From NCBI GenBank assembly GCA_000964245.1, contig LANB01000001.1, forward strand, positions 661,501-725,500: a stretch of 64,000 bases of DNA. Reading direction: 5' to 3'. This DNA is from Cellvibrionaceae bacterium 1162T.S.0a.05 (GTDB taxonomy: Bacteria; Pseudomonadota; Gammaproteobacteria; Pseudomonadales; Cellvibrionaceae). The notes beneath the pieces were generated by a model. It saw only the letters and a list, made by a program, of their open reading frames with translations, searched no databases and was not told the DNA's origin. Below, one piece after another: positions 1 through 64,000 of this stretch; position 1 is the stretch's first letter; the number at the start of each line of letters is the position of its first letter. Both the position numbers and the translations under genes were made by a program.

Positions 1-92
1 CCGGGAATACCCGCTTCCTCGATGGCTAGCTGGTCCAGTTTACGGGTTTGCTCACAGGTATAGAGCGTGTATGGGAGTGCTTGATTGGACAT
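1..92 (-). CDS. nnrE: NAD(P)H-hydrate epimerase, 5' end only
   Basis: The reverse strand opens at an ATG (90-92) and stays open to the window edge, giving about 30 residues that begin MSNQALPYTLYTCEQTRKLD. The pattern LYTxEQxRxLDxxAIEExGIP is the usual N-terminus of NnrE (YjeF_N), which epimerises damaged NAD(P)H hydrates. The gene is divergent from queG, its usual neighbour in gammaproteobacteria (queG-nnrE-tsaE in E. coli). The catalytic part lies outside the window, so the call rests on the N-terminal motif and context. Confidence 0.75.
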   Translation of the reverse strand, partial: MSNQALPYTLYTCEQTRKLDQLAIEEAGIP

Positions 93-246
93 GTTTTTGT
101 TCAAGTGGACTTTAAGTTGAATTGCCGCGATTATACGGGAGCAGATGGTATCACTGTAGATCTTTTGGATTTTTTCCCTACAGCAGTTGATTCCTCCTAC
201 ATTTTTTACATTGCCAAATTTTAACCAAGCCGTTTTCTACACCATC

Positions 247-1380
247 GTGAAAGACTCTGATCTCAACTCACTCGCAAATAAAATTCAATCCTGGGCTCAG
301 GATTTGGGGTTTCAGAAGATTGGCATTAGCGAAATTGATTTGAGTAAGGAAGAAGCACCGCTGCGAGCCTGGCTTGCCAAACGCTACTGTGGCTCAATGG
401 AATGGCTTAATGAAAATATTGAGAAGCGCTTACATCCGAATTTATTATTGCCAGGAACGCTGCGCGTCATTTCTGCAAGAATGAATTATTTACCCCCGGA
501 TACACAGGAGATAAAAATATTAAAATCTTCTGAAAAGGCTTATCTCTCACGTTATGCCCTGGGTCGAGACTACCATAAACTGATGCGTAAGCGACTTGCG
601 AAACTCGCAAACCAGATAGAGACCTGGCTTAGTGAAAATAATCTACCTGTCGATGTCCAACAACGCGCATTCGTAGACAGTGCTCCGGTATTGGAAAGGC
701 CACTTGCAGAACGCGCAGGCCTCGGCTGGACGGGAAAACACACCTTAATTCTTGATGACCAGGATGGCAGCTGGTTTTTTCTCGGTGAAATATTTACAAA
801 TATTCCCCTGCCCCTTACAAACCGGGCGAAAGAAAACCGTTGTGGCGATTGCGAGGCCTGCTTGAAAGTTTGCCCAACCGATGCCTTTCCCCGGCCTTAC
901 GAATTAGACGCACGCCGCTGTATTTCGTATTTAACCATCGAACACAAAGGTCCCATTCCGGAGGAATTCCGTGAAGTGATGGGCAACCGCGTATTTGGCT
1001 GTGATGACTGCCAATTGATCTGCCCCTGGAATAAATATGCAAAACCCACAGATGAAAAAGATTTTCATCCTCGTCATGGACTGGAAAACAGCGAATTGCT
1101 TACGCTTTTTAATTGGGATGAATCGACTTTTCTGGAAAAAACGGCGGGTTCTCCCTTGCGAAGAATTGGCTATGAACGCTGGCAACGAAACCTGGCAATA
1201 GGCCTCGGCAATGCTGAGACGGACGAAAATATCGTGAGAGCACTGGAAGACACCAGAAAAAATGCCAGCGCGCTACTTCGTGAACATATTGATTGGGCGC
1301 TATCCCAACAGCGAAAAACTGACAGACGACGCAAACGTAAAATCCTTAACCCCAACAAAGAAAAAAAAACTGAAAAATAA
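247..1380 (+). CDS. queG: epoxyqueuosine reductase QueG
   Basis: QueG makes the last step of queuosine synthesis, reducing epoxyqueuosine to queuosine in the anticodon of GUN tRNAs with cobalamin and two [4Fe-4S] clusters. Ferredoxin-like cysteines are visible at C199, C202, C205 and C209 (CGDCEACLKVCP) and at C252, C255 and C259 (CDDCQLICPW). I chose the GTG at 247, which gives 377 aa against 379 in E. coli. The reading frame extends back to a TTG at 187, but those 20 extra residues do not look like family sequence. The C-terminus is a short basic tail. The gene converges on the MFS gene with only 2 nt between stop codons. Confidence 0.93.
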   Translation: MKDSDLNSLANKIQSWAQDLGFQKIGISEIDLSKEEAPLRAWLAKRYCGSMEWLNENIEKRLHPNLLLPGTLRVISARMNYLPPDTQEIKILKSSEKAYLSRYALGRDYHKLMRKRLAKLANQIETWLSENNLPVDVQQRAFVDSAPVLERPLAERAGLGWTGKHTLILDDQDGSWFFLGEIFTNIPLPLTNRAKENRCGDCEACLKVCPTDAFPRPYELDARRCISYLTIEHKGPIPEEFREVMGNRVFGCDDCQLICPWNKYAKPTDEKDFHPRHGLENSELLTLFNWDESTFLEKTAGSPLRRIGYERWQRNLAIGLGNAETDENIVRALEDTRKNASALLREHIDWALSQQRKTDRRRKRKILNPNKEKKTEK

Positions 1381-1382
1381 AA

Positions 1383-2591
1383 TCAGCTTTTCCGAAAAGC
1401 CAGTGCAGCCAACAGGCAGACACTCACACCGAGCACCAGTGTGCTATAAACAATACTGGTAAAGGTCAACGACATATCAATAGCAAGCCCAAATAATATT
1501 GGCGAAATGGCCGTTGCCACAACAGTAAACGCCGCTACCATTGAGCGAATTCCACCAAGATGTTTTTTACCATAAAGTTCCGCCCACAAGGCCGCGCCAA
1601 TGGGTCCACCAAACCCAATTGCAAAACCCAACAAGCCCAGAAAAAGCAATACCGAATAGGCGGGTGCAACGAAAAGCAATACCAAGAGAGCCAGCAGGGT
1701 CGGAAGGTTATACCAGGGTAATAAGTGTTGTGCCGAATAGCGATCAATTAAAACACCGACAATAAAAGACGCAACCCAGTGAACAATACCGTAAAGCACA
1801 AATGCACTCGCCCACAAGGCGCCTGCCCACGCTTTAACCTGTAACACGTAATCTTGATGAATGAAGATACCCGTTACAACAAAAGGGCCGAATAACAACG
1901 CCGGCAATACAAACCAGAATCGACGCGTTTTAAGTAAGGCAAAGCGGCCACTGATTTCTGCTGTATCGCCATGCTCGGTTTCGGACTCTTCTGCGCTATC
2001 CAACCAATCTTTTTTTAATAAAAAAAGGACAAGCGGGAAATATAAAACAAAAACCGCAATCGCAAATATTAACCACGATGACGATGCCCCCACTCGTGCA
2101 ATCAACACAATGGCCAACAACGGAAGGACAATTTCACCAAGGGGTACAGCAGATGCCGCTGCGCCCAACGCCTTCCCCCGGTCACGATGAAAACTGCGCG
2201 CCATGGTAATCATCCCGGTGTGAGGCAACAGGCTTTGACCAAAAAGTCGAACCAGAAAAAGCCCAATGAAGAGTAAAAAAACGGAGTTTGACCAAGCCAG
2301 TACCAGGCAGGCCGACGCCAGGCCGACTCCCGCAACTAATGCAAACTGGCGCAGCGGAATTCTATCAATCCAAACACCGGCAAATAAAAATATAAAGCCA
2401 GCGGCGAAGGTGGCAAGCGAATAGACAGCGCCATATTGGCTGGCATTGAGTTGCAATGTACTCTTAAAACTTTCCCCGTACACACCAACAAAAAAACTTT
2501 GCCCAAAGTTTCCCCAAAAAACACATATAAAACCAAAGAGTACCAACGGCCAGCGGCGCCCGGGGAAGCGTCGAAAATCAATCATAGACAT
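1383..2591 (-). CDS. MFS transporter, substrate unknown
   Basis: The 402-aa protein is very hydrophobic, with about twelve membrane segments in two halves of six. A charged central loop (KKDWLDSAEESETEHGD) separates the halves. The loop between helices 2 and 3 has the MFS-like pattern GVWIDR, and the equivalent in the second half is GVLIDRY. It is therefore an inner-membrane major facilitator superfamily carrier. Nothing in the sequence or the neighbours (queG, orn) shows what it carries or in which direction. Two in-frame ATGs, at 2591 and 2585, are possible starts. Confidence 0.8.
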   Translation of the reverse strand: MSMIDFRRFPGRRWPLVLFGFICVFWGNFGQSFFVGVYGESFKSTLQLNASQYGAVYSLATFAAGFIFLFAGVWIDRIPLRQFALVAGVGLASACLVLAWSNSVFLLFIGLFLVRLFGQSLLPHTGMITMARSFHRDRGKALGAAASAVPLGEIVLPLLAIVLIARVGASSSWLIFAIAVFVLYFPLVLFLLKKDWLDSAEESETEHGDTAEISGRFALLKTRRFWFVLPALLFGPFVVTGIFIHQDYVLQVKAWAGALWASAFVLYGIVHWVASFIVGVLIDRYSAQHLLPWYNLPTLLALLVLLFVAPAYSVLLFLGLLGFAIGFGGPIGAALWAELYGKKHLGGIRSMVAAFTVVATAISPILFGLAIDMSLTFTSIVYSTLVLGVSVCLLAALAFRKS

Positions 2592-2798
2592 AACTCAAGT
2601 TTTATTCAGGGCGGGTGAATCCCGGTTTCGTGGTCAGGCTGTTAAGCGTTCCGGATTTTAGCAATCTGATTTTAATACCTGAGCATTTAGCGCCTTTGTT
2701 TTTGATGCTCAGGCTTGCCAGGGCTTGGTGTTTTTTAATGAACTGGCCAAATACACCTGAAGATAAGACAACCTGAACCTGGCCAACCAGGTTTCTGA

Positions 2799-3347
2799 TC
2801 AGTCCAGCTTAATAAAAGCCGAACGGTAGTACTTTAACTCCTCGATAGACTCAAGAATGTCATCAAGTGCCAGGTGTGTTCCCTTCTTTTTGAAGCCTTC
2901 CAAAAGTTCAGGCTTCCAGCGCGCAGCTAGTTCTTTAAGAGTGCTTACATCCAGGTTGCGATAGTGAAACCAGGCTTCCAACTCAGGCATATAGCGTGCG
3001 AGAAAACGGCGATCCTGACAAATTGAATTACCGCATATAGGCGACTTTCCCTTGCCTACCCAGGCTTGTAGAAATTCGATGGTCTGCTTTTCTGCGTCAG
3101 CACAGCTAATCCGGCTTTTTAGCACTCGCTCGGTCAAACCACTTTGCCCATGAGTCCGAGTACACCACTCATCCATTGCATTCATAACCGCTTCCGGCTG
3201 GTGAACCGCCAATACTGGCCCCTCGGCGAGCATATTCAGGTCTTTGTCAGTAATAACGGTTGCAATTTCGATGATGACATCCGTTTCCGGGTTTAAGCCC
3301 GTCATTTCCAAATCGATCCAGATCAGGTTTTGATCGCTGTAAGCCAT
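2799..3347 (-). CDS. orn: oligoribonuclease
   Basis: Orn is the DEDDh exoribonuclease that finishes RNA decay by cutting 2-5-mers to mononucleotides, and it also degrades pGpG from c-di-GMP turnover. The start at 3347 follows an AAAGGA Shine-Dalgarno and gives 182 aa, the usual length. D12 and E14 ([10 protein letters not shown]) form the first motif. [11 protein letters not shown] holds the third acidic residue, and the C-terminal THLALDDI holds the H and D of DEDDh. An upstream in-frame ATG near 3536 would add 63 atypical residues and is rejected. It is divergent from rsgA, as in E. coli. Confidence 0.95.
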
Positions 3348-3529
3348 GACTATTTCCTTTACAATACCCGACAATTTTAGCAGCTCAACGCGAGCAAAGC
3401 AGCAATCGCACGCAAACCCATGGCTAATGCCCGACTGATCAGACCAAAAAAAAAACGCCAGCGGATTGCTGTGAAGATGAGAAGCTCCAATATGAATTTC
3501 AACACTATGAAATGCAACAATAAATAAAC

Positions 3530-4537
3530 GTGTCAAAAAGAAAGCTGAGTAAACAACAAAGCGAGAGAATCAAGAAAAAGCAACGTGCTTTGCTGGATAC
3601 TGTCGATATGTCAGATGCGCAACATGGTCGTATCCTGAGCCACCACGGCAAGGAGCTGAATGTTGAGTACGTTGATGATCAGCGGCAACCACAAATCAAA
3701 AGTTGCCATTTTCGTGCGAACCTTGAGAGTGTGGTCACGGGTGACCAGGTTCTCTGGTGTGACGAAGGTGATAAGGGAGTGGTTGTTTCAATCGAACCAC
3801 GTGAAACTTTATTACAACGCCCGGATAGTTACGGCAAATTGCGACCCGTCGCCGCAAACATATCCCAGCTGGTGATTGTAATTGCGCCAGAACCCGAAGC
3901 TCACCATGGGTTGATAGACCGCTATCTGGTCGCCGCCGAAAATATGGGAATTAAATGTTTACTCGTTTTAAATAAAGCCGATTTACTCCAGCAAACTGAC
4001 TACAGTGCACTTCTCAATCTCATCGCCAGCTATCGAAAGATTGGTTATGAGGTGTTGACCGTATCCGCGCACAGCGGCGATGGCTTTGAGGAATTGCAAT
4101 CAGCTCTAAACAAGGAAGTGAGTATCTTTTGCGGGCAATCCGGTGTCGGTAAATCTTCTCTTATTAAAAAACTCCTGCCCGATGAGGAATTAAAAATTGG
4201 CGCCTTATCAGAAGCCGCGACAAAAGGCCGCCACACAACAACACACACCCAACTCTTTCACTTTCCCAGCGGTGGCGAATGCATAGACTCCCCTGGAATT
4301 CGCGAATTTGGTCTTTGGCATATGGATGCAGATGACATTCTTCACGGTTTTGTGGATTTACGCGAACACGCGCTAAATTGTAAATTTCGTAATTGCCAAC
4401 ACGAGAATGAAGTTCAATGTGGAATAAAAGGCGCAGTATCTGAGGGTTTACTGTACAAATGGCGCGTCGACAGTTATAAACGCATAATTCAAAGCCTGAA
4501 TGACGTCAAAATGAAAAATCAGGATAAAAAAAGGTAG
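3530..4537 (+). CDS. rsgA: small-subunit biogenesis GTPase RsgA
   Basis: RsgA is a circularly permuted GTPase that checks late 30S ribosome assembly. The motifs appear in permuted order: an N-terminal OB fold, G4 (LNKADL), then G1 (GQSGVGKSS), then G3 (DSPGIREF). A zinc-binding C-terminal domain follows with the pattern [14 protein letters not shown]. The start is a GTG giving SKRKLSKQQ, which matches the family's basic N-terminus. At 335 aa the length is normal. The rhodanese gene follows after 9 nt, so the two are probably co-transcribed. Confidence 0.95.
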
Positions 4538-4546
4538 CAGTAGAGC

Positions 4547-5353
4547 ATGAGCATCCCCCTGTTAGTCGAGCCAGAGCAACTGGCAAATTTTGCGGACGAA
4601 AATGCCCGCATTGTGGATTTGTGCTCAGAGCAATCGTATATGCATGGCCACATCCCCGGCGCCATTCACCTACCTGCACAGACCTTGACTCTCAGTCGCC
4701 CGCCCGTTCCCGGCTTACTTCCGGACACCGCGCACCTGGCACGTATTTTTGGTTATCTCGGTCTAACTGATGACACACATTTCTTCGTTTATGACGACGA
4801 AGGCGGTGGCTGGGCAGGTCGCTTCATCTGGACGCTGGATATGATCGGCCACAAACACTACTCCTACATTAATGGCGGTATTTTTGCGTGGCGTGCAGCG
4901 GGCATGGAGGTCGAAAACGATGAGAATACCGTTGAACCGACAACCCCGGTCATCACTATTCACAATGATGCCGAACTGACCATTCAAGAAATTCTGGACA
5001 AACTCGGCGGGGATAACTTCACCATTTGGGATGCCCGCAGCCCTGAGGAATATCGTGGCGACAAGGTCCTCGCTGCCCGCGGTGGACATATTCCCGGCGC
5101 GATAAATTGTGAATGGACCAGCCTGATGGACCCGGACAAACACTACCGAATTCGCGAAGACGCCGAAGCGCGGCTCGGCATGCTGGGCATTCGTAGTGGC
5201 CAGGAAATCGTGACGCACTGCCAAACTCATCACCGCTCAGGTTTTACTTATATGGTGGGTAAAATTTTGGGCTTTGATATCAAAGCCTACCCCGGCTCCT
5301 GGTCGGAATGGGGAAATCTACCCAACACGCCCGTGGAGAAAAGTTCACCCTGA
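4547..5353 (+). CDS. rhdA: thiosulfate sulfurtransferase (RhdA-type rhodanese)
   Basis: This is a two-domain rhodanese of 268 aa. The inactive N-terminal domain comes first, and the C-terminal domain carries the active-site loop C225-QTHHRSG. A CQTHHRS loop is also what I recall for Azotobacter RhdA, and the gene sits beside psd as rhdA does in Pseudomonas. The enzyme moves sulfane sulfur from thiosulfate to cyanide or another acceptor; the physiological acceptor is not shown by the sequence. Its TGA overlaps the psd ATG (TGATG), which points to translational coupling. Confidence 0.88.
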   Translation: MSIPLLVEPEQLANFADENARIVDLCSEQSYMHGHIPGAIHLPAQTLTLSRPPVPGLLPDTAHLARIFGYLGLTDDTHFFVYDDEGGGWAGRFIWTLDMIGHKHYSYINGGIFAWRAAGMEVENDENTVEPTTPVITIHNDAELTIQEILDKLGGDNFTIWDARSPEEYRGDKVLAARGGHIPGAINCEWTSLMDPDKHYRIREDAEARLGMLGIRSGQEIVTHCQTHHRSGFTYMVGKILGFDIKAYPGSWSEWGNLPNTPVEKSSP

Positions 5354-6210
5354 TGGACGCACTTTTTATATTCTTGCAAAAAGTCGCGCCGCAACATTTC
5401 CTCTCTCGACTCGCTGGACGACTTGCAAACAGTCAATTGCAATGGTGGAAAAATACGTTTATCCGTTTTTTTATCCGCAAGTATGACGTTGACATGAGCG
5501 AGGCCGAGCGCGAATCGGCTGAGGACTACTTGTGCTTCAACGATTTTTTCACTCGCGCCTTAAAACCTGATGCACGCCCGATTTGTCGACAGAAAAATCA
5601 ACTCGCTTGCCCCGCGGACGGCGCGATCAGCCAATTGGGGGATATCGAAGAAAATCGTATTTTTCAGGCCAAAGGGCACAACTACACTCTGCAGGCTTTG
5701 CTCGGCGGCGATAATGAACTGACGCAACAATTCGTTGGCGGAAAATTTGCGACCATTTATTTAAGTCCGCGCGATTATCACCGTGTCCATTGTCCCTTTG
5801 ATGGGCGATTGCTGGAAATGCTGCATATTCCAGGAAAATTATTTTCGGTGAATACGACAACAGCAGAAAATATTCCTGAGCTCTTTGCACGCAACGAGCG
5901 CATGGTAGCGATATTTGAAACCGCTATTGGCCCCATGGCGGTCATAATGGTCGGCGCCATGATTGTTGCATCCATTGAAACCGCATGGGCGGGGCTTTTG
6001 CCGGCTGGCAGCAAAAATATCGCCCGTTATTCCTACACAAATAATGACGAAATTCGCCTTGAAAAAGGGGCAGAACTTGGTCGTTTTAAACTCGGTTCCA
6101 CAGCGATATTGCTATTCCCGAAAAATTGCCTTGAGTGGCAGGCCGAATTACAAGCCGGATCACTAGTGCGCATGGGGGAAAGTATTGCCACCACTATGGT
6201 TGAAGGGTAA
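5353..6210 (+). CDS. psd: phosphatidylserine decarboxylase proenzyme
   Basis: Psd is the inner-membrane pyruvoyl enzyme that makes phosphatidylethanolamine from phosphatidylserine. The start at 5353 overlaps the rhodanese stop and gives 285 aa. The frame is open further upstream, but those residues overlap the rhodanese gene. The self-cleavage motif LGST is present, so cutting between G248 and S249 would create the pyruvoyl alpha chain. PADGAIS and YHRVHCPFDG hold the conserved Asp and His residues. Confidence 0.95.
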   Translation: MDALFIFLQKVAPQHFLSRLAGRLANSQLQWWKNTFIRFFIRKYDVDMSEAERESAEDYLCFNDFFTRALKPDARPICRQKNQLACPADGAISQLGDIEENRIFQAKGHNYTLQALLGGDNELTQQFVGGKFATIYLSPRDYHRVHCPFDGRLLEMLHIPGKLFSVNTTTAENIPELFARNERMVAIFETAIGPMAVIMVGAMIVASIETAWAGLLPAGSKNIARYSYTNNDEIRLEKGAELGRFKLGSTAILLFPKNCLEWQAELQAGSLVRMGESIATTMVEG

Positions 6211-6310
6211 AAAAACCTCGGGAACAGCACAAGAATCGGCTTGCAGCGATCCTCTGCTCACGTAAACTGCTCCTAAAATTCCATCGCGAGATAGCTTGAC
6301 CCGCCAGCCA

Positions 6311-7177
6311 ATGAATACTGCAAACCAGGCATTTAAGGATTACGAACGCATTCGTACGCTGTTGCACTACATTGAAGACAACAGCGATCAACAGCCCGAA
6401 TTGCAACACCTCGCTGACATTGTGCAATTGTCACCGCATCATCTGCAAAAACTTTTTAAACGCTGGGCTGGCGTTAGCCCGAAACAATATTTAAAACTAG
6501 CGACGCTTAAAAAAGCCAAACAATATTTGCGTCAGAACAATTCAATATTGGAAGCCGCTTTTAAGAGCGGCTTATCGAGTAGCAGCCGTTTATACGACCA
6601 TTTCGTTAGCCTTGAAGGTACGACACCTGGCGAATTTAAAGCTGAAGGCAAAGACCTCAGCTTTGAATACAGTGAAGCCGATAGCCCCTACGGCCGAATA
6701 TTTATATGCTGGACAAAAAAAGGGCTTCACATTCTCCGCTTCTGCGACACCGAGAAAAACCTGCTGGCGGACCTGATACAGCAGTGGCCTAATGCGCATT
6801 TTTCAGCGAGCCCGCAAAAAGCACAAAGCCTGGCAGACACAATTTTTCGCAAAAAAGAAACTGCAATAAAACTGAGCCCTATCGGCAGCCCTTTTCAACT
6901 CCATGTCTGGCAAGCCTTGCTTAGTATTCCCGCAGGTCATTGCTGTAGTTATGGCGATCTTGCAACGTTAATTCAAAAACCAAAGGCCGCCAGAGCAGTT
7001 GGCTCAGCGGTGGCCGCAAATCCCCTGGCCATACTGATTCCTTGTCATCGTGTTATTCAAGCTTCAGGTACCATCGGGTCTTATCGATGGGGAGAGGAGC
7101 GAAAACGGATTTTACTTTCTCAGGAATTTTTTAATTTCAATCCTGAACAAACAGAGGTTTTGAATTCAAGCGGGTAA
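6311..7177 (+). CDS. Ada-like AraC regulator / O6-methylguanine-DNA methyltransferase
   Basis: The 288-aa protein joins an N-terminal AraC-type double helix-turn-helix (about residues 10-105) to a C-terminal alkylguanine transferase domain. The transferase carries the suicide cysteine in PCHRV (C245) and the DNA-binding SAVAANPLA helix region. It lacks the N-terminal Cys4 zinc domain by which classic Ada senses methyl phosphotriesters. It could repair O6-methylguanine and bind DNA, but how it would sense damage is unclear. I chose the ATG at 6311 over a TTG 15 nt upstream; neither has a strong ribosome binding site. Confidence 0.87.
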   Translation: MNTANQAFKDYERIRTLLHYIEDNSDQQPELQHLADIVQLSPHHLQKLFKRWAGVSPKQYLKLATLKKAKQYLRQNNSILEAAFKSGLSSSSRLYDHFVSLEGTTPGEFKAEGKDLSFEYSEADSPYGRIFICWTKKGLHILRFCDTEKNLLADLIQQWPNAHFSASPQKAQSLADTIFRKKETAIKLSPIGSPFQLHVWQALLSIPAGHCCSYGDLATLIQKPKAARAVGSAVAANPLAILIPCHRVIQASGTIGSYRWGEERKRILLSQEFFNFNPEQTEVLNSSG

Positions 7178-7342
7178 GCTTGTTCTATCTTTTAGTTTCT
7201 TTAAATCAAAATACTAAAAAACTGCTCTGCGTGTGAGAAGCTTTCCGGGATTCTGAATTGAGTTATTTGTCGTAAAGAAAAGTACGGCTGACCTATTAAC
7301 CCTGGCAGGGTTATAAGTGAGAAATTTCGAGAGATTCTGGAA

Positions 7343-8728
7343 TCAGGAAAATCCGGGTAATTTTAAGCCCTTGCGCTTAAATAAGGACAGCAAGCCCTTT
7401 CCGGATTTTTTAGAAATATAAGAGTCGCGAATCGCTGCAATATCGATATCGTAGGCGCCGGGTTCCAGATCCTGAACAATTTCAATCCGCTCGATTTCAC
7501 CGGGAGCAAATTTTCCTGAATCCAGTTTCGCTTGTTTTTCTTTCTCATCCGCAGCGAGATCCAAAAGAAACGGTTCGTATAAATGCTCTTTATATGCATC
7601 AACAACGACCATAACCTTGGGCTTCAGTCGTCGGTCAAAATTTTGCTCAACCACTACACCCACTTCACCCGTAGACAGCTCAACCAGAGTACCTGTTGGA
7701 TACAACCCGATCGCGCGGATAAATTCGACGACCAACTCTTCCTGAAATTCGATTTCTCGCAATTCGTACAATTTGGCGACGGCCTTGGAGGGCGATAGCG
7801 GTTGTGCGCGGCCGCGAGGGTTAATCGTTTCATCGTAAAAGGTAACGATGCCCGCGATTTTTCCAAGCAGTGGAATTTTGTCTCCACGCAAATGCTGAGG
7901 GAAACCACTGCCGTTGACACGTTCACAGTGTGTTTTGACTACAGAGGTCACGCGCGGTTTGACATCGGGTAACTTTCGTAAAATCTCCACACCGTAATCA
8001 ACAAATTTTTCGTAAGCTTCCTGCTCCGTTTTATTGCGCTCCTTGCTTTCCAACAAATATTTAGGCAACCGGGTTTTACCGATATCTTTTAACAAAACTC
8101 CCATAGCGAGAACATCGAGTTCTGCTTTTGGCAATCCAATGTGGCGACCAAATAATATAGCCCAAACCGCTGAACGCACGGCATGGCTGTAGGTGTATTG
8201 ATCTTTTTCCCGTACGCGACTTAACCAGGTAAAAGCATCGGGACTGCGAATAACACTGTCCACCATGTGGCTGGCAACACGTTTGGTTTCCTGGACCGGG
8301 ATATTGTGATGATTGGCGTCGACCTGTTCCATCACATCAGTGACGGCTTGATACACCTGCAAATGTAATTGCCGGGCCTTGCCAATTTCGTTTTCGATGG
8401 GAGCCACTTCCGTGTACACATCGCGACGAATTTTTAGCGGCGCGACGTCGACAACCGGCGCCCGCGAAGCGGCTCGCGCCTGACGGCGGGTTTCCTTGGT
8501 GCCGCCCGAGGACATCTTACGTAAGTTGGTCTTAACCGGTGCCGAGCCTTTGGCGACATCAATGTATACGAAATTACAATGGACCTTCAGTTCCTTGATT
8601 TCGTCAAGATCACGAATGTAGAAACCTTGTAAAGGAAAGGGAGTTTGCGTCCACGGGCGATCGAGGCCGGAGACAAACATCCCCACCGTCAATTCATTTA
8701 CATTGACTTTAACCTGCTTTATACCCAC
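7343..8728 (-). CDS. DUF3391 / degenerate HD-GYP domain protein
   Basis: The 461-aa protein has an N-terminal DUF3391 domain (about 1-130) and an HD-GYP-type domain (about 160-370). HD-GYP enzymes hydrolyse c-di-GMP, but most metal ligands are changed here. The HD pair is K214-D215 (LLKDIGKT), the HHE motif reads THCER, GYP reads GSGFP, and the later VADxxDA reads VTFYDE. An inactive, sensor or scaffold role is more likely than a phosphodiesterase. It lies downstream of hemE on the same strand, separated by 172 nt, so it probably has its own promoter. Confidence 0.85.
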   Translation of the reverse strand: MGIKQVKVNVNELTVGMFVSGLDRPWTQTPFPLQGFYIRDLDEIKELKVHCNFVYIDVAKGSAPVKTNLRKMSSGGTKETRRQARAASRAPVVDVAPLKIRRDVYTEVAPIENEIGKARQLHLQVYQAVTDVMEQVDANHHNIPVQETKRVASHMVDSVIRSPDAFTWLSRVREKDQYTYSHAVRSAVWAILFGRHIGLPKAELDVLAMGVLLKDIGKTRLPKYLLESKERNKTEQEAYEKFVDYGVEILRKLPDVKPRVTSVVKTHCERVNGSGFPQHLRGDKIPLLGKIAGIVTFYDETINPRGRAQPLSPSKAVAKLYELREIEFQEELVVEFIRAIGLYPTGTLVELSTGEVGVVVEQNFDRRLKPKVMVVVDAYKEHLYEPFLLDLAADEKEKQAKLDSGKFAPGEIERIEIVQDLEPGAYDIDIAAIRDSYISKKSGKGLLSLFKRKGLKLPGFS

Positions 8729-8900
8729 TGAGACATCCTCTTAAGACCGATTTTCCTTGTTGAGGCTCATGGATGAGACAGAATGGCCCCAATACTATTC
8801 TTGCGCAAATTATAAGCCATTGCTTCGCCAGCGGTAGCACTGGAAAGACAAATGGCGCGCTAGATTGATAATTGGACAGATATTATACTTTAGCGGAGTT

Positions 8901-9965
8901 TCAGGCGTGGTAGGGCGCTGACAGTTCGTGAACTGCGTCTATAAATGCGCCGGCATTCGCTGGGTCGACATGTGGTGTAATACCGTGGCCCAAATTGCAG
9001 ACATGCCCGCTACCTTTTCCATAGGACGCAAGCATTGCCGCAACTTCTTCCCGAATTCGATCCGGTGAAGCGTAAAGTACCGCTGGATCCATATTCCCCT
9101 GCAATGCGACTTTCGAACCCACTTGCTTGCGCGCTGTTCCCAGATCAACTGTCCAGTCAACACCTAACGCTGTTGCTCCGGTGTTGGCCATCGCATCCAA
9201 CCATAAGCCACCTCCCTTGGTGAACAATATAATCGGAACCTTGCGACCTTCATGCTCCTTGATAAGCCCATCCACTATGCGTTGCATCGGGGCAAGCGAG
9301 AATTCGCGGTAGGCCTGATAAGACAATGCACCACCCCAGGAATCAAAAATCTGCACGGCCTGAGCACCCGCCTTGATTTGCGCGTTCAGGTAATCAATGA
9401 CGGAATCCGCAAGGGTATTGAGCAGATGTTTCGCGACTTCAGGTTGATCATAAATCAGTGTCTTGGTTTTACGAAAATCGCGGCTGGATCCACCCTCAAT
9501 CATATAGGTCGCCAGCGTCCATGGGCTTCCGGAAAAGCCAATCAGGGGCACTCGGCCGTTTAATTCTTTACGAATTAATTTAACTGCATCGAGAACGTAA
9601 GCTAATTGTTTTTCCGTATTAATGACTTGCAACGCTTCTATTTCAGCAGTCGATGAGAGCGGCTTTTTAAATTTCGGCCCCTCACCTGTTTCAAAGTAGA
9701 GCCCCAACCCCATTGCATCCGGAATTGTAAGAATGTCGGAAAATAAAATCGCGGCATCTAGAGGGTAGCGTTCAAGTGGTTGCAAGGTCACCTCACACGC
9801 CAATTCCGGGTTGCCGCACAAGCCCATAAAATCGCCTGCTTTTGTTCGTGTAGCACGATACTCTGGAAGGTAACGACCTGCCTGACGCATCATCCAGACA
9901 GGGGTGTAATCAACAGGTTCACGCAAAAGTGCGCGCAAAAAACGATCGTTCTTTAACTCGGCCAT
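8901..9965 (-). CDS. hemE: uroporphyrinogen decarboxylase
   Basis: HemE decarboxylates the four acetate chains of uroporphyrinogen III to give coproporphyrinogen III in haem synthesis. The N-terminal signature [16 protein letters not shown] is intact, as are the glycine-rich [13 protein letters not shown] segment and the C-terminal NLGHGI(T)P motif. At 354 aa it has the normal length. The gltBD-hemE order also occurs in Pseudomonas. About 92 nt separate it from gltD. Confidence 0.96.
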
Positions 9966-10043
9966 GCGGGTGCCTTATATCCAGCGTAAAGAAATTTACT
10001 CTATTGTTATACGTCTATTGTCGAAGTTGTTCGTCGCTACTTT

Positions 10044-11485
<1,442 letters not shown>

Positions 11486-11489
11486 TCAC

Positions 11490-14400
11490 TTACGCAGCAC
11501 GCGCATTGACGCGATCCAACAGGGTAGCCAAATCTGCTGCAATGGGTTTAACCAACACAAAGGATGACAGTAGCGAATCAAATTCGCGTAACAGTCTTTC
11601 ACCCCAGGCGCTGCCTGTTTCTTCAACGAATTCCTCGATAACCGAGCGCAAATGTGCTCGATGCTCAACAACCCGAGGATCATCAAGGGAAATAGCAACA
11701 ACATCCTTATTGTGTTTCATGGCGAATGTTTTCTCTTCGTCGAGAACATAAGCAAACCCACCTGTCATCCCTGCGCCAAAATTGACACCGGTTTTCCCGA
11801 GGACGGTTACCACACCACCTGTCATATATTCACAGCAATGATCGCCGGCACCTTCCACTACAACATGAGCGCCGGAATTTCTAACCCCGCAACGCTCACC
11901 TGCGCGGCCCGCAGCAAATAAACTTCCTCCGGTTGCGCCATACAAGCAGGTATTACCCATAATACTGGTGGTATGAGTTTCGAAAGTGGATTCTTTCGGT
12001 GGTGTTAGAACAATCTTTCCGCCGGCCATGCCCTTACCTACATAATCATTGGCATCACCTTCCAGATAAATATCCAGACCGCCGGCATTCCAGACGCCCA
12101 GACTCTGCCCGGCAACGCCTTTTAAATTGATGCGTAAAGGTGTCGCTGCCATACCCAGGTTGCCGTGGCGTTTTGCAATTTCGCCAGAAATCCGCGCTCC
12201 AATCGAACGATCACAATTGGTAATTCGGAAGTTGAATTCGCCAGCTTTTTTCGCCTCAATATTTGGCAAGACCTCGGCTACCATACGCTCAGCAAGCTCT
12301 CCTTTGTCCCAAGGCTCGTTGCGCTCCACCTGACAGAATTGAGGTTTGCTTTGCAAGTATTCGTCAGTGTGAAAAATCGGGCTTAGATCCAGACGTTTTT
12401 GTTTCTCAGTGCTGCCTTCGATGGCTTCTAACAAATCGACACGCCCTATTAATTCAGCAAGGTTACGCACCCCTAATTTAGCCATCCACTCACGTGTTTC
12501 TTCCGCAACAAACCTGAAGAAATTCATGGCCATCTCAACTGTGCCGATATAGTGATCTTTACGCAGTTTATCTTGCTGCGTTGCGACTCCGGTTGCACAG
12601 TTATTCAGGTGGCAAATTCGTAAATATTTGCAGCCCAACGCCACCATCGGTGCCGTTCCAAAACCAAAACTTTCAGCGCCTAGAATCGCCGCCTTAATAA
12701 CATCCAGACCACTCTTTAAACCGCCGTCAGTTTGAATGCGAACCTTGCCACGCAAATCATTTGCTCGCAGGGTTTGATGTGTTTCCGACAAACCCAACTC
12801 CCAGGGAGAACCCGCATAACGAATAGAAGTTAACGGGCTCGCAGCTGTTCCGCCGTCGTAGCCTGAGATGGTGATCAAGTCGGCGTAAGCTTTAGCCACA
12901 CCCGCTGCAATCGTGCCCACACCTGGCCGCGATACGAGCTTAACGGATACCAAAGCTTGTGGATTGACTTGTTTTAAATCGTAAATCAACTGCGCGAGAT
13001 CTTCGATTGAATAAATATCGTGGTGCGGGGGAGGCGAAATCAGAGTGACACCAGGCACTGAGTACCGTAAGCGTGCAATCAAGTTGTTCACTTTTTTACC
13101 GGGTAACTGACCACCCTCACCAGGCTTCGCGCCTTGTGCGACCTTGATCTGAAGCACTTCTGCATTAACAAGGTAATGCGGCGTAACACCAAAACGCCCT
13201 GATGCTATTTGTTTGATCTTGGACATTTTGACGGTGCCGTAGCGCGCGGGATCTTCACCGCCTTCACCGCTGTTGGATCGACCACCAAGCGTATTCATCG
13301 CTTCCGCCAAGGCTTCGTGGGCCTCGGGACTCAACGCTCCCAGAGACATACCCGCTGAATCGAAACGCGGAATAATACTTGCGATATCTTCCACTTCTTC
13401 CAGCGGAATTTCTGACGTGTTCTCTTTTAATTTTAATAGGTCACGCAACGTTGCTACTGGCCGCTTGTTAACAAGCTCTGAATATTTTTTCCAAACGCTG
13501 TAGTCACCTGTTTGCACGGCAACTTGCAATGTTTGCACAACATCCGGATTAAAGGCGTGATATTCCTGGCCGTGCATGTATTTTAATAAACCGCCAGGCT
13601 GAATATTTTTTCGTTTTTTCCATGCATCCTTCGCGAGTACTTTCTGGTCTGCTTCCAGCAGTGCAAACGTCGCACCCTTGATACGGCTGGCAGTGCCCTC
13701 AAAACAAACATCTATTACTTCTTCCGCCAGACCTACCGCTTCAAAAAGCTGCGCGCCGCGATAAGACGCCACAGTCGAAATACCCATTTTCGATAGAATT
13801 TTTAACAAGCCTTTATTCAAGCCTTTACGATAATTCTTGTAGGCCTGTTGATAATCTATTTGCAGTTCACCCGAGGCGATCAAATCATTAATGATGTGAT
13901 AACTGAGCCAGGGATACACGGCTGTTGCACCGTAGCCAATCAACGCTGCAACATGATGAGAGTCGCGCGCCGTTCCGGTTTCTACCACAATGTTTGCATC
14001 GCAACGCAACCCTTCGCGAGTTAGACGGTGATGCACAGCACCGGTTGCCAACATTGCATGAATTGGTAACAAGCCTTCTTCTATATGCGCATCACTTAGA
14101 ATGACAAGTGTTGTACCAGAACGAACCGCTTTAACAACATTTTCAGTCAGTAATTCGATGGCTTGCTTGAGTTTTATTGTGCTCGAATCGTAGTGCAAGC
14201 TAAACACTTTGTGTTTGTAGTTGTCGCGCTGTAAGTTGCGAATCGCATGAAAGTTTTCGATAGAAAGCACCGGGCTTTTCAAAATAATTCTATCGGCATG
14301 ACCCGCAGTTTCGTCGTATACACTTAGCTCACGCCCCAGACACGTTTCCAGGGACATCACAATCGATTCACGCAAAGGATCGATGGGCGGGTTCGTTACT

Positions 14401-15932
14401 TGTGCAAACTGTTGACGAAAATAATCGTACACACTGCGCTGCTTTGAAGACAGAACTGCCATGGGGGTGTCGTCACCCATTGAGCCGACAGCTTCCTGAC
14501 CATCTTCCGCGAGCGGTCGTATAACTTGATCACGCTCCTCGAAGGAGGCCTGATACATTTTCATCGCTGTGTTAATTTCGTCGTCACTCAAACTATTGAC
14601 GAGTTCGGATTTTTCATGCTCCTGTTCAATACGCGTCGCATGCTCTGCCATCCACTTTTTGTAGGGCTTGCTGGACTTGAACATTTCGTCAATTTCGCGC
14701 GTGTGTTGCAGCAACCCTTTTTGTGTATCCACCGAAAGGATCTGGCCAGGCCCTAATCGCCCCTTTGCCACAACATTTTTTGGCTCGTATTTGTATACCC
14801 CGACTTCCGAGGCAACTGTGATGATGTCGTCATCCGTCATGACCCAGCGCGACGGACGTAAACCATTCCTGTCCAGAGTACACACTGCATAGCGACCATC
14901 GGTTAACACCAAACCCGCAGGGCCATCCCAAGGTTCAATATGCATAGAGTTGTATTCATAAAAAGCTCGCAGGTCTTCATCCATGTGTTCGGCATTTTGC
15001 CAGGCCGGTGGTACTAACATGCGAATCGCTCTGTGTAATTCCATACCGCCAATTTGCAGAAGCTCGAGCATATTATCGAGACTCGATGAATCTGAGCCGG
15101 TACGATTTACAAGGGGAACAATTTCTTCTACTTTCGGAATGAAATCGTTCTGAAATTTTTTGGTACGCGCAACTGACCAGTTACGGTTGCCCATGATGGT
15201 GTTGATTTCACCGTTATGAGCCAACATGCGGAAAGGCTGGGCGAGCGGCCAACGCGGCATGGTATTGGTAGAAAAGCGTTGATGAAAAACGCAGATTGCG
15301 GTTTCTAATCGCGCATCGGCAAGATCAAGATAAAATTTAGGCAAGTCGACTGGCATCATCAAGCCTTTGTACGACAGAACACGAGAACTCAGGCTGGCAA
15401 TATAGAAGCTGCTGTCTTTTGCCAGGCGTATTTCTGCCTTGCGGCGAGCGATATATAGCTTGGCTTCGAGCTGGTTGATGTCAGAGCTATCAAAATTAAT
15501 AAACAAGTGGACAATGCGGGGAAGCGTTTCAAGCGCGATAGGCCCGAGACAAGCGGAGTCGGTTGGGACTTCGCGCCAAAATATCTCTTTTAAACCTTGT
15601 TTAGCGAGCTCTTCCGCAAGAATAGACTTCGCCTGTTCGGCTTTTTTGTCCTGGGTGCTGAGCATTAAAGCGCCTATTGCATAGGCATCGGCCAACTTAA
15701 AGCCCTGCTCATCTGCGATAGCACGAAGGAAGCTATCCGGTTTCTGAATCAGCAATCCACAGCCGTCACCGGTCTTGCCGTCAGCGGCAATTCCTCCACG
15801 GTGAGTCATACAAGTCAGTGCTTCTATACCTGTTTGCAACAACTTGTGGCTCGGCATGCCCTTTAAGTGGGCAATGAGTCCGAAACCGCAGTTATCTTTA
15901 AACTCATCTAACTGATAAAGACCATTATTCAT
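11490..15932 (-). CDS. gltB: glutamate synthase (NADPH) large subunit
   Basis: GltB makes two glutamates from glutamine and 2-oxoglutarate, the main route of ammonia assimilation at low ammonium. The 1480-aa chain has a class II glutamine amidotransferase domain whose predicted catalytic cysteine is C15 ([10 protein letters not shown]), so a short propeptide would be removed. The central and FMN domains follow with [11 protein letters not shown] and [11 protein letters not shown]. The [3Fe-4S] cysteines are in [14 protein letters not shown]-terminal glycine-rich beta-helix ends the chain. The 288-nt gap upstream should hold the promoter; I could not pick a convincing one. Confidence 0.97.
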
Positions 15933-16092
15933 AGGCGTTTCACTTGCTACTTAATCTTGCCAATGTTGGTGATGCAACTTTCTTTCCTGAATTACCCAAC
16001 AAATTGAATCCCCGAAGACTTCTTACGACTCCCCTGACGTCGGGGACTTCTGCAGCTGCATCCTGATTGGGGTTTTTTCATCCGCCATGGAC

Positions 16093-16118
16093 AAAAAAGC
16101 CCCTGAAATTGAGGGGCT
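16093..16118 (-). terminator. intrinsic terminator after damX-like gene
   Basis: Read on the minus strand, a 7-bp stem (AGCCCCT/AGGGGCT) with a 7-nt loop is followed by six T. It lies between the stop of the damX-like gene and gltB and would end the pilMNOPQ-aroKB-damX transcript. Confidence 0.8.
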
Positions 16119-16220
16119 GGGATGTCGTGGGCGCAGAATGTTAACTGCTGACCCCGGTCATGGCAAGGGGAAAATAGTCGGCCTTTACTGCGTGAGGGTG
16201 GGAAATGCTTCTAATTACAG

Positions 16221-17828
16221 CTATCTGCTTCGATTTGCTGCGATCTCGTACTGGATGTCCTTTAGCTGGCGAGGCCAGGGCCCACCTTTCCGTTGATCAG
16301 AAGGTAAACCCTGAATAGCAGCTTGAGCCTCCTGACGGCTTGTAAATATCCCGGTGACAACAACAAACCAGGCCTTTCCCTCGCGCAAGCCCTGATACAA
16401 GTAGAGTTCGTTCTTGTTGGCTTGCGCGCTTATGTACTTTATTAGTGCATCTTTTCGACTGGCTGCAATGATCTGGAGAGTGTATGTGTCCGGGGACTGA
16501 TCCATTAAAAACAGCTCGTTCGCGGTCATTCCTGAAGGTGTTGGCGGCGTCGCGGGAATCAGCCCTTCTTTTTTGGGCGGAATAGACACGGAACTGCTGG
16601 ACTGTATTTTAACCTCGGGAAGGACCTCCGGTTTTTTTACCAATGCTGCTCCCTCTTTTGAAGCATTGTTATCAGGGGCCTCTAACTGCCTCGGTGCACT
16701 TACGGCTTTGTTGTTGGCCTCTTGCGACACGGGAATAGCAGGAAGCGGTTTTGCCTGAGAATCAACAATCACAGCCCCATCCTCTTGCGCCATTTTTTCT
16801 ACAGCCTCCTGTTGCACTATCTCCTTGCCTTTAGCTTCTTCGGCGACGTCATCGGTCGAAGCGGTTCTCTCAGCCTTGTCCACCTTCGGTGTTAACACCG
16901 TCCTTTTTTCTGCTACTCCTCCCTCCGCATTTGCTAACTCAGGCTGTTTTCCCAAGCCTTCTTTTTCTTCACCTGAATCTCTCGCAAAAGCTGCCCAAAG
17001 CAAAACAGCTACCAATACACCGAGAGCCAGCATATGACCTTTGGGAATTTTACTCAGCACATCCAGGGTATCGCTTTTGCTCTCACCTTCTTCATGTGCA
17101 TCCAATGCAAGCCTCAATGCCACGCCGGGCGAGCCCAATGACTGACTCCAGATTTGCTGTACAAGGTTCGCATTGAAGCCGGTGCTGGTGTTCGAAAATT
17201 TTTTCTTCAGGAAGGATGATAATTCGGAGGGGGAGAATAAGGGAATTTCAAAGTCGTAAACCGGTGCATCGATTAAGCCCAGTTCATCAACTCGCTCAAC
17301 CAAACCAGGAGACGCGAAAAATACAAGGTGTAATCCGTAGCCCGGTAAATTGTTTCCTTGTAGAAGGCTTATTACTGCACCCAAACTTTGACTGTCCAGC
17401 AAGTGCGCATCATCCAGAATAAGGACAGCCAACTGTTTATCGTTTACCAATTGTGCCGCGAACTGTCGCAACGTAGCCAGGCTTTCGCCGGCATTGAGTT
17501 GCTGCTCGTCACTGATGCCAAACTCGTGAACGATAGTACCAAGCGTTTCCCCGATATTTTGCTCGACACCACATTTAAGCGAAACCAGAAAAGGAACATC
17601 TTCAAGGCGGGACGATAACTCAGCGGCCATCGCACTCTTGCCTGCGCTGCGCCCTGCCTGAACCACAGGCAAGCCTTCTCCAAATCGCAAAAGATGTTGA
17701 AGCTGCTGCAGCAAACCTTCGCAACCAGGCGTTGCATAGTAATAACGGCTTGGCAATTCTGCTTCTACCAAATCAGCTCCGGGCAATGCAGTATTAGACA
17801 TATTCGAGCACGCAGGAAATGTTTCCAC
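16221..17828 (-). CDS. DamX-like AAA ATPase with SPOR domain
   Basis: The 535-aa protein has an AAA/ExeA-like ATPase domain with a Walker A-like GRSAGKS (about 59-65) and a Walker B LAVLILDDAH (about 133-142). A membrane helix follows at about 264-282, then a Pro/Ala/Glu-rich periplasmic linker. A C-terminal SPOR domain (about 455-530, beginning YTLQIIAAS) binds denuded peptidoglycan at the septum. This is the domain plan and position (downstream of aroKB) of damX and of the Pseudomonas ATPase beside gltB, so a cell-division role is inferred. The start is uncertain: GTG 17828 or ATG 17801, neither with a clear Shine-Dalgarno. Confidence 0.85.
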   Translation of the reverse strand: METFPACSNMSNTALPGADLVEAELPSRYYYATPGCEGLLQQLQHLLRFGEGLPVVQAGRSAGKSAMAAELSSRLEDVPFLVSLKCGVEQNIGETLGTIVHEFGISDEQQLNAGESLATLRQFAAQLVNDKQLAVLILDDAHLLDSQSLGAVISLLQGNNLPGYGLHLVFFASPGLVERVDELGLIDAPVYDFEIPLFSPSELSSFLKKKFSNTSTGFNANLVQQIWSQSLGSPGVALRLALDAHEEGESKSDTLDVLSKIPKGHMLALGVLVAVLLWAAFARDSGEEKEGLGKQPELANAEGGVAEKRTVLTPKVDKAERTASTDDVAEEAKGKEIVQQEAVEKMAQEDGAVIVDSQAKPLPAIPVSQEANNKAVSAPRQLEAPDNNASKEGAALVKKPEVLPEVKIQSSSSVSIPPKKEGLIPATPPTPSGMTANELFLMDQSPDTYTLQIIAASRKDALIKYISAQANKNELYLYQGLREGKAWFVVVTGIFTSRQEAQAAIQGLPSDQRKGGPWPRQLKDIQYEIAANRSR

Positions 17829-17836
17829 TTTTCAGG

Positions 17837-18907
17837 TTAAGGTAAAGTCTCCATCAATGCCTGTCGATCAAATTCCTCCGTGACGACGGCTTGCCCACAA
17901 CCTTTGAGTAATACAAGTCGCAAACTGCCATCAAGTACTTTTTTATCGACACTCATGTATTTCAGGAAATCATCCGCCGACATATTACTCGGGGGACAAG
18001 CGGGTAAACCAGCAGCTTCTATTAATTTACGGGATCTATTGACTAGCTTATCATCAATCCAACCTAATTTACGCGACATTTCGCAGGCCATCATCATACC
18101 GGCGCCCACCGCTTCGCCATGAAGCCATACGCCGTAGCCCTGATGCGCTTCTATCGCGTGACCAAAGGTGTGGCCTAAATTCAAAATAGCTCTAACACCC
18201 CCTTCGCGTTCATCCGCTGCCACAACTTTTGCCTTGGTCAAGCAACTTTGTTCAATGGCATACGCAAGAGCTTCTTCATCGCGCTGAACGAGTTTTTCCA
18301 TGTTGTGCTCTAACCACTCAAAAAAAGGCTGGTCAGCAATCAATCCATATTTAATCACTTCAGCAAGGCCAGCCGACAACTCTCGGTCGGGTAAGCTCTT
18401 CAGCACTTCGGTGTCGATAACAACACATTTTGGCTGGTGAAAGGCGCCAATCATATTCTTACCCAAGGCATGATTGACTCCGGTTTTTCCCCCCACTGAT
18501 GAATCAACCTGGGAAAGCAGCGTTGTGGGAACCTGAATAAAATCGACACCTCGCTGATAACTCGCCGCGGCGAAGCCCGTCATATCGCCAATAACACCGC
18601 CTCCGAAAGCTAACAAACACGTTTTGCGGTTATGGCGATTTTGCAGAAGTGCATCAAAGATCAAATTCAGTGTTTCAAGGTTTTTAAATTGTTCACCGTC
18701 TGGCAACACTACGGTATTGAATTTAGCCACCTTCAAGTTCTCTTGCTTGAACCAATCTGCATACATTTCAGCTAGCGTTGTATTGGTCACACACATTAAC
18801 TGAGATGCCGAAAGATAGGGCTCAATAAGTGAGGGATCCTTTAAAAGGCCCTTTCCAATAAATATGGGGTAGCTGCGCTCGCCCAATTCAACAATGAGTT
18901 TTCGCAT
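17837..18907 (-). CDS. aroB: 3-dehydroquinate synthase
   Basis: AroB is the second enzyme of the shikimate pathway; it cyclises DAHP to 3-dehydroquinate with NAD+ and a divalent metal. Typical motifs are [32 protein letters not shown] and [11 protein letters not shown] (metal-binding His). The ATG at 18907 gives [15 protein letters not shown], the usual N-terminus, and 356 aa; a TTG 18 nt upstream is less likely. It sits 39 nt downstream of aroK in the pil-aro operon. Confidence 0.96.
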
Positions 18908-18946
18908 AGAGTTTTGACTGCCCAATTAAGAGCAGGTTTCAGTTAT

Positions 18947-19459
18947 TCAATGATTGGATAGCAAGGTTGCTATTTCTGCGACAACGTTGCGCGGGCTGCG
19001 ATTATCAGTTGTCACGATCGATGTTGCAACTTCACGATAGAGGGGGTCGCGTAAGCGATAGAGTTCTTCAATTTTACTTTTGGGGTCGTCGACTTGTAAA
19101 AGAGGCCGCTTCTTGTCCTTGCTGGTTCGTTCGAGAAGCTGGTCAATGCCTGCTGATAAATAAACAACAAGGGCCTGCCCCTTTAATGCATCACGATTTT
19201 TCTGCTTCATCACGATGCCGCCCCCGGTTGCGATTACGGTGTTCTCGTAATCGAGCACATCGTTGAGAACCGCTGATTCACGTGCTCGAAAACCTTCCTC
19301 GCCTTCAACATCAAAGATCCAGGGAATATCTGCCCCGGTGCGTTCTTCAATTAACGCGTCGGTGTCGACAAAGCTCCAGGAGAGTCGATTGGCTAACATG
19401 CGGCCGATTGTGGATTTGCCGGCCCCCATGGGGCCGACAAGAATGATTCCGGGTGACAC
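18947..19459 (-). CDS. aroK: shikimate kinase
   Basis: AroK phosphorylates shikimate at O3. The 170-aa protein has the P-loop GPMGAGKSTIG, the shikimate-binding DTDALIEERTG, GEEGFRxRE and GGG, and the lid-region motif KKRPLL. The start is a GTG 5 nt after the pilQ stop, giving SPGIILVG. That tight spacing shows it is read from the pil operon. Confidence 0.95.
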   Translation of the reverse strand: MSPGIILVGPMGAGKSTIGRMLANRLSWSFVDTDALIEERTGADIPWIFDVEGEEGFRARESAVLNDVLDYENTVIATGGGIVMKQKNRDALKGQALVVYLSAGIDQLLERTSKDKKRPLLQVDDPKSKIEELYRLRDPLYREVATSIVTTDNRSPRNVVAEIATLLSNH

Positions 19460-19464
19460 TAGGT

Positions 19465-21609
19465 TTATTCAACCAGATTATGGTCCAGAATCCGTGGAGT
19501 GATGAAAAGAAGGATTTCGCGCTTATCTTCCCTTCTCTCCTTATTTTTGAATAAGTTTCCGACAATTGGAATGTCTCCCAATAGCGGGACTTTCGACTCG
19601 GAGTTAACAGAAGTGATGGTGTAAATCCCGCCTAACACTACTGTCTCACCATCTGGTACCAATACCTGTGTTTCAAGCTGAGTGATATCTAATATGGGAA
19701 TTCCACTCGCCAAATCAATTTCGCCAATAGAATCCTGGGTTATCTCCAAATCCATAATTACTCGATCATCGGGAGTAATTTGCGGAGTAACATCCAGTTT
19801 CAGTACAGCCTCCTTGAATGTCGTAGTCGTTCCACCGCTAGCCGACTCTTCCTGATAAGGAATCTCTGTACCAGATTCGATTGATGCCTGCTGCTTGTCA
19901 CCAGTGATCACTTTCGGCTGGCTCACAATTTCCGCGAACCCGGCATTTTCCAATGCACTCAGCTCAAGACCCAGAACAAAATCACTGCCTATTAAACTCG
20001 CTGCAATTGATCCAGTCGGGTTAAAAACGCCCAAATCAACAACTGTCAGGTCATCGGCGTTCATCGTACCGCCGTTAAAGAAGTCGTAAACATTGCCTTC
20101 TGCACTAAAATTACCTTCCTGGTTTGCCGCTCCACCATAAGAGGGGTTACCAAAATTAGCGCCAGCTCCGGCAATTCTAACACCTAACTCTCTCCTGAAA
20201 TCAGTATTTGCAATTACGATGCGTGCTTCAATCATTACCTGTCGAATAGGCACGTCGATCTGGTCAATCAACCTACGAAATTGGACAATTTTTTCTTCGG
20301 TATCAGTCAAGATAATTGAGTTTGTTCGCTCATCAACAATCGCAGATCCTCTCTCCGACAAGATTGAACCGGTTGACACTCGGTCGCTGCCGCGGCCACC
20401 GCCACCGCCACCGCCGCCGCCCATTCCTGAGTCCACAAACAGCCCGAATAGCTCCCGGGCATTGGCATATCGAACCCGGATATATTCTGTCCTTAACGGC
20501 GCCAATTCTTGTAATTGCTTCTTGGTCTCGATCTCTTGCCTTTCTCGCTCGGCTATTTCTGCTGCTGGCCCCACCATCAGGACGTTACCCATTTGACGCT
20601 TATCAAGCCCTTTAGTTTTCAAGACAATATCAAGAGCCTGATCCCATGGGACATTTTCCAAACGCAAGGTGATGCTTCCAGATACAGTGTCACTGGCAAC
20701 CAGGTTCAAATCTGTGAAATCAGCAATGAGCTGCAGCACGGACCGGACTTGTATGTCCTGAAAGTTTAAAGATAACTTTTCTCCAACATATTGAAAGGCC
20801 CGCTCTTTCTCTTCAATTTCTGCAGGAGTCAACGGTTTAACACTAATAACATATTCATTATCGGCCTGATAAGCGAGGTAATCATAATCGCCAGCAGTAT
20901 CAATGGATATCAATGCCGAGTTACCTTCCGTTTGCGCTGAAAGCATTGAAACCGGCGTTGCAAAATCCAAAACATCAAGCTTTCTGCGAAGCTGCTCAGG
21001 CAACCCTGCTCTTAAAAAACGAACTTCAATACCACTAGCCACTTCCTCAACATCAATAGCAATTCCGGGATCAGTGAGCGAAACGATGATTTTCCCCTCA
21101 CCAACTTCACCACGACGAAAATCGATATTCGAAATAGCCGGACCAGCTCCAACATTTGGCCGCGAAAAAGTTTCTTCAGACTGAGAGTAACGAGGCTGGC
21201 TAGCCGCCATTGTCGGTGCAGACGAGCCTGACTCGGCGCCCACTTCAATCACATATTCAACACCTTCAACCCGGCCTTGATACGGTACTGAATTATCGAG
21301 GTTAACGATTATCCTGGTTCTACCACCACCCTCGAGAACAACAGCACTTGAAACCTCGCCAACCGACATACTGTATTTTTTTTCTGACAAACCATTCAAA
21401 ACATCTGCGAAATCAAGAACTATTCTTGCAGGCTGCTCAATTGTGTATCCTTCTGGCAGGGTAGGAACCCCATCAAAACTAAGTCTTATTTCTGCTCGTT
21501 CACCTGGCAATTCTGCGAACTTTATATCCTGAAGGGTGGCCGCGTTGGCAACACCTGTGACTACCGTCAATGCCAGCGCCAATAAGATTTTAAATTTTAT
21601 AGTGAACAT
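19465..21609 (-). CDS. pilQ: type IV pilus secretin PilQ
   Basis: PilQ forms the outer-membrane pore through which type IV pili pass. The 714-aa precursor has a signal peptide ending ANA (about residue 23) and N-terminal AMIN domains that bind peptidoglycan. A secretin N0/STN domain follows (LNFQDIQVRSVLQLIADFT), then an N1 domain and the C-terminal secretin barrel (VPLLGDIPIVGNLFK). A run of nine glycines (about 395-405) lies in the loop between N-domain and barrel. This protein ends the pilMNOPQ set. Confidence 0.95.
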   Translation of the reverse strand: MFTIKFKILLALALTVVTGVANAATLQDIKFAELPGERAEIRLSFDGVPTLPEGYTIEQPARIVLDFADVLNGLSEKKYSMSVGEVSSAVVLEGGGRTRIIVNLDNSVPYQGRVEGVEYVIEVGAESGSSAPTMAASQPRYSQSEETFSRPNVGAGPAISNIDFRRGEVGEGKIIVSLTDPGIAIDVEEVASGIEVRFLRAGLPEQLRRKLDVLDFATPVSMLSAQTEGNSALISIDTAGDYDYLAYQADNEYVISVKPLTPAEIEEKERAFQYVGEKLSLNFQDIQVRSVLQLIADFTDLNLVASDTVSGSITLRLENVPWDQALDIVLKTKGLDKRQMGNVLMVGPAAEIAERERQEIETKKQLQELAPLRTEYIRVRYANARELFGLFVDSGMGGGGGGGGGRGSDRVSTGSILSERGSAIVDERTNSIILTDTEEKIVQFRRLIDQIDVPIRQVMIEARIVIANTDFRRELGVRIAGAGANFGNPSYGGAANQEGNFSAEGNVYDFFNGGTMNADDLTVVDLGVFNPTGSIAASLIGSDFVLGLELSALENAGFAEIVSQPKVITGDKQQASIESGTEIPYQEESASGGTTTTFKEAVLKLDVTPQITPDDRVIMDLEITQDSIGEIDLASGIPILDITQLETQVLVPDGETVVLGGIYTITSVNSESKVPLLGDIPIVGNLFKNKERREDKREILLFITPRILDHNLVE

Positions 21610-21611
21610 GC

Positions 21612-22148
21612 TTATAAATCCTTCTCAGATAGTGAGAGTATTCGCGGTCGCTCCAACCAGGCGCCCAAGCCGTCGGAAACAATTTCCAATAATTCAATTT
21701 GGTTTTCTTTGGTTGCAATAATTCGTCCGTGATTCTTTCCAATGTAATTACCTTGTGTTACCCAGTGAATGCCGCCTACTCCGTCGCGCACCAGCGCCCA
21801 AAGCGTACCACCTTTTTCCAAAGTACCAACCATAGTAATCGCTGTTAAGTCGAAGCCTTCGAGGAACTCTTTCTTACGATTAAAATCAGGCTTAACGTCT
21901 GCCCCGGATCTTCCTTGAGGTCTTCTCATTGCAATGTCAACGGGTGGGTCAAACGGACTTCTTAAAACTGCTGCCGAATAGGTAAATGATTCATATGTAT
22001 TGAATGTGGGCAATGGCTCAATGACACCGGCGGGCTTGGCCTTCACTTCGCGAATATATGATCGCAGGTCATCATCTTTGCCGCCAGAGCAAGCGCCTAC
22101 CAGTACCAACAACAACGTTACAGGAATTAATTTTATAGAAATACGCAT
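21612..22148 (-). CDS. pilP: type IV pilus assembly lipoprotein PilP
   Basis: PilP is an inner-membrane lipoprotein that links the PilMNO platform to the secretin PilQ. The ATG at 22148, one nt after the pilO stop, gives a 178-aa precursor. The lipobox is LVGAC, followed by a proline-containing unstructured stretch and a C-terminal beta domain (ITMVGTLEKGGTLWALV). The open frame extends upstream into pilO, but those residues are not family-like. Confidence 0.92.
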   Translation of the reverse strand: MRISIKLIPVTLLLVLVGACSGGKDDDLRSYIREVKAKPAGVIEPLPTFNTYESFTYSAAVLRSPFDPPVDIAMRRPQGRSGADVKPDFNRKKEFLEGFDLTAITMVGTLEKGGTLWALVRDGVGGIHWVTQGNYIGKNHGRIIATKENQIELLEIVSDGLGAWLERPRILSLSEKDL

Positions 22149-22149
22149 C

Positions 22150-22767
22150 TTAATTATCCTGTGCCCTATAGCGGTATGTTTTCGCCAAGATGTCCATCGT
22201 GAGCATACTGTTACTCGACCCTGCAGACCGAATACTAAAATCATGTAGCGTCACTATTCGAGGCATACCTGCAATACCACTTACGAAAGTTCCAAATTCA
22301 TGATACCCGCCATCAACAACAATTTTTATTGGTAGCTCTACGTAGTATTCTGTGGCTCTCTCGCTTTGGGGAGTAATACTCTTAATTGTTAACCGACTTT
22401 GGACACCTTTCTCATCTATATCATCCAGCAGCCCGGGAACTTCGGTGCTACTAGGCAGCTGCTTCACCAATGCCCCAAACGACTCTTCCATTTCAATCAT
22501 TTGGGCTCGATATCTATCAAGGTTTGCAGCTTCAAACGCTTTTCTTTCAAATGATTGGCGTAAACTTCGTTCTTCGGCCTCTTTTTTCTCCAGAGAGCTA
22601 TTTTTGTCTCGCACAATAAAATAAAAAGCACCGAAAACAATTACCGCAACTGCCATTAACGCAACAAATACCCTTGCTGGAGCAGGCCAGACTCCGATAC
22701 GATCCCAATCAATATCATTGATATCGAAGTCCTGAAGTTGCTCCATTAAACCTTTAAGATCCGCCAT
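22150..22767 (-). CDS. pilO: type IV pilus assembly protein PilO
   Basis: PilO is a bitopic inner-membrane protein that pairs with PilN. The 205-aa chain has a short cytoplasmic end, one membrane helix (about 28-50, VFVALMAVAVIVFGAFYFIV), a charged coiled coil (about 55-105) and a ferredoxin-like periplasmic domain. It sits 2 nt from pilN and 1 nt from pilP, typical of this operon. Confidence 0.93.
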   Translation of the reverse strand: MADLKGLMEQLQDFDINDIDWDRIGVWPAPARVFVALMAVAVIVFGAFYFIVRDKNSSLEKKEAEERSLRQSFERKAFEAANLDRYRAQMIEMEESFGALVKQLPSSTEVPGLLDDIDEKGVQSRLTIKSITPQSERATEYYVELPIKIVVDGGYHEFGTFVSGIAGMPRIVTLHDFSIRSAGSSNSMLTMDILAKTYRYRAQDN

Positions 22768-22769
22768 AT

Positions 22770-23333
22770 CTACGCGCCTCCTTCTTCATTGGAAGGCAAA
22801 ATAAGATTAACCTGCATAGAAAACCGACTGGATTGACCACCATACTTAGGATCAACAGTAACCGATCTTAAATTTGGTTTTTCAAAAAACTCTGATTCAT
22901 TGAGTTTTCTCATAAAATCAGACACACGAGTATTGGTTTCTGCAACACCTTCGATATTCAATACCTTTCCAGACCGACTAAGCGTTAAAACAAAAACCCC
23001 TTCTGGAACTGAGCGTGCAAACTCGTCAAAATACCGAACTATGACCGGGCGAGTACCCTGAAGATCCTGAATAACCTTCATACGCTCGAGCAATTCTCGC
23101 CTTTTCTTTTTTAGTTCCTGAATCTCTTTTACTTGTTTATCAAGAATTGCAATCTCACTACTCAATAAACTATTGCGCGATTGCTGATTTTCAATTGCTT
23201 TGTTTACAGCCTGAATCCAAACAAACGAAATCAACCCAGCAAGAATACACACACCTATTAACTGGGTTACAAATTCTTTCTTTTTCTCCTGCCTGTGCTC
23301 TTCGCGCCAGGGGAGTAGATTTATCTTGGCCAT
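22770..23333 (-). CDS. pilN: type IV pilus assembly protein PilN
   Basis: PilN begins MAKINLLPWREEHRQ. The INLLPWR segment is the conserved cytoplasmic tail that binds PilM. One membrane helix (about 24-44), a coiled coil (about 45-95) and a periplasmic domain make up the 187 aa. It follows pilM after 1 nt. Confidence 0.94.
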   Translation of the reverse strand: MAKINLLPWREEHRQEKKKEFVTQLIGVCILAGLISFVWIQAVNKAIENQQSRNSLLSSEIAILDKQVKEIQELKKKRRELLERMKVIQDLQGTRPVIVRYFDEFARSVPEGVFVLTLSRSGKVLNIEGVAETNTRVSDFMRKLNESEFFEKPNLRSVTVDPKYGGQSSRFSMQVNLILPSNEEGGA

Positions 23334-23334
23334 C

Positions 23335-24423
<1,089 letters not shown>

Positions 24424-24438
24424 TTAGCTGATGTTTAT

Positions 24439-24466
24439 GTTATAGCACTTTAAGTATAGCCTGCAA
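24439..24466 (-). promoter_or_regulatory. candidate sigma-70 promoter for the pil operon
   Basis: On the minus strand TTGCAG is followed after 16 nt by TATAAC, 37 nt before the pilM start codon. For divergent mrcA, a good -10 (TATAAT, 24502-24507) is visible but lacks a clear -35. Confidence 0.4.
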
Positions 24467-24557
24467 CATAAGACTACGTATGTAAAGTGTGAAAAAGGTC
24501 TTATAATGGCAATTCATCGCGAATTACCGCCTCTAATCACCATTTCTACTAAAAAAC

Positions 24558-27275
24558 ATGAAAAAGCGAACAAAAGTCTTGATTACCTGCCTTTGGCTGG
24601 CTGTTGCAGGTACCGGTGCCGGCCTTTCAAGCTTAGCAGGTATGTTCCTGTATTTAAGTCCAAAATTACCTTCAGTGGCCTCAATTCGTGAAGTAAAACT
24701 CGAAACCCCCTTACGAATTTTCTCGGCCGACAAGAAATTAATCGGAGAAATCGGTGAGTATCGCCGGCAACCTGTCAGCATCGACTTAATACCCGATGAC
24801 CTGAAAAACGCCATTATCGCCACGGAAGATGAAGATTTTTATGAGCACTCCGGCGTTTCGCTAAAAGGGATTGCTCGCGCGGTATACACCCTCCTGAAAA
24901 CCGGCCGCAAAGGCCCGGGCGGCAGCACAATCACAATGCAAATCACGCGGCACGAGTACCTGCATCTTCGCCAGGAATTTACCCGCAAATTCAATGAAAT
25001 TATCCTCGCACGAAAAATTGAACAAGAGTTAACCAAGGACCAGATTCTAGAGCTTTACTGCAATTACATGTTTTTGGGTAAACGCGCCTGGGGCGTAGAG
25101 GCAGCCGCCCAGGTTTACTACGGTAAATCTCTTGCTGACCTTGATTTGGCCCAACTGGCAATGATCGCCGGAATTTTCCAGGCTCCCTCCTCTAAAAACC
25201 CCATCAATAACCCGGAAAGGGCCATCGAACGCCGGAATTACGTACTCTCACGCATGTTTAAAGAAGGTTTTATTGATCAAGCCCGCTATGAAGAGGCTAT
25301 CGCCAAACCTGTTACTGCCCGCCAACATGGGCAAGCTCTGGATATTTCTGCGCCTTACGTAACAGAAATGGCTCGACTGAAAGCTGTGGAGCTATGGGGC
25401 CAAGCTGCCTACAAGGACGGTTATGAGATTTACACGTCGGTCGACAGTAGGCTTCAGGAAACAGCACAGAAAGCTGTCGTCAACGGCATCATGGCCTACG
25501 ACCAACGCCACGGCTACCGCGGCCCGGAAAAACAATTGGACCCTGCCGACCTGGTCATTTTGACGGACGATAACGGCAATGAGACCTTCGATTACACCCC
25601 CTGGCTGGAAAATCTCTCTGCGATTCCCACTTATGCTGGCCTCACACCTGCCATTGTCACTGCGGTAAACGAAGACAGCATTGCATTTTTATTTGCCGAT
25701 AACACAACTGTGGCTCTTCCCTGGGAGGGAAAACTTTCTGAAACTCGCCCCTACGTAAATGAAAATGTCCGCAACCCCGCCCCGAAAACACCAGCTGAAT
25801 TACTCGCCGTCGGCGATGTCGTTCGACTGATTAAGGTCGACGGAACAGCGGAGGAGAACAAGGTGGAAAACCAGGAAGAGGAGGGCCAGCAAGAAAACCG
25901 GGGAGAGAACCCGGGATGGCAGCTGAGTCAGCTCCCCGCGGTTCAGGGGTCATTAGTGTCCCTTAACCCTGACAACGGCGCAATCCTGGCCCTGGTCGGC
26001 GGCTTCGACTACTACCACAGCAACTTTAATCGCATCACCCAGGCAGAGCGCCAACCGGGTTCAAACTTCAAGCCCTTCATCTACACAACCGCGCTGGAAC
26101 AGGGAATGACCGCAGCGACGGTGATCAACGACGCGCCCGTCGTGTCTGAATATGACTCCCAGTTGGAAAATGATTGGCGCCCGACAAACGATGACCACAC
26201 CTTTTCCGGCCCGACACGCCTGCGTAAAGCCCTTTACGGCTCCAAGAACCTGGTATCTATCCGCGTCCTGCGGCAGATCGGTGTCGGCGAAACAGTTCGC
26301 AGCCTGGTGAAATACGGTTTTGACGAGGAGAGCATCCCTCGAGACCTGACACTCTCTCTCGGCAGCCTCGGTTTAACCCCATTAAAGCTGGTAACAGGCT
26401 ACGCCGTGTTTGCCAACGGAGGATACCGTGTTGAACCCTGGCTGATTGAGCGCATAACCAACCTGGATGGCGAGACTGTCTACATTGAGGCACCACTTAC
26501 CGTGTGTCAGGAATGCGAAGATGAAGAAAGCGCTGACGAAGAGAATGAATCCGGTAAAGAAATCCATGCAACCCTCAATGCAGGAGAGGAAGCAGTCTCG
26601 GAGGCGATGGATTCTGCGGAGGACAGCGACACCGGTCTTTCGGACGATGACCTACAGGCCACCGATCTGGTGCAAAGCCCCGTGCTCCCCAACGCGCCCT
26701 ACGAGTTTAGCGGCGACCCCTTTGATCTTCCCTTTATTAAAAAATACTGGCTTGGCATTGTGACCGAACAAGACTACCCACGCGCCGAACGTGTTGTCGA
26801 TGAACGCGTCGCCTACATTATCGACTCCATGCTGCGCGACGTGATTCGCCAAGGCACAGGCGTGCGCGCGAAGAAACTTGGCCGCAACGACCTGGCTGGA
26901 AAAACCGGCACCACCAACGGCCCCAATGATGTCTGGTTCTCAGGTTACAACGGCAATGTGGTTACCACAACGTGGATCGGCTTTGACCAATTTACACCTC
27001 TCGGAAATCGCGAATACGGCGGTACAGCTGCGCTGCCGATCTGGATGGACTATATGGAGGTGGCACTAAAAGGCAAACCGGAAACCATCCGCCCGCAACC
27101 GCAAGGCATCGTGAGCGTCAGGATTAACCCCGAAACCGGGGAGCGCGCGCGCGTGGACGACCCGGACGCAATTTTTGAGATATTTCGTGCTGAACATGTA
27201 CCGGAACCCAAGGAAAACACGCCGGACCCAGGAACTCCGTGGAGCGAGGAAGGACTTACCGAAGACCTGTTCTAG
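24558..27275 (+). CDS. mrcA: penicillin-binding protein 1A
   Basis: PBP1A (ponA) is the bifunctional class A enzyme that polymerises and cross-links peptidoglycan at the inner membrane. After one N-terminal helix comes the GT51 domain (EDEDFYEHSG, about 89-98). The transpeptidase motifs follow: S502-N-F-K, SKN and K782-TG. At 905 aa it is longer than E. coli PBP1A (850). The extra length is partly two acidic low-complexity stretches: a Glu/Asn/Gln-rich one before the transpeptidase (about 432-455) and a second inside it (about 655-700), just after a CQEC. The stop codon TAG lies in the CTAG that flanks a MITE-like element. Confidence 0.95.
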   Translation: MKKRTKVLITCLWLAVAGTGAGLSSLAGMFLYLSPKLPSVASIREVKLETPLRIFSADKKLIGEIGEYRRQPVSIDLIPDDLKNAIIATEDEDFYEHSGVSLKGIARAVYTLLKTGRKGPGGSTITMQITRHEYLHLRQEFTRKFNEIILARKIEQELTKDQILELYCNYMFLGKRAWGVEAAAQVYYGKSLADLDLAQLAMIAGIFQAPSSKNPINNPERAIERRNYVLSRMFKEGFIDQARYEEAIAKPVTARQHGQALDISAPYVTEMARLKAVELWGQAAYKDGYEIYTSVDSRLQETAQKAVVNGIMAYDQRHGYRGPEKQLDPADLVILTDDNGNETFDYTPWLENLSAIPTYAGLTPAIVTAVNEDSIAFLFADNTTVALPWEGKLSETRPYVNENVRNPAPKTPAELLAVGDVVRLIKVDGTAEENKVENQEEEGQQENRGENPGWQLSQLPAVQGSLVSLNPDNGAILALVGGFDYYHSNFNRITQAERQPGSNFKPFIYTTALEQGMTAATVINDAPVVSEYDSQLENDWRPTNDDHTFSGPTRLRKALYGSKNLVSIRVLRQIGVGETVRSLVKYGFDEESIPRDLTLSLGSLGLTPLKLVTGYAVFANGGYRVEPWLIERITNLDGETVYIEAPLTVCQECEDEESADEENESGKEIHATLNAGEEAVSEAMDSAEDSDTGLSDDDLQATDLVQSPVLPNAPYEFSGDPFDLPFIKKYWLGIVTEQDYPRAERVVDERVAYIIDSMLRDVIRQGTGVRAKKLGRNDLAGKTGTTNGPNDVWFSGYNGNVVTTTWIGFDQFTPLGNREYGGTAALPIWMDYMEVALKGKPETIRPQPQGIVSVRINPETGERARVDDPDAIFEIFRAEHVPEPKENTPDPGTPWSEEGLTEDLF

Positions 27276-27444
27276 GGAACCTCTGAAAAATGGAAATATT
27301 TTTTCTGTGGCAAGGAAGCACCGCGCGGAGAACAGACTGAGCCGGCACCCCGGTTTACTGGATTAAATGAGGATCGACTGAGCCGGCACACCGGCACGGA
27401 GCTGACGCCGCCACAGGGGAAATAGGCCATTTTTCAGAGGTTCC
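27276..27444. mobile_element. 169-bp MITE-like element with 18-bp inverted ends
   Basis: Perfect 18-bp terminal inverted repeats (GGAACCTCTGAAAAATGG, 27276-27293, and its complement, 27427-27444) enclose 133 bp with no reading frame of note. The flanks are CTAG on both sides (27272-27275 and 27445-27448), which fits a 4-bp target duplication like that of some IS5-family elements. Because CTAG is itself palindromic this is suggestive only. Inside are two 19-bp direct repeats (27335-27353 and 27376-27394) with one mismatch. Confidence 0.7.
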
Positions 27445-27481
27445 CTAGATCTCCAGAGACAACTGGAAACACGGACACAGC

Positions 27482-27509
27482 AAAAATCAGGAAGCTTCGG
27501 CTTCCTGAT
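27482..27509 (-). terminator. rpmE intrinsic terminator
   Basis: On the minus strand a perfect 10-bp stem (ATCAGGAAGC and its complement) with a 4-nt loop is followed by five T, 58 nt after the rpmE stop. It is a strong terminator. Confidence 0.88.
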
Positions 27510-27567
27510 TCGCTTTAAGAAATAATTCTGAAAGAAAGGGCTTTCTGAACGAAAACCCTCGAAAATT

Positions 27568-27780
27568 CTACTTGCTACCGCGACGCGCAAAACGCTTGTT
27601 AAAGCGGTCAATACGACCACCGCTATCTACAACTTTCTGCTTACCAGTGTAGAAAGGGTGACACTCTGAACATACGTCGAGGTGAATTTCCTTAGCCATC
27701 GTGGAACGGGTCTTGATCACGTTTCCGCAGCTACAGGTGGCGGTCATTTCACCGTATTTGGGTTGAATATCTGCTTGCAT
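27568..27780 (-). CDS. rpmE: 50S ribosomal protein L31
   Basis: The 70-aa protein begins [12 protein letters not shown]. It carries the zinc ligands of the C+ form of L31: C-S-C near residue 16 and C-S-E-C near residue 37. The C-terminal [11 protein letters not shown] is typical. A zinc-free paralogue often takes over under zinc shortage but is not in this window. The frame extends upstream past 27780 but that part is not L31. It is divergent from priA, as in E. coli and Pseudomonas. Confidence 0.96.
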
Positions 27781-27902
27781 TGTTTCAGTCTCACTGTTCT
27801 GTGCACCGCCACCAAATCTTGTGTCTGGCACGGTACATCCATTATCGTAGCGCCCCCGCTTCCGAGGGAGCGCGCATACTACCAGATACGCAACAGAACT
27901 CA

Positions 27903-30116
27903 ATGCTTAAAACCATACTAAAAATTGCCCTGCCGCTCCCACTGCCCCAGCTCTACGACTACCTGCCGCCGGCAGATTGTGATGTGGAGAGTCTGCAGCC
28001 AGGCCAACGCTTACTGCTGCCTTTTGGCAACCGCGAACTGGTTGGCGTACTCGTTCGCATCAGCGCCGACGCAGATATCAACCCCGAAAAAATCAAAGCG
28101 GCAATCAAGACAATTGAAAGTAAACCCTCACTTACACCGGAACTTCTCAAACTCTGCCAGTGGGCTGCGGGCTACTACCACCATGCCTTGGGTGAAATTC
28201 TCAGTGCAGCCCTGCCACTGCGTTATCGCAAGGACGAAGCGCGGGAGGAGTTACGCGAACACGTTTGGGTCCATACTACCGAGGGCCTGGGCTTACCCGC
28301 CGACGCCCTGAAGCGCAGCAAGAAACAACAAACCCTGCACCAATGGCTTCTCAGTGAAGGCAAAGCCACCGTGGCAGACTGCAAGCGCCTGAAAATCAGT
28401 GGCGCAGTGACCAAAGCCCTGGAAGAAAAAGGCTTGATTAAACCCGCCTTACTGGACATCCCGCCCTTTTCACCTTCCCAGGAAATTCTCGCAAGCCCGG
28501 CACTGGCACTGAACAAAGAGCAAAGCGACGCGCTTGCTGCAATCCGCTACCACGCTTTTCGCTGTTACCTCCTCCACGGTGTAACGGGTAGCGGCAAAAC
28601 CGAAGTCTATATGCAGCTGATTGCACGCACTTTGCAAACCGGCAAGCAAGTGCTGGTTTTAATACCGGAAATTGGACTCAGTCCACAAACACTCGCCCGT
28701 TTTCGCGCACGCTTCAAGGTAGAGATAGCAGAGCTTCACTCGCGGGTTAGCGAAGTCGAACGTGCACAAAACTGGGAAAAAGCCCGCTCTGGTGTGGCCA
28801 GAATCATCCTGGGCACCCGACTTGCCGCATTAACACCGCTTGCAGATCCCGGCCTGATTATCGTTGATGAAGAACATGACCCTTCCTTCAAACAACAGGA
28901 TGGCTTCCGCTATTCCGCGCGCGACCTGTCTATCTATCGCGCCAGTCAGTTAAAAATCCCGATTGTACTCGGCAGCGCTACCCCCTCACTGGAAAGTTTG
29001 AACCACGCCCTGCAGGGCCGTTACACCCATTTGCGGCTCAGATCGCGTGCCGGGCAGGCTATAGAACCACATATGCAGGTGCTGGATTTACGCGATCAGC
29101 CCCTGCAAGCTGGCTTGGCCGAAAGCGCACTGGAGGGTATTCGCCACACACTTGAAGCCGGCAAGCAGGCCCTGGTTTTTCTTAACCGCCGCGGGTATGC
29201 GCCGCTTTTGTTTTGCCAAAGTTGCGGCTGGCAAGCGAAATGTCAGGCCTGCGAGCTAAACTTTACGCTGCACCAGCACCCTGCACGCCTGCACTGCCAC
29301 CATTGCGATGCTCGTCGCGCCTTGCCCCGCCAGTGCCCGCAATGCAAACACTCGCAGTTATTGCACAATGGTGTCGGCACAGAGCAGGTGGTGGAAAACC
29401 TGAAATCGCTTTTTACGCACTATCCCGTGCTGCGTATTGACCGCGATACCACGCGCAACAAGCAGGATTTCAGCAAATTGCTTCAGCAAATTCATGACAA
29501 AGACGCCGCTGTGCTGGTGGGCACACAAATGCTGGCCAAGGGGCATCATTTCAGCAAACTCGACCTCGTCGTTGTGATGGATACCGATCAGGGCTTGATG
29601 AGTTCAGATTTCAAGGCGCTGGAACGCCTCGGTCAGCTGACCACGCAAGTTGCAGGGCGTGCAGGCAGGGAAGAACAGCAGGGGACGGTTTTGCTACAAA
29701 GCTATCAGCCCGAACACCCCTTACTGCAATGCCTGATTCACGAAGGTTATGAGCATTTCGCACAAAGGCTCCTCAACTCTCGACAACAGGCAAAGCTTCC
29801 TCCTTTTACCTACAGTGCCCTGTTGAGAGCCGAATCCAAACGCGGAGAAAACGCCATGGAACTGCTCGCCGCGCTGAAACGGAAATTTCTACACTTTAAA
29901 ACACAGGCCAATTGCCCGGCCCTGCGGGTTCTCGGCCCCTTTCCCGCGCCCATCGAAAAAGTGCAGAACCGGTTTCGATTTCAACTCCAACTCTTTAGCG
30001 ACGATCGCGCTGCCCTGCACCGCAGCCTGGATTTCAGTATCACCGAGATCCAGAGCCAGGCACTCGCCAAGCGGGTACGCTGGTCAGTGGATGTCGACCC
30101 CGGCGACTACAGCTAA
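27903..30116 (+). CDS. priA: primosomal helicase PriA
   Basis: PriA restarts collapsed replication forks by loading DnaB through PriB/PriC/DnaT. The 737-aa protein has the N-terminal 3'-end-binding domain and Walker A GVTGSGKT (226-233). The DEEH Walker B follows (around 322), then a zinc-binding insert with paired CxxC motifs (CQSCGW, CQAC, CHHC, CPQC) and motifs V and VI (QVAGRAGR). The ATG at 27903 gives [20 protein letters not shown], the usual start; the upstream extension overlaps rpmE and is rejected. Confidence 0.96.
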
Positions 30117-30260
30117 AAAGCCGACTTGACACACTTCAAATAAATTTTAAAAAAGCGCCTTAAGCAATTAAAAAATATAGGAAAAACCCCTCCCATTGCA
30201 CGCATAATAGTTTACAATTATTGGACATTCTCCTCGCCGTTTTCAGATTATTTTCACACT

Positions 30261-30851
30261 ATGGCCAAAGATTACGCTCGTAAAAAACGCCCTGCTGCCA
30301 GCCGCAAGCGCTATGAACCCAAAGTACCCGCCTGGGTTTGGCTATTTACCGGCGGCGTGCTTGGCGCATTTATTATGTTTTTAATGCATCTCACCAAAGT
30401 GGAAGATGCCGCTCCTAGCCAGCTATCCTTTGCAAAAGACGCGCAGGAAGCCGTTGAAAATAAAGTCGACAATCAGCTCGTTGAAACCGAAAAGCCCGAA
30501 CGCCCCTCCTCCCCCTTCAGCTTTCGCGACTTACTTCGCGATCAGGAAGTCAAAGTCGAGGATGAAGGCCAACCAGGTTCTGCTCCCGCACAAGCTGCGC
30601 CCAGTTACGAATATACCCTGCAAGTCGCCTCCTTCAAGACACAACAGGATGCCGACCAGGTGCGCGCAGAATTAATCCTGCTCAACATGGACGCCCGTAT
30701 CGAAAAAGTGATTGTTCGGGATAACGAAACCTGGTTTCGGGTCGTTGTTGGTCCTTTTACTTCGCGCTCCAAGCTCTCGAAAGCACGCAGCACCCTGATT
30801 TCCAACAATTACAGCGCCGAAGTGCGCAAGCGTGTCCTCGGCTCCGGCTGA
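30261..30851 (+). CDS. SPOR-domain membrane protein (FtsN-like)
   Basis: The 196-aa protein has a basic cytoplasmic start (DYARKKRPAASRKRYEPK), one membrane helix (about 27-46), a charged periplasmic linker and a C-terminal SPOR domain (about 112-190). The SPOR domain contains YTLQVASFKTQQDADQVRAE and WFRVVVGPF. This is the FtsN plan: bitopic, septum-targeted, with a SPOR domain binding denuded glycan. In Pseudomonas the corresponding gene also lies before hslV. Whether it is the essential FtsN cannot be told from sequence alone. Confidence 0.82.
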   Translation: MAKDYARKKRPAASRKRYEPKVPAWVWLFTGGVLGAFIMFLMHLTKVEDAAPSQLSFAKDAQEAVENKVDNQLVETEKPERPSSPFSFRDLLRDQEVKVEDEGQPGSAPAQAAPSYEYTLQVASFKTQQDADQVRAELILLNMDARIEKVIVRDNETWFRVVVGPFTSRSKLSKARSTLISNNYSAEVRKRVLGSG

Positions 30852-30970
30852 TTCATCCCCCTCTGAATGGCCACATCCTGAAAGCCATCAACACCGGCAC
30901 GTGTCCGGTTGAAAATTCCCTCTCCACCCCCACAATGAAAAATGGAAATTAACCCGTTTGAGGAGTAGGC

Positions 30971-31510
30971 GTGGAGCAATATCGAGGCACAACCATTTTA
31001 TCGGTCAGACGCGGCAACCAGGTCGTGATAGGTGGCGACGGGCAAGTCAGCCTGGGCAATACCATTATGAAGGGCAATGCCCGCAAAGTGCGCCGACTCT
31101 ATAAAGACCAGGTCATCGCAGGTTTTGCAGGCGGCACCGCCGATGCTTTCACCCTATTTGAACGTTTTGAAGCCAAGCTGGAAACCCACAATGGTCAACT
31201 GGTGCGCGCTGCCGTCGAACTGGCGAAAGATTGGCGGACTGATCGTGCCCTCAGACGTCTGGAAGCGCTTCTCGCCGTCGCCAATAAAGATGCCTCATTG
31301 ATTGTGACCGGCAATGGCGATGTCATTCAACCTGAAGATGATCTCATTGCAATTGGCTCTGGCGGAGCCTTCGCACAATCTGCCGCGCGTGCACTTCTGG
31401 ACAATACCGAATTGCCTGCAAAAGACATTGTCGAAAAAGGTCTCAGCATCGCTGGCGACATTTGCGTTTACACCAATCACAATTTCACCATCGAAGAACT
31501 CAGTTATTAA
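30971..31510 (+). CDS. hslV: HslV peptidase of the HslUV protease
   Basis: HslV is the N-terminal-threonine peptidase of the bacterial proteasome-like HslUV complex. It starts at a GTG behind an AGGAG. Removal of six residues (MEQYRG) would expose the catalytic Thr in [15 protein letters not shown] and the C-terminal [13 protein letters not shown] are family hallmarks. The length of 179 aa is normal. hslU follows after 60 nt. Confidence 0.96.
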
Positions 31511-31570
31511 TTTGCTCTGCTCGCCTTTCGCTTTTCCAGCCAGCAGGACGAACGCAGTAAGGAAAACCAC

Positions 31571-32887
31571 ATGTCCAACATGACACCCCGTGAAATTGTT
31601 CACGAACTGAATAAACATATTGTCGGCCAAAACGCCGCTAAAAAAGCGGTTGCCATTGCCCTGCGCAACCGTTGGCGGCGCATGCAGGTCGACAAAAATT
31701 TACGCAATGAAATCACCCCCAAAAATATTTTAATGATTGGCCCAACGGGCGTGGGCAAAACAGAAATTGCTCGTCGCCTCGCAAAATTGGCTAACGCACC
31801 TTTCATTAAAGTGGAAGCTACAAAATTTACCGAAGTGGGTTATGTTGGCCGCGATGTTGAATCCATCATCCGCGATCTGGTAGACGGTTCAGTCAAACTG
31901 TTTCGTGAACAGGAAATGCAAAAAGTGCGCAGCCGGGCAATGGAACTGGCAGAAGACCGCATACTCGATGTCCTCCTGCCTCCCGCGCGCATCGAAAACG
32001 AAGAAGTGAAAGAAACCAACACACGCCAAATTTTCCGCAAGAAACTGCGCGAAGGTGAGCTGGATGACAAGGAAATAGAAATTTCCCTGGCCGCGCCCAC
32101 GGTCGGTGTAGAAATCATGGCGCCTCCCGGCATGGAAGATATGACCAGCCAGCTGCAAAACATGTTTTCCAACATTCCCCAAGGCAAATCACGCAAGACA
32201 AAATTGCCAGTAAAAAAAGCCTTCAAGAAACTGACGGATGAAGAATGCAGCAAATTAATTAATGAAGAAGAACTGAAAACCCAAGCCATAGAAGCGGCCG
32301 AGCAAAATGGCATTGTCTTTATTGACGAAATCGATAAAGTTGCCAAACGCGAAGGCACCAGCGGCGCAGATGTCAGTCGCGAAGGGGTGCAACGCGATCT
32401 ACTTCCCCTTATCGAAGGCTGTACCGTTAGCACCAAGCACGGCATGATCAAAACAGATCATATTTTGTTTATCGCGTCTGGCGCCTTTCATCTTTCAAAA
32501 CCCTCGGATCTTATTCCCGAGTTACAGGGTCGCCTGCCGATTCGCGTCGAACTTGAGGCACTCACCCCTGAAGACTTCGAGCGCATCCTGACTGAACCCG
32601 ACGCGTCGCTGACTGAACAGCATCAAGCGCTCCTGAATGCCGAAGACATCAGTCTGGAATTCACCAAAGATGGCATTCGTCGTATTGCTGAAACGGCTTA
32701 TGAAGTGAATGAAAGCACTGAAAATATTGGAGCGCGCCGACTGCATACCGTCCTTGAAAAATTGCTGGAAGAAATCAGTTTTATGGAAGACGAAACACAA
32801 AAACACATTGTGGTCGATGCTGCCTTCGTAGAAAAACAGCTGGGCGAACTCGCGCGTGATGAAGACCTTAGTCGCTTTATACTTTAA
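31571..32887 (+). CDS. hslU: HslU unfoldase ATPase of the HslUV protease
   Basis: HslU is the AAA+ unfoldase that feeds HslV. The 438-aa chain has Walker [10 protein letters not shown] (about 56-64), the pore motif GYVGRD, the I-domain (about 110-240) with a run of charged residues, Walker B ([10 protein letters not shown]) and sensor 2 (IGARRLHTV). The C-terminal tail EDLSRFIL is the segment that inserts into HslV pockets. Confidence 0.97.
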
Positions 32888-32940
32888 GGCGACTTTATTT
32901 GTTCTAAACCTGTACAAGCAAAACAAATACGACTACGACC

Positions 32941-33348
32941 ATGAGCCTTAATACTCCACCCGAGAGAATCAAGCTGCACAGAAAATCCTGTGTCCTTGAA
33001 GTCAGCTTCAATGGCCAGGACTATCGTCTTTCTGCGGAATATCTGCGGGTTTACTCGCCCTCAGCGGAAGTGAAGGGGCACGGCCCTGGTGAAGAAGTTC
33101 TGCAGCTAAACAAGGAAAATGTCGCCATCACCGGTATTGAACCCCAGGGCAACTACGCTATTAAATTACTCTATAGCGACGGCCACGATTCCGGCATTTA
33201 CTCCTGGTCTTACCTGAAAGAACTCGGTGAAAATCAGCAGGCAAATTGGCAGGACTACCTACAACGCGTTGAGGCGCATAAACAAAACGCCGAAACGGAA
33301 AAGGAAAAAGCGGAAACCACTGCGGTTAAGTGGGTTGACCCTTCCTGA
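32941..33348 (+). CDS. DUF971 (GBBH-like N-terminal) protein
   Basis: This 135-aa protein matches DUF971, the domain also found at the N-terminus of gamma-butyrobetaine hydroxylases and in Fe-S scaffold-like proteins. The core is LRVYSPSAEVKGHGPGE, followed by YAIKLLYSDGHDSGIYSWSYL. Its function is not established. It sits between hslU and ubiE, as in Pseudomonas. The C-terminal 25 residues are a Lys/Glu-rich tail. Confidence 0.85.
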   Translation: MSLNTPPERIKLHRKSCVLEVSFNGQDYRLSAEYLRVYSPSAEVKGHGPGEEVLQLNKENVAITGIEPQGNYAIKLLYSDGHDSGIYSWSYLKELGENQQANWQDYLQRVEAHKQNAETEKEKAETTAVKWVDPS

Positions 33349-33464
33349 CCTGCTCCCACAGTACGCCACCCTTACCGAATAGCCCGATCTGAGGGGCTTA
33401 CAGCGACATCCCGGCGCAGAAGCGCTACAATATCCCCCTCTCTCAAGCCACCAGTGAGTCAAGC

Positions 33465-34214
33465 ATGGCCGAAGAAAAACAAACCCATTTCGGATACGAA
33501 CAAGTCAAGGTTGAAGAAAAAGCCGGACGCGTCGCGGGCGTCTTTCACTCGGTCGCCGCCAAATATGACCTCATGAATGATTTAATGTCGGGCGGCATTC
33601 ATCGCTTGTGGAAGCGTTTTACTATCGAGGCCTCTGCCGTGCGACCTGGCCACAGCGTGCTCGATATCGCTGGCGGCACTGGCGACCTCACCGCGAAATT
33701 TTCCAGACTTGTTGGCGAGAACGGAAACGTAGTGCTTGCCGACATCAATGACTCCATGCTTAAAGTTGGGCGTGATAAGTTGTTGGATCACGGCATTGCT
33801 GGCAATGTTCAATACTCACTTGCCGACGCACAACACCTGCCCTTCGCCGACAATAGCTTTGATATTGTGACCATTGCCTTTGGGCTGCGCAACGTGACCG
33901 ACAAAGACCTCGCCCTGCGTTCAATGTTGCGTGTACTCAAACCCGGCGGGCGTTTATTGATTCTGGAATTTTCCAAACCCGAAACAGCCGCTCTCGAAAA
34001 AATTTACGACCAGTATTCATTTAAACTCCTACCTTTCATGGGCAAACTGGTCACCAATGATGCCGACAGCTATCGCTACCTCGCAGAGAGCATTCGCATG
34101 CACCCCGACCAGCAAACCCTCAAAGGAATGATGGAAGAAGCCGGCTTTGAGAATTGCAGTTTTCACAACATGACCGGTGGTATTGTCGCTCTCCACAAAG
34201 GATTTAAAGCCTGA
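33465..34214 (+). CDS. ubiE: ubiquinone/menaquinone methyltransferase UbiE
   Basis: UbiE is the SAM-dependent C-methyltransferase of ubiquinone (and menaquinone) synthesis. The SAM site is [12 protein letters not shown] (about 62-73). VADKYDLMND-like [15 protein letters not shown] and [11 protein letters not shown] are family signatures. The length is 249 aa. ubiJ starts 1 nt after its stop, so ubiE-ubiJ-ubiB is a tight operon. Confidence 0.96.
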
Positions 34215-34215
34215 C

Positions 34216-34911
34216 ATGGATCCAGCACTCGCCAGCGCCTTTGCACTCGCTTTGGAAAACTGCGTGAATGCCGCACTGACTTATGACGCGGGCACGCGGC
34301 ACAAACTCCAACAACTCGACACCTGTGTATTCCATTTCGATTTAAGCTCACCTACGCTGTCGCTTTATATGGAAGTGAGCAAACCTGGCCACACAGATGA
34401 AAACAGATTCCTGTTTGCCGTCTACTCGGAAAAAAACATCGACTGTAAAGTCAGTGGCGGTTTAAGCAATTTTTTGTTTTTATTTGCCAACTCGCAACTT
34501 AGCGGGCGCGGCAACATCAGCTCTCTGGCAGAAAGCGGCATCCGTGTACAAGGTAACACTGCCAAGCTCGCCATCCTGCAAGATTTGCTGCAGGAGCTGG
34601 ATATTGATTGGGAACAAGCCCTCATCGACTTCAACTCTCCACTCGGCGAAGGCGCCAAAGTTGTGAGCCATCAATTTGCAGAGGCCATCAAACATTTTTT
34701 AAATTGGCAAAAAGAAAACGCTGCAAGCATGGAAAACAACCTTGTAAGATTTCTGTTAGACGAAATCAAGGTATTGCCCAGCAAAGTCGAATTCAAGGAA
34801 TTTTCAACGCAAGTCGCAGCGTTACGTGCAGCGAGCGAGCGGCTACACGCCCGCGTCATTCGACAACAACAGCAAAAACAAGAACAAACCCAAGATCGAA
34901 ATAAAAAATAA
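34216..34911 (+). CDS. ubiJ: ubiquinone biosynthesis accessory factor UbiJ
   Basis: UbiJ is an SCP2-domain lipid-binding protein of the soluble Ubi complex (with UbiK) that holds ubiquinone intermediates. The 231-aa sequence has an N-terminal SCP2-like fold (about 5-110) and a C-terminal amphipathic/coiled-coil half ending in a Gln/Lys-rich tail. Identification rests mainly on the conserved ubiE-ubiJ-ubiB order and size. The ATG at 34216 is chosen because the upstream extension overlaps ubiE. Confidence 0.88.
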   Translation: MDPALASAFALALENCVNAALTYDAGTRHKLQQLDTCVFHFDLSSPTLSLYMEVSKPGHTDENRFLFAVYSEKNIDCKVSGGLSNFLFLFANSQLSGRGNISSLAESGIRVQGNTAKLAILQDLLQELDIDWEQALIDFNSPLGEGAKVVSHQFAEAIKHFLNWQKENAASMENNLVRFLLDEIKVLPSKVEFKEFSTQVAALRAASERLHARVIRQQQQKQEQTQDRNKK

Positions 34912-34924
34912 GGCGAATTCCAAG

Positions 34925-36538
34925 GTGCCCTTTTTCCGACTCCTAAAAATCCTGCATACCATCGGCCGCTACCGCCTCGATAATTTTTTAAGCGGACAAA
35001 AAATCCCTTTTCGCTATACGCTTCTGCTATTCCCCTTCAAACTCTACCCACAATGTAAAGTTTCACGCGCGGAAGCCTTACGCCTTGCATTCGAAGAACT
35101 CGGCCCCGTTTTTATAAAATTCGGGCAACTGCTTTCTACCCGCCCTGACTTGCTTCCCGAAGACATCATCGGAGAGTTAGACAAACTCCAGGATCGCGTC
35201 CCTCCGTTCCCTGCTGAGGAAGCAAAAGCCCTGATAGAAAAAGCACTCAAGGGAAAAGTCGAAGACTTATTTGCCGAATTCGAAGCCGACGCATTTGCCT
35301 CCGCATCCGTCGCCCAGGTTCACGCAGCAAAACTTCACAGTGGCGAAGACATTGTTTTAAAAGTGATACGCCCCGGCATCGGGCCAACAATTGAAAAGGA
35401 TGTGCGTTTGATGCATATCCTCGCCAGCCTGGTGGAATCATTCAGCGAAGACGGTAGGCGCCTTCGACCGGTAGAGGTCGTTGCTGACTACCGCAACACG
35501 ATTATTGATGAGCTCGACCTCAATCGTGAAGCGGCCAATGCCTCTCAACTAAAGCGCAATTTTAGCGACTCTCCTTTACTTTATGTCCCAGAGGTACATT
35601 GGAAATACACGCGCAGCAACGTGATGGCTATGGAGCGCATCGACGGCATTCAAGTCACCAACCTCGAAGCTTTACATGCGCAAAACACCAATCTTGAAAT
35701 CCTCGCACGTCGCGGTGTTGAGACATTTTTTACTCAGGTCTTTGAACACAACTTCTTCCATGCGGACATGCATCCCGGCAACGTGTTTGTCTCAAAAATC
35801 AAACCGGAAGACCCTTCTTATATTGCCGTTGACATGGCCATAGTTGGCTCCTTAAGCCGTGAAGATCAGTACTACCTTGCACGCAATTTATTGGCCATGT
35901 TCCGGCGTGATTACAAGCAAGTTGCTGAATTGCATATCCAAAGTGGTTGGGTGCCGGAGAACACATCGCTTTCCGGATTTGAATCGGCCATACGCACCGT
36001 GTGCGAACCCATATTCGAGAAACCCATTAGAGACATCAGCTTCGGTCAGGCGCTGATTACACTTTTCCGTACGGCCCAGCGGTTTAACATGCCGATTCAG
36101 CCGCAATTAGTCTTACTGCAAAAAACGCTTTTAAATATTGAAGGTTTAGGCAAGCAACTTTATCCCGAACTGAATCTTTGGGACACCGCCCACCCCTTCC
36201 TTGAAAAATGGCTTCGCAACCGCTTTCATCCTTGTACGCTGTTGAAGGAGTTCAAGTACTATTCGCCTGAATGGATGGAAAAGTTTCCACAAGTTCCGCA
36301 CTTGATTTTCGATTCACTCAAGGAAGTTAAGACACTGACAAAAAGCGCACCTGAGATTCGCCAAGCGGCCAAGGCGTTTTCTGATGCTCAGAAAAGCCAA
36401 AAAAAGACATTATGGAAGAAAGCGCTTGCCTTGTTGTTCATAGCCGGCGCTATCAGCGCAAGCCCGGCTTTGATGAGTGGAATAACTACAACCACTATCG
36501 TTTTAGCCGCTCTTGGCATTATATTGTTGCTTACTTGA
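34925..36538 (+). CDS. ubiB: ubiquinone biosynthesis kinase-like protein UbiB
   Basis: UbiB is an ABC1/ADCK-type atypical kinase-like ATPase needed for ubiquinone synthesis. The GTG at 34925, behind AAGG, gives 537 aa (546 in E. coli). The KxGQ motif is K65-F-G-Q and the Ala-rich loop is FASASVAQVHAAK. The catalytic-loop region HNFFHADMHPGNV is intact, and two hydrophobic C-terminal helices anchor it to the membrane. The metal-binding DCG of E. coli reads D303-M-A here, so the glycine is lost while the Asp is kept. Confidence 0.94.
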   Translation: MPFFRLLKILHTIGRYRLDNFLSGQKIPFRYTLLLFPFKLYPQCKVSRAEALRLAFEELGPVFIKFGQLLSTRPDLLPEDIIGELDKLQDRVPPFPAEEAKALIEKALKGKVEDLFAEFEADAFASASVAQVHAAKLHSGEDIVLKVIRPGIGPTIEKDVRLMHILASLVESFSEDGRRLRPVEVVADYRNTIIDELDLNREAANASQLKRNFSDSPLLYVPEVHWKYTRSNVMAMERIDGIQVTNLEALHAQNTNLEILARRGVETFFTQVFEHNFFHADMHPGNVFVSKIKPEDPSYIAVDMAIVGSLSREDQYYLARNLLAMFRRDYKQVAELHIQSGWVPENTSLSGFESAIRTVCEPIFEKPIRDISFGQALITLFRTAQRFNMPIQPQLVLLQKTLLNIEGLGKQLYPELNLWDTAHPFLEKWLRNRFHPCTLLKEFKYYSPEWMEKFPQVPHLIFDSLKEVKTLTKSAPEIRQAAKAFSDAQKSQKKTLWKKALALLFIAGAISASPALMSGITTTTIVLAALGIILLLT

Positions 36539-36843
36539 TTCCCTTGCATTCGGAAAATGAGTCGCGTAAGAATAGCGACTCTCTCACACACGCTATTCGC
36601 GTAGCTTTTCGCTTTTAGTCAATTTTGAATCTTTACGCCACCCAGAAAAAGAAGATGTTTTCCGGGTGCTTTGGACACACGGAACAAGTAAAACTATTGA
36701 TAACTCAGGCAGCAAGTTTGAAGATTCAGTGCAGAGATAAACATTGATCCCTATCGCCCTGTCATTAAATTATGAATCTTGATAAGCCAACAGGAAAAGC
36801 ATTCAACGTCCAGGAACACTTAGCGTGAGATCAATAGAATTCA
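36539..36843. other. intergenic gap between ubiB and usp (convergent)
   Basis: I see no gene in these 305 bp. A 7-bp inverted repeat (GAGTCGC ... GCGACTC, about 36559-36582) with a 9-nt loop lies just after ubiB and could help end its transcript, but there is no clear T run. Confidence 0.5.
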
Positions 36844-37722
36844 CTATCTCAATAAAAGCAAAGGAATACTCGCCTTCTGTAGCATTTTCAAAGTAAAGCT
36901 ACCCCAAAGTAATTCGCGCAAGCGTGAATGCCCGAAACTCCCCATCACCAACATCTGTACATCATGCTCCTGCTGATAGGCAAGAATTTGCTCCTGCGCT
37001 TGCCCCTGAAGATAAGCCTGCGTCACTTTCAAACCCGCTTTCTCAACCCGAGCAACAGGCTCATCCAACAAGCCTTCAGGATTCTCCCCCTCTTTGGCAA
37101 CGTGCACGATATGACAGTGCATGGCGGAATAAAGCGGACTACTTTCAACCCAGGCCAAGGCTTTTTGGGCGGCTTCACTGCCATCGTAAGCAAGCATGAT
37201 ACGTTCGGGCGCGACAAAATCGCGATTTACAATCAGAATAGGTCGGTGCAAGGAACGCAAGACGCTTTCTACCTGGTTGCCAACAACACCTTCTTCCTTG
37301 CTGTGTTCTTCGCCACTCACACCCAAAACCAACACACGAATATCGTCTTCAAGATCAACGAGATTTTCTGTCAATGAACCGTGGCGCTGACAGAGGACGG
37401 GCTCGGCAATTGAGAATTTTTCTGCGCGTTTTGCCGCAGCCGCGAGGAGTTCTTTTCCTTGCTCTTTTAATAATTTACTGCGTTTGGCTTCAAGCTCGGT
37501 AAGTTCTTCCAATAAAATTTCATTGGTACCCAGGCCAATACTGCCAGACAGGTCTGTTGGGTATATAAAATGGCTTTCCAATGTATGGAGCAGTTTTAGA
37601 GGGACGTGTACGCGGCTGGCAATCCACGCTGCATAATCTGCGACAGCTGTGGCGATGGATGAACCATCGATTCCTGCGAGTACAACTTTCGTTTTTGGGG
37701 TCGTATTATTATCGTTTTGCAT
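36844..37722 (-). CDS. tandem UspA universal stress protein
   Basis: The 292-aa cytoplasmic protein holds two UspA domains (about 8-150 and 160-292). The second keeps the ATP-binding pattern G-x2-G-H-x9-GS (MGSFGHSRLRELLWGS). The first has GVSGEEHSKEEGVVGN, a weaker version. It starts 47 nt after the SulP gene on the same strand, so the two are probably one transcript. The ligand and role are unknown. Confidence 0.88.
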   Translation of the reverse strand: MQNDNNTTPKTKVVLAGIDGSSIATAVADYAAWIASRVHVPLKLLHTLESHFIYPTDLSGSIGLGTNEILLEELTELEAKRSKLLKEQGKELLAAAAKRAEKFSIAEPVLCQRHGSLTENLVDLEDDIRVLVLGVSGEEHSKEEGVVGNQVESVLRSLHRPILIVNRDFVAPERIMLAYDGSEAAQKALAWVESSPLYSAMHCHIVHVAKEGENPEGLLDEPVARVEKAGLKVTQAYLQGQAQEQILAYQQEHDVQMLVMGSFGHSRLRELLWGSFTLKMLQKASIPLLLLR

Positions 37723-37769
37723 GTCGCTTTCCCTTTAACTTTTCCAGGATTTTTGCTTTTTAAGGTGCA

Positions 37770-39278
37770 TCAATGGCCACCCAGGACTTTTTGCAAGTCT
37801 TCGGGTTTATCATGTACACCAAAGCGGTCAACAATCGTTTCGCTCGCTTCATTCAGCCCATAAAGCTCGACATCAGCGCCCTCCCGGCGGAATTTTAATA
37901 CGACTTTGTCGAGTGCCTCCACGGCTGATACGTCCCAAAAGTGTGCGCGGGTCATATCAATGATAACTTTATCGACCACTTCCTTAAAATCAAAACTGTT
38001 CGAAAATTTTTGTGCTGAGTTAAAAAAGACCTGCCCAATCACTTTGTAGGTTCGTGTCGAGCCATCTTCACTTAAATCAGATTCAAAATACAGAAAGTGG
38101 CTAACTTTATTGGCAAAGAACAAGGACGCCAGTAAGACGCCTACGAGAACCCCATAGGCCAGGTTGTGCGTAAACACCACAACGACAACCGTCGCCAACA
38201 TACTGATATTGTATGACAAGGGATGGGATCTGAGATTGCGAATCGAATCCCAATTGAACGTTCCAATCGACACCATGATCATTACGGCAACCAATGCCGC
38301 CATCGGGATAAGCGTTAGCCAGTCACTTAAAAATACCACCAGAATGAGCAAAAATACACCCGCGACAAAGGTGGACAAACGTCCTCGACCACCGGACTTT
38401 ACGTTAATGACAGATTGCCCGATCATTGCACAACCCGCCATGCCGCCTAACAGGCCCGCGCCAATATTCGCAATACCCTGCCCTTTGCATTCACGGTTTT
38501 TGTCGCTGTGTGTGTCAGTTAAGTCGTCCACGATGGTTGAGGTCATCAGGGATTCCAACAAACCTACTACAGCCAGAGCTGCCGAATAAGGAAAAATTAT
38601 TTTCAGCGTCTCAAAATTGATTGGCACATCCGGCCATAAGAAAACAGGCAAGGTATCTGGCAGTTCACCCATGTCGCCCACGGTGCGCACATCCAAACCC
38701 AGGCTCAACACCACGGCAGTAATCAATAAAATACAAACAAGTGGCGAGGGAATTACCTTGCCGATAACAGGCAAATAAGGAAACAAATAAATAACACCGA
38801 GGCCCGCTGCTGTAAGGACATAGACATGCCAGGTCACATTGATTAACTCCGGTAGCTGCGCCATAAAAATCAGAATGGCAAGCGCATTCACAAACCCGGT
38901 GACCACCGAGCGCGAGACAAAGGACATTAAATTACCCAACTTTAAGTAGCCCGCAATGATTTGCAACACCCCCGTGAGCAGCGTAGCGGCCAACAGATAC
39001 TGCAAGCCGTGTGTTTTTACCAGGGTGACCATTAACAGTGCCATGGCGCCGGTCGCGGCTGAAATCATGCCGGGACGGCCGCCAACAATGGCGATAATGA
39101 CGGCGATACAAAATGACGCATACAGGCCAACTTTCGGGGCCACGCCAGCAATAATGGAAAACGCAATTGCCTCGGGCACGAGCGCGAGCGCCACAACCAG
39201 GCCCGCTAATAAATCACCACGAACATTACCCAGCCAATCCAGTTTGGTGGATCTCAATAAAGGAGGAATAAAAGACAT
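37770..39278 (-). CDS. SulP-family anion transporter with STAS domain
   Basis: The 502-aa protein has the SLC26/SulP signature near the N-terminus ([20 protein letters not shown]), about 12-14 membrane segments to residue 400, and a C-terminal STAS domain (about 410-500). SulP proteins carry sulfate, bicarbonate or dicarboxylates; the sequence alone does not choose. Its partner is a universal stress protein and no carbonic anhydrase is nearby. Confidence 0.9.
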
Positions 39279-39423
39279 TTTTACGACACAGAGTTAACTA
39301 AAAGAAGGTGGTGGCGAGCACCGGAAAACGGGCGCGAGTATACCGGTCTGGGCAGGCATTACAAATTTCAGGGAGGGAGAGCTGACCAAAGGTAAGGGCG
39401 TCGGCCCAAAGCTCCAAAAAAGG

Positions 39424-39453
39424 CGAAAAAAGAAAGGGCCGCCGAAGCGACCC
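39424..39453 (-). terminator. terminator of the GH11-CE4 gene
   Basis: On the minus strand GGGTCGC-TTCG-GCGGCCC, a 7-bp stem with one T.G pair, is followed by a T-rich tract (TTTCTTTTTT). It lies 33 nt after the stop codon. Confidence 0.78.
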
Positions 39454-39486
39454 TCAAGGAATGATAGCGCATCAGACTGAGAGGTC

Positions 39487-41979
39487 TTAAATGATACCGC
39501 CACCACCATTCTGGCTTGAACAGGTTTGTGCGCCGATACAGCTTTGGTTGTTTTCCCAACCCCAGCCGCTGTTCTGGTTTTGACACAGAGGGTAAATGCT
39601 TCCCCACCAGTTACATTGAGAGCCCGAAGAGCTGCCACCCGAACTGGAAGAAGAACTACCGCTGCCACCAGAACTTGATGTCGACGAGGTTGTTCCACCA
39701 CTGGAGGAACTGGAACTACCACCATTTGGCGCAACAGCACGACCTGTATTCGGGTCAATGCGGCCCGCACATAAGCCACGACTTCTTAAGTTAGAAGCAA
39801 TCTGCGAAATCGCATTAATGGTATTGTTTTGATAACTCGCGTCGTGCATCAAAATCACCTGACCATTCTGCAACTGGTTTGCTGCATTGGCGATCTGTGA
39901 AGAACTGGCGCCGTCCCAATCGCGGGAGTCCACGTCCCAGGTTATAAAACGCAAACCCTGGTCCTGAGCCGCTTGACGAATTGTACTGGTGTTGTTGCCA
40001 TAGGGTGGGCGATACAAAGTTGGAGCAGGTGCGCCCGCATTTTGAATCGCTTGCGATGTACGACTGATTTGATCAACAACCTGGCTATAGCTGTAGTTAG
40101 TCATATCAGGGTGATCCCAACTGTGATTTTGCACTTCACCCACAGACAACAATTGCTGTACCTGACTGGCGTTGTTGTTGACATACTGCCCCTGAACAAA
40201 CCAGGTTACAGGTGTCAAACCATGCTGCTCTAACTGGCTGATCAACGTGCTGGTGCTACTGCCGGGGCCGTCATCGAATGTAATACCTACGTATCCAGAA
40301 CAGGAAGCACTGCCACCTGAAGACGAGGTATTACCAGAAGACGAAGTTGAGCTGGTGGTTCCACCGGAACTGCTGCCACAACTGTAACATTCGTCGGTGT
40401 GGCCAAAGCCGATTACACCACTACAGTGCATGGTTTCAGAATACTCGCCACCACCACATGAACCGTTCCCATAGGTTGCAGTGTTGTATTCCATATCCTC
40501 TGCCTGGCGTGTTTCACCATTCACAATCACGTAATCAAGAATCACATCTCGACCGCTAGCATCGTTGGTAAATTCAACATCCACATCACCAGATGCATTG
40601 CCGTTGTAATTGTAATTCTGATCGCTGGTTGCCATCGTCCAGGTTGCAACTGTGTTACCACCAATATTTAAATTGATGATCTCATCACCATTGGTTCCGC
40701 GTGCACGTACAACAATGTTGCCAGCGCTTCCACCGCTTGATGAAGTATTCCCACCCGAAGAAGAACTGCTTGAGGTATTGCCGCCCGATGACGAACTTGT
40801 CGATGTCGTTCCTGAAGATGTACCGCCCGACGAAGAAGTAGAGCCCGCATTACAGCTTCCACTAAAACAATCAGAAGTATCGCCAAAACCAATCACACCA
40901 TTACAGTGCATTGTTTCAGAAAACTCACCACCACCACATTCGCCATTACCATAGGTTGCCGTGTTGTATTCCATGTCTTCCGCCTGGCGGGTTTCACCAT
41001 TAACGTAAACATAGTCAAGAATCACATCGCGATCACCACCATCATTGGTAAATTCGACCTGTACATCACCCGCAGCATTGCCACTGTAAGTGTAATTTTG
41101 CGCATTAGTACTTAAAGTCCAGGTCGCAACACCATTACCACCAATCGATAGAGTGATACTTTCATCGCCCACAGTGCCACGAGCGCGAACAATAATATCG
41201 CTGCCGCTTGGACCACCCGAACTTGAAGAACCTGAACTGGTACTTCCACCGCTTGAGCCACCGGAGCTTGAAGAGCCCGAACCGGCACCTTCAGAAACAC
41301 TGATATCAGAACTGCCCTGGCTTTGATAACCCTCTGTTGCCATTACCATGTAATTGTGAGAACCCAGGTTCAAACCCTGGCTCGCCCAATAATCAAAATG
41401 ATTACCTACCGTGATTGTGCCACTGATATTTCCGAAACCTTTTTTCGGTGAGCGCACAGAAAAATATTGATAAAAGGTTGCGGTACCTTCAATAGATGGC
41501 TGATTAACTCGTTGGCAACGGCGCACATTGTAAGTCGCACCGTCACTGTTAAAGCTGCCCATGTCCTGCCCACCATTACATGAAGACGGATTATAAGAAC
41601 CGTAACTTTCAATGACGTAATATTCAATTAAAGGATTCGTTGTCCAACCATACAACGCGAGATAGGAATTTTGTGAATTACTTACGCCATAATAACCTTC
41701 GTAATTTACTGTTTTTCTTCCGCCCGGGTTCCAACCTTTACCACCAACCCAGTTGTTGGTGCTATTCCCCCATTGAGATCCATATCGACCGCCATCATAA
41801 AGCGTCATGGATGCATCGCCGGAATCTTTCCAGAAAGTATAGTAATGCCCGCCCTGATTACCGGTGGAGTTTGAAGTTAAAGTTGTTTGTGCAGAAACCG
41901 AAGTGGCAAGTGCTGCGAGACCTAAAGAAGCGAAAGTCAAACATCTTTTAACTCTTGATTGAGTTAAGTGTTTAAACAT
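39487..41979 (-). CDS. secreted GH11 xylanase / CE4 deacetylase with two CBM60 and CBM10
   Basis: This secreted 830-aa enzyme combines xylan cleavage with probable acetyl removal. In order it has a signal peptide (1-30, cut after VSA) and GH11 (about 31-228; nucleophile E119 in PLIEYY, acid/base E216 in ATEGYQ). CBM60 modules follow at about 262-374 and 421-535. Then come a CE4 polysaccharide deacetylase (about 560-745; TFDDGP with D570, H619 and H623 in HSWDH) and CBM10 (about 788-822). Ser/Gly linkers join them. CBM60 binds xylan with calcium and CBM10 binds cellulose. The ATG at 41979 has AGGAA 7 nt before it; an upstream in-frame ATG is rejected. It is the only one of the three tandem paralogues with CE4. 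Confidence 0.95.
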
Positions 41980-42013
41980 AAACGTGTTCCTCATATTAAC
42001 GTTATTATTTTTT

Positions 42014-42078
42014 GAATAAGCCAAGGCCTACTCTGATGCCGAAACATCTTGCAAACATGATTAGTATTTAGCTTATTC
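42014..42078 (-). promoter_or_regulatory. conserved leader element, xylanase copy 1
   Basis: An 11-bp inverted repeat (42014-42024 with 42068-42078, one G.U in RNA) encloses a 19-bp conserved block (42044-42062). It lies 35 nt upstream of the start codon. The same arrangement occurs before the other two GH11 genes. Confidence 0.55.
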
Positions 42079-42119
42079 TTGTTATCGAGCTTTTTTATTT
42101 TTTCCAGCTCTTAACACAC

Positions 42120-42183
42120 ATTGTTCACAACCAAAAGGTTAAGGTCAATACGACCATAAGCTAATATGCAAAATAACAATAAG
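42120..42183 (-). promoter_or_regulatory. candidate operator/promoter, xylanase copy 1
   Basis: On the minus strand two CTTAT-led half-sites start exactly 23 bp apart within 42144-42183. The inner one (CTTATGGTCGTATTGAC) contains TTGACC, a possible -35, followed after 17 nt by AACAAT (42120-42125). The same 40-bp plan recurs before the other two GH11 genes. Confidence 0.55.
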
Positions 42184-42422
42184 GCAAAGGGTTTATAAGC
42201 ACCATATTTTTACACTCTTGTATACATGGATAAGTTTAATTATTGATACATACATTAATCCCGGAATTTTTAGGTATTAATAAAAATACACCGAGCACAT
42301 TAGAAAAGCCTGAAAGTTATTTAGATACGTTTTTGAATATGTGTCAGGAAATTATTTTTAAACCTGCAAAATAAATTACCAACGAACCAAGTGTCGGATA
42401 AAACAGAAAAGCCTTAAACTCG

Positions 42423-42452
42423 AAAAAAAACGGGCTGCTTTACAGCCCGCTT
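42423..42452 (-). terminator. terminator of the second GH11 gene
   Basis: On the minus strand a 7-bp stem (CGGGCTG/CAGCCCG) is followed by eight T, about 28 nt after the stop codon. Confidence 0.85.
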
Positions 42453-42476
42453 TTATTCATTGTGATACTCGACTGA

Positions 42477-44294
42477 TTATTGACTGTTACACGTCTGGGA
42501 CCCAACACAACTTTGATTGTTTTCCCATCCCCAGCCACTGCTTTGATTTTGACAAAGTGGGATCATGGTTCCCCACCAGTTACACATACCTGAACTGCCA
42601 CCGGAACTGGAAGACGAACTACTGGACGATGTTGAACCACTGCTGGAACTCCCGGAACCGGAACAATTTCCAGAGAAACAATCATCGGTATGGCCAAACC
42701 CAATCACACCACTACAGTGCATGGTTTCAGAATACTCGCCACCACCGCAGGAACCATTTCCATAGGTTGCCGTGTTGTACTCCATATCTTCTGCTTGACG
42801 GGTTTCACCGTTCACGATGACATAATCCAGAATGACATCACGGCCACTCGCATCATTAGTGAATTCAACATCGACGTCCCCTGAAGCACCGCCAGAATAC
42901 GTGTAGTTTTGCGCGCTGGTTGAAAGCGTCCAGGATTGAACTGTATTGCCACCCACATTCAGATTAATGATTTCATCACCGTTCGTTCCGCGCGCCCGCA
43001 CGACGATATCACCGCTTCCGCCACTGGATGAGCTACCGGACGTTGATCCACCCGAAGACGAGCCTGTACCGCCAGAGGAGGATGAACTCGTGCCTCCAGA
43101 AGAAGAACTGCTACTGCCGGACGTTGAACCACCACTGCTGCTGGAACCACTCGGGGGCTGATTGTTACAACTTCCGCTAAAGCAATCCGAGGTATCGCCA
43201 AAACCAATGACACCGCTACAGTGCATTGTTTGCGAGTTGGACCCTCCGCCGCATTCGCCATTACCGTAGGTTGCTGTGTTGTAATCCATATCTTCGGCCT
43301 GACGGGTTTCACCGTTAACAAAAACCCAATCCAGCTCTACATCCCGGCCATCTGCATCATTGGTAAATTCAACCTGCAGATCGCCCGCAGCGTTGCCACT
43401 GTAGGTGTAGTTCTGCATGCTGGTACTGAGCGTCCAGGTCGCAACAGTGCTTCCACCAATGTTCAGGTTAACAATCTCGCTTCCATTTGAACCCTGTGCG
43501 CGAACGACAATGTCTGTACTGCTCGGCCCACCACTGCTGCTCGAACCGCTGCTGGAACTTGTGCTTCCGGAACTGGAACCACCACCAGACGAACCGGACC
43601 CACTGCCTTCAGACACGGAAATGTCTGAACTGCCCTGACTTTGGTAACCCTCGGTCGCCATCACCATGTAGTTGTGCGAACCAAGATTCAAACCCTGGCT
43701 TGCCCAGTAGTCAAAGTGATTTCCAACGCTAATCGTTCCGCTGATATTACCGAAGCCTTTCTTGGGCGATCGCACCGAGAAATACTGGTAAAACGTCGCA
43801 GTCCCTTCGATTGAGGGCTGGTTGACTCGCTGGCAGCGGCGCACATTGTAGGACGCGCCGTCGCTGTTAAAACTGCCCATATCCTGGCCACCGCTACAGG
43901 ATGAAGGGTTATACGAACCGTAACTTTCAATTACGTAGTACTCGATCAGCGGATTGGTTGTCCAGCCGTACAAGGCCAGATAGGAGTTCTGTGAATTGTC
44001 TACGCCGTAATAGCCTTCGTAATTTACGACTTTACGACCACCGGGATTCCAACCTTTACCACCCACCCAGTTATTGGTACTGCTTCCCCATTGGGAACCA
44101 TAGCGACCTCCATCGTAGAGCGTCATCGATGCATCGCCGGAGTCTTTCCAGAAGGTGTAGTAATGTCCACCCTGATTGCCGGTGGAGTTTGAAGTTAAGG
44201 TTTGCTGTGCATTAGCAGTTGTTACGCCAAATACAGCGGCACAGGCGGCGGTGAGAGTGATACAACTTTTTAGAATAGAGCCAGATCTAAACAT
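42477..44294 (-). CDS. secreted GH11 xylanase with two CBM60 and CBM10
   Basis: This 605-aa secreted endo-xylanase has a signal peptide (about 1-29, ANA), GH11 (catalytic E118 and E215), two CBM60 modules joined by Ser/Gly linkers and a C-terminal CBM10 ([14 protein letters not shown] to the end). It lacks the CE4 domain of its neighbour and otherwise has the same order. GGAACAC lies just before the ATG in all three paralogues. Its own terminator and upstream element make it a separate transcription unit. Confidence 0.95.
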
Positions 44295-44324
44295 TTAGTG
44301 TTCCTCATATAAATTATTATTTTT

Positions 44325-44389
44325 ATAAGTCAGGTTTAACCCTGATCAGGGGACTTCTTGTAAACATGATTGAGCTAAAACTAACTTAT
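44325..44389 (-). promoter_or_regulatory. conserved leader element, xylanase copy 2
   Basis: A 9-bp inverted repeat (44325-44333 with 44381-44389, one G.U in RNA) encloses the conserved 19-bp block (44353-44371). This copy also has a small perfect palindrome, CCCTGATCAGGG (44340-44351). It lies 31 nt before the start codon. Confidence 0.55.
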
Positions 44390-44457
44390 TTTTATGCAGA
44401 CTTTGTTTATTGTTAATCAAGTCCTTGGGAAGATTTTCTTAAACCCCGCCTCATAAA

Positions 44458-44497
44458 GTCAACATGACAATAAGGATATTTTCAAATTAACTATAAG
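44458..44497 (-). promoter_or_regulatory. candidate operator, xylanase copy 2
   Basis: On the minus strand two half-sites led by CTTAT start 23 bp apart. The inner one reads CTTATTGTCATGTTGAC with TTGACT as a possible -35. A -10 is less clear here (GAAAAT, 44433-44438). The remaining 44498-44865 shows no gene. Confidence 0.55.
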
Positions 44498-44865
44498 ACT
44501 CCCGTTAAGGTGAGCAAATTATTGGCGCTCAATACATCAGCGGCAGAAAGTTGATTTAGACGTCAAACTCCCGCCACCTGGGGGCTGCGGCTTTAAGAAA
44601 ACCCTCAAATGAGGCCTGTGAAGTACTATCAAAATTGAATATATTTTTATTCGATTTATTTCAATTTAATATATTAATGTAACCGTTCTCCTGGCGGAAA
44701 AAAGCTTTTCTCATCAGGCCACCCCAAAACATACTAGTATTCATGCACCCTGCAGAGGTTTTTTGTCCAATGTAGCGAGCAGTAATTCGCTAATCGTGCC
44801 AAATCAGAACCCGATATTTGTTGCATCCTGCTAGCGAACAAAACAGGCGCAGCGTAGGTTTACTG

Positions 44866-44893
44866 CAAAAAAAACGGGCCTGAACAGGCCCGT
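44866..44893 (-). terminator. terminator of the third GH11 gene
   Basis: On the minus strand the stem CGGGCCTG/CAGGCCCG is followed by eight T, 19 nt after the stop codon. Confidence 0.87.
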
Positions 44894-44911
44894 TTTCCCA
44901 CTTTTTTGCTT

Positions 44912-46768
44912 TTAGAAAATTCCGCTACCGCCCCACTGGTTGGCGCAGGTTTCCGAGCCAATGCAGCTCTGGTTATTCTCCCAACCCCAGCCGCTGTTTT
45001 GATTTTGGCAAAGCGGATAAACACTACCGTACCAGTTGCACTGGGTACCGCTGCCACCGCCGGTGCTACCCCCGCCTGAACCTCCACCTGAGCCACCAGC
45101 ACTACCGCCCCCGCTGGAGCAACTGCCACTGAAGCAATCGTCGGTGTGACCAAAGCCAATGACACCGTTGCAATGCATGGTTTCGGAAAACTCTCCGCCG
45201 CCACAGGAGCCATTGCCATAGGTTGCGGTGTTGTATTCCATGTCTTCAGCCTGCCGGGTTTCGCCATTCACAATGACATAGTCAACAATCACATCACGGC
45301 CACTGGCATCGTTGGTAAACTGCACATCCACATCACCCGAAGCACCACCAGAGTAAGTGTAATTCTGCATGCTGGTGCTCATGGTCCACGTCGCAACTGT
45401 GGCACCACCAACAACAAGATTGACGCTTTCATCCCCATTCGTACCGCGTGCCCGAACGACGATATCGCCACTGCCGCCAGATGAACCACCACCTGTGCTT
45501 CCACCACTGGATCCTCCGCCGGTACTGCCGCCTCCTGTACTACCTCCGCCAGAGCCGCCACCAGTAGAACCTCCCGGCGCTTGATTGTTGCAACTCCCAC
45601 TGAAGCAGTTACCTGTGCCACCAAAACCAATCACACCGCTACAGTGCATGGTCTCCGAATTAGAACCACCACCGCATTCGCCGTTGGCATAGGTGGCCGT
45701 GTTGTACTCCATATCTTCTGCCTGGCGGGTTTCGCCATTCACAAATACCCAATCAAGAATCACGTCGCGACCGCTCGCATCATTATCAAACTCAACCTGC
45801 AAGTCGCCGCCAGCATTGCCACTGTAAACATAGTTTTGCGCGGAAGTGCTCAAGGTCCATTGGGCAACCGCGTTGCCATTAATCAGCAGGTTAATATGTT
45901 CATCTCCATTGGTGCCCCTTGCACGCACCACGATATTGGTACTTGAGGGCGTGGAATTGATATCACCGGAACCGCCGCCCCCGGTACTGCCACCGCCGCC
46001 TCCGCCGGTGCCACCACCACCGCCACCGCCACCGCTCCCTTCGGAGACGCTAATGTCGGAACTTCCTGAGCTTTGATAGCCCTCTGTCGCCATCACTTGA
46101 TAATTATGCGATCCAAGGTTCAAACCCTGACTGGCCCAATAGTCGAAATGGTTACCCACCGTAATTGTCCCGCTAATGTTGCCAAAGCCTTTTTTGGGAG
46201 AACGTACACTGAAGTACTGATAGAAAGTTGCTGTACCTTCAATAGATGGCTGATTAACTCTCTGACAACGGCGCACATTGTATGTCGCACCATCGCTTGA
46301 GAAGCTCCCCATGTTTTGGCCACCACTACAGGAAGAAGGATTATATGAGCCATAACTTTCAATGACGTAATATTCAATCAAGGGGTTTGTGGTCCAGCCA
46401 TACAATGCCAAGTAAGAGTTTTGTGAATTGCTCACGCCGTAATAACCCTCGTAATTTACGACACGACGTCCACCAGGGTTCCACCCTTTACCGCCTACCC
46501 AATTGTTGGTGCTGTTGCCCCATTGCGAACCGTAACGGCCACCGTCGTACAAGGTCATCGTGGCATCACCCGAATCCTTCCAAAAAGTGTAGTAATGGCC
46601 ACCCTGGTTGCCCGTTGAATTTGAGCTGAGTACTTGCTGCGCAACCGTCGACGAACAAAAAAATGCCGAAGCACAAAAAAATAATAAATTGAAAATGTAT
46701 TTCAAGGGGATTGATGAAAATACAGTAGACCGTAAAAGCAAAGGTCTAATTGAAGCGGATCTAAACAT
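44912..46768 (-). CDS. secreted GH11 xylanase with two CBM60 and CBM10, Gly-rich linkers
   Basis: This 618-aa paralogue has the order signal peptide (about 43 aa, longer than its sisters), GH11 (catalytic E132 and E229), CBM60, CBM60, CBM10. Its linkers are Gly/Thr-rich rather than Ser-rich, although the folded domains are very similar to the other two. The CBM10 is [14 protein letters not shown] to CANQ. The ATG at 46768 follows the shared GAGGAACAC. The enzyme is expected outside the cell, on xylan in cell walls. Confidence 0.95.
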
Positions 46769-46795
46769 AGTGTGTTCCTCATGTTAATACACAAG

Positions 46796-46861
46796 GAATA
46801 AGCCAGACAGTTGTCGTGCTTGGGACATCTTTAAAACATGATTCGTAACGCTGACTTATTC
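46796..46861 (-). promoter_or_regulatory. conserved leader element, xylanase copy 3
   Basis: An 11-bp inverted repeat (46796-46806 with 46851-46861, one G.U in RNA) encloses the conserved 19-bp block (46825-46843), 28 nt before the start codon. Confidence 0.55.
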
Positions 46862-46916
46862 TTTTGCTTTAATAATTTTCAAATAGCATGCGCCCTTATC
46901 GGCGCAGCCAGACGAA

Positions 46917-46981
46917 ATTGTTAACAAGCTGCCCCGATAGAGTCAATATGACAATAAGCCTATTTTCACATTCACCATAAG
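46917..46981 (-). promoter_or_regulatory. candidate operator/promoter, xylanase copy 3
   Basis: On the minus strand two CTTAT-led half-sites start 23 bp apart (46942-46981). The inner one is CTTATTGTCATATTGAC. TTGACT is followed after 18 nt by AACAAT (46917-46922). Confidence 0.55.
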
Positions 46982-47038
46982 CCCGCTCAGTCTTTCCAGG
47001 ACTTTACTCTGAATTGAAAATATCGCTGGCGCGTAAAA

Positions 47039-47065
47039 CAAAAAAAAGCCCAATAAAATTGGGCT
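47039..47065 (-). terminator. terminator of the MipA/OmpV gene
   Basis: On the minus strand AGCCCAAT/ATTGGGCT with a 3-nt loop is followed by at least seven T, about 105 nt after the mipA-like stop. Confidence 0.85.
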
Positions 47066-47170
47066 CTTCGTTAACAAATGATTTAAATGTCAAAAATAAA
47101 AATATTAGCAAGTGTTACAAACCTGATTTGTTTTAATTTCAAATAAATCTATTCTGTAACCGATCAACAT

Positions 47171-48016
47171 TTACCAACGCCTTTCGCGAAAAAGGTAAGC
47201 CACGCCAAAACTAATAGAGAAATAATTTTCGGTCTCGACCAGCGGGCTGTCCACAAACTTTGCATTCGCTAAATAGTCATAACGCAGGGAAACGTTCATC
47301 AGCCAGTTCCTATGTCTTTTTAGAAAGCCCAGCTTTAAATATGCCCCACTATAGCCACCTTTCGCATCAAAAAGCGGCCGTTCACTTGCGACAAACTCTT
47401 CATCAATCTGGTAGTAGTAGTCATGAAATTTTTCTGTCGCGTACAACAAAGCCACATCTGATTTCAGTCGCCAACCCGCGAAAAAACCGGGCCTTTTGTA
47501 TGTGAGCTTCGGGTTAAAGGTGTAACCAATAATTTGTGGATCATCCAGCGTGACTGTAAAAGCCATACGCAAGGGCACCCGCAATGCCCAACCTTCAGAG
47601 AAGTCTTTGCCACTCAGGTTTAAATTGAATTCCGGTCCAAGTTGCATTGCTGTATCCAGTTCCGGCATACCTGCACGCAAAAGGTTATCTTTGCTGGAGG
47701 AGCGCAACTCCAGATCACCACTGAGATTGAACTCGACTTCATGGTTTGCAAAAAACTCGCCTCGCAAACCATCCTCTTCATCAATTTTTAGAAAGTCTCC
47801 TGAGTAAATCACAATAGGAAAGGGAAGCACCACTGTCTCTCGCTCTTTCGAGCCGCGATAGTGATTCAAGCTTTGACCGCCCGCACCGAAACCAAACTCC
47901 AGGCGATGTTCGCCCTCGGCAAACGCGACATACGAGCACAGACTAATCCACAGCCCAAAAAAAACCCGCCGGTAAGCGGGTTTTATTAAACCAGAAATAA
48001 AATCAGGCATTGCCAT
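47171..48016 (-). CDS. MipA/OmpV-family outer-membrane protein
   Basis: The product (281 aa from ATG 48016) has an atypically long signal sequence (hydrophobic [16 protein letters not shown], cut near residue 31). Beta-barrel strands follow, with alternating hydrophobic residues and a terminal [12 protein letters not shown]. The opening [18 protein letters not shown] and late [11 protein letters not shown] resemble MipA/OmpV proteins. Its ATG (after GGAAG) lies inside the last codons of pnp, and the pnp terminator hairpin falls within codons 12-20. Expression may therefore depend on read-through. The function is unknown. Confidence 0.78.
47957..47984 (-). terminator. pnp terminator inside the MipA-like coding region
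   Basis: On the minus strand AAACCCGC-TTACCG-GCGGGTTT, an 8-bp stem, is followed directly by a T tract. It begins 20 nt after the pnp stop, within the 5' codons of the downstream gene. Confidence 0.8.
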
Positions 48017-50141
48017 CGCTGTCTTCCGCAGCTTCTGCGTTATTGGCTTCCGGCTTTGGCAACAGTTCCTTGATCGACAATTTAATGCGTCCACGCTGGT
48101 CGATATCAAGACACTTCACTTCCACTTCCTGACCTTCTTCCAGGTAGTCAGTAACATTTTGCACGCGCTCATGCGCGATTTGTGAAATGTGCACCAATCC
48201 ATCCTTGCCTGGCAGGAAGTTTACGAAAGCACCGAAGTCAACGATACGTACAACTTTACCTTGGTAAGTCGCGCCAATCTCAGCTTCCGCTGTAATTTCC
48301 ATGATGCGATCCAACGCCGCTTGCAAGCCATCACCGTCGGCAGCATAAATTTTAACAGTTCCATCATCTTCGATATCGATGGACGCACCGGTCTCTTCAG
48401 TAATCGAGCGGATTGTTGCACCACCTTTACCGATGATGTCACGAATCTTGTCCGGATCCACTTTCAAAGTGTGGAATTGTGGCGCATTGTCAGACAAGGT
48501 CTCACGCGGAACTGCAATCACCTTGTTCATTTCACTCAGAATATGCAAACGTGCATGCATGGCTTGCTCAAGTGCAATTTGCATAATTTCTTCAGTGATA
48601 CCTTCGATTTTGATATCCATTTGCAGTGCGGTCACACCGTGTGCTGTACCCGCAACTTTAAAGTCCATGTCACCCAAGTGATCCTCATCACCCAGAATAT
48701 CAGTCAAAACAGCAAAACCGTTATCTTCCTTAACAAGGCCCATTGCAATACCGGCAACAGGTTCACGCATGGGAACACCCGCGTCCATCAAAGCCAGACT
48801 GGAACCACACACAGACGCCATGGAACTTGAACCGTTGGACTCTGTAATTTCACTCACAACACGCATGGTATAAGGGAAGTCTTCCTCTTTCGGCAACATT
48901 GCCGCAACACCGCGACGAGCCAAACGACCGTGCCCCACTTCACGACGACCTGTTGCACCCATACGTCCACACTCTCCTACAGAATAGGGAGGGAAGTTGT
49001 AGTGCAACATAAAGTTATCTTTGTGTTCGCCTTCAAGTGCATCGATGATCTGTGCATCGCGAGCGGAACCGAGAGTGGCAACAACCAATGCCTGGGTTTC
49101 ACCACGTGTAAACAGTGCCGAACCGTGAACCTTTGGCAATACGCCAATTTCGATTTGCAGAGGACGAACAGTTTTCGAATCGCGACCATCAATACGTGGC
49201 TCACCTGCAACAACGCGAGTACGAACGATTTGCTTTTCAATCTTGCCGAAGAGTTCTTTCACATCGCCTTCGCTCACGCCGTTCTCTTCGCTCACTAACT
49301 CAGCGACCGCCTGTGAACGCAACTCTGACAAACGATCATAGCGTTTTTGTTTATCCGTAATGCGGTAAGCCACACCAATGGAATCTTCAAAGCCGCGATT
49401 GATCGCTGCTTTCAACTCTTCATTCACTGCCGGCGCTTGCCATTCCCACTTGGGCTTGCCTGCATCCGCAACTAACTGATTAATGGCCTGAATCAGAACC
49501 TGCATTTCCTGGTGCGCATAAAGTACCGCGCCCAACATAATGTCTTCGGGCAATTCATTTGCTTCAGATTCCACCATCAATACAGCATCCGTTGTTCCGG
49601 CAACAACCATATCCAGCTCTGAACTCTTGAGCGCCTTATAACCCGGATTCAACAAATAACTTCCTTCTTCAACGGAATAACCGACGCGTGCAGCGCCAAT
49701 TGGGCCATTGAAAGGAATACCGGAAATCGCCAGCGCTGCTGAAGTACCAATCATGGCAGCAATATCGGGATCAACATCTTTCTCGGATGAAACAACGGTA
49801 CATACAACCTGAACTTCATTCAAAAAACCATCCGGAAACAATGGACGGATGGGTCGGTCGATCAACCGAGACGTTAATGTTTCTTTTTCTGAAGGTCGCC
49901 CTTCACGCTTAAAAAAACCACCAGGAATTTTACCTGCCGAGTAGGCTTTTTCCTGATAGTGTACTGAGAGAGGAAAGAAACCCTGACCAGGTGTCGCTTC
50001 TTTGGCACCCACTACGGTACAAAGTACAGAGGTTTCTCCCATTGAGACAAGGACGGCACCCGTTGCCTGTCTTGCAATTCTGCCGGTTTCGAGAGTGACG
50101 GTATTATTACCATACTGAAATTTTTTAATTACTGGATTCAC
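48003..50141 (-). CDS. pnp: polynucleotide phosphorylase
   Basis: PNPase is the 3'-5' phosphorolytic exoribonuclease of the degradosome. The 712-aa chain has two RNase PH cores (first with [27 protein letters not shown], shown here only as its family position; second with [16 protein letters not shown]). A KH domain ([18 protein letters not shown]) and an S1 domain ([21 protein letters not shown]) follow. I start it at the GTG at 50141 behind AAAGGA, giving [19 protein letters not shown]. The 298-nt gap from rpsO has a GAATGC/GCATTC hairpin (50162-50179) near the start that may take part in autocontrol. Confidence 0.96.
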
Positions 50142-50410
50142 ACTATTATCCTTTTCTTTCTGAATGCCCCATTGCATTCACGTTTATTTACCAATTTCGA
50201 ACAATATTAACTTATATAAAAATAACAACGATAAAACTAAATACTTAAACTCTGGTGAGTTTTGGGTTTTTACTGCTTTTTATTGCTTTCTATTACTAAT
50301 ACTAACTTTGTTTTCTATTATTTGTTTCGTTTACGGAACGAAAACCTTATCCGTTCACGTTGTAGCCCTATTTATGGAACCCGTTAATTTGGAACAGCAT
50401 AAATAGAACA

Positions 50411-50430
50411 ATGCCCGCCGAGGCGGGCAT
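50411..50430 (-). terminator. rpsO terminator or processing hairpin
   Basis: The perfect 8-bp stem ATGCCCGC/GCGGGCAT with a 4-nt loop lies 9 nt after rpsO. The following T tract is weak, so partial read-through into pnp is likely, as in E. coli rpsO-pnp. Confidence 0.65.
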
Positions 50431-50439
50431 TAACATCAC

Positions 50440-50709
50440 TTAGCGACGCAGACCCAGTTTCTGGATCAAGGCCGAATAGCGAGTTGCATCTTTGCCTTTC
50501 AAGTAGTCCAACAATTTACGACGCTGGTTTACCATGCGAATTAATCCACGACGAGAGTGGTGGTCTTGCTTATGATCCGCAAAATGGTTTTGCAACTTGT
50601 TGATGTTCGCAGTTAACAGTGCCACCTGAACTTCAGGTGAACCTGTGTCGCCTTCTGAAACTTGATGTTCCTTGAGGATATCTGCTTTTTCTTGAGTACT
50701 TAATGCCAT
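50440..50709 (-). CDS. rpsO: 30S ribosomal protein S15
   Basis: S15 binds 16S rRNA early in assembly of the small-subunit platform. The 89 aa include [33 protein letters not shown] and [12 protein letters not shown], all typical. The start at 50709 ([12 protein letters not shown]) replaces a longer open frame. The 268-nt gap upstream would hold a promoter and a possible S15-binding leader. Confidence 0.97.
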
Positions 50710-50800
50710 TGTATTTACCTTATTTACTATATGAATATGCAGGTTAAAACACACTTTCGTAACTCTCGTTACTGCCGTTTTTACGTTTTAACCACCCAAA

Positions 50801-50828
50801 ACCTGTCCGTGCATATTTACAGACAGGT
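50801..50828 (-). terminator. candidate hairpin terminator downstream of truB
   Basis: On the minus strand the 7-bp stem ACCTGTC/GACAGGT has a 14-nt loop and is followed by TTTT. It lies about 150 nt after truB and 92 nt before rpsO. It could end the truB transcript or be part of the rpsO leader. Confidence 0.35.
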
Positions 50829-50977
50829 CGCTAAACATTCCCGAAAACTGCTGACTATGCAATATAGCCGCAAATTCCTCGATGAATGCTTACATTTGAG
50901 TGAAACCACCCAAAATTCTTTTCGAACTGCGAGGCTGCTAAATGAAGCCTGTACTGCCAATGCGTTCTGATTGACGT

Positions 50978-51916
50978 CTAATTCGCCATCAAGCGCCTGG
51001 GGGCGATACAGCCTTCGTCGGTTATTTCGCCCAAGCCTAAAAATTCGCCGGCGTCGTCAAAGACGCGCACCATATCACCTTCTTCACCGTGGCGATATAC
51101 TTCGCCATCCATGACAGCCTGCCCCTGACTAAAGTAAAACGCGCTGTTCGCCGGGAGTTCCAGGGCCGCTAATTCCTTGACCGCAGAGTCAACGGGCAAC
51201 AGGTAAGCGTCCAACACTTCCGCTCTCTGTTCACCCCGTTCGGCTTCCAACTTATCAAGGTCCAAAGCCTGCTCCAGCCGAAAAGGCCCAGCCTGACTTC
51301 GGCGTAAGGCGCTGAGGTGTCCACCCGTCTTTACATCGCGCCCGATATCTTCCGCCAGACTGCGTATATAGGTGCCTTTGCTGCAACGGACTTTACAGTC
51401 CATTTCTGCCAATTTGCCTGGCCGGAAAGCAAGAAGTTCAAACTCAAAAATATGAACTTCGCGCGCTTCGCGCTCTACTTCAATACCCTGGCGTGCCAAC
51501 TCGTACAAGGGCTTACCATTTTGCTTTAACGCCGAGTACATGGGCGGCACCTGCTGAATCGCCCCGCGATAACGCGTTAATGTCCGTTCAAGATCCTTTT
51601 GTGTAAGCGCTGAGGCATCACATTCCGCGACGATCTCACCTTCACTGTCGCCAGTATCACGACTCTGTCCAAAACACATCGTCGCATAATATTCTTTATC
51701 TGCATCCAACAGAAACTGCGCAAATTTGGTGGCTTCACCAAAACAAAGCGGTAAAACACCTGTCGCCAAGGGGTCCAGACTTCCCGAGTGTCCAGCCTTG
51801 TTTGCAAAGAACAAACGCTTGGCTCGCTGCAACACTGCGTTAGAAGTTGCGCCGGCAGGTTTATCAATGACCACCACGCCGTCCAGTTTGCGACCAAATT
51901 TTCTTTTCCGTCCCAC
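50978..51916 (-). CDS. truB: tRNA pseudouridine-55 synthase
   Basis: TruB makes pseudouridine 55 in the T loop of all elongator tRNAs. The catalytic Asp is in GSLDPLATGVLPLC. VVVIDKPAGATSN and CSKGTYIRSLAEDIG are hallmarks, and a C-terminal PUA-like domain completes 312 aa. The start is GTG (RKRKFGRKLDG). It follows rbfA after 51 nt. Confidence 0.96.
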   Translation of the reverse strand: MGRKRKFGRKLDGVVVIDKPAGATSNAVLQRAKRLFFANKAGHSGSLDPLATGVLPLCFGEATKFAQFLLDADKEYYATMCFGQSRDTGDSEGEIVAECDASALTQKDLERTLTRYRGAIQQVPPMYSALKQNGKPLYELARQGIEVEREAREVHIFEFELLAFRPGKLAEMDCKVRCSKGTYIRSLAEDIGRDVKTGGHLSALRRSQAGPFRLEQALDLDKLEAERGEQRAEVLDAYLLPVDSAVKELAALELPANSAFYFSQGQAVMDGEVYRHGEEGDMVRVFDDAGEFLGLGEITDEGCIAPRRLMAN

Positions 51917-51967
51917 TCGCTTTAACGCCCCACAATATTAGTTCGTCATTCTTGATAACGAAGGCGC

Positions 51968-52357
51968 TTAGTCTTTCGACTCATCCTGGTGGTGCGACAT
52001 ATCTTCCGCCACAGCACGATCAATCAAGGCGGATAGGGCTTGCCCTTCTACGGCCACCTTGTCATAGAAAAACTGCAAGCGCGGTGTCGAGCGCATGGTC
52101 AATTCTTTTGAAACCAGGTTACGCAAATAACTGCTGGCCTTATTCAGAGCATCAACAGCAGCCTCGTGCTCTTTCTGCGTTGTTGCCCCCACAACCGTGA
52201 CATAAACACGTGCAAGGGAAAGATCCCGAACTACGCTCACCGAATTAATATTCAACAAGCCAATACGCGGGTCGCGCATTTCTTGTTGAATTATTTGTGC
52301 CAAACTGCGTTGAATGGCATCCGCCACGCGGTCGGAACGAAAAAATTCTCTCGGCAT
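51968..52357 (-). CDS. rbfA: 30S ribosome-binding factor RbfA
   Basis: RbfA helps mature the 16S 5' end and matters in the cold. The 129-aa KH-like protein starts MPREFFRSDRVADAIQRSLA and contains DPRIGLLNINSVSVVRDLS and the C-terminal TPRLQFFYDK. It lies 33 nt downstream of infB in the conserved nusA-infB-rbfA-truB series. Confidence 0.95.
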   Translation of the reverse strand: MPREFFRSDRVADAIQRSLAQIIQQEMRDPRIGLLNINSVSVVRDLSLARVYVTVVGATTQKEHEAAVDALNKASSYLRNLVSKELTMRSTPRLQFFYDKVAVEGQALSALIDRAVAEDMSHHQDESKD

Positions 52358-52390
52358 AGTAAACCTGTAGTGCTATCACCGTGCAACGCG

Positions 52391-54985
52391 TTAAAGCTCG
52401 CGCGCAACCTCTTTAACATCGAAGACTTCGATTTGGTCGCCCACTTTTACATCGTAGTTCTTCACACCTATTCCGCACTCCATACCATTGCGCACTTCAT
52501 TGACATCATCTTTAAAGCGACGCAAGGATTCCAGCTCGCCTTCAAAAATCACAACGTTGTCGCGTAATACGCGAATGGGTTTGTTACGGTAAACCGTACC
52601 TTCCGTCACCATACACCCGGCCACCTGACCAAATTTGGGCGAGCGGAAAGTATCGCGAACTTCGGCAATACCGACAATTTCCTCGATACGTTCGGGTTCA
52701 AGCATACCTGAGAGCGCACCTTTTACTTCATCGATCAATTGATAAATGATGCTGTAGTAACGCACTTCAATGGATTCACTTTCCGCTAATTTTCTTGCAG
52801 AAGCATCCGCCCGCACATTAAAGCCAATCACGATGGCGTTGGTTGTTAAAGCCAGGTTTACATCGTTTTCGGTAATACCACCGATTCCGCCACCCACTAA
52901 ATTCACTTGAACTTCCTCATTGCCCATATCCAACAAGGCAGCCTGGATCGCTTCGAGTGAACCACGCACATCGGTTTTTAACACCACCGGTAAAATTTTC
53001 TTCTCATCAGAGCCGATGTTGGCGAACATATTTTCCAGTTTGGCTGCTTGTTGACGCTGCAGTTTTTCCTTGCGTTCTTTTTCCGCACGGAATTCTGCCA
53101 CTTCACGCGCCTTGCGCTCATCTGGCACAACGACAAATTCGTCACCAGCATTAGGCGGCGTATCCAGACCTAACAATTCCACTGGTGTTGATGGACCAGC
53201 TTCTTTCACAGACTGGCCTAATTCGTTTGTCATCGCGCGAACACGCCCGAAACTCTGTCCGGCCAACATAATGTTGCCGCCTTTAAGTTCACCGCCTTGA
53301 ACAAGAACGGTGGCCACAACACCGCGGCCTTTTTCCATACGAGATTCAACAACAACACCACGTGCAGGGATATCAATCGGCGCTTGCAGCTCCAACATTT
53401 CTGATTGCAAAGACACCGCTTCCAGCAATTCCTCAATACCTTCACCTGTGTGCGCAGAAACAGGAATAAATTGTGTATCGCCGCCCCATTCTTCCGGAAT
53501 CACTTCCAGTGCAGATAATTCATTTTTTACACGGTCGGGATCAGCGGCTTCCTTATCAATTTTATTAATTGCAACTACGATAGGCACACCGGCTGCCCGT
53601 GCGTGCTGCACAGCTTCTTCCGTTTGCGGCATCACACCATCATCAGCGGCAACGACAAGAATGACGATATCGGTACACTGCGCACCACGAGCACGCATAG
53701 CGGTAAATGCTGCGTGTCCGGGAGTGTCAAGAAAGGTGAGATTTCCTTGCGAGGTTTTTACGCGATAAGCACCAATATGCTGGGTAATGCCACCCGCTTC
53801 ACCGGCGGCCACCTTGGCTTTTCGAATGTAATCCAGCAAGGATGTTTTACCGTGGTCAACATGCCCCATGACTGTAACTATCGGCGCACGATCAACCAAC
53901 TTCGCTTCGCTATTGGTCACTTGCTCCTGCAACTTTTCTTCAAGTGCATCGGCGCTGACAAGTACGGGACGATGCCCAAATTCCTCGACCAACAACTGCG
54001 CGGTTTCCTGATCGATAGCCTGATTTGCAGTGACCATGGTCCCCATTTTCATCAAGGCTTTTACCGCTTCACCGGATTTAACACTCATACGCTGAGCCAA
54101 ATCGGCCACAGTAATGGTTTCCGGAATTTCTACATCGTAGATAATTTTATCGGTAGGCTTTTTAAATCCGTGCTTATTCGTCGCCACTTTAATAATTGGT
54201 CGCGCTACCACATTGGTAGAAAGTTTTTTCGGCTTGGGAGAATGAATAACTTCCTCAATCTCTTCTTCATCTTCAACATAATCAAGTACAGATGCAGCCT
54301 TCTTGGGTGCAACCACTTTCTTAACGGCTTTACCTGCTTTCTTGTTATGTTTTTTATGCTCATCCTGATCATCGTCATCATCCTCTTTCGGATGTGTTTT
54401 CTTATGATGACGATGGCCTTCTTCTGTTGTTGCTTCAGCAGCACCTTTTTCTGCAGGTTTGCCTTTTTTCGCTTTTTCCTGAGATGCGGCTTCAGCTTCC
54501 GCTTTTTGTTTTTCCCGCTCAGCAGCGGCTTCTTCTTCCGCTTTCTTTTTGGCTTCAGCAGCTTTTATGCGCTTCGCTTCAATATCATCGACAAAGCTTT
54601 TGCTGGGCTCAACTGCTAGTGATTCAACAACTTCTTCCTGTTCGGGCTCAGGTGCCGGGGCCTCGACAATGGGCTGCTCTTCCGGCACATCACGTTTTAC
54701 ATAAGTCCGCTTTTTACGTACTTCTACGTTGACGGTTTTCTTTGCTGCGCCACTACCGGTTTTTAAAGTGGTTGTTGATTTACGCTTGAGCGTGATCTTT
54801 TTAGGGCCTTCCGCGCTTTCACCGTGGCTGGATTTCAAAAAAGCCAGCAGGGTTTGTTTTTCTTCATCCGTAACTACATCATCCGAAGACGCATGCGACA
54901 GACCCGCTTGCTTCATCTGCGCGAGTATTCTATCGACGGTAGCACCTACCGACTTGGCGAGTTCACTTACTGTTACGTCAGCCAT
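52391..54985 (-). CDS. infB: translation initiation factor IF-2
   Basis: IF-2 brings fMet-tRNA to the 30S subunit. The 864-aa protein has the N-terminal IF2_N fold ([20 protein letters not shown]), a long Lys/Glu/Ala-rich linker (about 130-270), and a second IF2_N. The GTPase follows ([25 protein letters not shown]), then domains II-IV that bind fMet-tRNA. A tRNA-fMet gene sits in the same cluster. The linker's composition creates long meaningless open frames on the opposite strand. Confidence 0.97.
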
Positions 54986-55017
54986 ATTTTTGTCCGTATC
55001 CTCGTTACCGTTTTCTC

Positions 55018-56511
55018 TTATTCACTTGCCTCTGCGAACCAGGGCTCACGAGCTTTCATAATCAAAGCGCCTGCACGCTCTTCATCCATACCGTCAATTT
55101 CCATTAACTCATCAATGCTTTGCTCTGCGAGATCTTCCATGTTGACGACGCCTCGTGCTGCGAGCGTATTCGCCAATACATCATCCATACCTTCCATTGT
55201 CAGGAGGTCTTCTGCAGGCTGCTGGTCAGCAGATTTTTCTTCATTCGCCAACGCTTGTGTTAACAAGGCATCTTTTGCGCGAGTACGCAGCTCATTCGCA
55301 ATATCTTCATCAAATCCTTCGATGGACAAGAATTCTTCCAGCGGAACATAGGCCACTTCTTCAAGCGTCGTGAATCCTTCATCAACCAGAACGGTTGCAA
55401 CGTCTTCATCAACGTCCAACGCGTCCATAAACACATCGCGGGAACTGCCCGCTTCTTCCGCTTGCTTCTCACTCCATTGCTCTGTGCCCATGACATTAAT
55501 TTCCCAACCTGTCAGTTCGGAAGCCAGACGCACATTTTGCCCACCGCGGCCAATCGCCTGAGCAAGATTATCTTCGCTAACAGCAAGATCCATCGAGCCT
55601 TTTTCTTCATCCACAACAATGGATTCAATTTCTGCTGGCGCCATCGCATTGATTACGAACTGGGGCGCACTGTCGTCCCACAAAACGATATCAATACGCT
55701 CATTACCCAATTCATTGGACACTGCTTGCACACGTGAACCACGCATACCCACGCAAGCACCAACCGGATCAATACGGCCGTCATTCGTGGTTACCGCAAT
55801 TTTTGCGCGGGAACCCGGATCACGCGCTGCCGCTTTCAAACTGATCACCTCTTCGGAAATTTCCGGCACTTCGATCTTGAACAACTCAATCAACATTTCC
55901 GGACATGCGCGACTTAAATAAAGTTGCGGGCCTCGCGCTTCAGGGCGAACATCCATTAACATCGCACGAATACGATCATTCATACGAAATACTTCGCGGC
56001 CTACCAATTCTTCGCGTGGCAATAAACCTTCAGCATTGTTACCGAGGTCAACGATAATGTTGTCGCGGGTGACTTTCTTAACCGTACCGGAAAGTAATTG
56101 ACCCACCTTATCGCGATACTGATCAACGATTTGTGCGCGCTCCGCTTCTCGCACTTTTTGTACGATAACCTGCTTCGCTGTTTGCGCGGCAATACGGCCA
56201 AACTCAACATTTTCGACTTGTTCGCGATAAACATCACCGGGCTTAAGATTTGGATCTTTTTCCGCCGCTTCTTCAGTAGTAAATTGGGTACCCAACTCTG
56301 CGAGCGTATCGTCATCCACGACTTCCCAACTGCGAACAGTAACGTAGTCACCGGTTTTTCTGTCAATGGTGACTTCAATGGTCGCTTCTTCGTCATAACG
56401 CTTTTTCGTGGCAGTTGCCAGGGCGCTTTCAATCGCCTGAAAGATAATATCCTTATCAACGCCTTTCTCATTTGAAACCGCATCTGCGACCAGCAAAATT
56501 TCTTTCTTCAT
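55018..56511 (-). CDS. nusA: transcription elongation factor NusA
   Basis: NusA controls pausing, termination and antitermination. In its 497 aa are the N-terminal RNAP-binding domain, S1 ([21 protein letters not shown]), and KH1/KH2 ([13 protein letters not shown] and [13 protein letters not shown]). Two acidic C-terminal repeats follow, as in E. coli (around 365-430 and 435-497), that bind the alpha subunit or N-type factors. It may regulate its own operon through the two terminators found upstream of rimP. Confidence 0.97.
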
Positions 56512-56543
56512 TGAGTTGCCTCTGATTCCGTAAAAAAGGAAAC

Positions 56544-57002
56544 TTATTTAAATCTGGGGACCAGATTTGCTTTGTCTATCAATTCAAAAGGAAGCAGGTA
56601 TTCCTCGTCTTCCACTCGTAAAACCACATCGTCATTTTCGATGCCTACCAACAAGCCTTTAAATTTTCTGCGGCCTTCAAAGGGTAAACGCAAACGCAAC
56701 GACACTGTCTCGCCTACAAAATCTGCGTATTGCTCCAACTTGTAGAGCGCGCGATCCATACCGGGCGAGGACACTTCCAGGGTATATTCACCAGCGATGG
56801 GATCTTCAACATCCATCACCGAACTCACTTGGCGACTTACACGCTCGCAATCTTCAAGGAGCACGCCACCGGGTTTGTCTATATATAGACGTAAAAGCGC
56901 CTTACGGCCTTGGGAAAGATAATCCAGGCCCCAGAGCTGACAACCTAGCGATTCAACCACCGGCTGTAACAGTTTTTCCAACTGAGTCTGCATGCCCGCC
57001 AA
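56544..57002 (-). CDS. rimP: ribosome maturation factor RimP
   Basis: RimP assists early 30S assembly. The 152 aa show [49 protein letters not shown] and a C-terminal Sm-like domain. Two starts are possible. TTG 57002 has GAGG at good spacing (8 nt). ATG 56993 has none as good. I list the TTG. It is the first protein gene of the nusA operon. Confidence 0.94.
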
Positions 57003-57030
57003 GGCTTGACCCTCTGCAAATTCTACGCAA

Positions 57031-57055
57031 ATAAAAAATGGGCCTATAGCCCATT
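57031..57055 (-). terminator. second terminator in the rimP-nusA leader
   Basis: On the minus strand AATGGGC/GCCCATT with a 5-nt loop is followed by a T-rich tract ending only about 30 nt before rimP. Confidence 0.78.
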
Positions 57056-57120
57056 CCCAAAATCACTTCTGCACTGCATCGAAGTGTACATTTTAGCTCA
57101 TAGACCGTGCCCTGGATACT

Positions 57121-57141
57121 AAAAAGCCCCTGAAAAGGGGC
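57121..57141 (-). terminator. first terminator after tRNA-fMet
   Basis: On the minus strand GCCCCT-TTTC-AGGGGC is followed by five T, about 240 nt downstream of tRNA-fMet. Confidence 0.78.
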
Positions 57142-57258
57142 CCTTCGAAAACAGAACACTGCTTGCAATTCGCAATTTTGCGAAGTGCCCGGCACTTGCT
57201 ACAGTGCCTTAAAGTCACAAGCCGATAAGCATTATCAAACCTGTAGCTTCGAGAAAAT

Positions 57259-57310
57259 TGGTAGCGGGGGCTGGATTTAATCCGGGCGGCGTTCCGCCAA
57301 CGACCCCTAG
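57259..57310 (-). pseudogene. remnant of the tRNA-fMet 3' half
   Basis: The first 20 bp (57259-57278) equal the 3' end of the tRNA-fMet gene (acceptor strand plus CCA). The T-arm region is then replaced by unrelated GC-rich sequence, and a short CCAACGACC match resumes. It cannot form a tRNA. Confidence 0.65.
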
Positions 57311-57380
57311 AATTCACGCCCAACTTAATTCGCTGAACCTGAACATCGGGCGCCCACCAATACTTGCGCCCTTGAATAAT

Positions 57381-57721
<341 letters not shown>

Positions 57722-57746
57722 AAACACCTCTTCGCTGAGGGGGCGC

Positions 57747-57775
57747 ATTATAGGGATGGCGCCGCGCTGGGTCAA
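57747..57775 (-). promoter_or_regulatory. strong sigma-70 promoter for tRNA-fMet/rimP operon
   Basis: On the minus strand TTGACC and a perfect TATAAT are 17 nt apart. A GC-rich stretch follows (GCGCCCCC), typical of stringently controlled stable-RNA promoters. The transcript would pass through the 124-bp repeats before tRNA-fMet. Confidence 0.8.
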
Positions 57776-57867
57776 GACGAATGTCGCCTAAGTCAAACAT
57801 CCGGCAGTATAGTCAATTTAAATTGAATTTAGTCCGGCTATTGTTGGACTTTTTGATCTCTAAAAAC

Positions 57868-57893
57868 AAAAAAGCACCCGAATTCGAGTGCTT
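57868..57893 (-). terminator. duplicated tRNA-Leu terminator (distal copy)
   Basis: It repeats the hairpin of 58041-58068 (AAAGCAC ... GTGCTTT followed by T run), 174 bp further downstream of tRNA-Leu. Confidence 0.8.
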
Positions 57894-57903
57894 TCTTTTT
57901 AGA

Positions 57904-57938
57904 TGGTGCCCACAAATTCTTCCGGAAAGAATTTGGGC
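57904..57938 (-). pseudogene. tRNA-Leu remnant able to form a minihelix ending ACCA
   Basis: The last 9 nt match the 3' end of the tRNA-Leu gene (TGGGCACCA). The 35 nt fold as a 4-bp acceptor-like stem (GCCC/GGGC), a 2-nt bulge, an 8-bp stem (AAATTCTT/AAGAATTT) and a 5-nt loop, with ACCA unpaired. The rest of the tRNA is missing. Confidence 0.6.
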
Positions 57939-58040
57939 GCCGCATATTTACGCGGCGGGGCGCAGCCCCGAAGGCCAGGGAAGGCCTGAGTCAACCCGGA
58001 CGTAGGCCGGCCTTGGTTAGCTTCAATACAATTCCAAAAC

Positions 58041-58068
58041 AAAAAAAGCACCCGAATTCGAGTGCTTT
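58041..58068 (-). terminator. tRNA-Leu terminator (proximal copy)
   Basis: On the minus strand AAAGCACTCG pairs with CGGGTGCTTT around an AATT loop, followed by a T run, 10 nt after the tRNA CCA. Confidence 0.85.
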
Positions 58069-58077
58069 CTTTTTAAA

Positions 58078-58162
58078 TGGTGCCCAAGGCCGGACTTGAA
58101 CCGGCACGGCTTACGCCACTACCCCCTCAAGATAGCGTGTCTACCAATTCCACCACTTGGGC
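58078..58162 (-). tRNA. leuU: tRNA-Leu (GAG)
   Basis: The 85-nt class II tRNA has anticodon GAG in the loop CTTGAGG, a long variable arm, acceptor stem GCCCAAG/CTTGGGC and an encoded CCA. It lies 10 nt downstream of secG, matching leuU of E. coli. Confidence 0.95.
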
Positions 58163-58172
58163 ATATTTCTGT

Positions 58173-58622
58173 TTACTCTGTTGTGCTGCCTTCCGCTGCT
58201 TCAACCGCCGCGTCGGGCGCATCGTCCAATACTTCTACCGGCGCACTGGCTTCATCAGGCACACTCACTTCTGGAAGATCATCCGTCTCAGCGGCTTCTG
58301 GAATGGTTTCCAGGGTAGGAACATCATCCATTTCAGTATCTTCTGCAACGGTTTCAATCAACTCTGGAGGCAGATCTTCAACATTGCCAGTACGTTGTTT
58401 TGCTACGATTGCCAGGGTAAAGCTGGTCACAAAAAATACTGTAGCCAAAATCGCAGTCATGCGTGAGAAGAAATTTCCAGAGCCACTGGATCCAAACAGA
58501 GTTTGCGATGCACCCGCACCGAAGGAGGCACCCATTTCGGCACCCTTGCCTTGCTGAAGCAAAATCAAGCCAATAATGGCCAGGGCAACCAGCAAGTGAA
58601 CTACTAATATAAGATTTTCCAT
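58173..58622 (-). CDS. secG: preprotein translocase subunit SecG
   Basis: SecG is the small stimulating subunit of the SecYEG channel. Two membrane helices (about 2-22 and 53-73) flank the conserved QQGKGAEMGASFGAGASQTL. The 149-aa protein has an unusually long acidic tail (about 80-149) rich in Glu, Asp, Pro and Ala; E. coli SecG is 110 aa. It lies between tpiA and tRNA-Leu and is probably co-transcribed with the tRNA. Confidence 0.95.
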   Translation of the reverse strand: MENLILVVHLLVALAIIGLILLQQGKGAEMGASFGAGASQTLFGSSGSGNFFSRMTAILATVFFVTSFTLAIVAKQRTGNVEDLPPELIETVAEDTEMDDVPTLETIPEAAETDDLPEVSVPDEASAPVEVLDDAPDAAVEAAEGSTTE

Positions 58623-58653
58623 CTTTTTATACTCTTTCTACTTTACTTACCGC

Positions 58654-59394
58654 TTATTCAGCTGCGCGGCAAATGGCGACGAAGTCTTCAGCCTTGAGGG
58701 AAGCCCCTCCTACCAAAGCGCCGTCTATATCTTTCTGTTTAAACAAATCTTCAGCGGTATCAGGTTTTACACTGCCGCCATACAAAATACGGATCTGGTC
58801 ACCTTCGGGCCCCAGCACTTCCCGTATATAGGAGTGGACGTCCTGTGCCATTTGCGGCGTAGCCGATTTGCCAGTTCCAATGGCCCAAACAGGCTCGTAG
58901 GCGACGATGCCTTTTGCTAAACCATCCAGGCCACAAAGATTGACTACTTTATGCAATTGCCCACCAACGACATCAAAGGTCTTGTCTGCTTCGCGCTCTT
59001 CAAGTGTCTCACCGACACAAAGTACGGGAATCAATCCGTTTTCATAGGCCTTCTTGAATTTTCTCGCGACCAACTCACTGGATTCGCGATGGTATTCACG
59101 GCGTTCCGAGTGACCGACCAGCACATAGCGGCAGCCAAAATCAGTGAGCATACTGACACTGACATCACCGGTGTAGGCGCCATTGTCGTTTTGGCTCACA
59201 TCCTGAGCACCCAGACCGATATTTGAGTTATCGAGGGCATCCGCAGCCATTGCAATATAGGGATAGGGGACACACACGGCGACTTCACTTTGGTGAACAC
59301 CTGTCCAGGCATTCGTTAAGCCATCGAGAAGTTCGCGATTAGAGCGGGAATCGCCATTCATTTTCCAATTCCCAATCACTATCTGGCGTCGCAT
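58654..59394 (-). CDS. tpiA: triose-phosphate isomerase
   Basis: TpiA interconverts DHAP and glyceraldehyde-3-phosphate. The 246 aa have the N-terminal GNWKMNG, catalytic His in VGHSERR, catalytic Glu in AYEPVWAIGTG, and the phosphate-binding ILYGGSVKPD. It lies between glmM and secG as in Pseudomonas, 31 nt before secG. Confidence 0.97.
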   Translation of the reverse strand: MRRQIVIGNWKMNGDSRSNRELLDGLTNAWTGVHQSEVAVCVPYPYIAMAADALDNSNIGLGAQDVSQNDNGAYTGDVSVSMLTDFGCRYVLVGHSERREYHRESSELVARKFKKAYENGLIPVLCVGETLEEREADKTFDVVGGQLHKVVNLCGLDGLAKGIVAYEPVWAIGTGKSATPQMAQDVHSYIREVLGPEGDQIRILYGGSVKPDTAEDLFKQKDIDGALVGGASLKAEDFVAICRAAE

Positions 59395-59533
59395 GTTTTG
59401 GTCCTGTTATCAGTCTCTATGATCGTCGTTTATATCGCAGCGGGTTTCACAGCCTGCGACCCCCGGTAAAGGGGCGTGCATGGTAGCGGAGAATGCTTGC
59501 GGATACAATCCCCGCTTTCGCTCTGTATACGCT

Positions 59534-60880
59534 CTATTTGCCGGCGTTTACAAGCTTTTCAACCTCGGCTGCAAGGCCTTTACAAAGCCGCTCAACGAGC
59601 GCGTGATCTTCGCCTTCTACCATGACGCGGATCAACGGTTCCGTGCCCGAAGGCCGCAGTAAAACGCGGCCTTTGCCGGCCAGTTCTGACTCCACTGTCG
59701 CGACAGCGCTTTTAAGTTCCTCGTTATTATCCAGATCGACTTTCTTGTCGATACGCACGTTGATCATTGATTGCGGTGTTTTCAGCATGCGTTTTTTGAC
59801 ATTGTGCAAGCTGGCATCTTCGGACTTGAGTGCCGCAAGCACCTGTAACGCAGCAATAATGCCATCCCCGGTGGTGGTCACATCACTGCACACAATGTGG
59901 CCTGAAGATTCGCCACCAAGCTGCCAACCGTTTTTCTTCATCGCTTCAATCACATAGCGGTCACCCACTTTGGCGCGCTCAAATGGAATATTGAGTTTAT
60001 TGAGCCCTTGCTCAAAACCGAAATTACTCATTAAGGTACCGACTACGCCATCGCAGGCCCCGCCGGTTTTTTTCCGGTGTGCGGCGATAATGAATAACAA
60101 CTCATCGCCATCGATCACTTCACCGCGGTCATCGACAAACATGACGCGGTCACCATCTCCGTCAAAAGCGATTCCCATATCTGCCTGGGTTTCAAGCACG
60201 TGTTTTTGCAAGGCTTTTAATTTTGTCGATCCACAATTGAGGTTGATGTTCAAACCATCGGGCGATACGGCCGTGGAAATCACCTTCGCACCCAACTCCT
60301 GGAACACCAGGGGCGCGATGTTGTAGGTTGCCCCGTTTGCGCAGTCGAGCACGATGGTCATGCCCTTTAGACTAAAGCCCCAGGGCAAGGAGCCCTTGCA
60401 ATACTCTATGTAACGGCCTTCGCCATCAATGCGCCGTGCTTTACCCAGGTTTACTGCAGTGTCCATTTCTTTTTCAAGTTGGGCTTCAATTTCCAACTCC
60501 AATTCATCAGCCAGCTTGGTGCCCTGAGTATTAAACAACTTGATACCGTTATCGGTATAGGCATTGTGAGAGGCACTGATCACAATGCCGGCTCTCGCCT
60601 GAAAGGTGCGAGTGAGATAAGCAATGGCTGGTGTTGGCATGGGGCCAAGCAGGCCGACGTCAACGCCTGCAGAAATTAAACCGGCTTCCAGGGCCGATTC
60701 AAACATATAGCCGGAAATGCGCGTGTCTTTTCCTATCAATACCATTCCGGGTCCGGAACCGTTTTTATCACCAAGGACCTTGCCCACAGCCCAGCCCAAT
60801 TTAAGGAAAAATTGCGGGGTGATTTCACCTTTACCCACACAACCACGAATGCCATCTGTTCCAAAATATTTACGGCCCAT
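59534..60880 (-). CDS. glmM: phosphoglucosamine mutase
   Basis: GlmM converts glucosamine-6-phosphate to glucosamine-1-phosphate for UDP-GlcNAc synthesis. The phosphoserine is S104 in [12 protein letters not shown], where most relatives have ASHNP. The metal loop is DGDGDR, the sugar loop GGESSGH, and the phosphate-binding [13 protein letters not shown] ends the 448-aa chain. Its ATG overlaps the folP stop (TAATG), so the two are coupled. Confidence 0.96.
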
Positions 60881-61716
60881 TAAAATTCTCCAAGTATTTT
60901 GCTCATCTCGAGTAAATCTGCTGTGGCTTGCACATCATGCACACGCACAATGTCCGCCCCTTTTTTTATTGCTGCCAGCGCGAGTGCCAGGCTCCCCGCC
61001 AGCCGGTCTTCAACATCCCGCCCCAGCAATCGACCTATCATTGATTTACGAGACAGGCCAACCAGAATCGGTTGCCCTCCTTCCTTGAAACGGGGGAGGG
61101 ATTTTAGCAAATCAAGGTTATGCGTGTCGTTTTTTCCAAAACCAAAGCCAGGGTCGAATATCACCTTGTCTTCCCTGCCGCCCGCAGAAACAAATGCTTG
61201 CATACGCTGCTGGAAATACACGAAGACTTCTTCAACAACGTTTTCATATTGTGGCTGCGCCTGCATGGTTGCGGGCTTGCCCTGCATATGCATCAGACAT
61301 ACAGGCAGACCCGTCTCTACGGCTGCTTGCAAGGCACCCTCGCGACTCAAGGCACGCACATCATTGATCAAACCGGCTCCCAGCCCCGCCGCCTCTCTCA
61401 TTAGTTGTGGTGTGCTGGTATCAATGGAAATGATGGCATCCAGACTAGCGCCGATCTTTTCGACTACTGGCAATACCCGATCACACTCCTCTGCCACACT
61501 GACTTCGGCGGCACCGGGCCGCGTTGACTCGCCACCAATATCAATAAACGTCGCCCCCTCTCTCACCATTTTTTCGGCTGCATAAAGGGCTTTGTCGAGA
61601 TCCAGTTTGTTTTGACTGAAAAGCTTACCACCATCGGAAAAGGAGTCCGGGGTTACGTTTAACACCCCCATAATCCGGGGTGAGTCAAAATCCAGGGTTT
61701 TATCTGCGAATTTCAT
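60880..61716 (-). CDS. folP: dihydropteroate synthase
   Basis: FolP joins p-aminobenzoate to the pterin diphosphate in folate synthesis and is the sulfonamide target. The 278-aa TIM barrel shows [40 protein letters not shown] and [10 protein letters not shown]. It lies between ftsH and glmM, the usual order, behind the ftsH terminator, so it needs its own promoter or read-through. Confidence 0.96.
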
Positions 61717-61742
61717 GAATGGAATATTAACGCTTCAAAAAT

Positions 61743-61772
61743 AAAAAAAGCGAAGTGCTACCACTTCGCTTT
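61743..61772 (-). terminator. ftsH terminator
   Basis: A perfect 10-bp stem AAGCGAAGTG/CACTTCGCTT with a 4-nt loop is followed on the minus strand by a T-rich run, between ftsH and folP. Confidence 0.87.
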
Positions 61773-61797
61773 TAGATTGTTGTTTTTCAGAGAAAGA

Positions 61798-63708
61798 TTA
61801 ATGCTCGCTAGCGGGACCACCTACAGAAGAGTCGCCCGGCTTTTTCGTTTCTTCATTGCTTTTCTCTGATGTTTTTTCACCATCGCCATCATTGTTTCGC
61901 CATTCACGTGGCGGCCTGACTTTACGACGCGCCATCAAATCCTTCACTTGCTCCGAATCAATTGTTTCATATTCCATCAAGGCATCTTTCATCGCCTCCA
62001 GAATATCACTATTTTCCGTCAGAATTTCCTGCGCTTTTTTATAACATTCGTCAGTGATGTTTTTGATTTCTTCATCGATCAATTGTGCGGTGTGCGGCGA
62101 AATTTTCTTACCAAAACCATTGTCTTCCTGAGCGTCATAATCCAATGGCCCGAGCTTTTCGGATAAACCATAATTTACTACCATCGCTCGCGCATAACGC
62201 GTTGCGACCTGGATATCCGAATACGCTCCGGTACTCACACCATCGGCACCGTATTTAATTTCTTCGGCGATACGCCCACCGTATAGTGTCGCAATATTAC
62301 CCAGAAGCTTTCTGCGGCTCTCACTGATGCGATCAGCTTCGGGCAAAAACCAGGTGACACCCAATGCACGTCCACGCGGGATAATCGTCACCTTATGAAT
62401 CGGATCGTGCTCGGGGCTGAGATAGCCCACTATGGCATGGCCGGCCTCGTGATAAGCCGTACTGATTTTTTCTTCCTCAGACATAACCAGGGTGCGGCGC
62501 TCCGTCCCCATCATGATCTTGTCTTTGGCAAGTTCAAAATCCTCGCTGGTTACCAGGCGCTTATTCGCACGCGCGGCCATCAAGGCGGCTTCATTCACCA
62601 GGTTCGCCAGGTCGGCACCGGAAAAGCCGGGCGTGCCACGCGCAATGATAGACGCCTCAACACTATCGTCGAGCGGCACTTTTCGCATGTGGACTTTCAA
62701 AATCTGTTCGCGACCGCGAATATCGGGCAACCCTACGAAAACCTGACGGTCAAAACGACCCGGACGCAACAAAGCGCGATCAAGCACATCGGAGCGGTTT
62801 GTTGCGGCTATCACAATCACGCCTTCATTCCCTTCGAAACCGTCCATTTCAACCAGCAACTGGTTCAAGGTTTGCTCACGCTCATCATGACCACCGCCGT
62901 GGCCACCGCTCCCACGATGGCGACCAACGGCATCGATCTCGTCGATAAAAATGATACATGGCGCCTGCTTCTTGGCCTGATCGAACATATCGCGCACACG
63001 CGATGCACCGACACCAACAAACATTTCCACAAAATCGGAACCTGAAATCGAGAAAAAGGGCACTTTCGCTTCGCCGGCAATGGCTTTGGCCAGCAAGGTT
63101 TTACCGGTGCCCGGAGGGCCTTGCATCAGCACACCACGCGGTATACGACCGCCAAGGCGCTGGAATTTGGATGGGTCACGCAAGTATTCCACCAACTCTT
63201 GCACTTCTTCTTTGGCTTCATCAATGCCTGCGACGTCTGCAAATGTGGTTTTTACCTGATCTTCGCCCAGGAGGCGTGCCTTACTCTTGGCAAAGCTCAT
63301 GGGGCCACCCCGGCCGCCGGCCCCACCCTGCATTTGCCGCATAAAGAATATAAACACCCCGATAAACAAAAGGATGGGGAAGGCTGCCACGAGCAACTCT
63401 TTCCAGATACTGCGTGTCTCGGGGGCGGCAGAAATAACCTTCACATTGTTCTCGTAGAGATCATCCATCAGACCAAAATCTGCAATTTCGGGGCGCACAA
63501 CCGTAAAGGTACTGTTGTCGCGGTCCACACCTCGAATAATGCGACCATCCACTTCAACCTGAACCACCCGACCATTTCTCACCTGATCGAGAAAGTCTGA
63601 ATAGCCCAGCTCCCGCCCGGGGGTAGGCTGGTTAAAGTTTTGGAAGACAGTGAACAGCACTACGACAATCACAGTCCACAACAGCAGGTTTTTAGCCATA
63701 TCGTTCAA
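61798..63708 (-). CDS. ftsH: ATP-dependent zinc metalloprotease FtsH
   Basis: FtsH is the membrane AAA+ protease that removes LpxC, sigma-32 and unassembled membrane proteins. Of its 636 aa, two N-terminal membrane helices flank a periplasmic domain. Walker A is GPPGTGKT (197-204), the pore motif [10 protein letters not shown], and the zinc site HEAGH (420-424). The C-terminus is a charged tail. The TTG at 63708 ([11 protein letters not shown]) has GGAG at good spacing; the ATG at 63699 (MAKNLLLW) matches many annotated starts. Confidence 0.96.
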
Positions 63709-63801
63709 GGCGAGATCTCCTTAGACTTGCGAAGCAAGGGGCCTGAGGCGCCAATGCTCGCGAGCATTTAAAGCGGGGATTTAAAGTATAGAGCTGTACT
63801 C

Positions 63802-63853
63802 CCCATAAAAACAGCCCATAAAAACAGCCCATAAAAACAGCTCGTAAAAACGG
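63802..63853. repeat. 13-bp tandem repeat upstream of ftsH
   Basis: Three perfect copies of CCCATAAAAACAG (63802-63840) and one decayed copy lie between rlmE and ftsH. No other feature is seen in this 219-nt gap. Confidence 0.85.
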
Positions 63854-63927
63854 TCCACACCATCACAGAATGAACCCACTATGACGGTACGCTGTAACCC
63901 CAGCGCTGGATTACTGGACTCAAAAAC

Positions 63928-64000
63928 TCACGCCTTCAAGCCCTTGGCAACCAGGTAGACTTCCCTGGAGCGCGGGCGCGAGGCCGAAGGTTTGCGCGTA
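63928..64000 (-). CDS. rlmE: 23S rRNA 2'-O-methyltransferase RlmE, 3' end only
   Basis: The last 24 codons before the window edge end with a segment containing RKPSASRPRSREVYLVAKG, the family C-terminus of RlmE (FtsJ/RrmJ), which methylates U2552. It precedes ftsH as in E. coli. The catalytic K-D-K-E part lies outside the window. Confidence 0.82.
   Translation of the reverse strand, partial: TRKPSASRPRSREVYLVAKGLKA

Follow-up and report, generated by a model that had tools for sequence, protein, structure and literature searches.

A probable divergent RtT-type repeat holding a four-hairpin cassette downstream of tRNA-Leu(GAG) in Cellvibrionaceae bacterium 1162T.S.0a.05

Introduction

What lies behind the tRNA-Leu gene of Cellvibrionaceae bacterium 1162T.S.0a.05, where the end of the gene and its terminator seem to occur twice? 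The DNA analysed here, called the window, is a 64,000-nt stretch (661501-725500) of the single-contig 4.40 Mb genome. Its minus strand carries, in order, secG, tRNA-Leu(GAG), tRNA-Met, rimP, nusA, and infB, the protein names being taken from our reading of the open reading frames. An earlier note on this DNA described the duplication, regarded the distal copy as a tRNA body reduced to a 35-nt minihelix, and raised the question of an integrase attachment-site scar. A further point of comparison is RtT (rtT), which in the passages cited is so far an RNA of E. coli and Pasteurellaceae with an unclear role; it is released from tRNA transcripts, and a part in amino acid limitation or the stringent response has been proposed for it (PMC4986893, PMC2965389).

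Results

The direct repeat and the parts of the locus

Positions 57859-57912 are repeated directly at 58033-58086 (54 nt, 93% identity, spacing 174), a likeness far in excess of chance, and the duplication of the tRNA-Leu 3' end and terminator with a 174-bp period was thus borne out. Only the final 9 nt of the repeat (TGGGCACCA, at 57904-57912 and 58078-58086) belong to the tRNA, and the terminator then follows. The terminator scan reported the distal terminator copy and not the proximal one at 58047-58074. The further GC-rich hairpins that had been placed at 57938-58020 are also real, and consist of the elements H2, H3, and H4 listed below together with a T-arm-like stretch. By eye, the latter is a copy of the T-arm and acceptor strand of tRNA-Leu, partly inverted and partly direct. 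The parts of the locus, with the evidence for each in brackets, are:

57873-57900, minus strand: copied (distal) terminator (repeat comparison, terminator scan, coordinates)
57904-57912, minus strand: copied tRNA-Leu tail (repeat comparison, coordinates)
57904-57938, minus strand: 35-nt hairpin with free ACCA, made of H1 and the copied tail (fold, conservation in relatives)
57909-57996, plus strand, antisense to tRNA-Leu: four-hairpin cassette (full match to covariance model R1, 57.6 bits, the window being a training row)
57913-57935, plus strand: H1, CAAATTCTT-CCGGA-AAGAATTTG (fold, coordinates)
57936-57938, plus strand: 5' strand of P1, GGC, with GTC at 57990-57992 as its proposed partner (P1 pairs show double-sided change)
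57939-57956, plus strand: H2 (fold, coordinates)
57957-57969, plus strand: H3, GGGGC-GCA-GCCCC (fold, coordinates)
57972-57987, plus strand: H4, AGGCC-AGGGAA-GGCCT (coordinates, loop survey)
57990-57992, plus strand: 3' strand of P1, GTC (coordinates)
57995-58016, no strand assigned: T-arm-like stretch CCCGGACGTAGGCCGGCCTTGG (read by eye)
58047-58074, minus strand: proximal tRNA-Leu terminator, a near-palindromic hairpin with a T run (repeat comparison, coordinates)
58078-58162, minus strand: intact tRNA-Leu(GAG) gene (ARAGORN; Rfam RF00005, 49.8 bits over 58081-58162)

Read on the minus strand, H1 is the stem of the proposed minihelix. The loop of H4 with its closing pair is CAGGGAAG, which agrees with CANGGANG.

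A widespread cassette conserved in structure

Partial self-copies (12-mers or longer, within 1500 nt and outside tRNA genes) were found near 5 of 35 scanned tRNA genes of the same genome, namely Met, Lys, Ser-GGA, Ala, and Cys. The tRNA-Leu-GAG gene is a sixth, which the 12-mer scan missed because 9 nt alone had been retained. The Lys and Ser copies are broken in the T-loop (TTCGA / ATCC), and the gap is filled by hairpins starting with one of the type CAAATT..AATTTG, which the window also has at 57913-57935. In 390 genomes of the order, the pattern TTCGACAAATTN{2,14}AATTTGG gave 29 matches spread over 23 genomes, compared to 4 for a reversed control. On reading, most of these loci had TTCGA, H1, P1 (GAC/GTC) enclosing H2-H3-H4, and then AATCC, always in that order; a few were truncated or irregular. 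A narrow hairpin pattern occurred at one place and a wider one at 20 places per strand compared to 14 for the control pattern; the hairpin by itself is thus not very informative. When the tRNA-Lys insert was used as the query of a DNA search, it returned only itself and two matches (E 0.49 and 0.91); the cassettes therefore share structure rather than sequence.

We built a covariance model, R1, from 14 training cassettes that included the window and the Lys and Ser copies of the same genome (80 positions, MAFFT alignment, hand-set structure with 21 of 28 pairs kept, rough E-values). The score of the window is partly by construction, since the window is a training row. Among relatives outside the training set, R1 scored the same locus at 48.9 bits in L184, 48.4 in both L006 and L183, and 47.4 in L210; the sequence of L183 reads as that of L006 (Cellvibrionaceae bacterium AOL6). 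Across 61 distinct cassettes, 93.4% of cells were paired compared to 71.7% after shuffling, and 19 of the 21 pairs showed double-sided change (242 cells compared to 68.6 shuffled); 0 of 500 shuffles came as high. These figures lean to R1, since the cassettes compared had been fitted to the model and some had served in training, and related rows are not independent. Pairing fell to 30-47% when the partner was slid along, and the pairs that fit poorly were 18-29, 41-105, and 64-77. The cassette is a widespread element conserved in structure.

At a cut-off of E<=1e-5, R1 matched in at least 100 of 390 genomes of the order sample, at least 100 of 369 of the class sample, and at least 46 of 398 of the phylum sample, with 32 of the last outside the class and 26 of those in one family. 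These samples overlap and are not additive, and the counts are lower bounds, searches beyond 40 genomes having scored 11 or 12 candidates per genome. The genome studied here has three cassettes, at tRNA-Lys, at tRNA-Ser-GGA, and in the window. The tRNA-Leu-GAG locus was read in 30 of the 61 genomes of the family, and 5 of the 30 had a cassette (the window, L183, L184, L210, and, weakly at 24.6 bits, L203). Tandem arrays of 2 to 5 cassette units occur.

Association with tRNA genes and their tails

Of the 100 class genomes that R1 matched, 70 were examined through one best hit each, mostly the higher-scoring ones (30 already among our loci and 40 added). A tRNA gene stood on the same strand within 300 nt in 55 of the 70; in 51 it was upstream and ended 38-229 nt before the cassette, and 4 more were within 300 nt downstream. 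The other 15 had no same-strand tRNA gene within 300 nt; some of these were near contig ends, and one had a tRNA-Gln 67 nt away on the opposite strand. Beside cassettes, Ser, Arg, and Gln were the main isotypes. The last 16 nt of the upstream tRNA recurred exactly after the cassette in 31 of the 51; in 1,676 comparisons with tails of other isotypes the best agreement was 13 of 16, seen once. In these 31, the cassette therefore occupies the T-loop of a broken copy of the tRNA. Before the cassette, an inverted tRNA 3' region of at least 11 of 16 nt was found in 18 of 51, compared to 2.5% for other isotypes. In only 13 of 33 cases did the sequences behind the tail and behind the tRNA share an uninterrupted run of at least 13 nt. 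The phylum loci had a tRNA gene upstream in 15 of 26 and none in 11, with an exact 16-nt tail in 4. Taken together, the cassette is often inside broken tRNA gene copies in Pseudomonadota. The window, where the terminator was copied and the tail is only 9 nt, therefore lies at one end of a range, and orientation varies as well: the cassette is on the tRNA strand in the T-loop in many genomes and opposite in the window and its same-locus relatives.

Broken tRNA copies of other kinds were also seen. Downstream of the window's tRNA-Leu locus, 57500-57596 and 57624-57720 are two near-identical 5' partial copies of tRNA-Met, which keep the first 20 nt and are then rearranged, with an inverted anticodon-arm piece by eye; they are flanked on one side by a promoter-like site at 57775-57747 and on the other by the intact tRNA-Met gene. 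A 3' partial copy (57259-57307) lies downstream of that gene, with a short hairpin-forming T-loop insertion by eye. In a Gynuella MAG (L064), tRNA-Met is accompanied by partial copies in the same arrangement, three of the 5' type and one of the 3' type. Broken tRNA-Ala copies lie upstream at L095 (Ala-GGC) and broken tRNA-Cys copies downstream at L097 (Cys-GCA), both with other small T-loop insertions, and no terminator was noticed between gene and copies at L097. In Seongchinamella unica (L037, 2169-2588), three units 109 bp apart each end in the last 22 nt of tRNA-Leu, and by eye have a 15-nt T-loop insertion of a different type.

The 35-nt hairpin

The minus-strand sequence at 57904-57938 folds at -13.7 kcal/mol compared to -6.6 for shuffles (sd 2.28; z -3.11; 2 of 200 shuffles did as well), in agreement with the claim of a hairpin with a GCCC/GGGC end and a free ACCA. 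Its pairing was also conserved: across the window and the corresponding locus of three relatives, 52 of 52 pair cells were kept, with 5 double-sided changes in 13 pairs, a number that 1 of 500 shuffles reached. The origin given for it was wrong, however. It is not a reduced tRNA body, because 26 of the 35 nt belong to the neighbouring cassette; with 9 tRNA-derived nt, a shrunken tRNA body was rejected.

Transcription signals around the cassette

On the plus strand, the cassette lies between two terminators that are near-palindromic by eye, and there is a terminator-like site at 57831-57850. A simple promoter scan of 57000-58700 found none upstream of the cassette on the plus strand. The promoter-like site of tRNA-Met (57775-57747, minus strand) is beyond the duplicated terminator, and the second terminator may therefore help insulate that promoter.

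Other contexts and integrases

Cassettes at L135 are in frames read, from shared protein strings, as partial 3' copies of hsdS; the intact neighbour is a Methylase_S, and the partial copies had no Pfam match. Those at L237 are inside open frames read as serine-recombinase remnants, with a weak HTH match below the Pfam cut-off. In one genome, L238, L285, and L286 belong to a dispersed repeat roughly 254 bp long that has the cassette in the middle. These contexts, with the tandem arrays, favour a movable or copied element. No transposition event and no transposition enzyme was seen among the loci examined.

The Pfam PF00589 integrase profile had no match in the window, and a plain integrase scar was rejected on that ground. 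Three PF00589 integrases are encoded elsewhere in the genome, at 1.85, 3.75, and 4.38 Mb compared to 0.66-0.73 Mb for the window; on a circular contig, the last would be some 0.7 Mb from the window. Frames resembling tyrosine integrases by eye follow tRNA-Leu(GAG) at L190, L193, L194, L201, and L206. A phage feature was likewise rejected: viral contigs held two exact matches to the first pattern, one of which is a cassette (R1, 57.9 bits), and 0 matches to a second.

A similar plan in E. coli tyrT

In the tyrT region of E. coli K-12, three exact 19-nt tRNA-Tyr tails follow tyrV, 178 bp apart, and each is preceded by the same hairpin plan by eye. As a positive control, the Rfam RtT model RF00391 found four copies there at 133-138 bits, and R1 ranked the same four first, weakly (15.8, 15.2, 14.1, and 7.8 bits; E 0.002 to 0.2 with filters off). 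RF00391 gave 0 matches in the window at 57840-58180 (E<=10) and 0 in 13 cassette loci (E<=1). With these misses and the weak R1 scores, we therefore call the window a divergent relative and not a member of RF00391 as defined.

Discussion

We consider it probable that this locus is a divergent, inverted RtT-type repeat, with a partial tRNA-Leu tail and terminator downstream and the four-hairpin cassette between. This reading brings together the repeat, the cassette and its covariation, the association with tRNA genes and tails, the wide distribution, and the similar plan in E. coli tyrT. The cassette may be a mobile or formerly mobile palindromic element that is tolerated in spare tRNA copies, and recombination between the repeated tails would lengthen or shorten the tandem arrays. 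Any RNA from the tRNA strand would arise here by read-through of the tRNA-Leu terminator and might be cut at the two CCA ends, as has been proposed for E. coli rtT RNA. The processed product would then be about 174 nt long rather than a 35-nt minihelix.

Other explanations have to be weighed against this one. Neutral decay, to which we give a modest chance, would see a tandem tRNA-tail duplication whose hairpins are kept only as palindromes that template switching easily makes and corrects. Assorted broken tRNA copies do occur in this genome and its relatives, template switching is able to produce double-sided changes, and the loops are often C-GNA-G (64 of 99 triloops). Such hairpin loops are stable in single-stranded DNA, and these triloops rather suggest DNA hairpins. 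However, the hairpin order, the TTCGA..GTCAATC frame, and the P1 pairing recur across genera and classes. The scar of an integrative element is quite improbable. On this view the 3' end of tRNA-Leu was the target of a tyrosine integrase, and the duplicated tail is what excision or deletion left behind; the duplication at the T-arm does resemble att sites, and some relatives have integrase-like frames (by eye) after tRNA-Leu(GAG). Yet the insert is conserved in structure, is of similar size at the places read, and recurs in tandem; the cassette is also found upstream of tRNA genes (Lys, Arg) and in protein frames; the window is without a PF00589 integrase; and the two exact matches in viral contigs, one a cassette, had no counterpart with the second pattern.

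The remaining alternatives concern an RNA. It is very improbable that the 35-nt hairpin becomes a mature transcript on which an aminoacyl-tRNA synthetase or CCA enzyme acts, even with its stable fold, its encoded ACCA, and pairing retained in four genomes through the 5 double-sided changes, which include GCCC/GGGC or GTCC/GGGC. Only 9 nt of it derive from the tRNA, the stem has a 2-nt bulge and 4 acceptor-like pairs, the ACCA is replaced by GTCA in one of the four genomes (L184), and the hairpin sits behind a terminator. Moreover, the stem is H1 of a cassette found beside Ser, Arg, Gln, Val, Tyr, and other tRNA genes, which leaves the idea of a free minihelix from a tRNA body unsupported. An aminoacylated minihelix at this locus is unlikely. 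We also doubt that the cassette acts as an RNA sponge that binds CsrA/RsmA, with tandem copies increasing its dose. CsrA/RsmA sites carry GGA in hairpin loops, and GGA was present in both the first and last hairpin loops of 52 of the 70 cassettes (neither in 11, one only in 7; identical starts counted once), although this set is biased because R1 was trained partly on GGA-bearing cassettes; the less biased, pattern-chosen set of 26 had GGA in neither loop in 15, in one in 6, and in both in 5. The motif CANGGANG, which we take to be the RsmE consensus, was present within the final 45 nt in 32 of 70 (shuffle mean 2.5, maximum 8 in 200 shuffles; reverse strand 0). On the cassette strand G-T exceeded A-C by 44 to 24 over all pairs and by 22 to 5 without the three poor pairs, which favours RNA of that strand, and both GGA loops (H1 and H4) are present in the window. 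In contrast, the GGA strand of the window is antisense and behind a terminator-like hairpin, the loops of E. coli rtT show no GGA by eye, and the rows are not independent.

A divergent, inverted RtT-type repeat thus remains our preferred reading, and a broader proposal can be attached to it only tentatively. Small structured mobile cassettes might occupy the T-loops of spare tRNA copies throughout Pseudomonadota, with E. coli RtT as an outlying member, and one large branch with paired GGA loops might be a CsrA/RsmA-titrating RNA made by read-through from tRNA promoters, its dose set by tandem copy number; we think it doubtful that all of this holds. If the window shares one cassette with roughly a quarter of the class genomes sampled, then structure, T-loop niche, and copy-number variation are testable both comparatively and genetically. 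The cassette would account for broken tRNA copies that adjoin intact genes, and it serves as a warning that a duplicated tRNA tail need not mean an integrase scar. Our full-text literature searches, mostly narrow all-term queries and hence weak evidence of absence, showed no paper on cassettes in tRNA T-loops among those listed.

Comparison with known systems

The window hairpin resembles a tRNA minihelix in its 3' ACCA, but it differs from the acceptor and T-arm of tRNA-Leu, whose acceptor and T-stem are not retained in its 35 nt. Rickettsia palindromic elements are short palindromic elements that open frames can traverse. The cassettes at L237 and L135, likened here by description, are likewise traversed by open frames; the commonest niche of the present cassettes, in contrast, is beside tRNA genes. 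RF02902 (AaHKsRNA22, an Aggregatibacter sRNA) covers the L145 cassette at 1495-1591 with 34.7 bits (E 0.0066), which is below its cut-off of 39.8 bits, and had no match in the window at E<=10; with this near-cut-off match, the Rfam family may be a member of the same group.

Arrc20 and Arrc21 of Actinobacillus pleuropneumoniae are, in the published description cited, RtT homologues in Rfam RtT that gave Northern signals; they resemble the present cassettes in standing beside tRNA genes and differ in being upstream of them, at tRNA-Asn and tRNA-Lys (PMC4986893). The E. coli RtT units (tyrT operon, RF00391, rttR) differ from the window in that their 19-nt tail, exact three times, starts in the T-loop and lies on the tRNA strand. 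The window has no exact tail copy starting in the T-loop, its tail being 9 nt, and its core is antisense, as in L006, L183, L184, and L210. The window unit also has a terminator, while none was noticed by eye in the E. coli unit. The likeness extends to the four-hairpin core beside a copied tRNA tail, to a place downstream of a tRNA gene, to tandem units of similar length (178 bp in E. coli, 174 in the window) that end in a tRNA tail with CCA, and, by eye, to the same order of H1 to H4, GA around H4, and GAGT-AATCC at the end.
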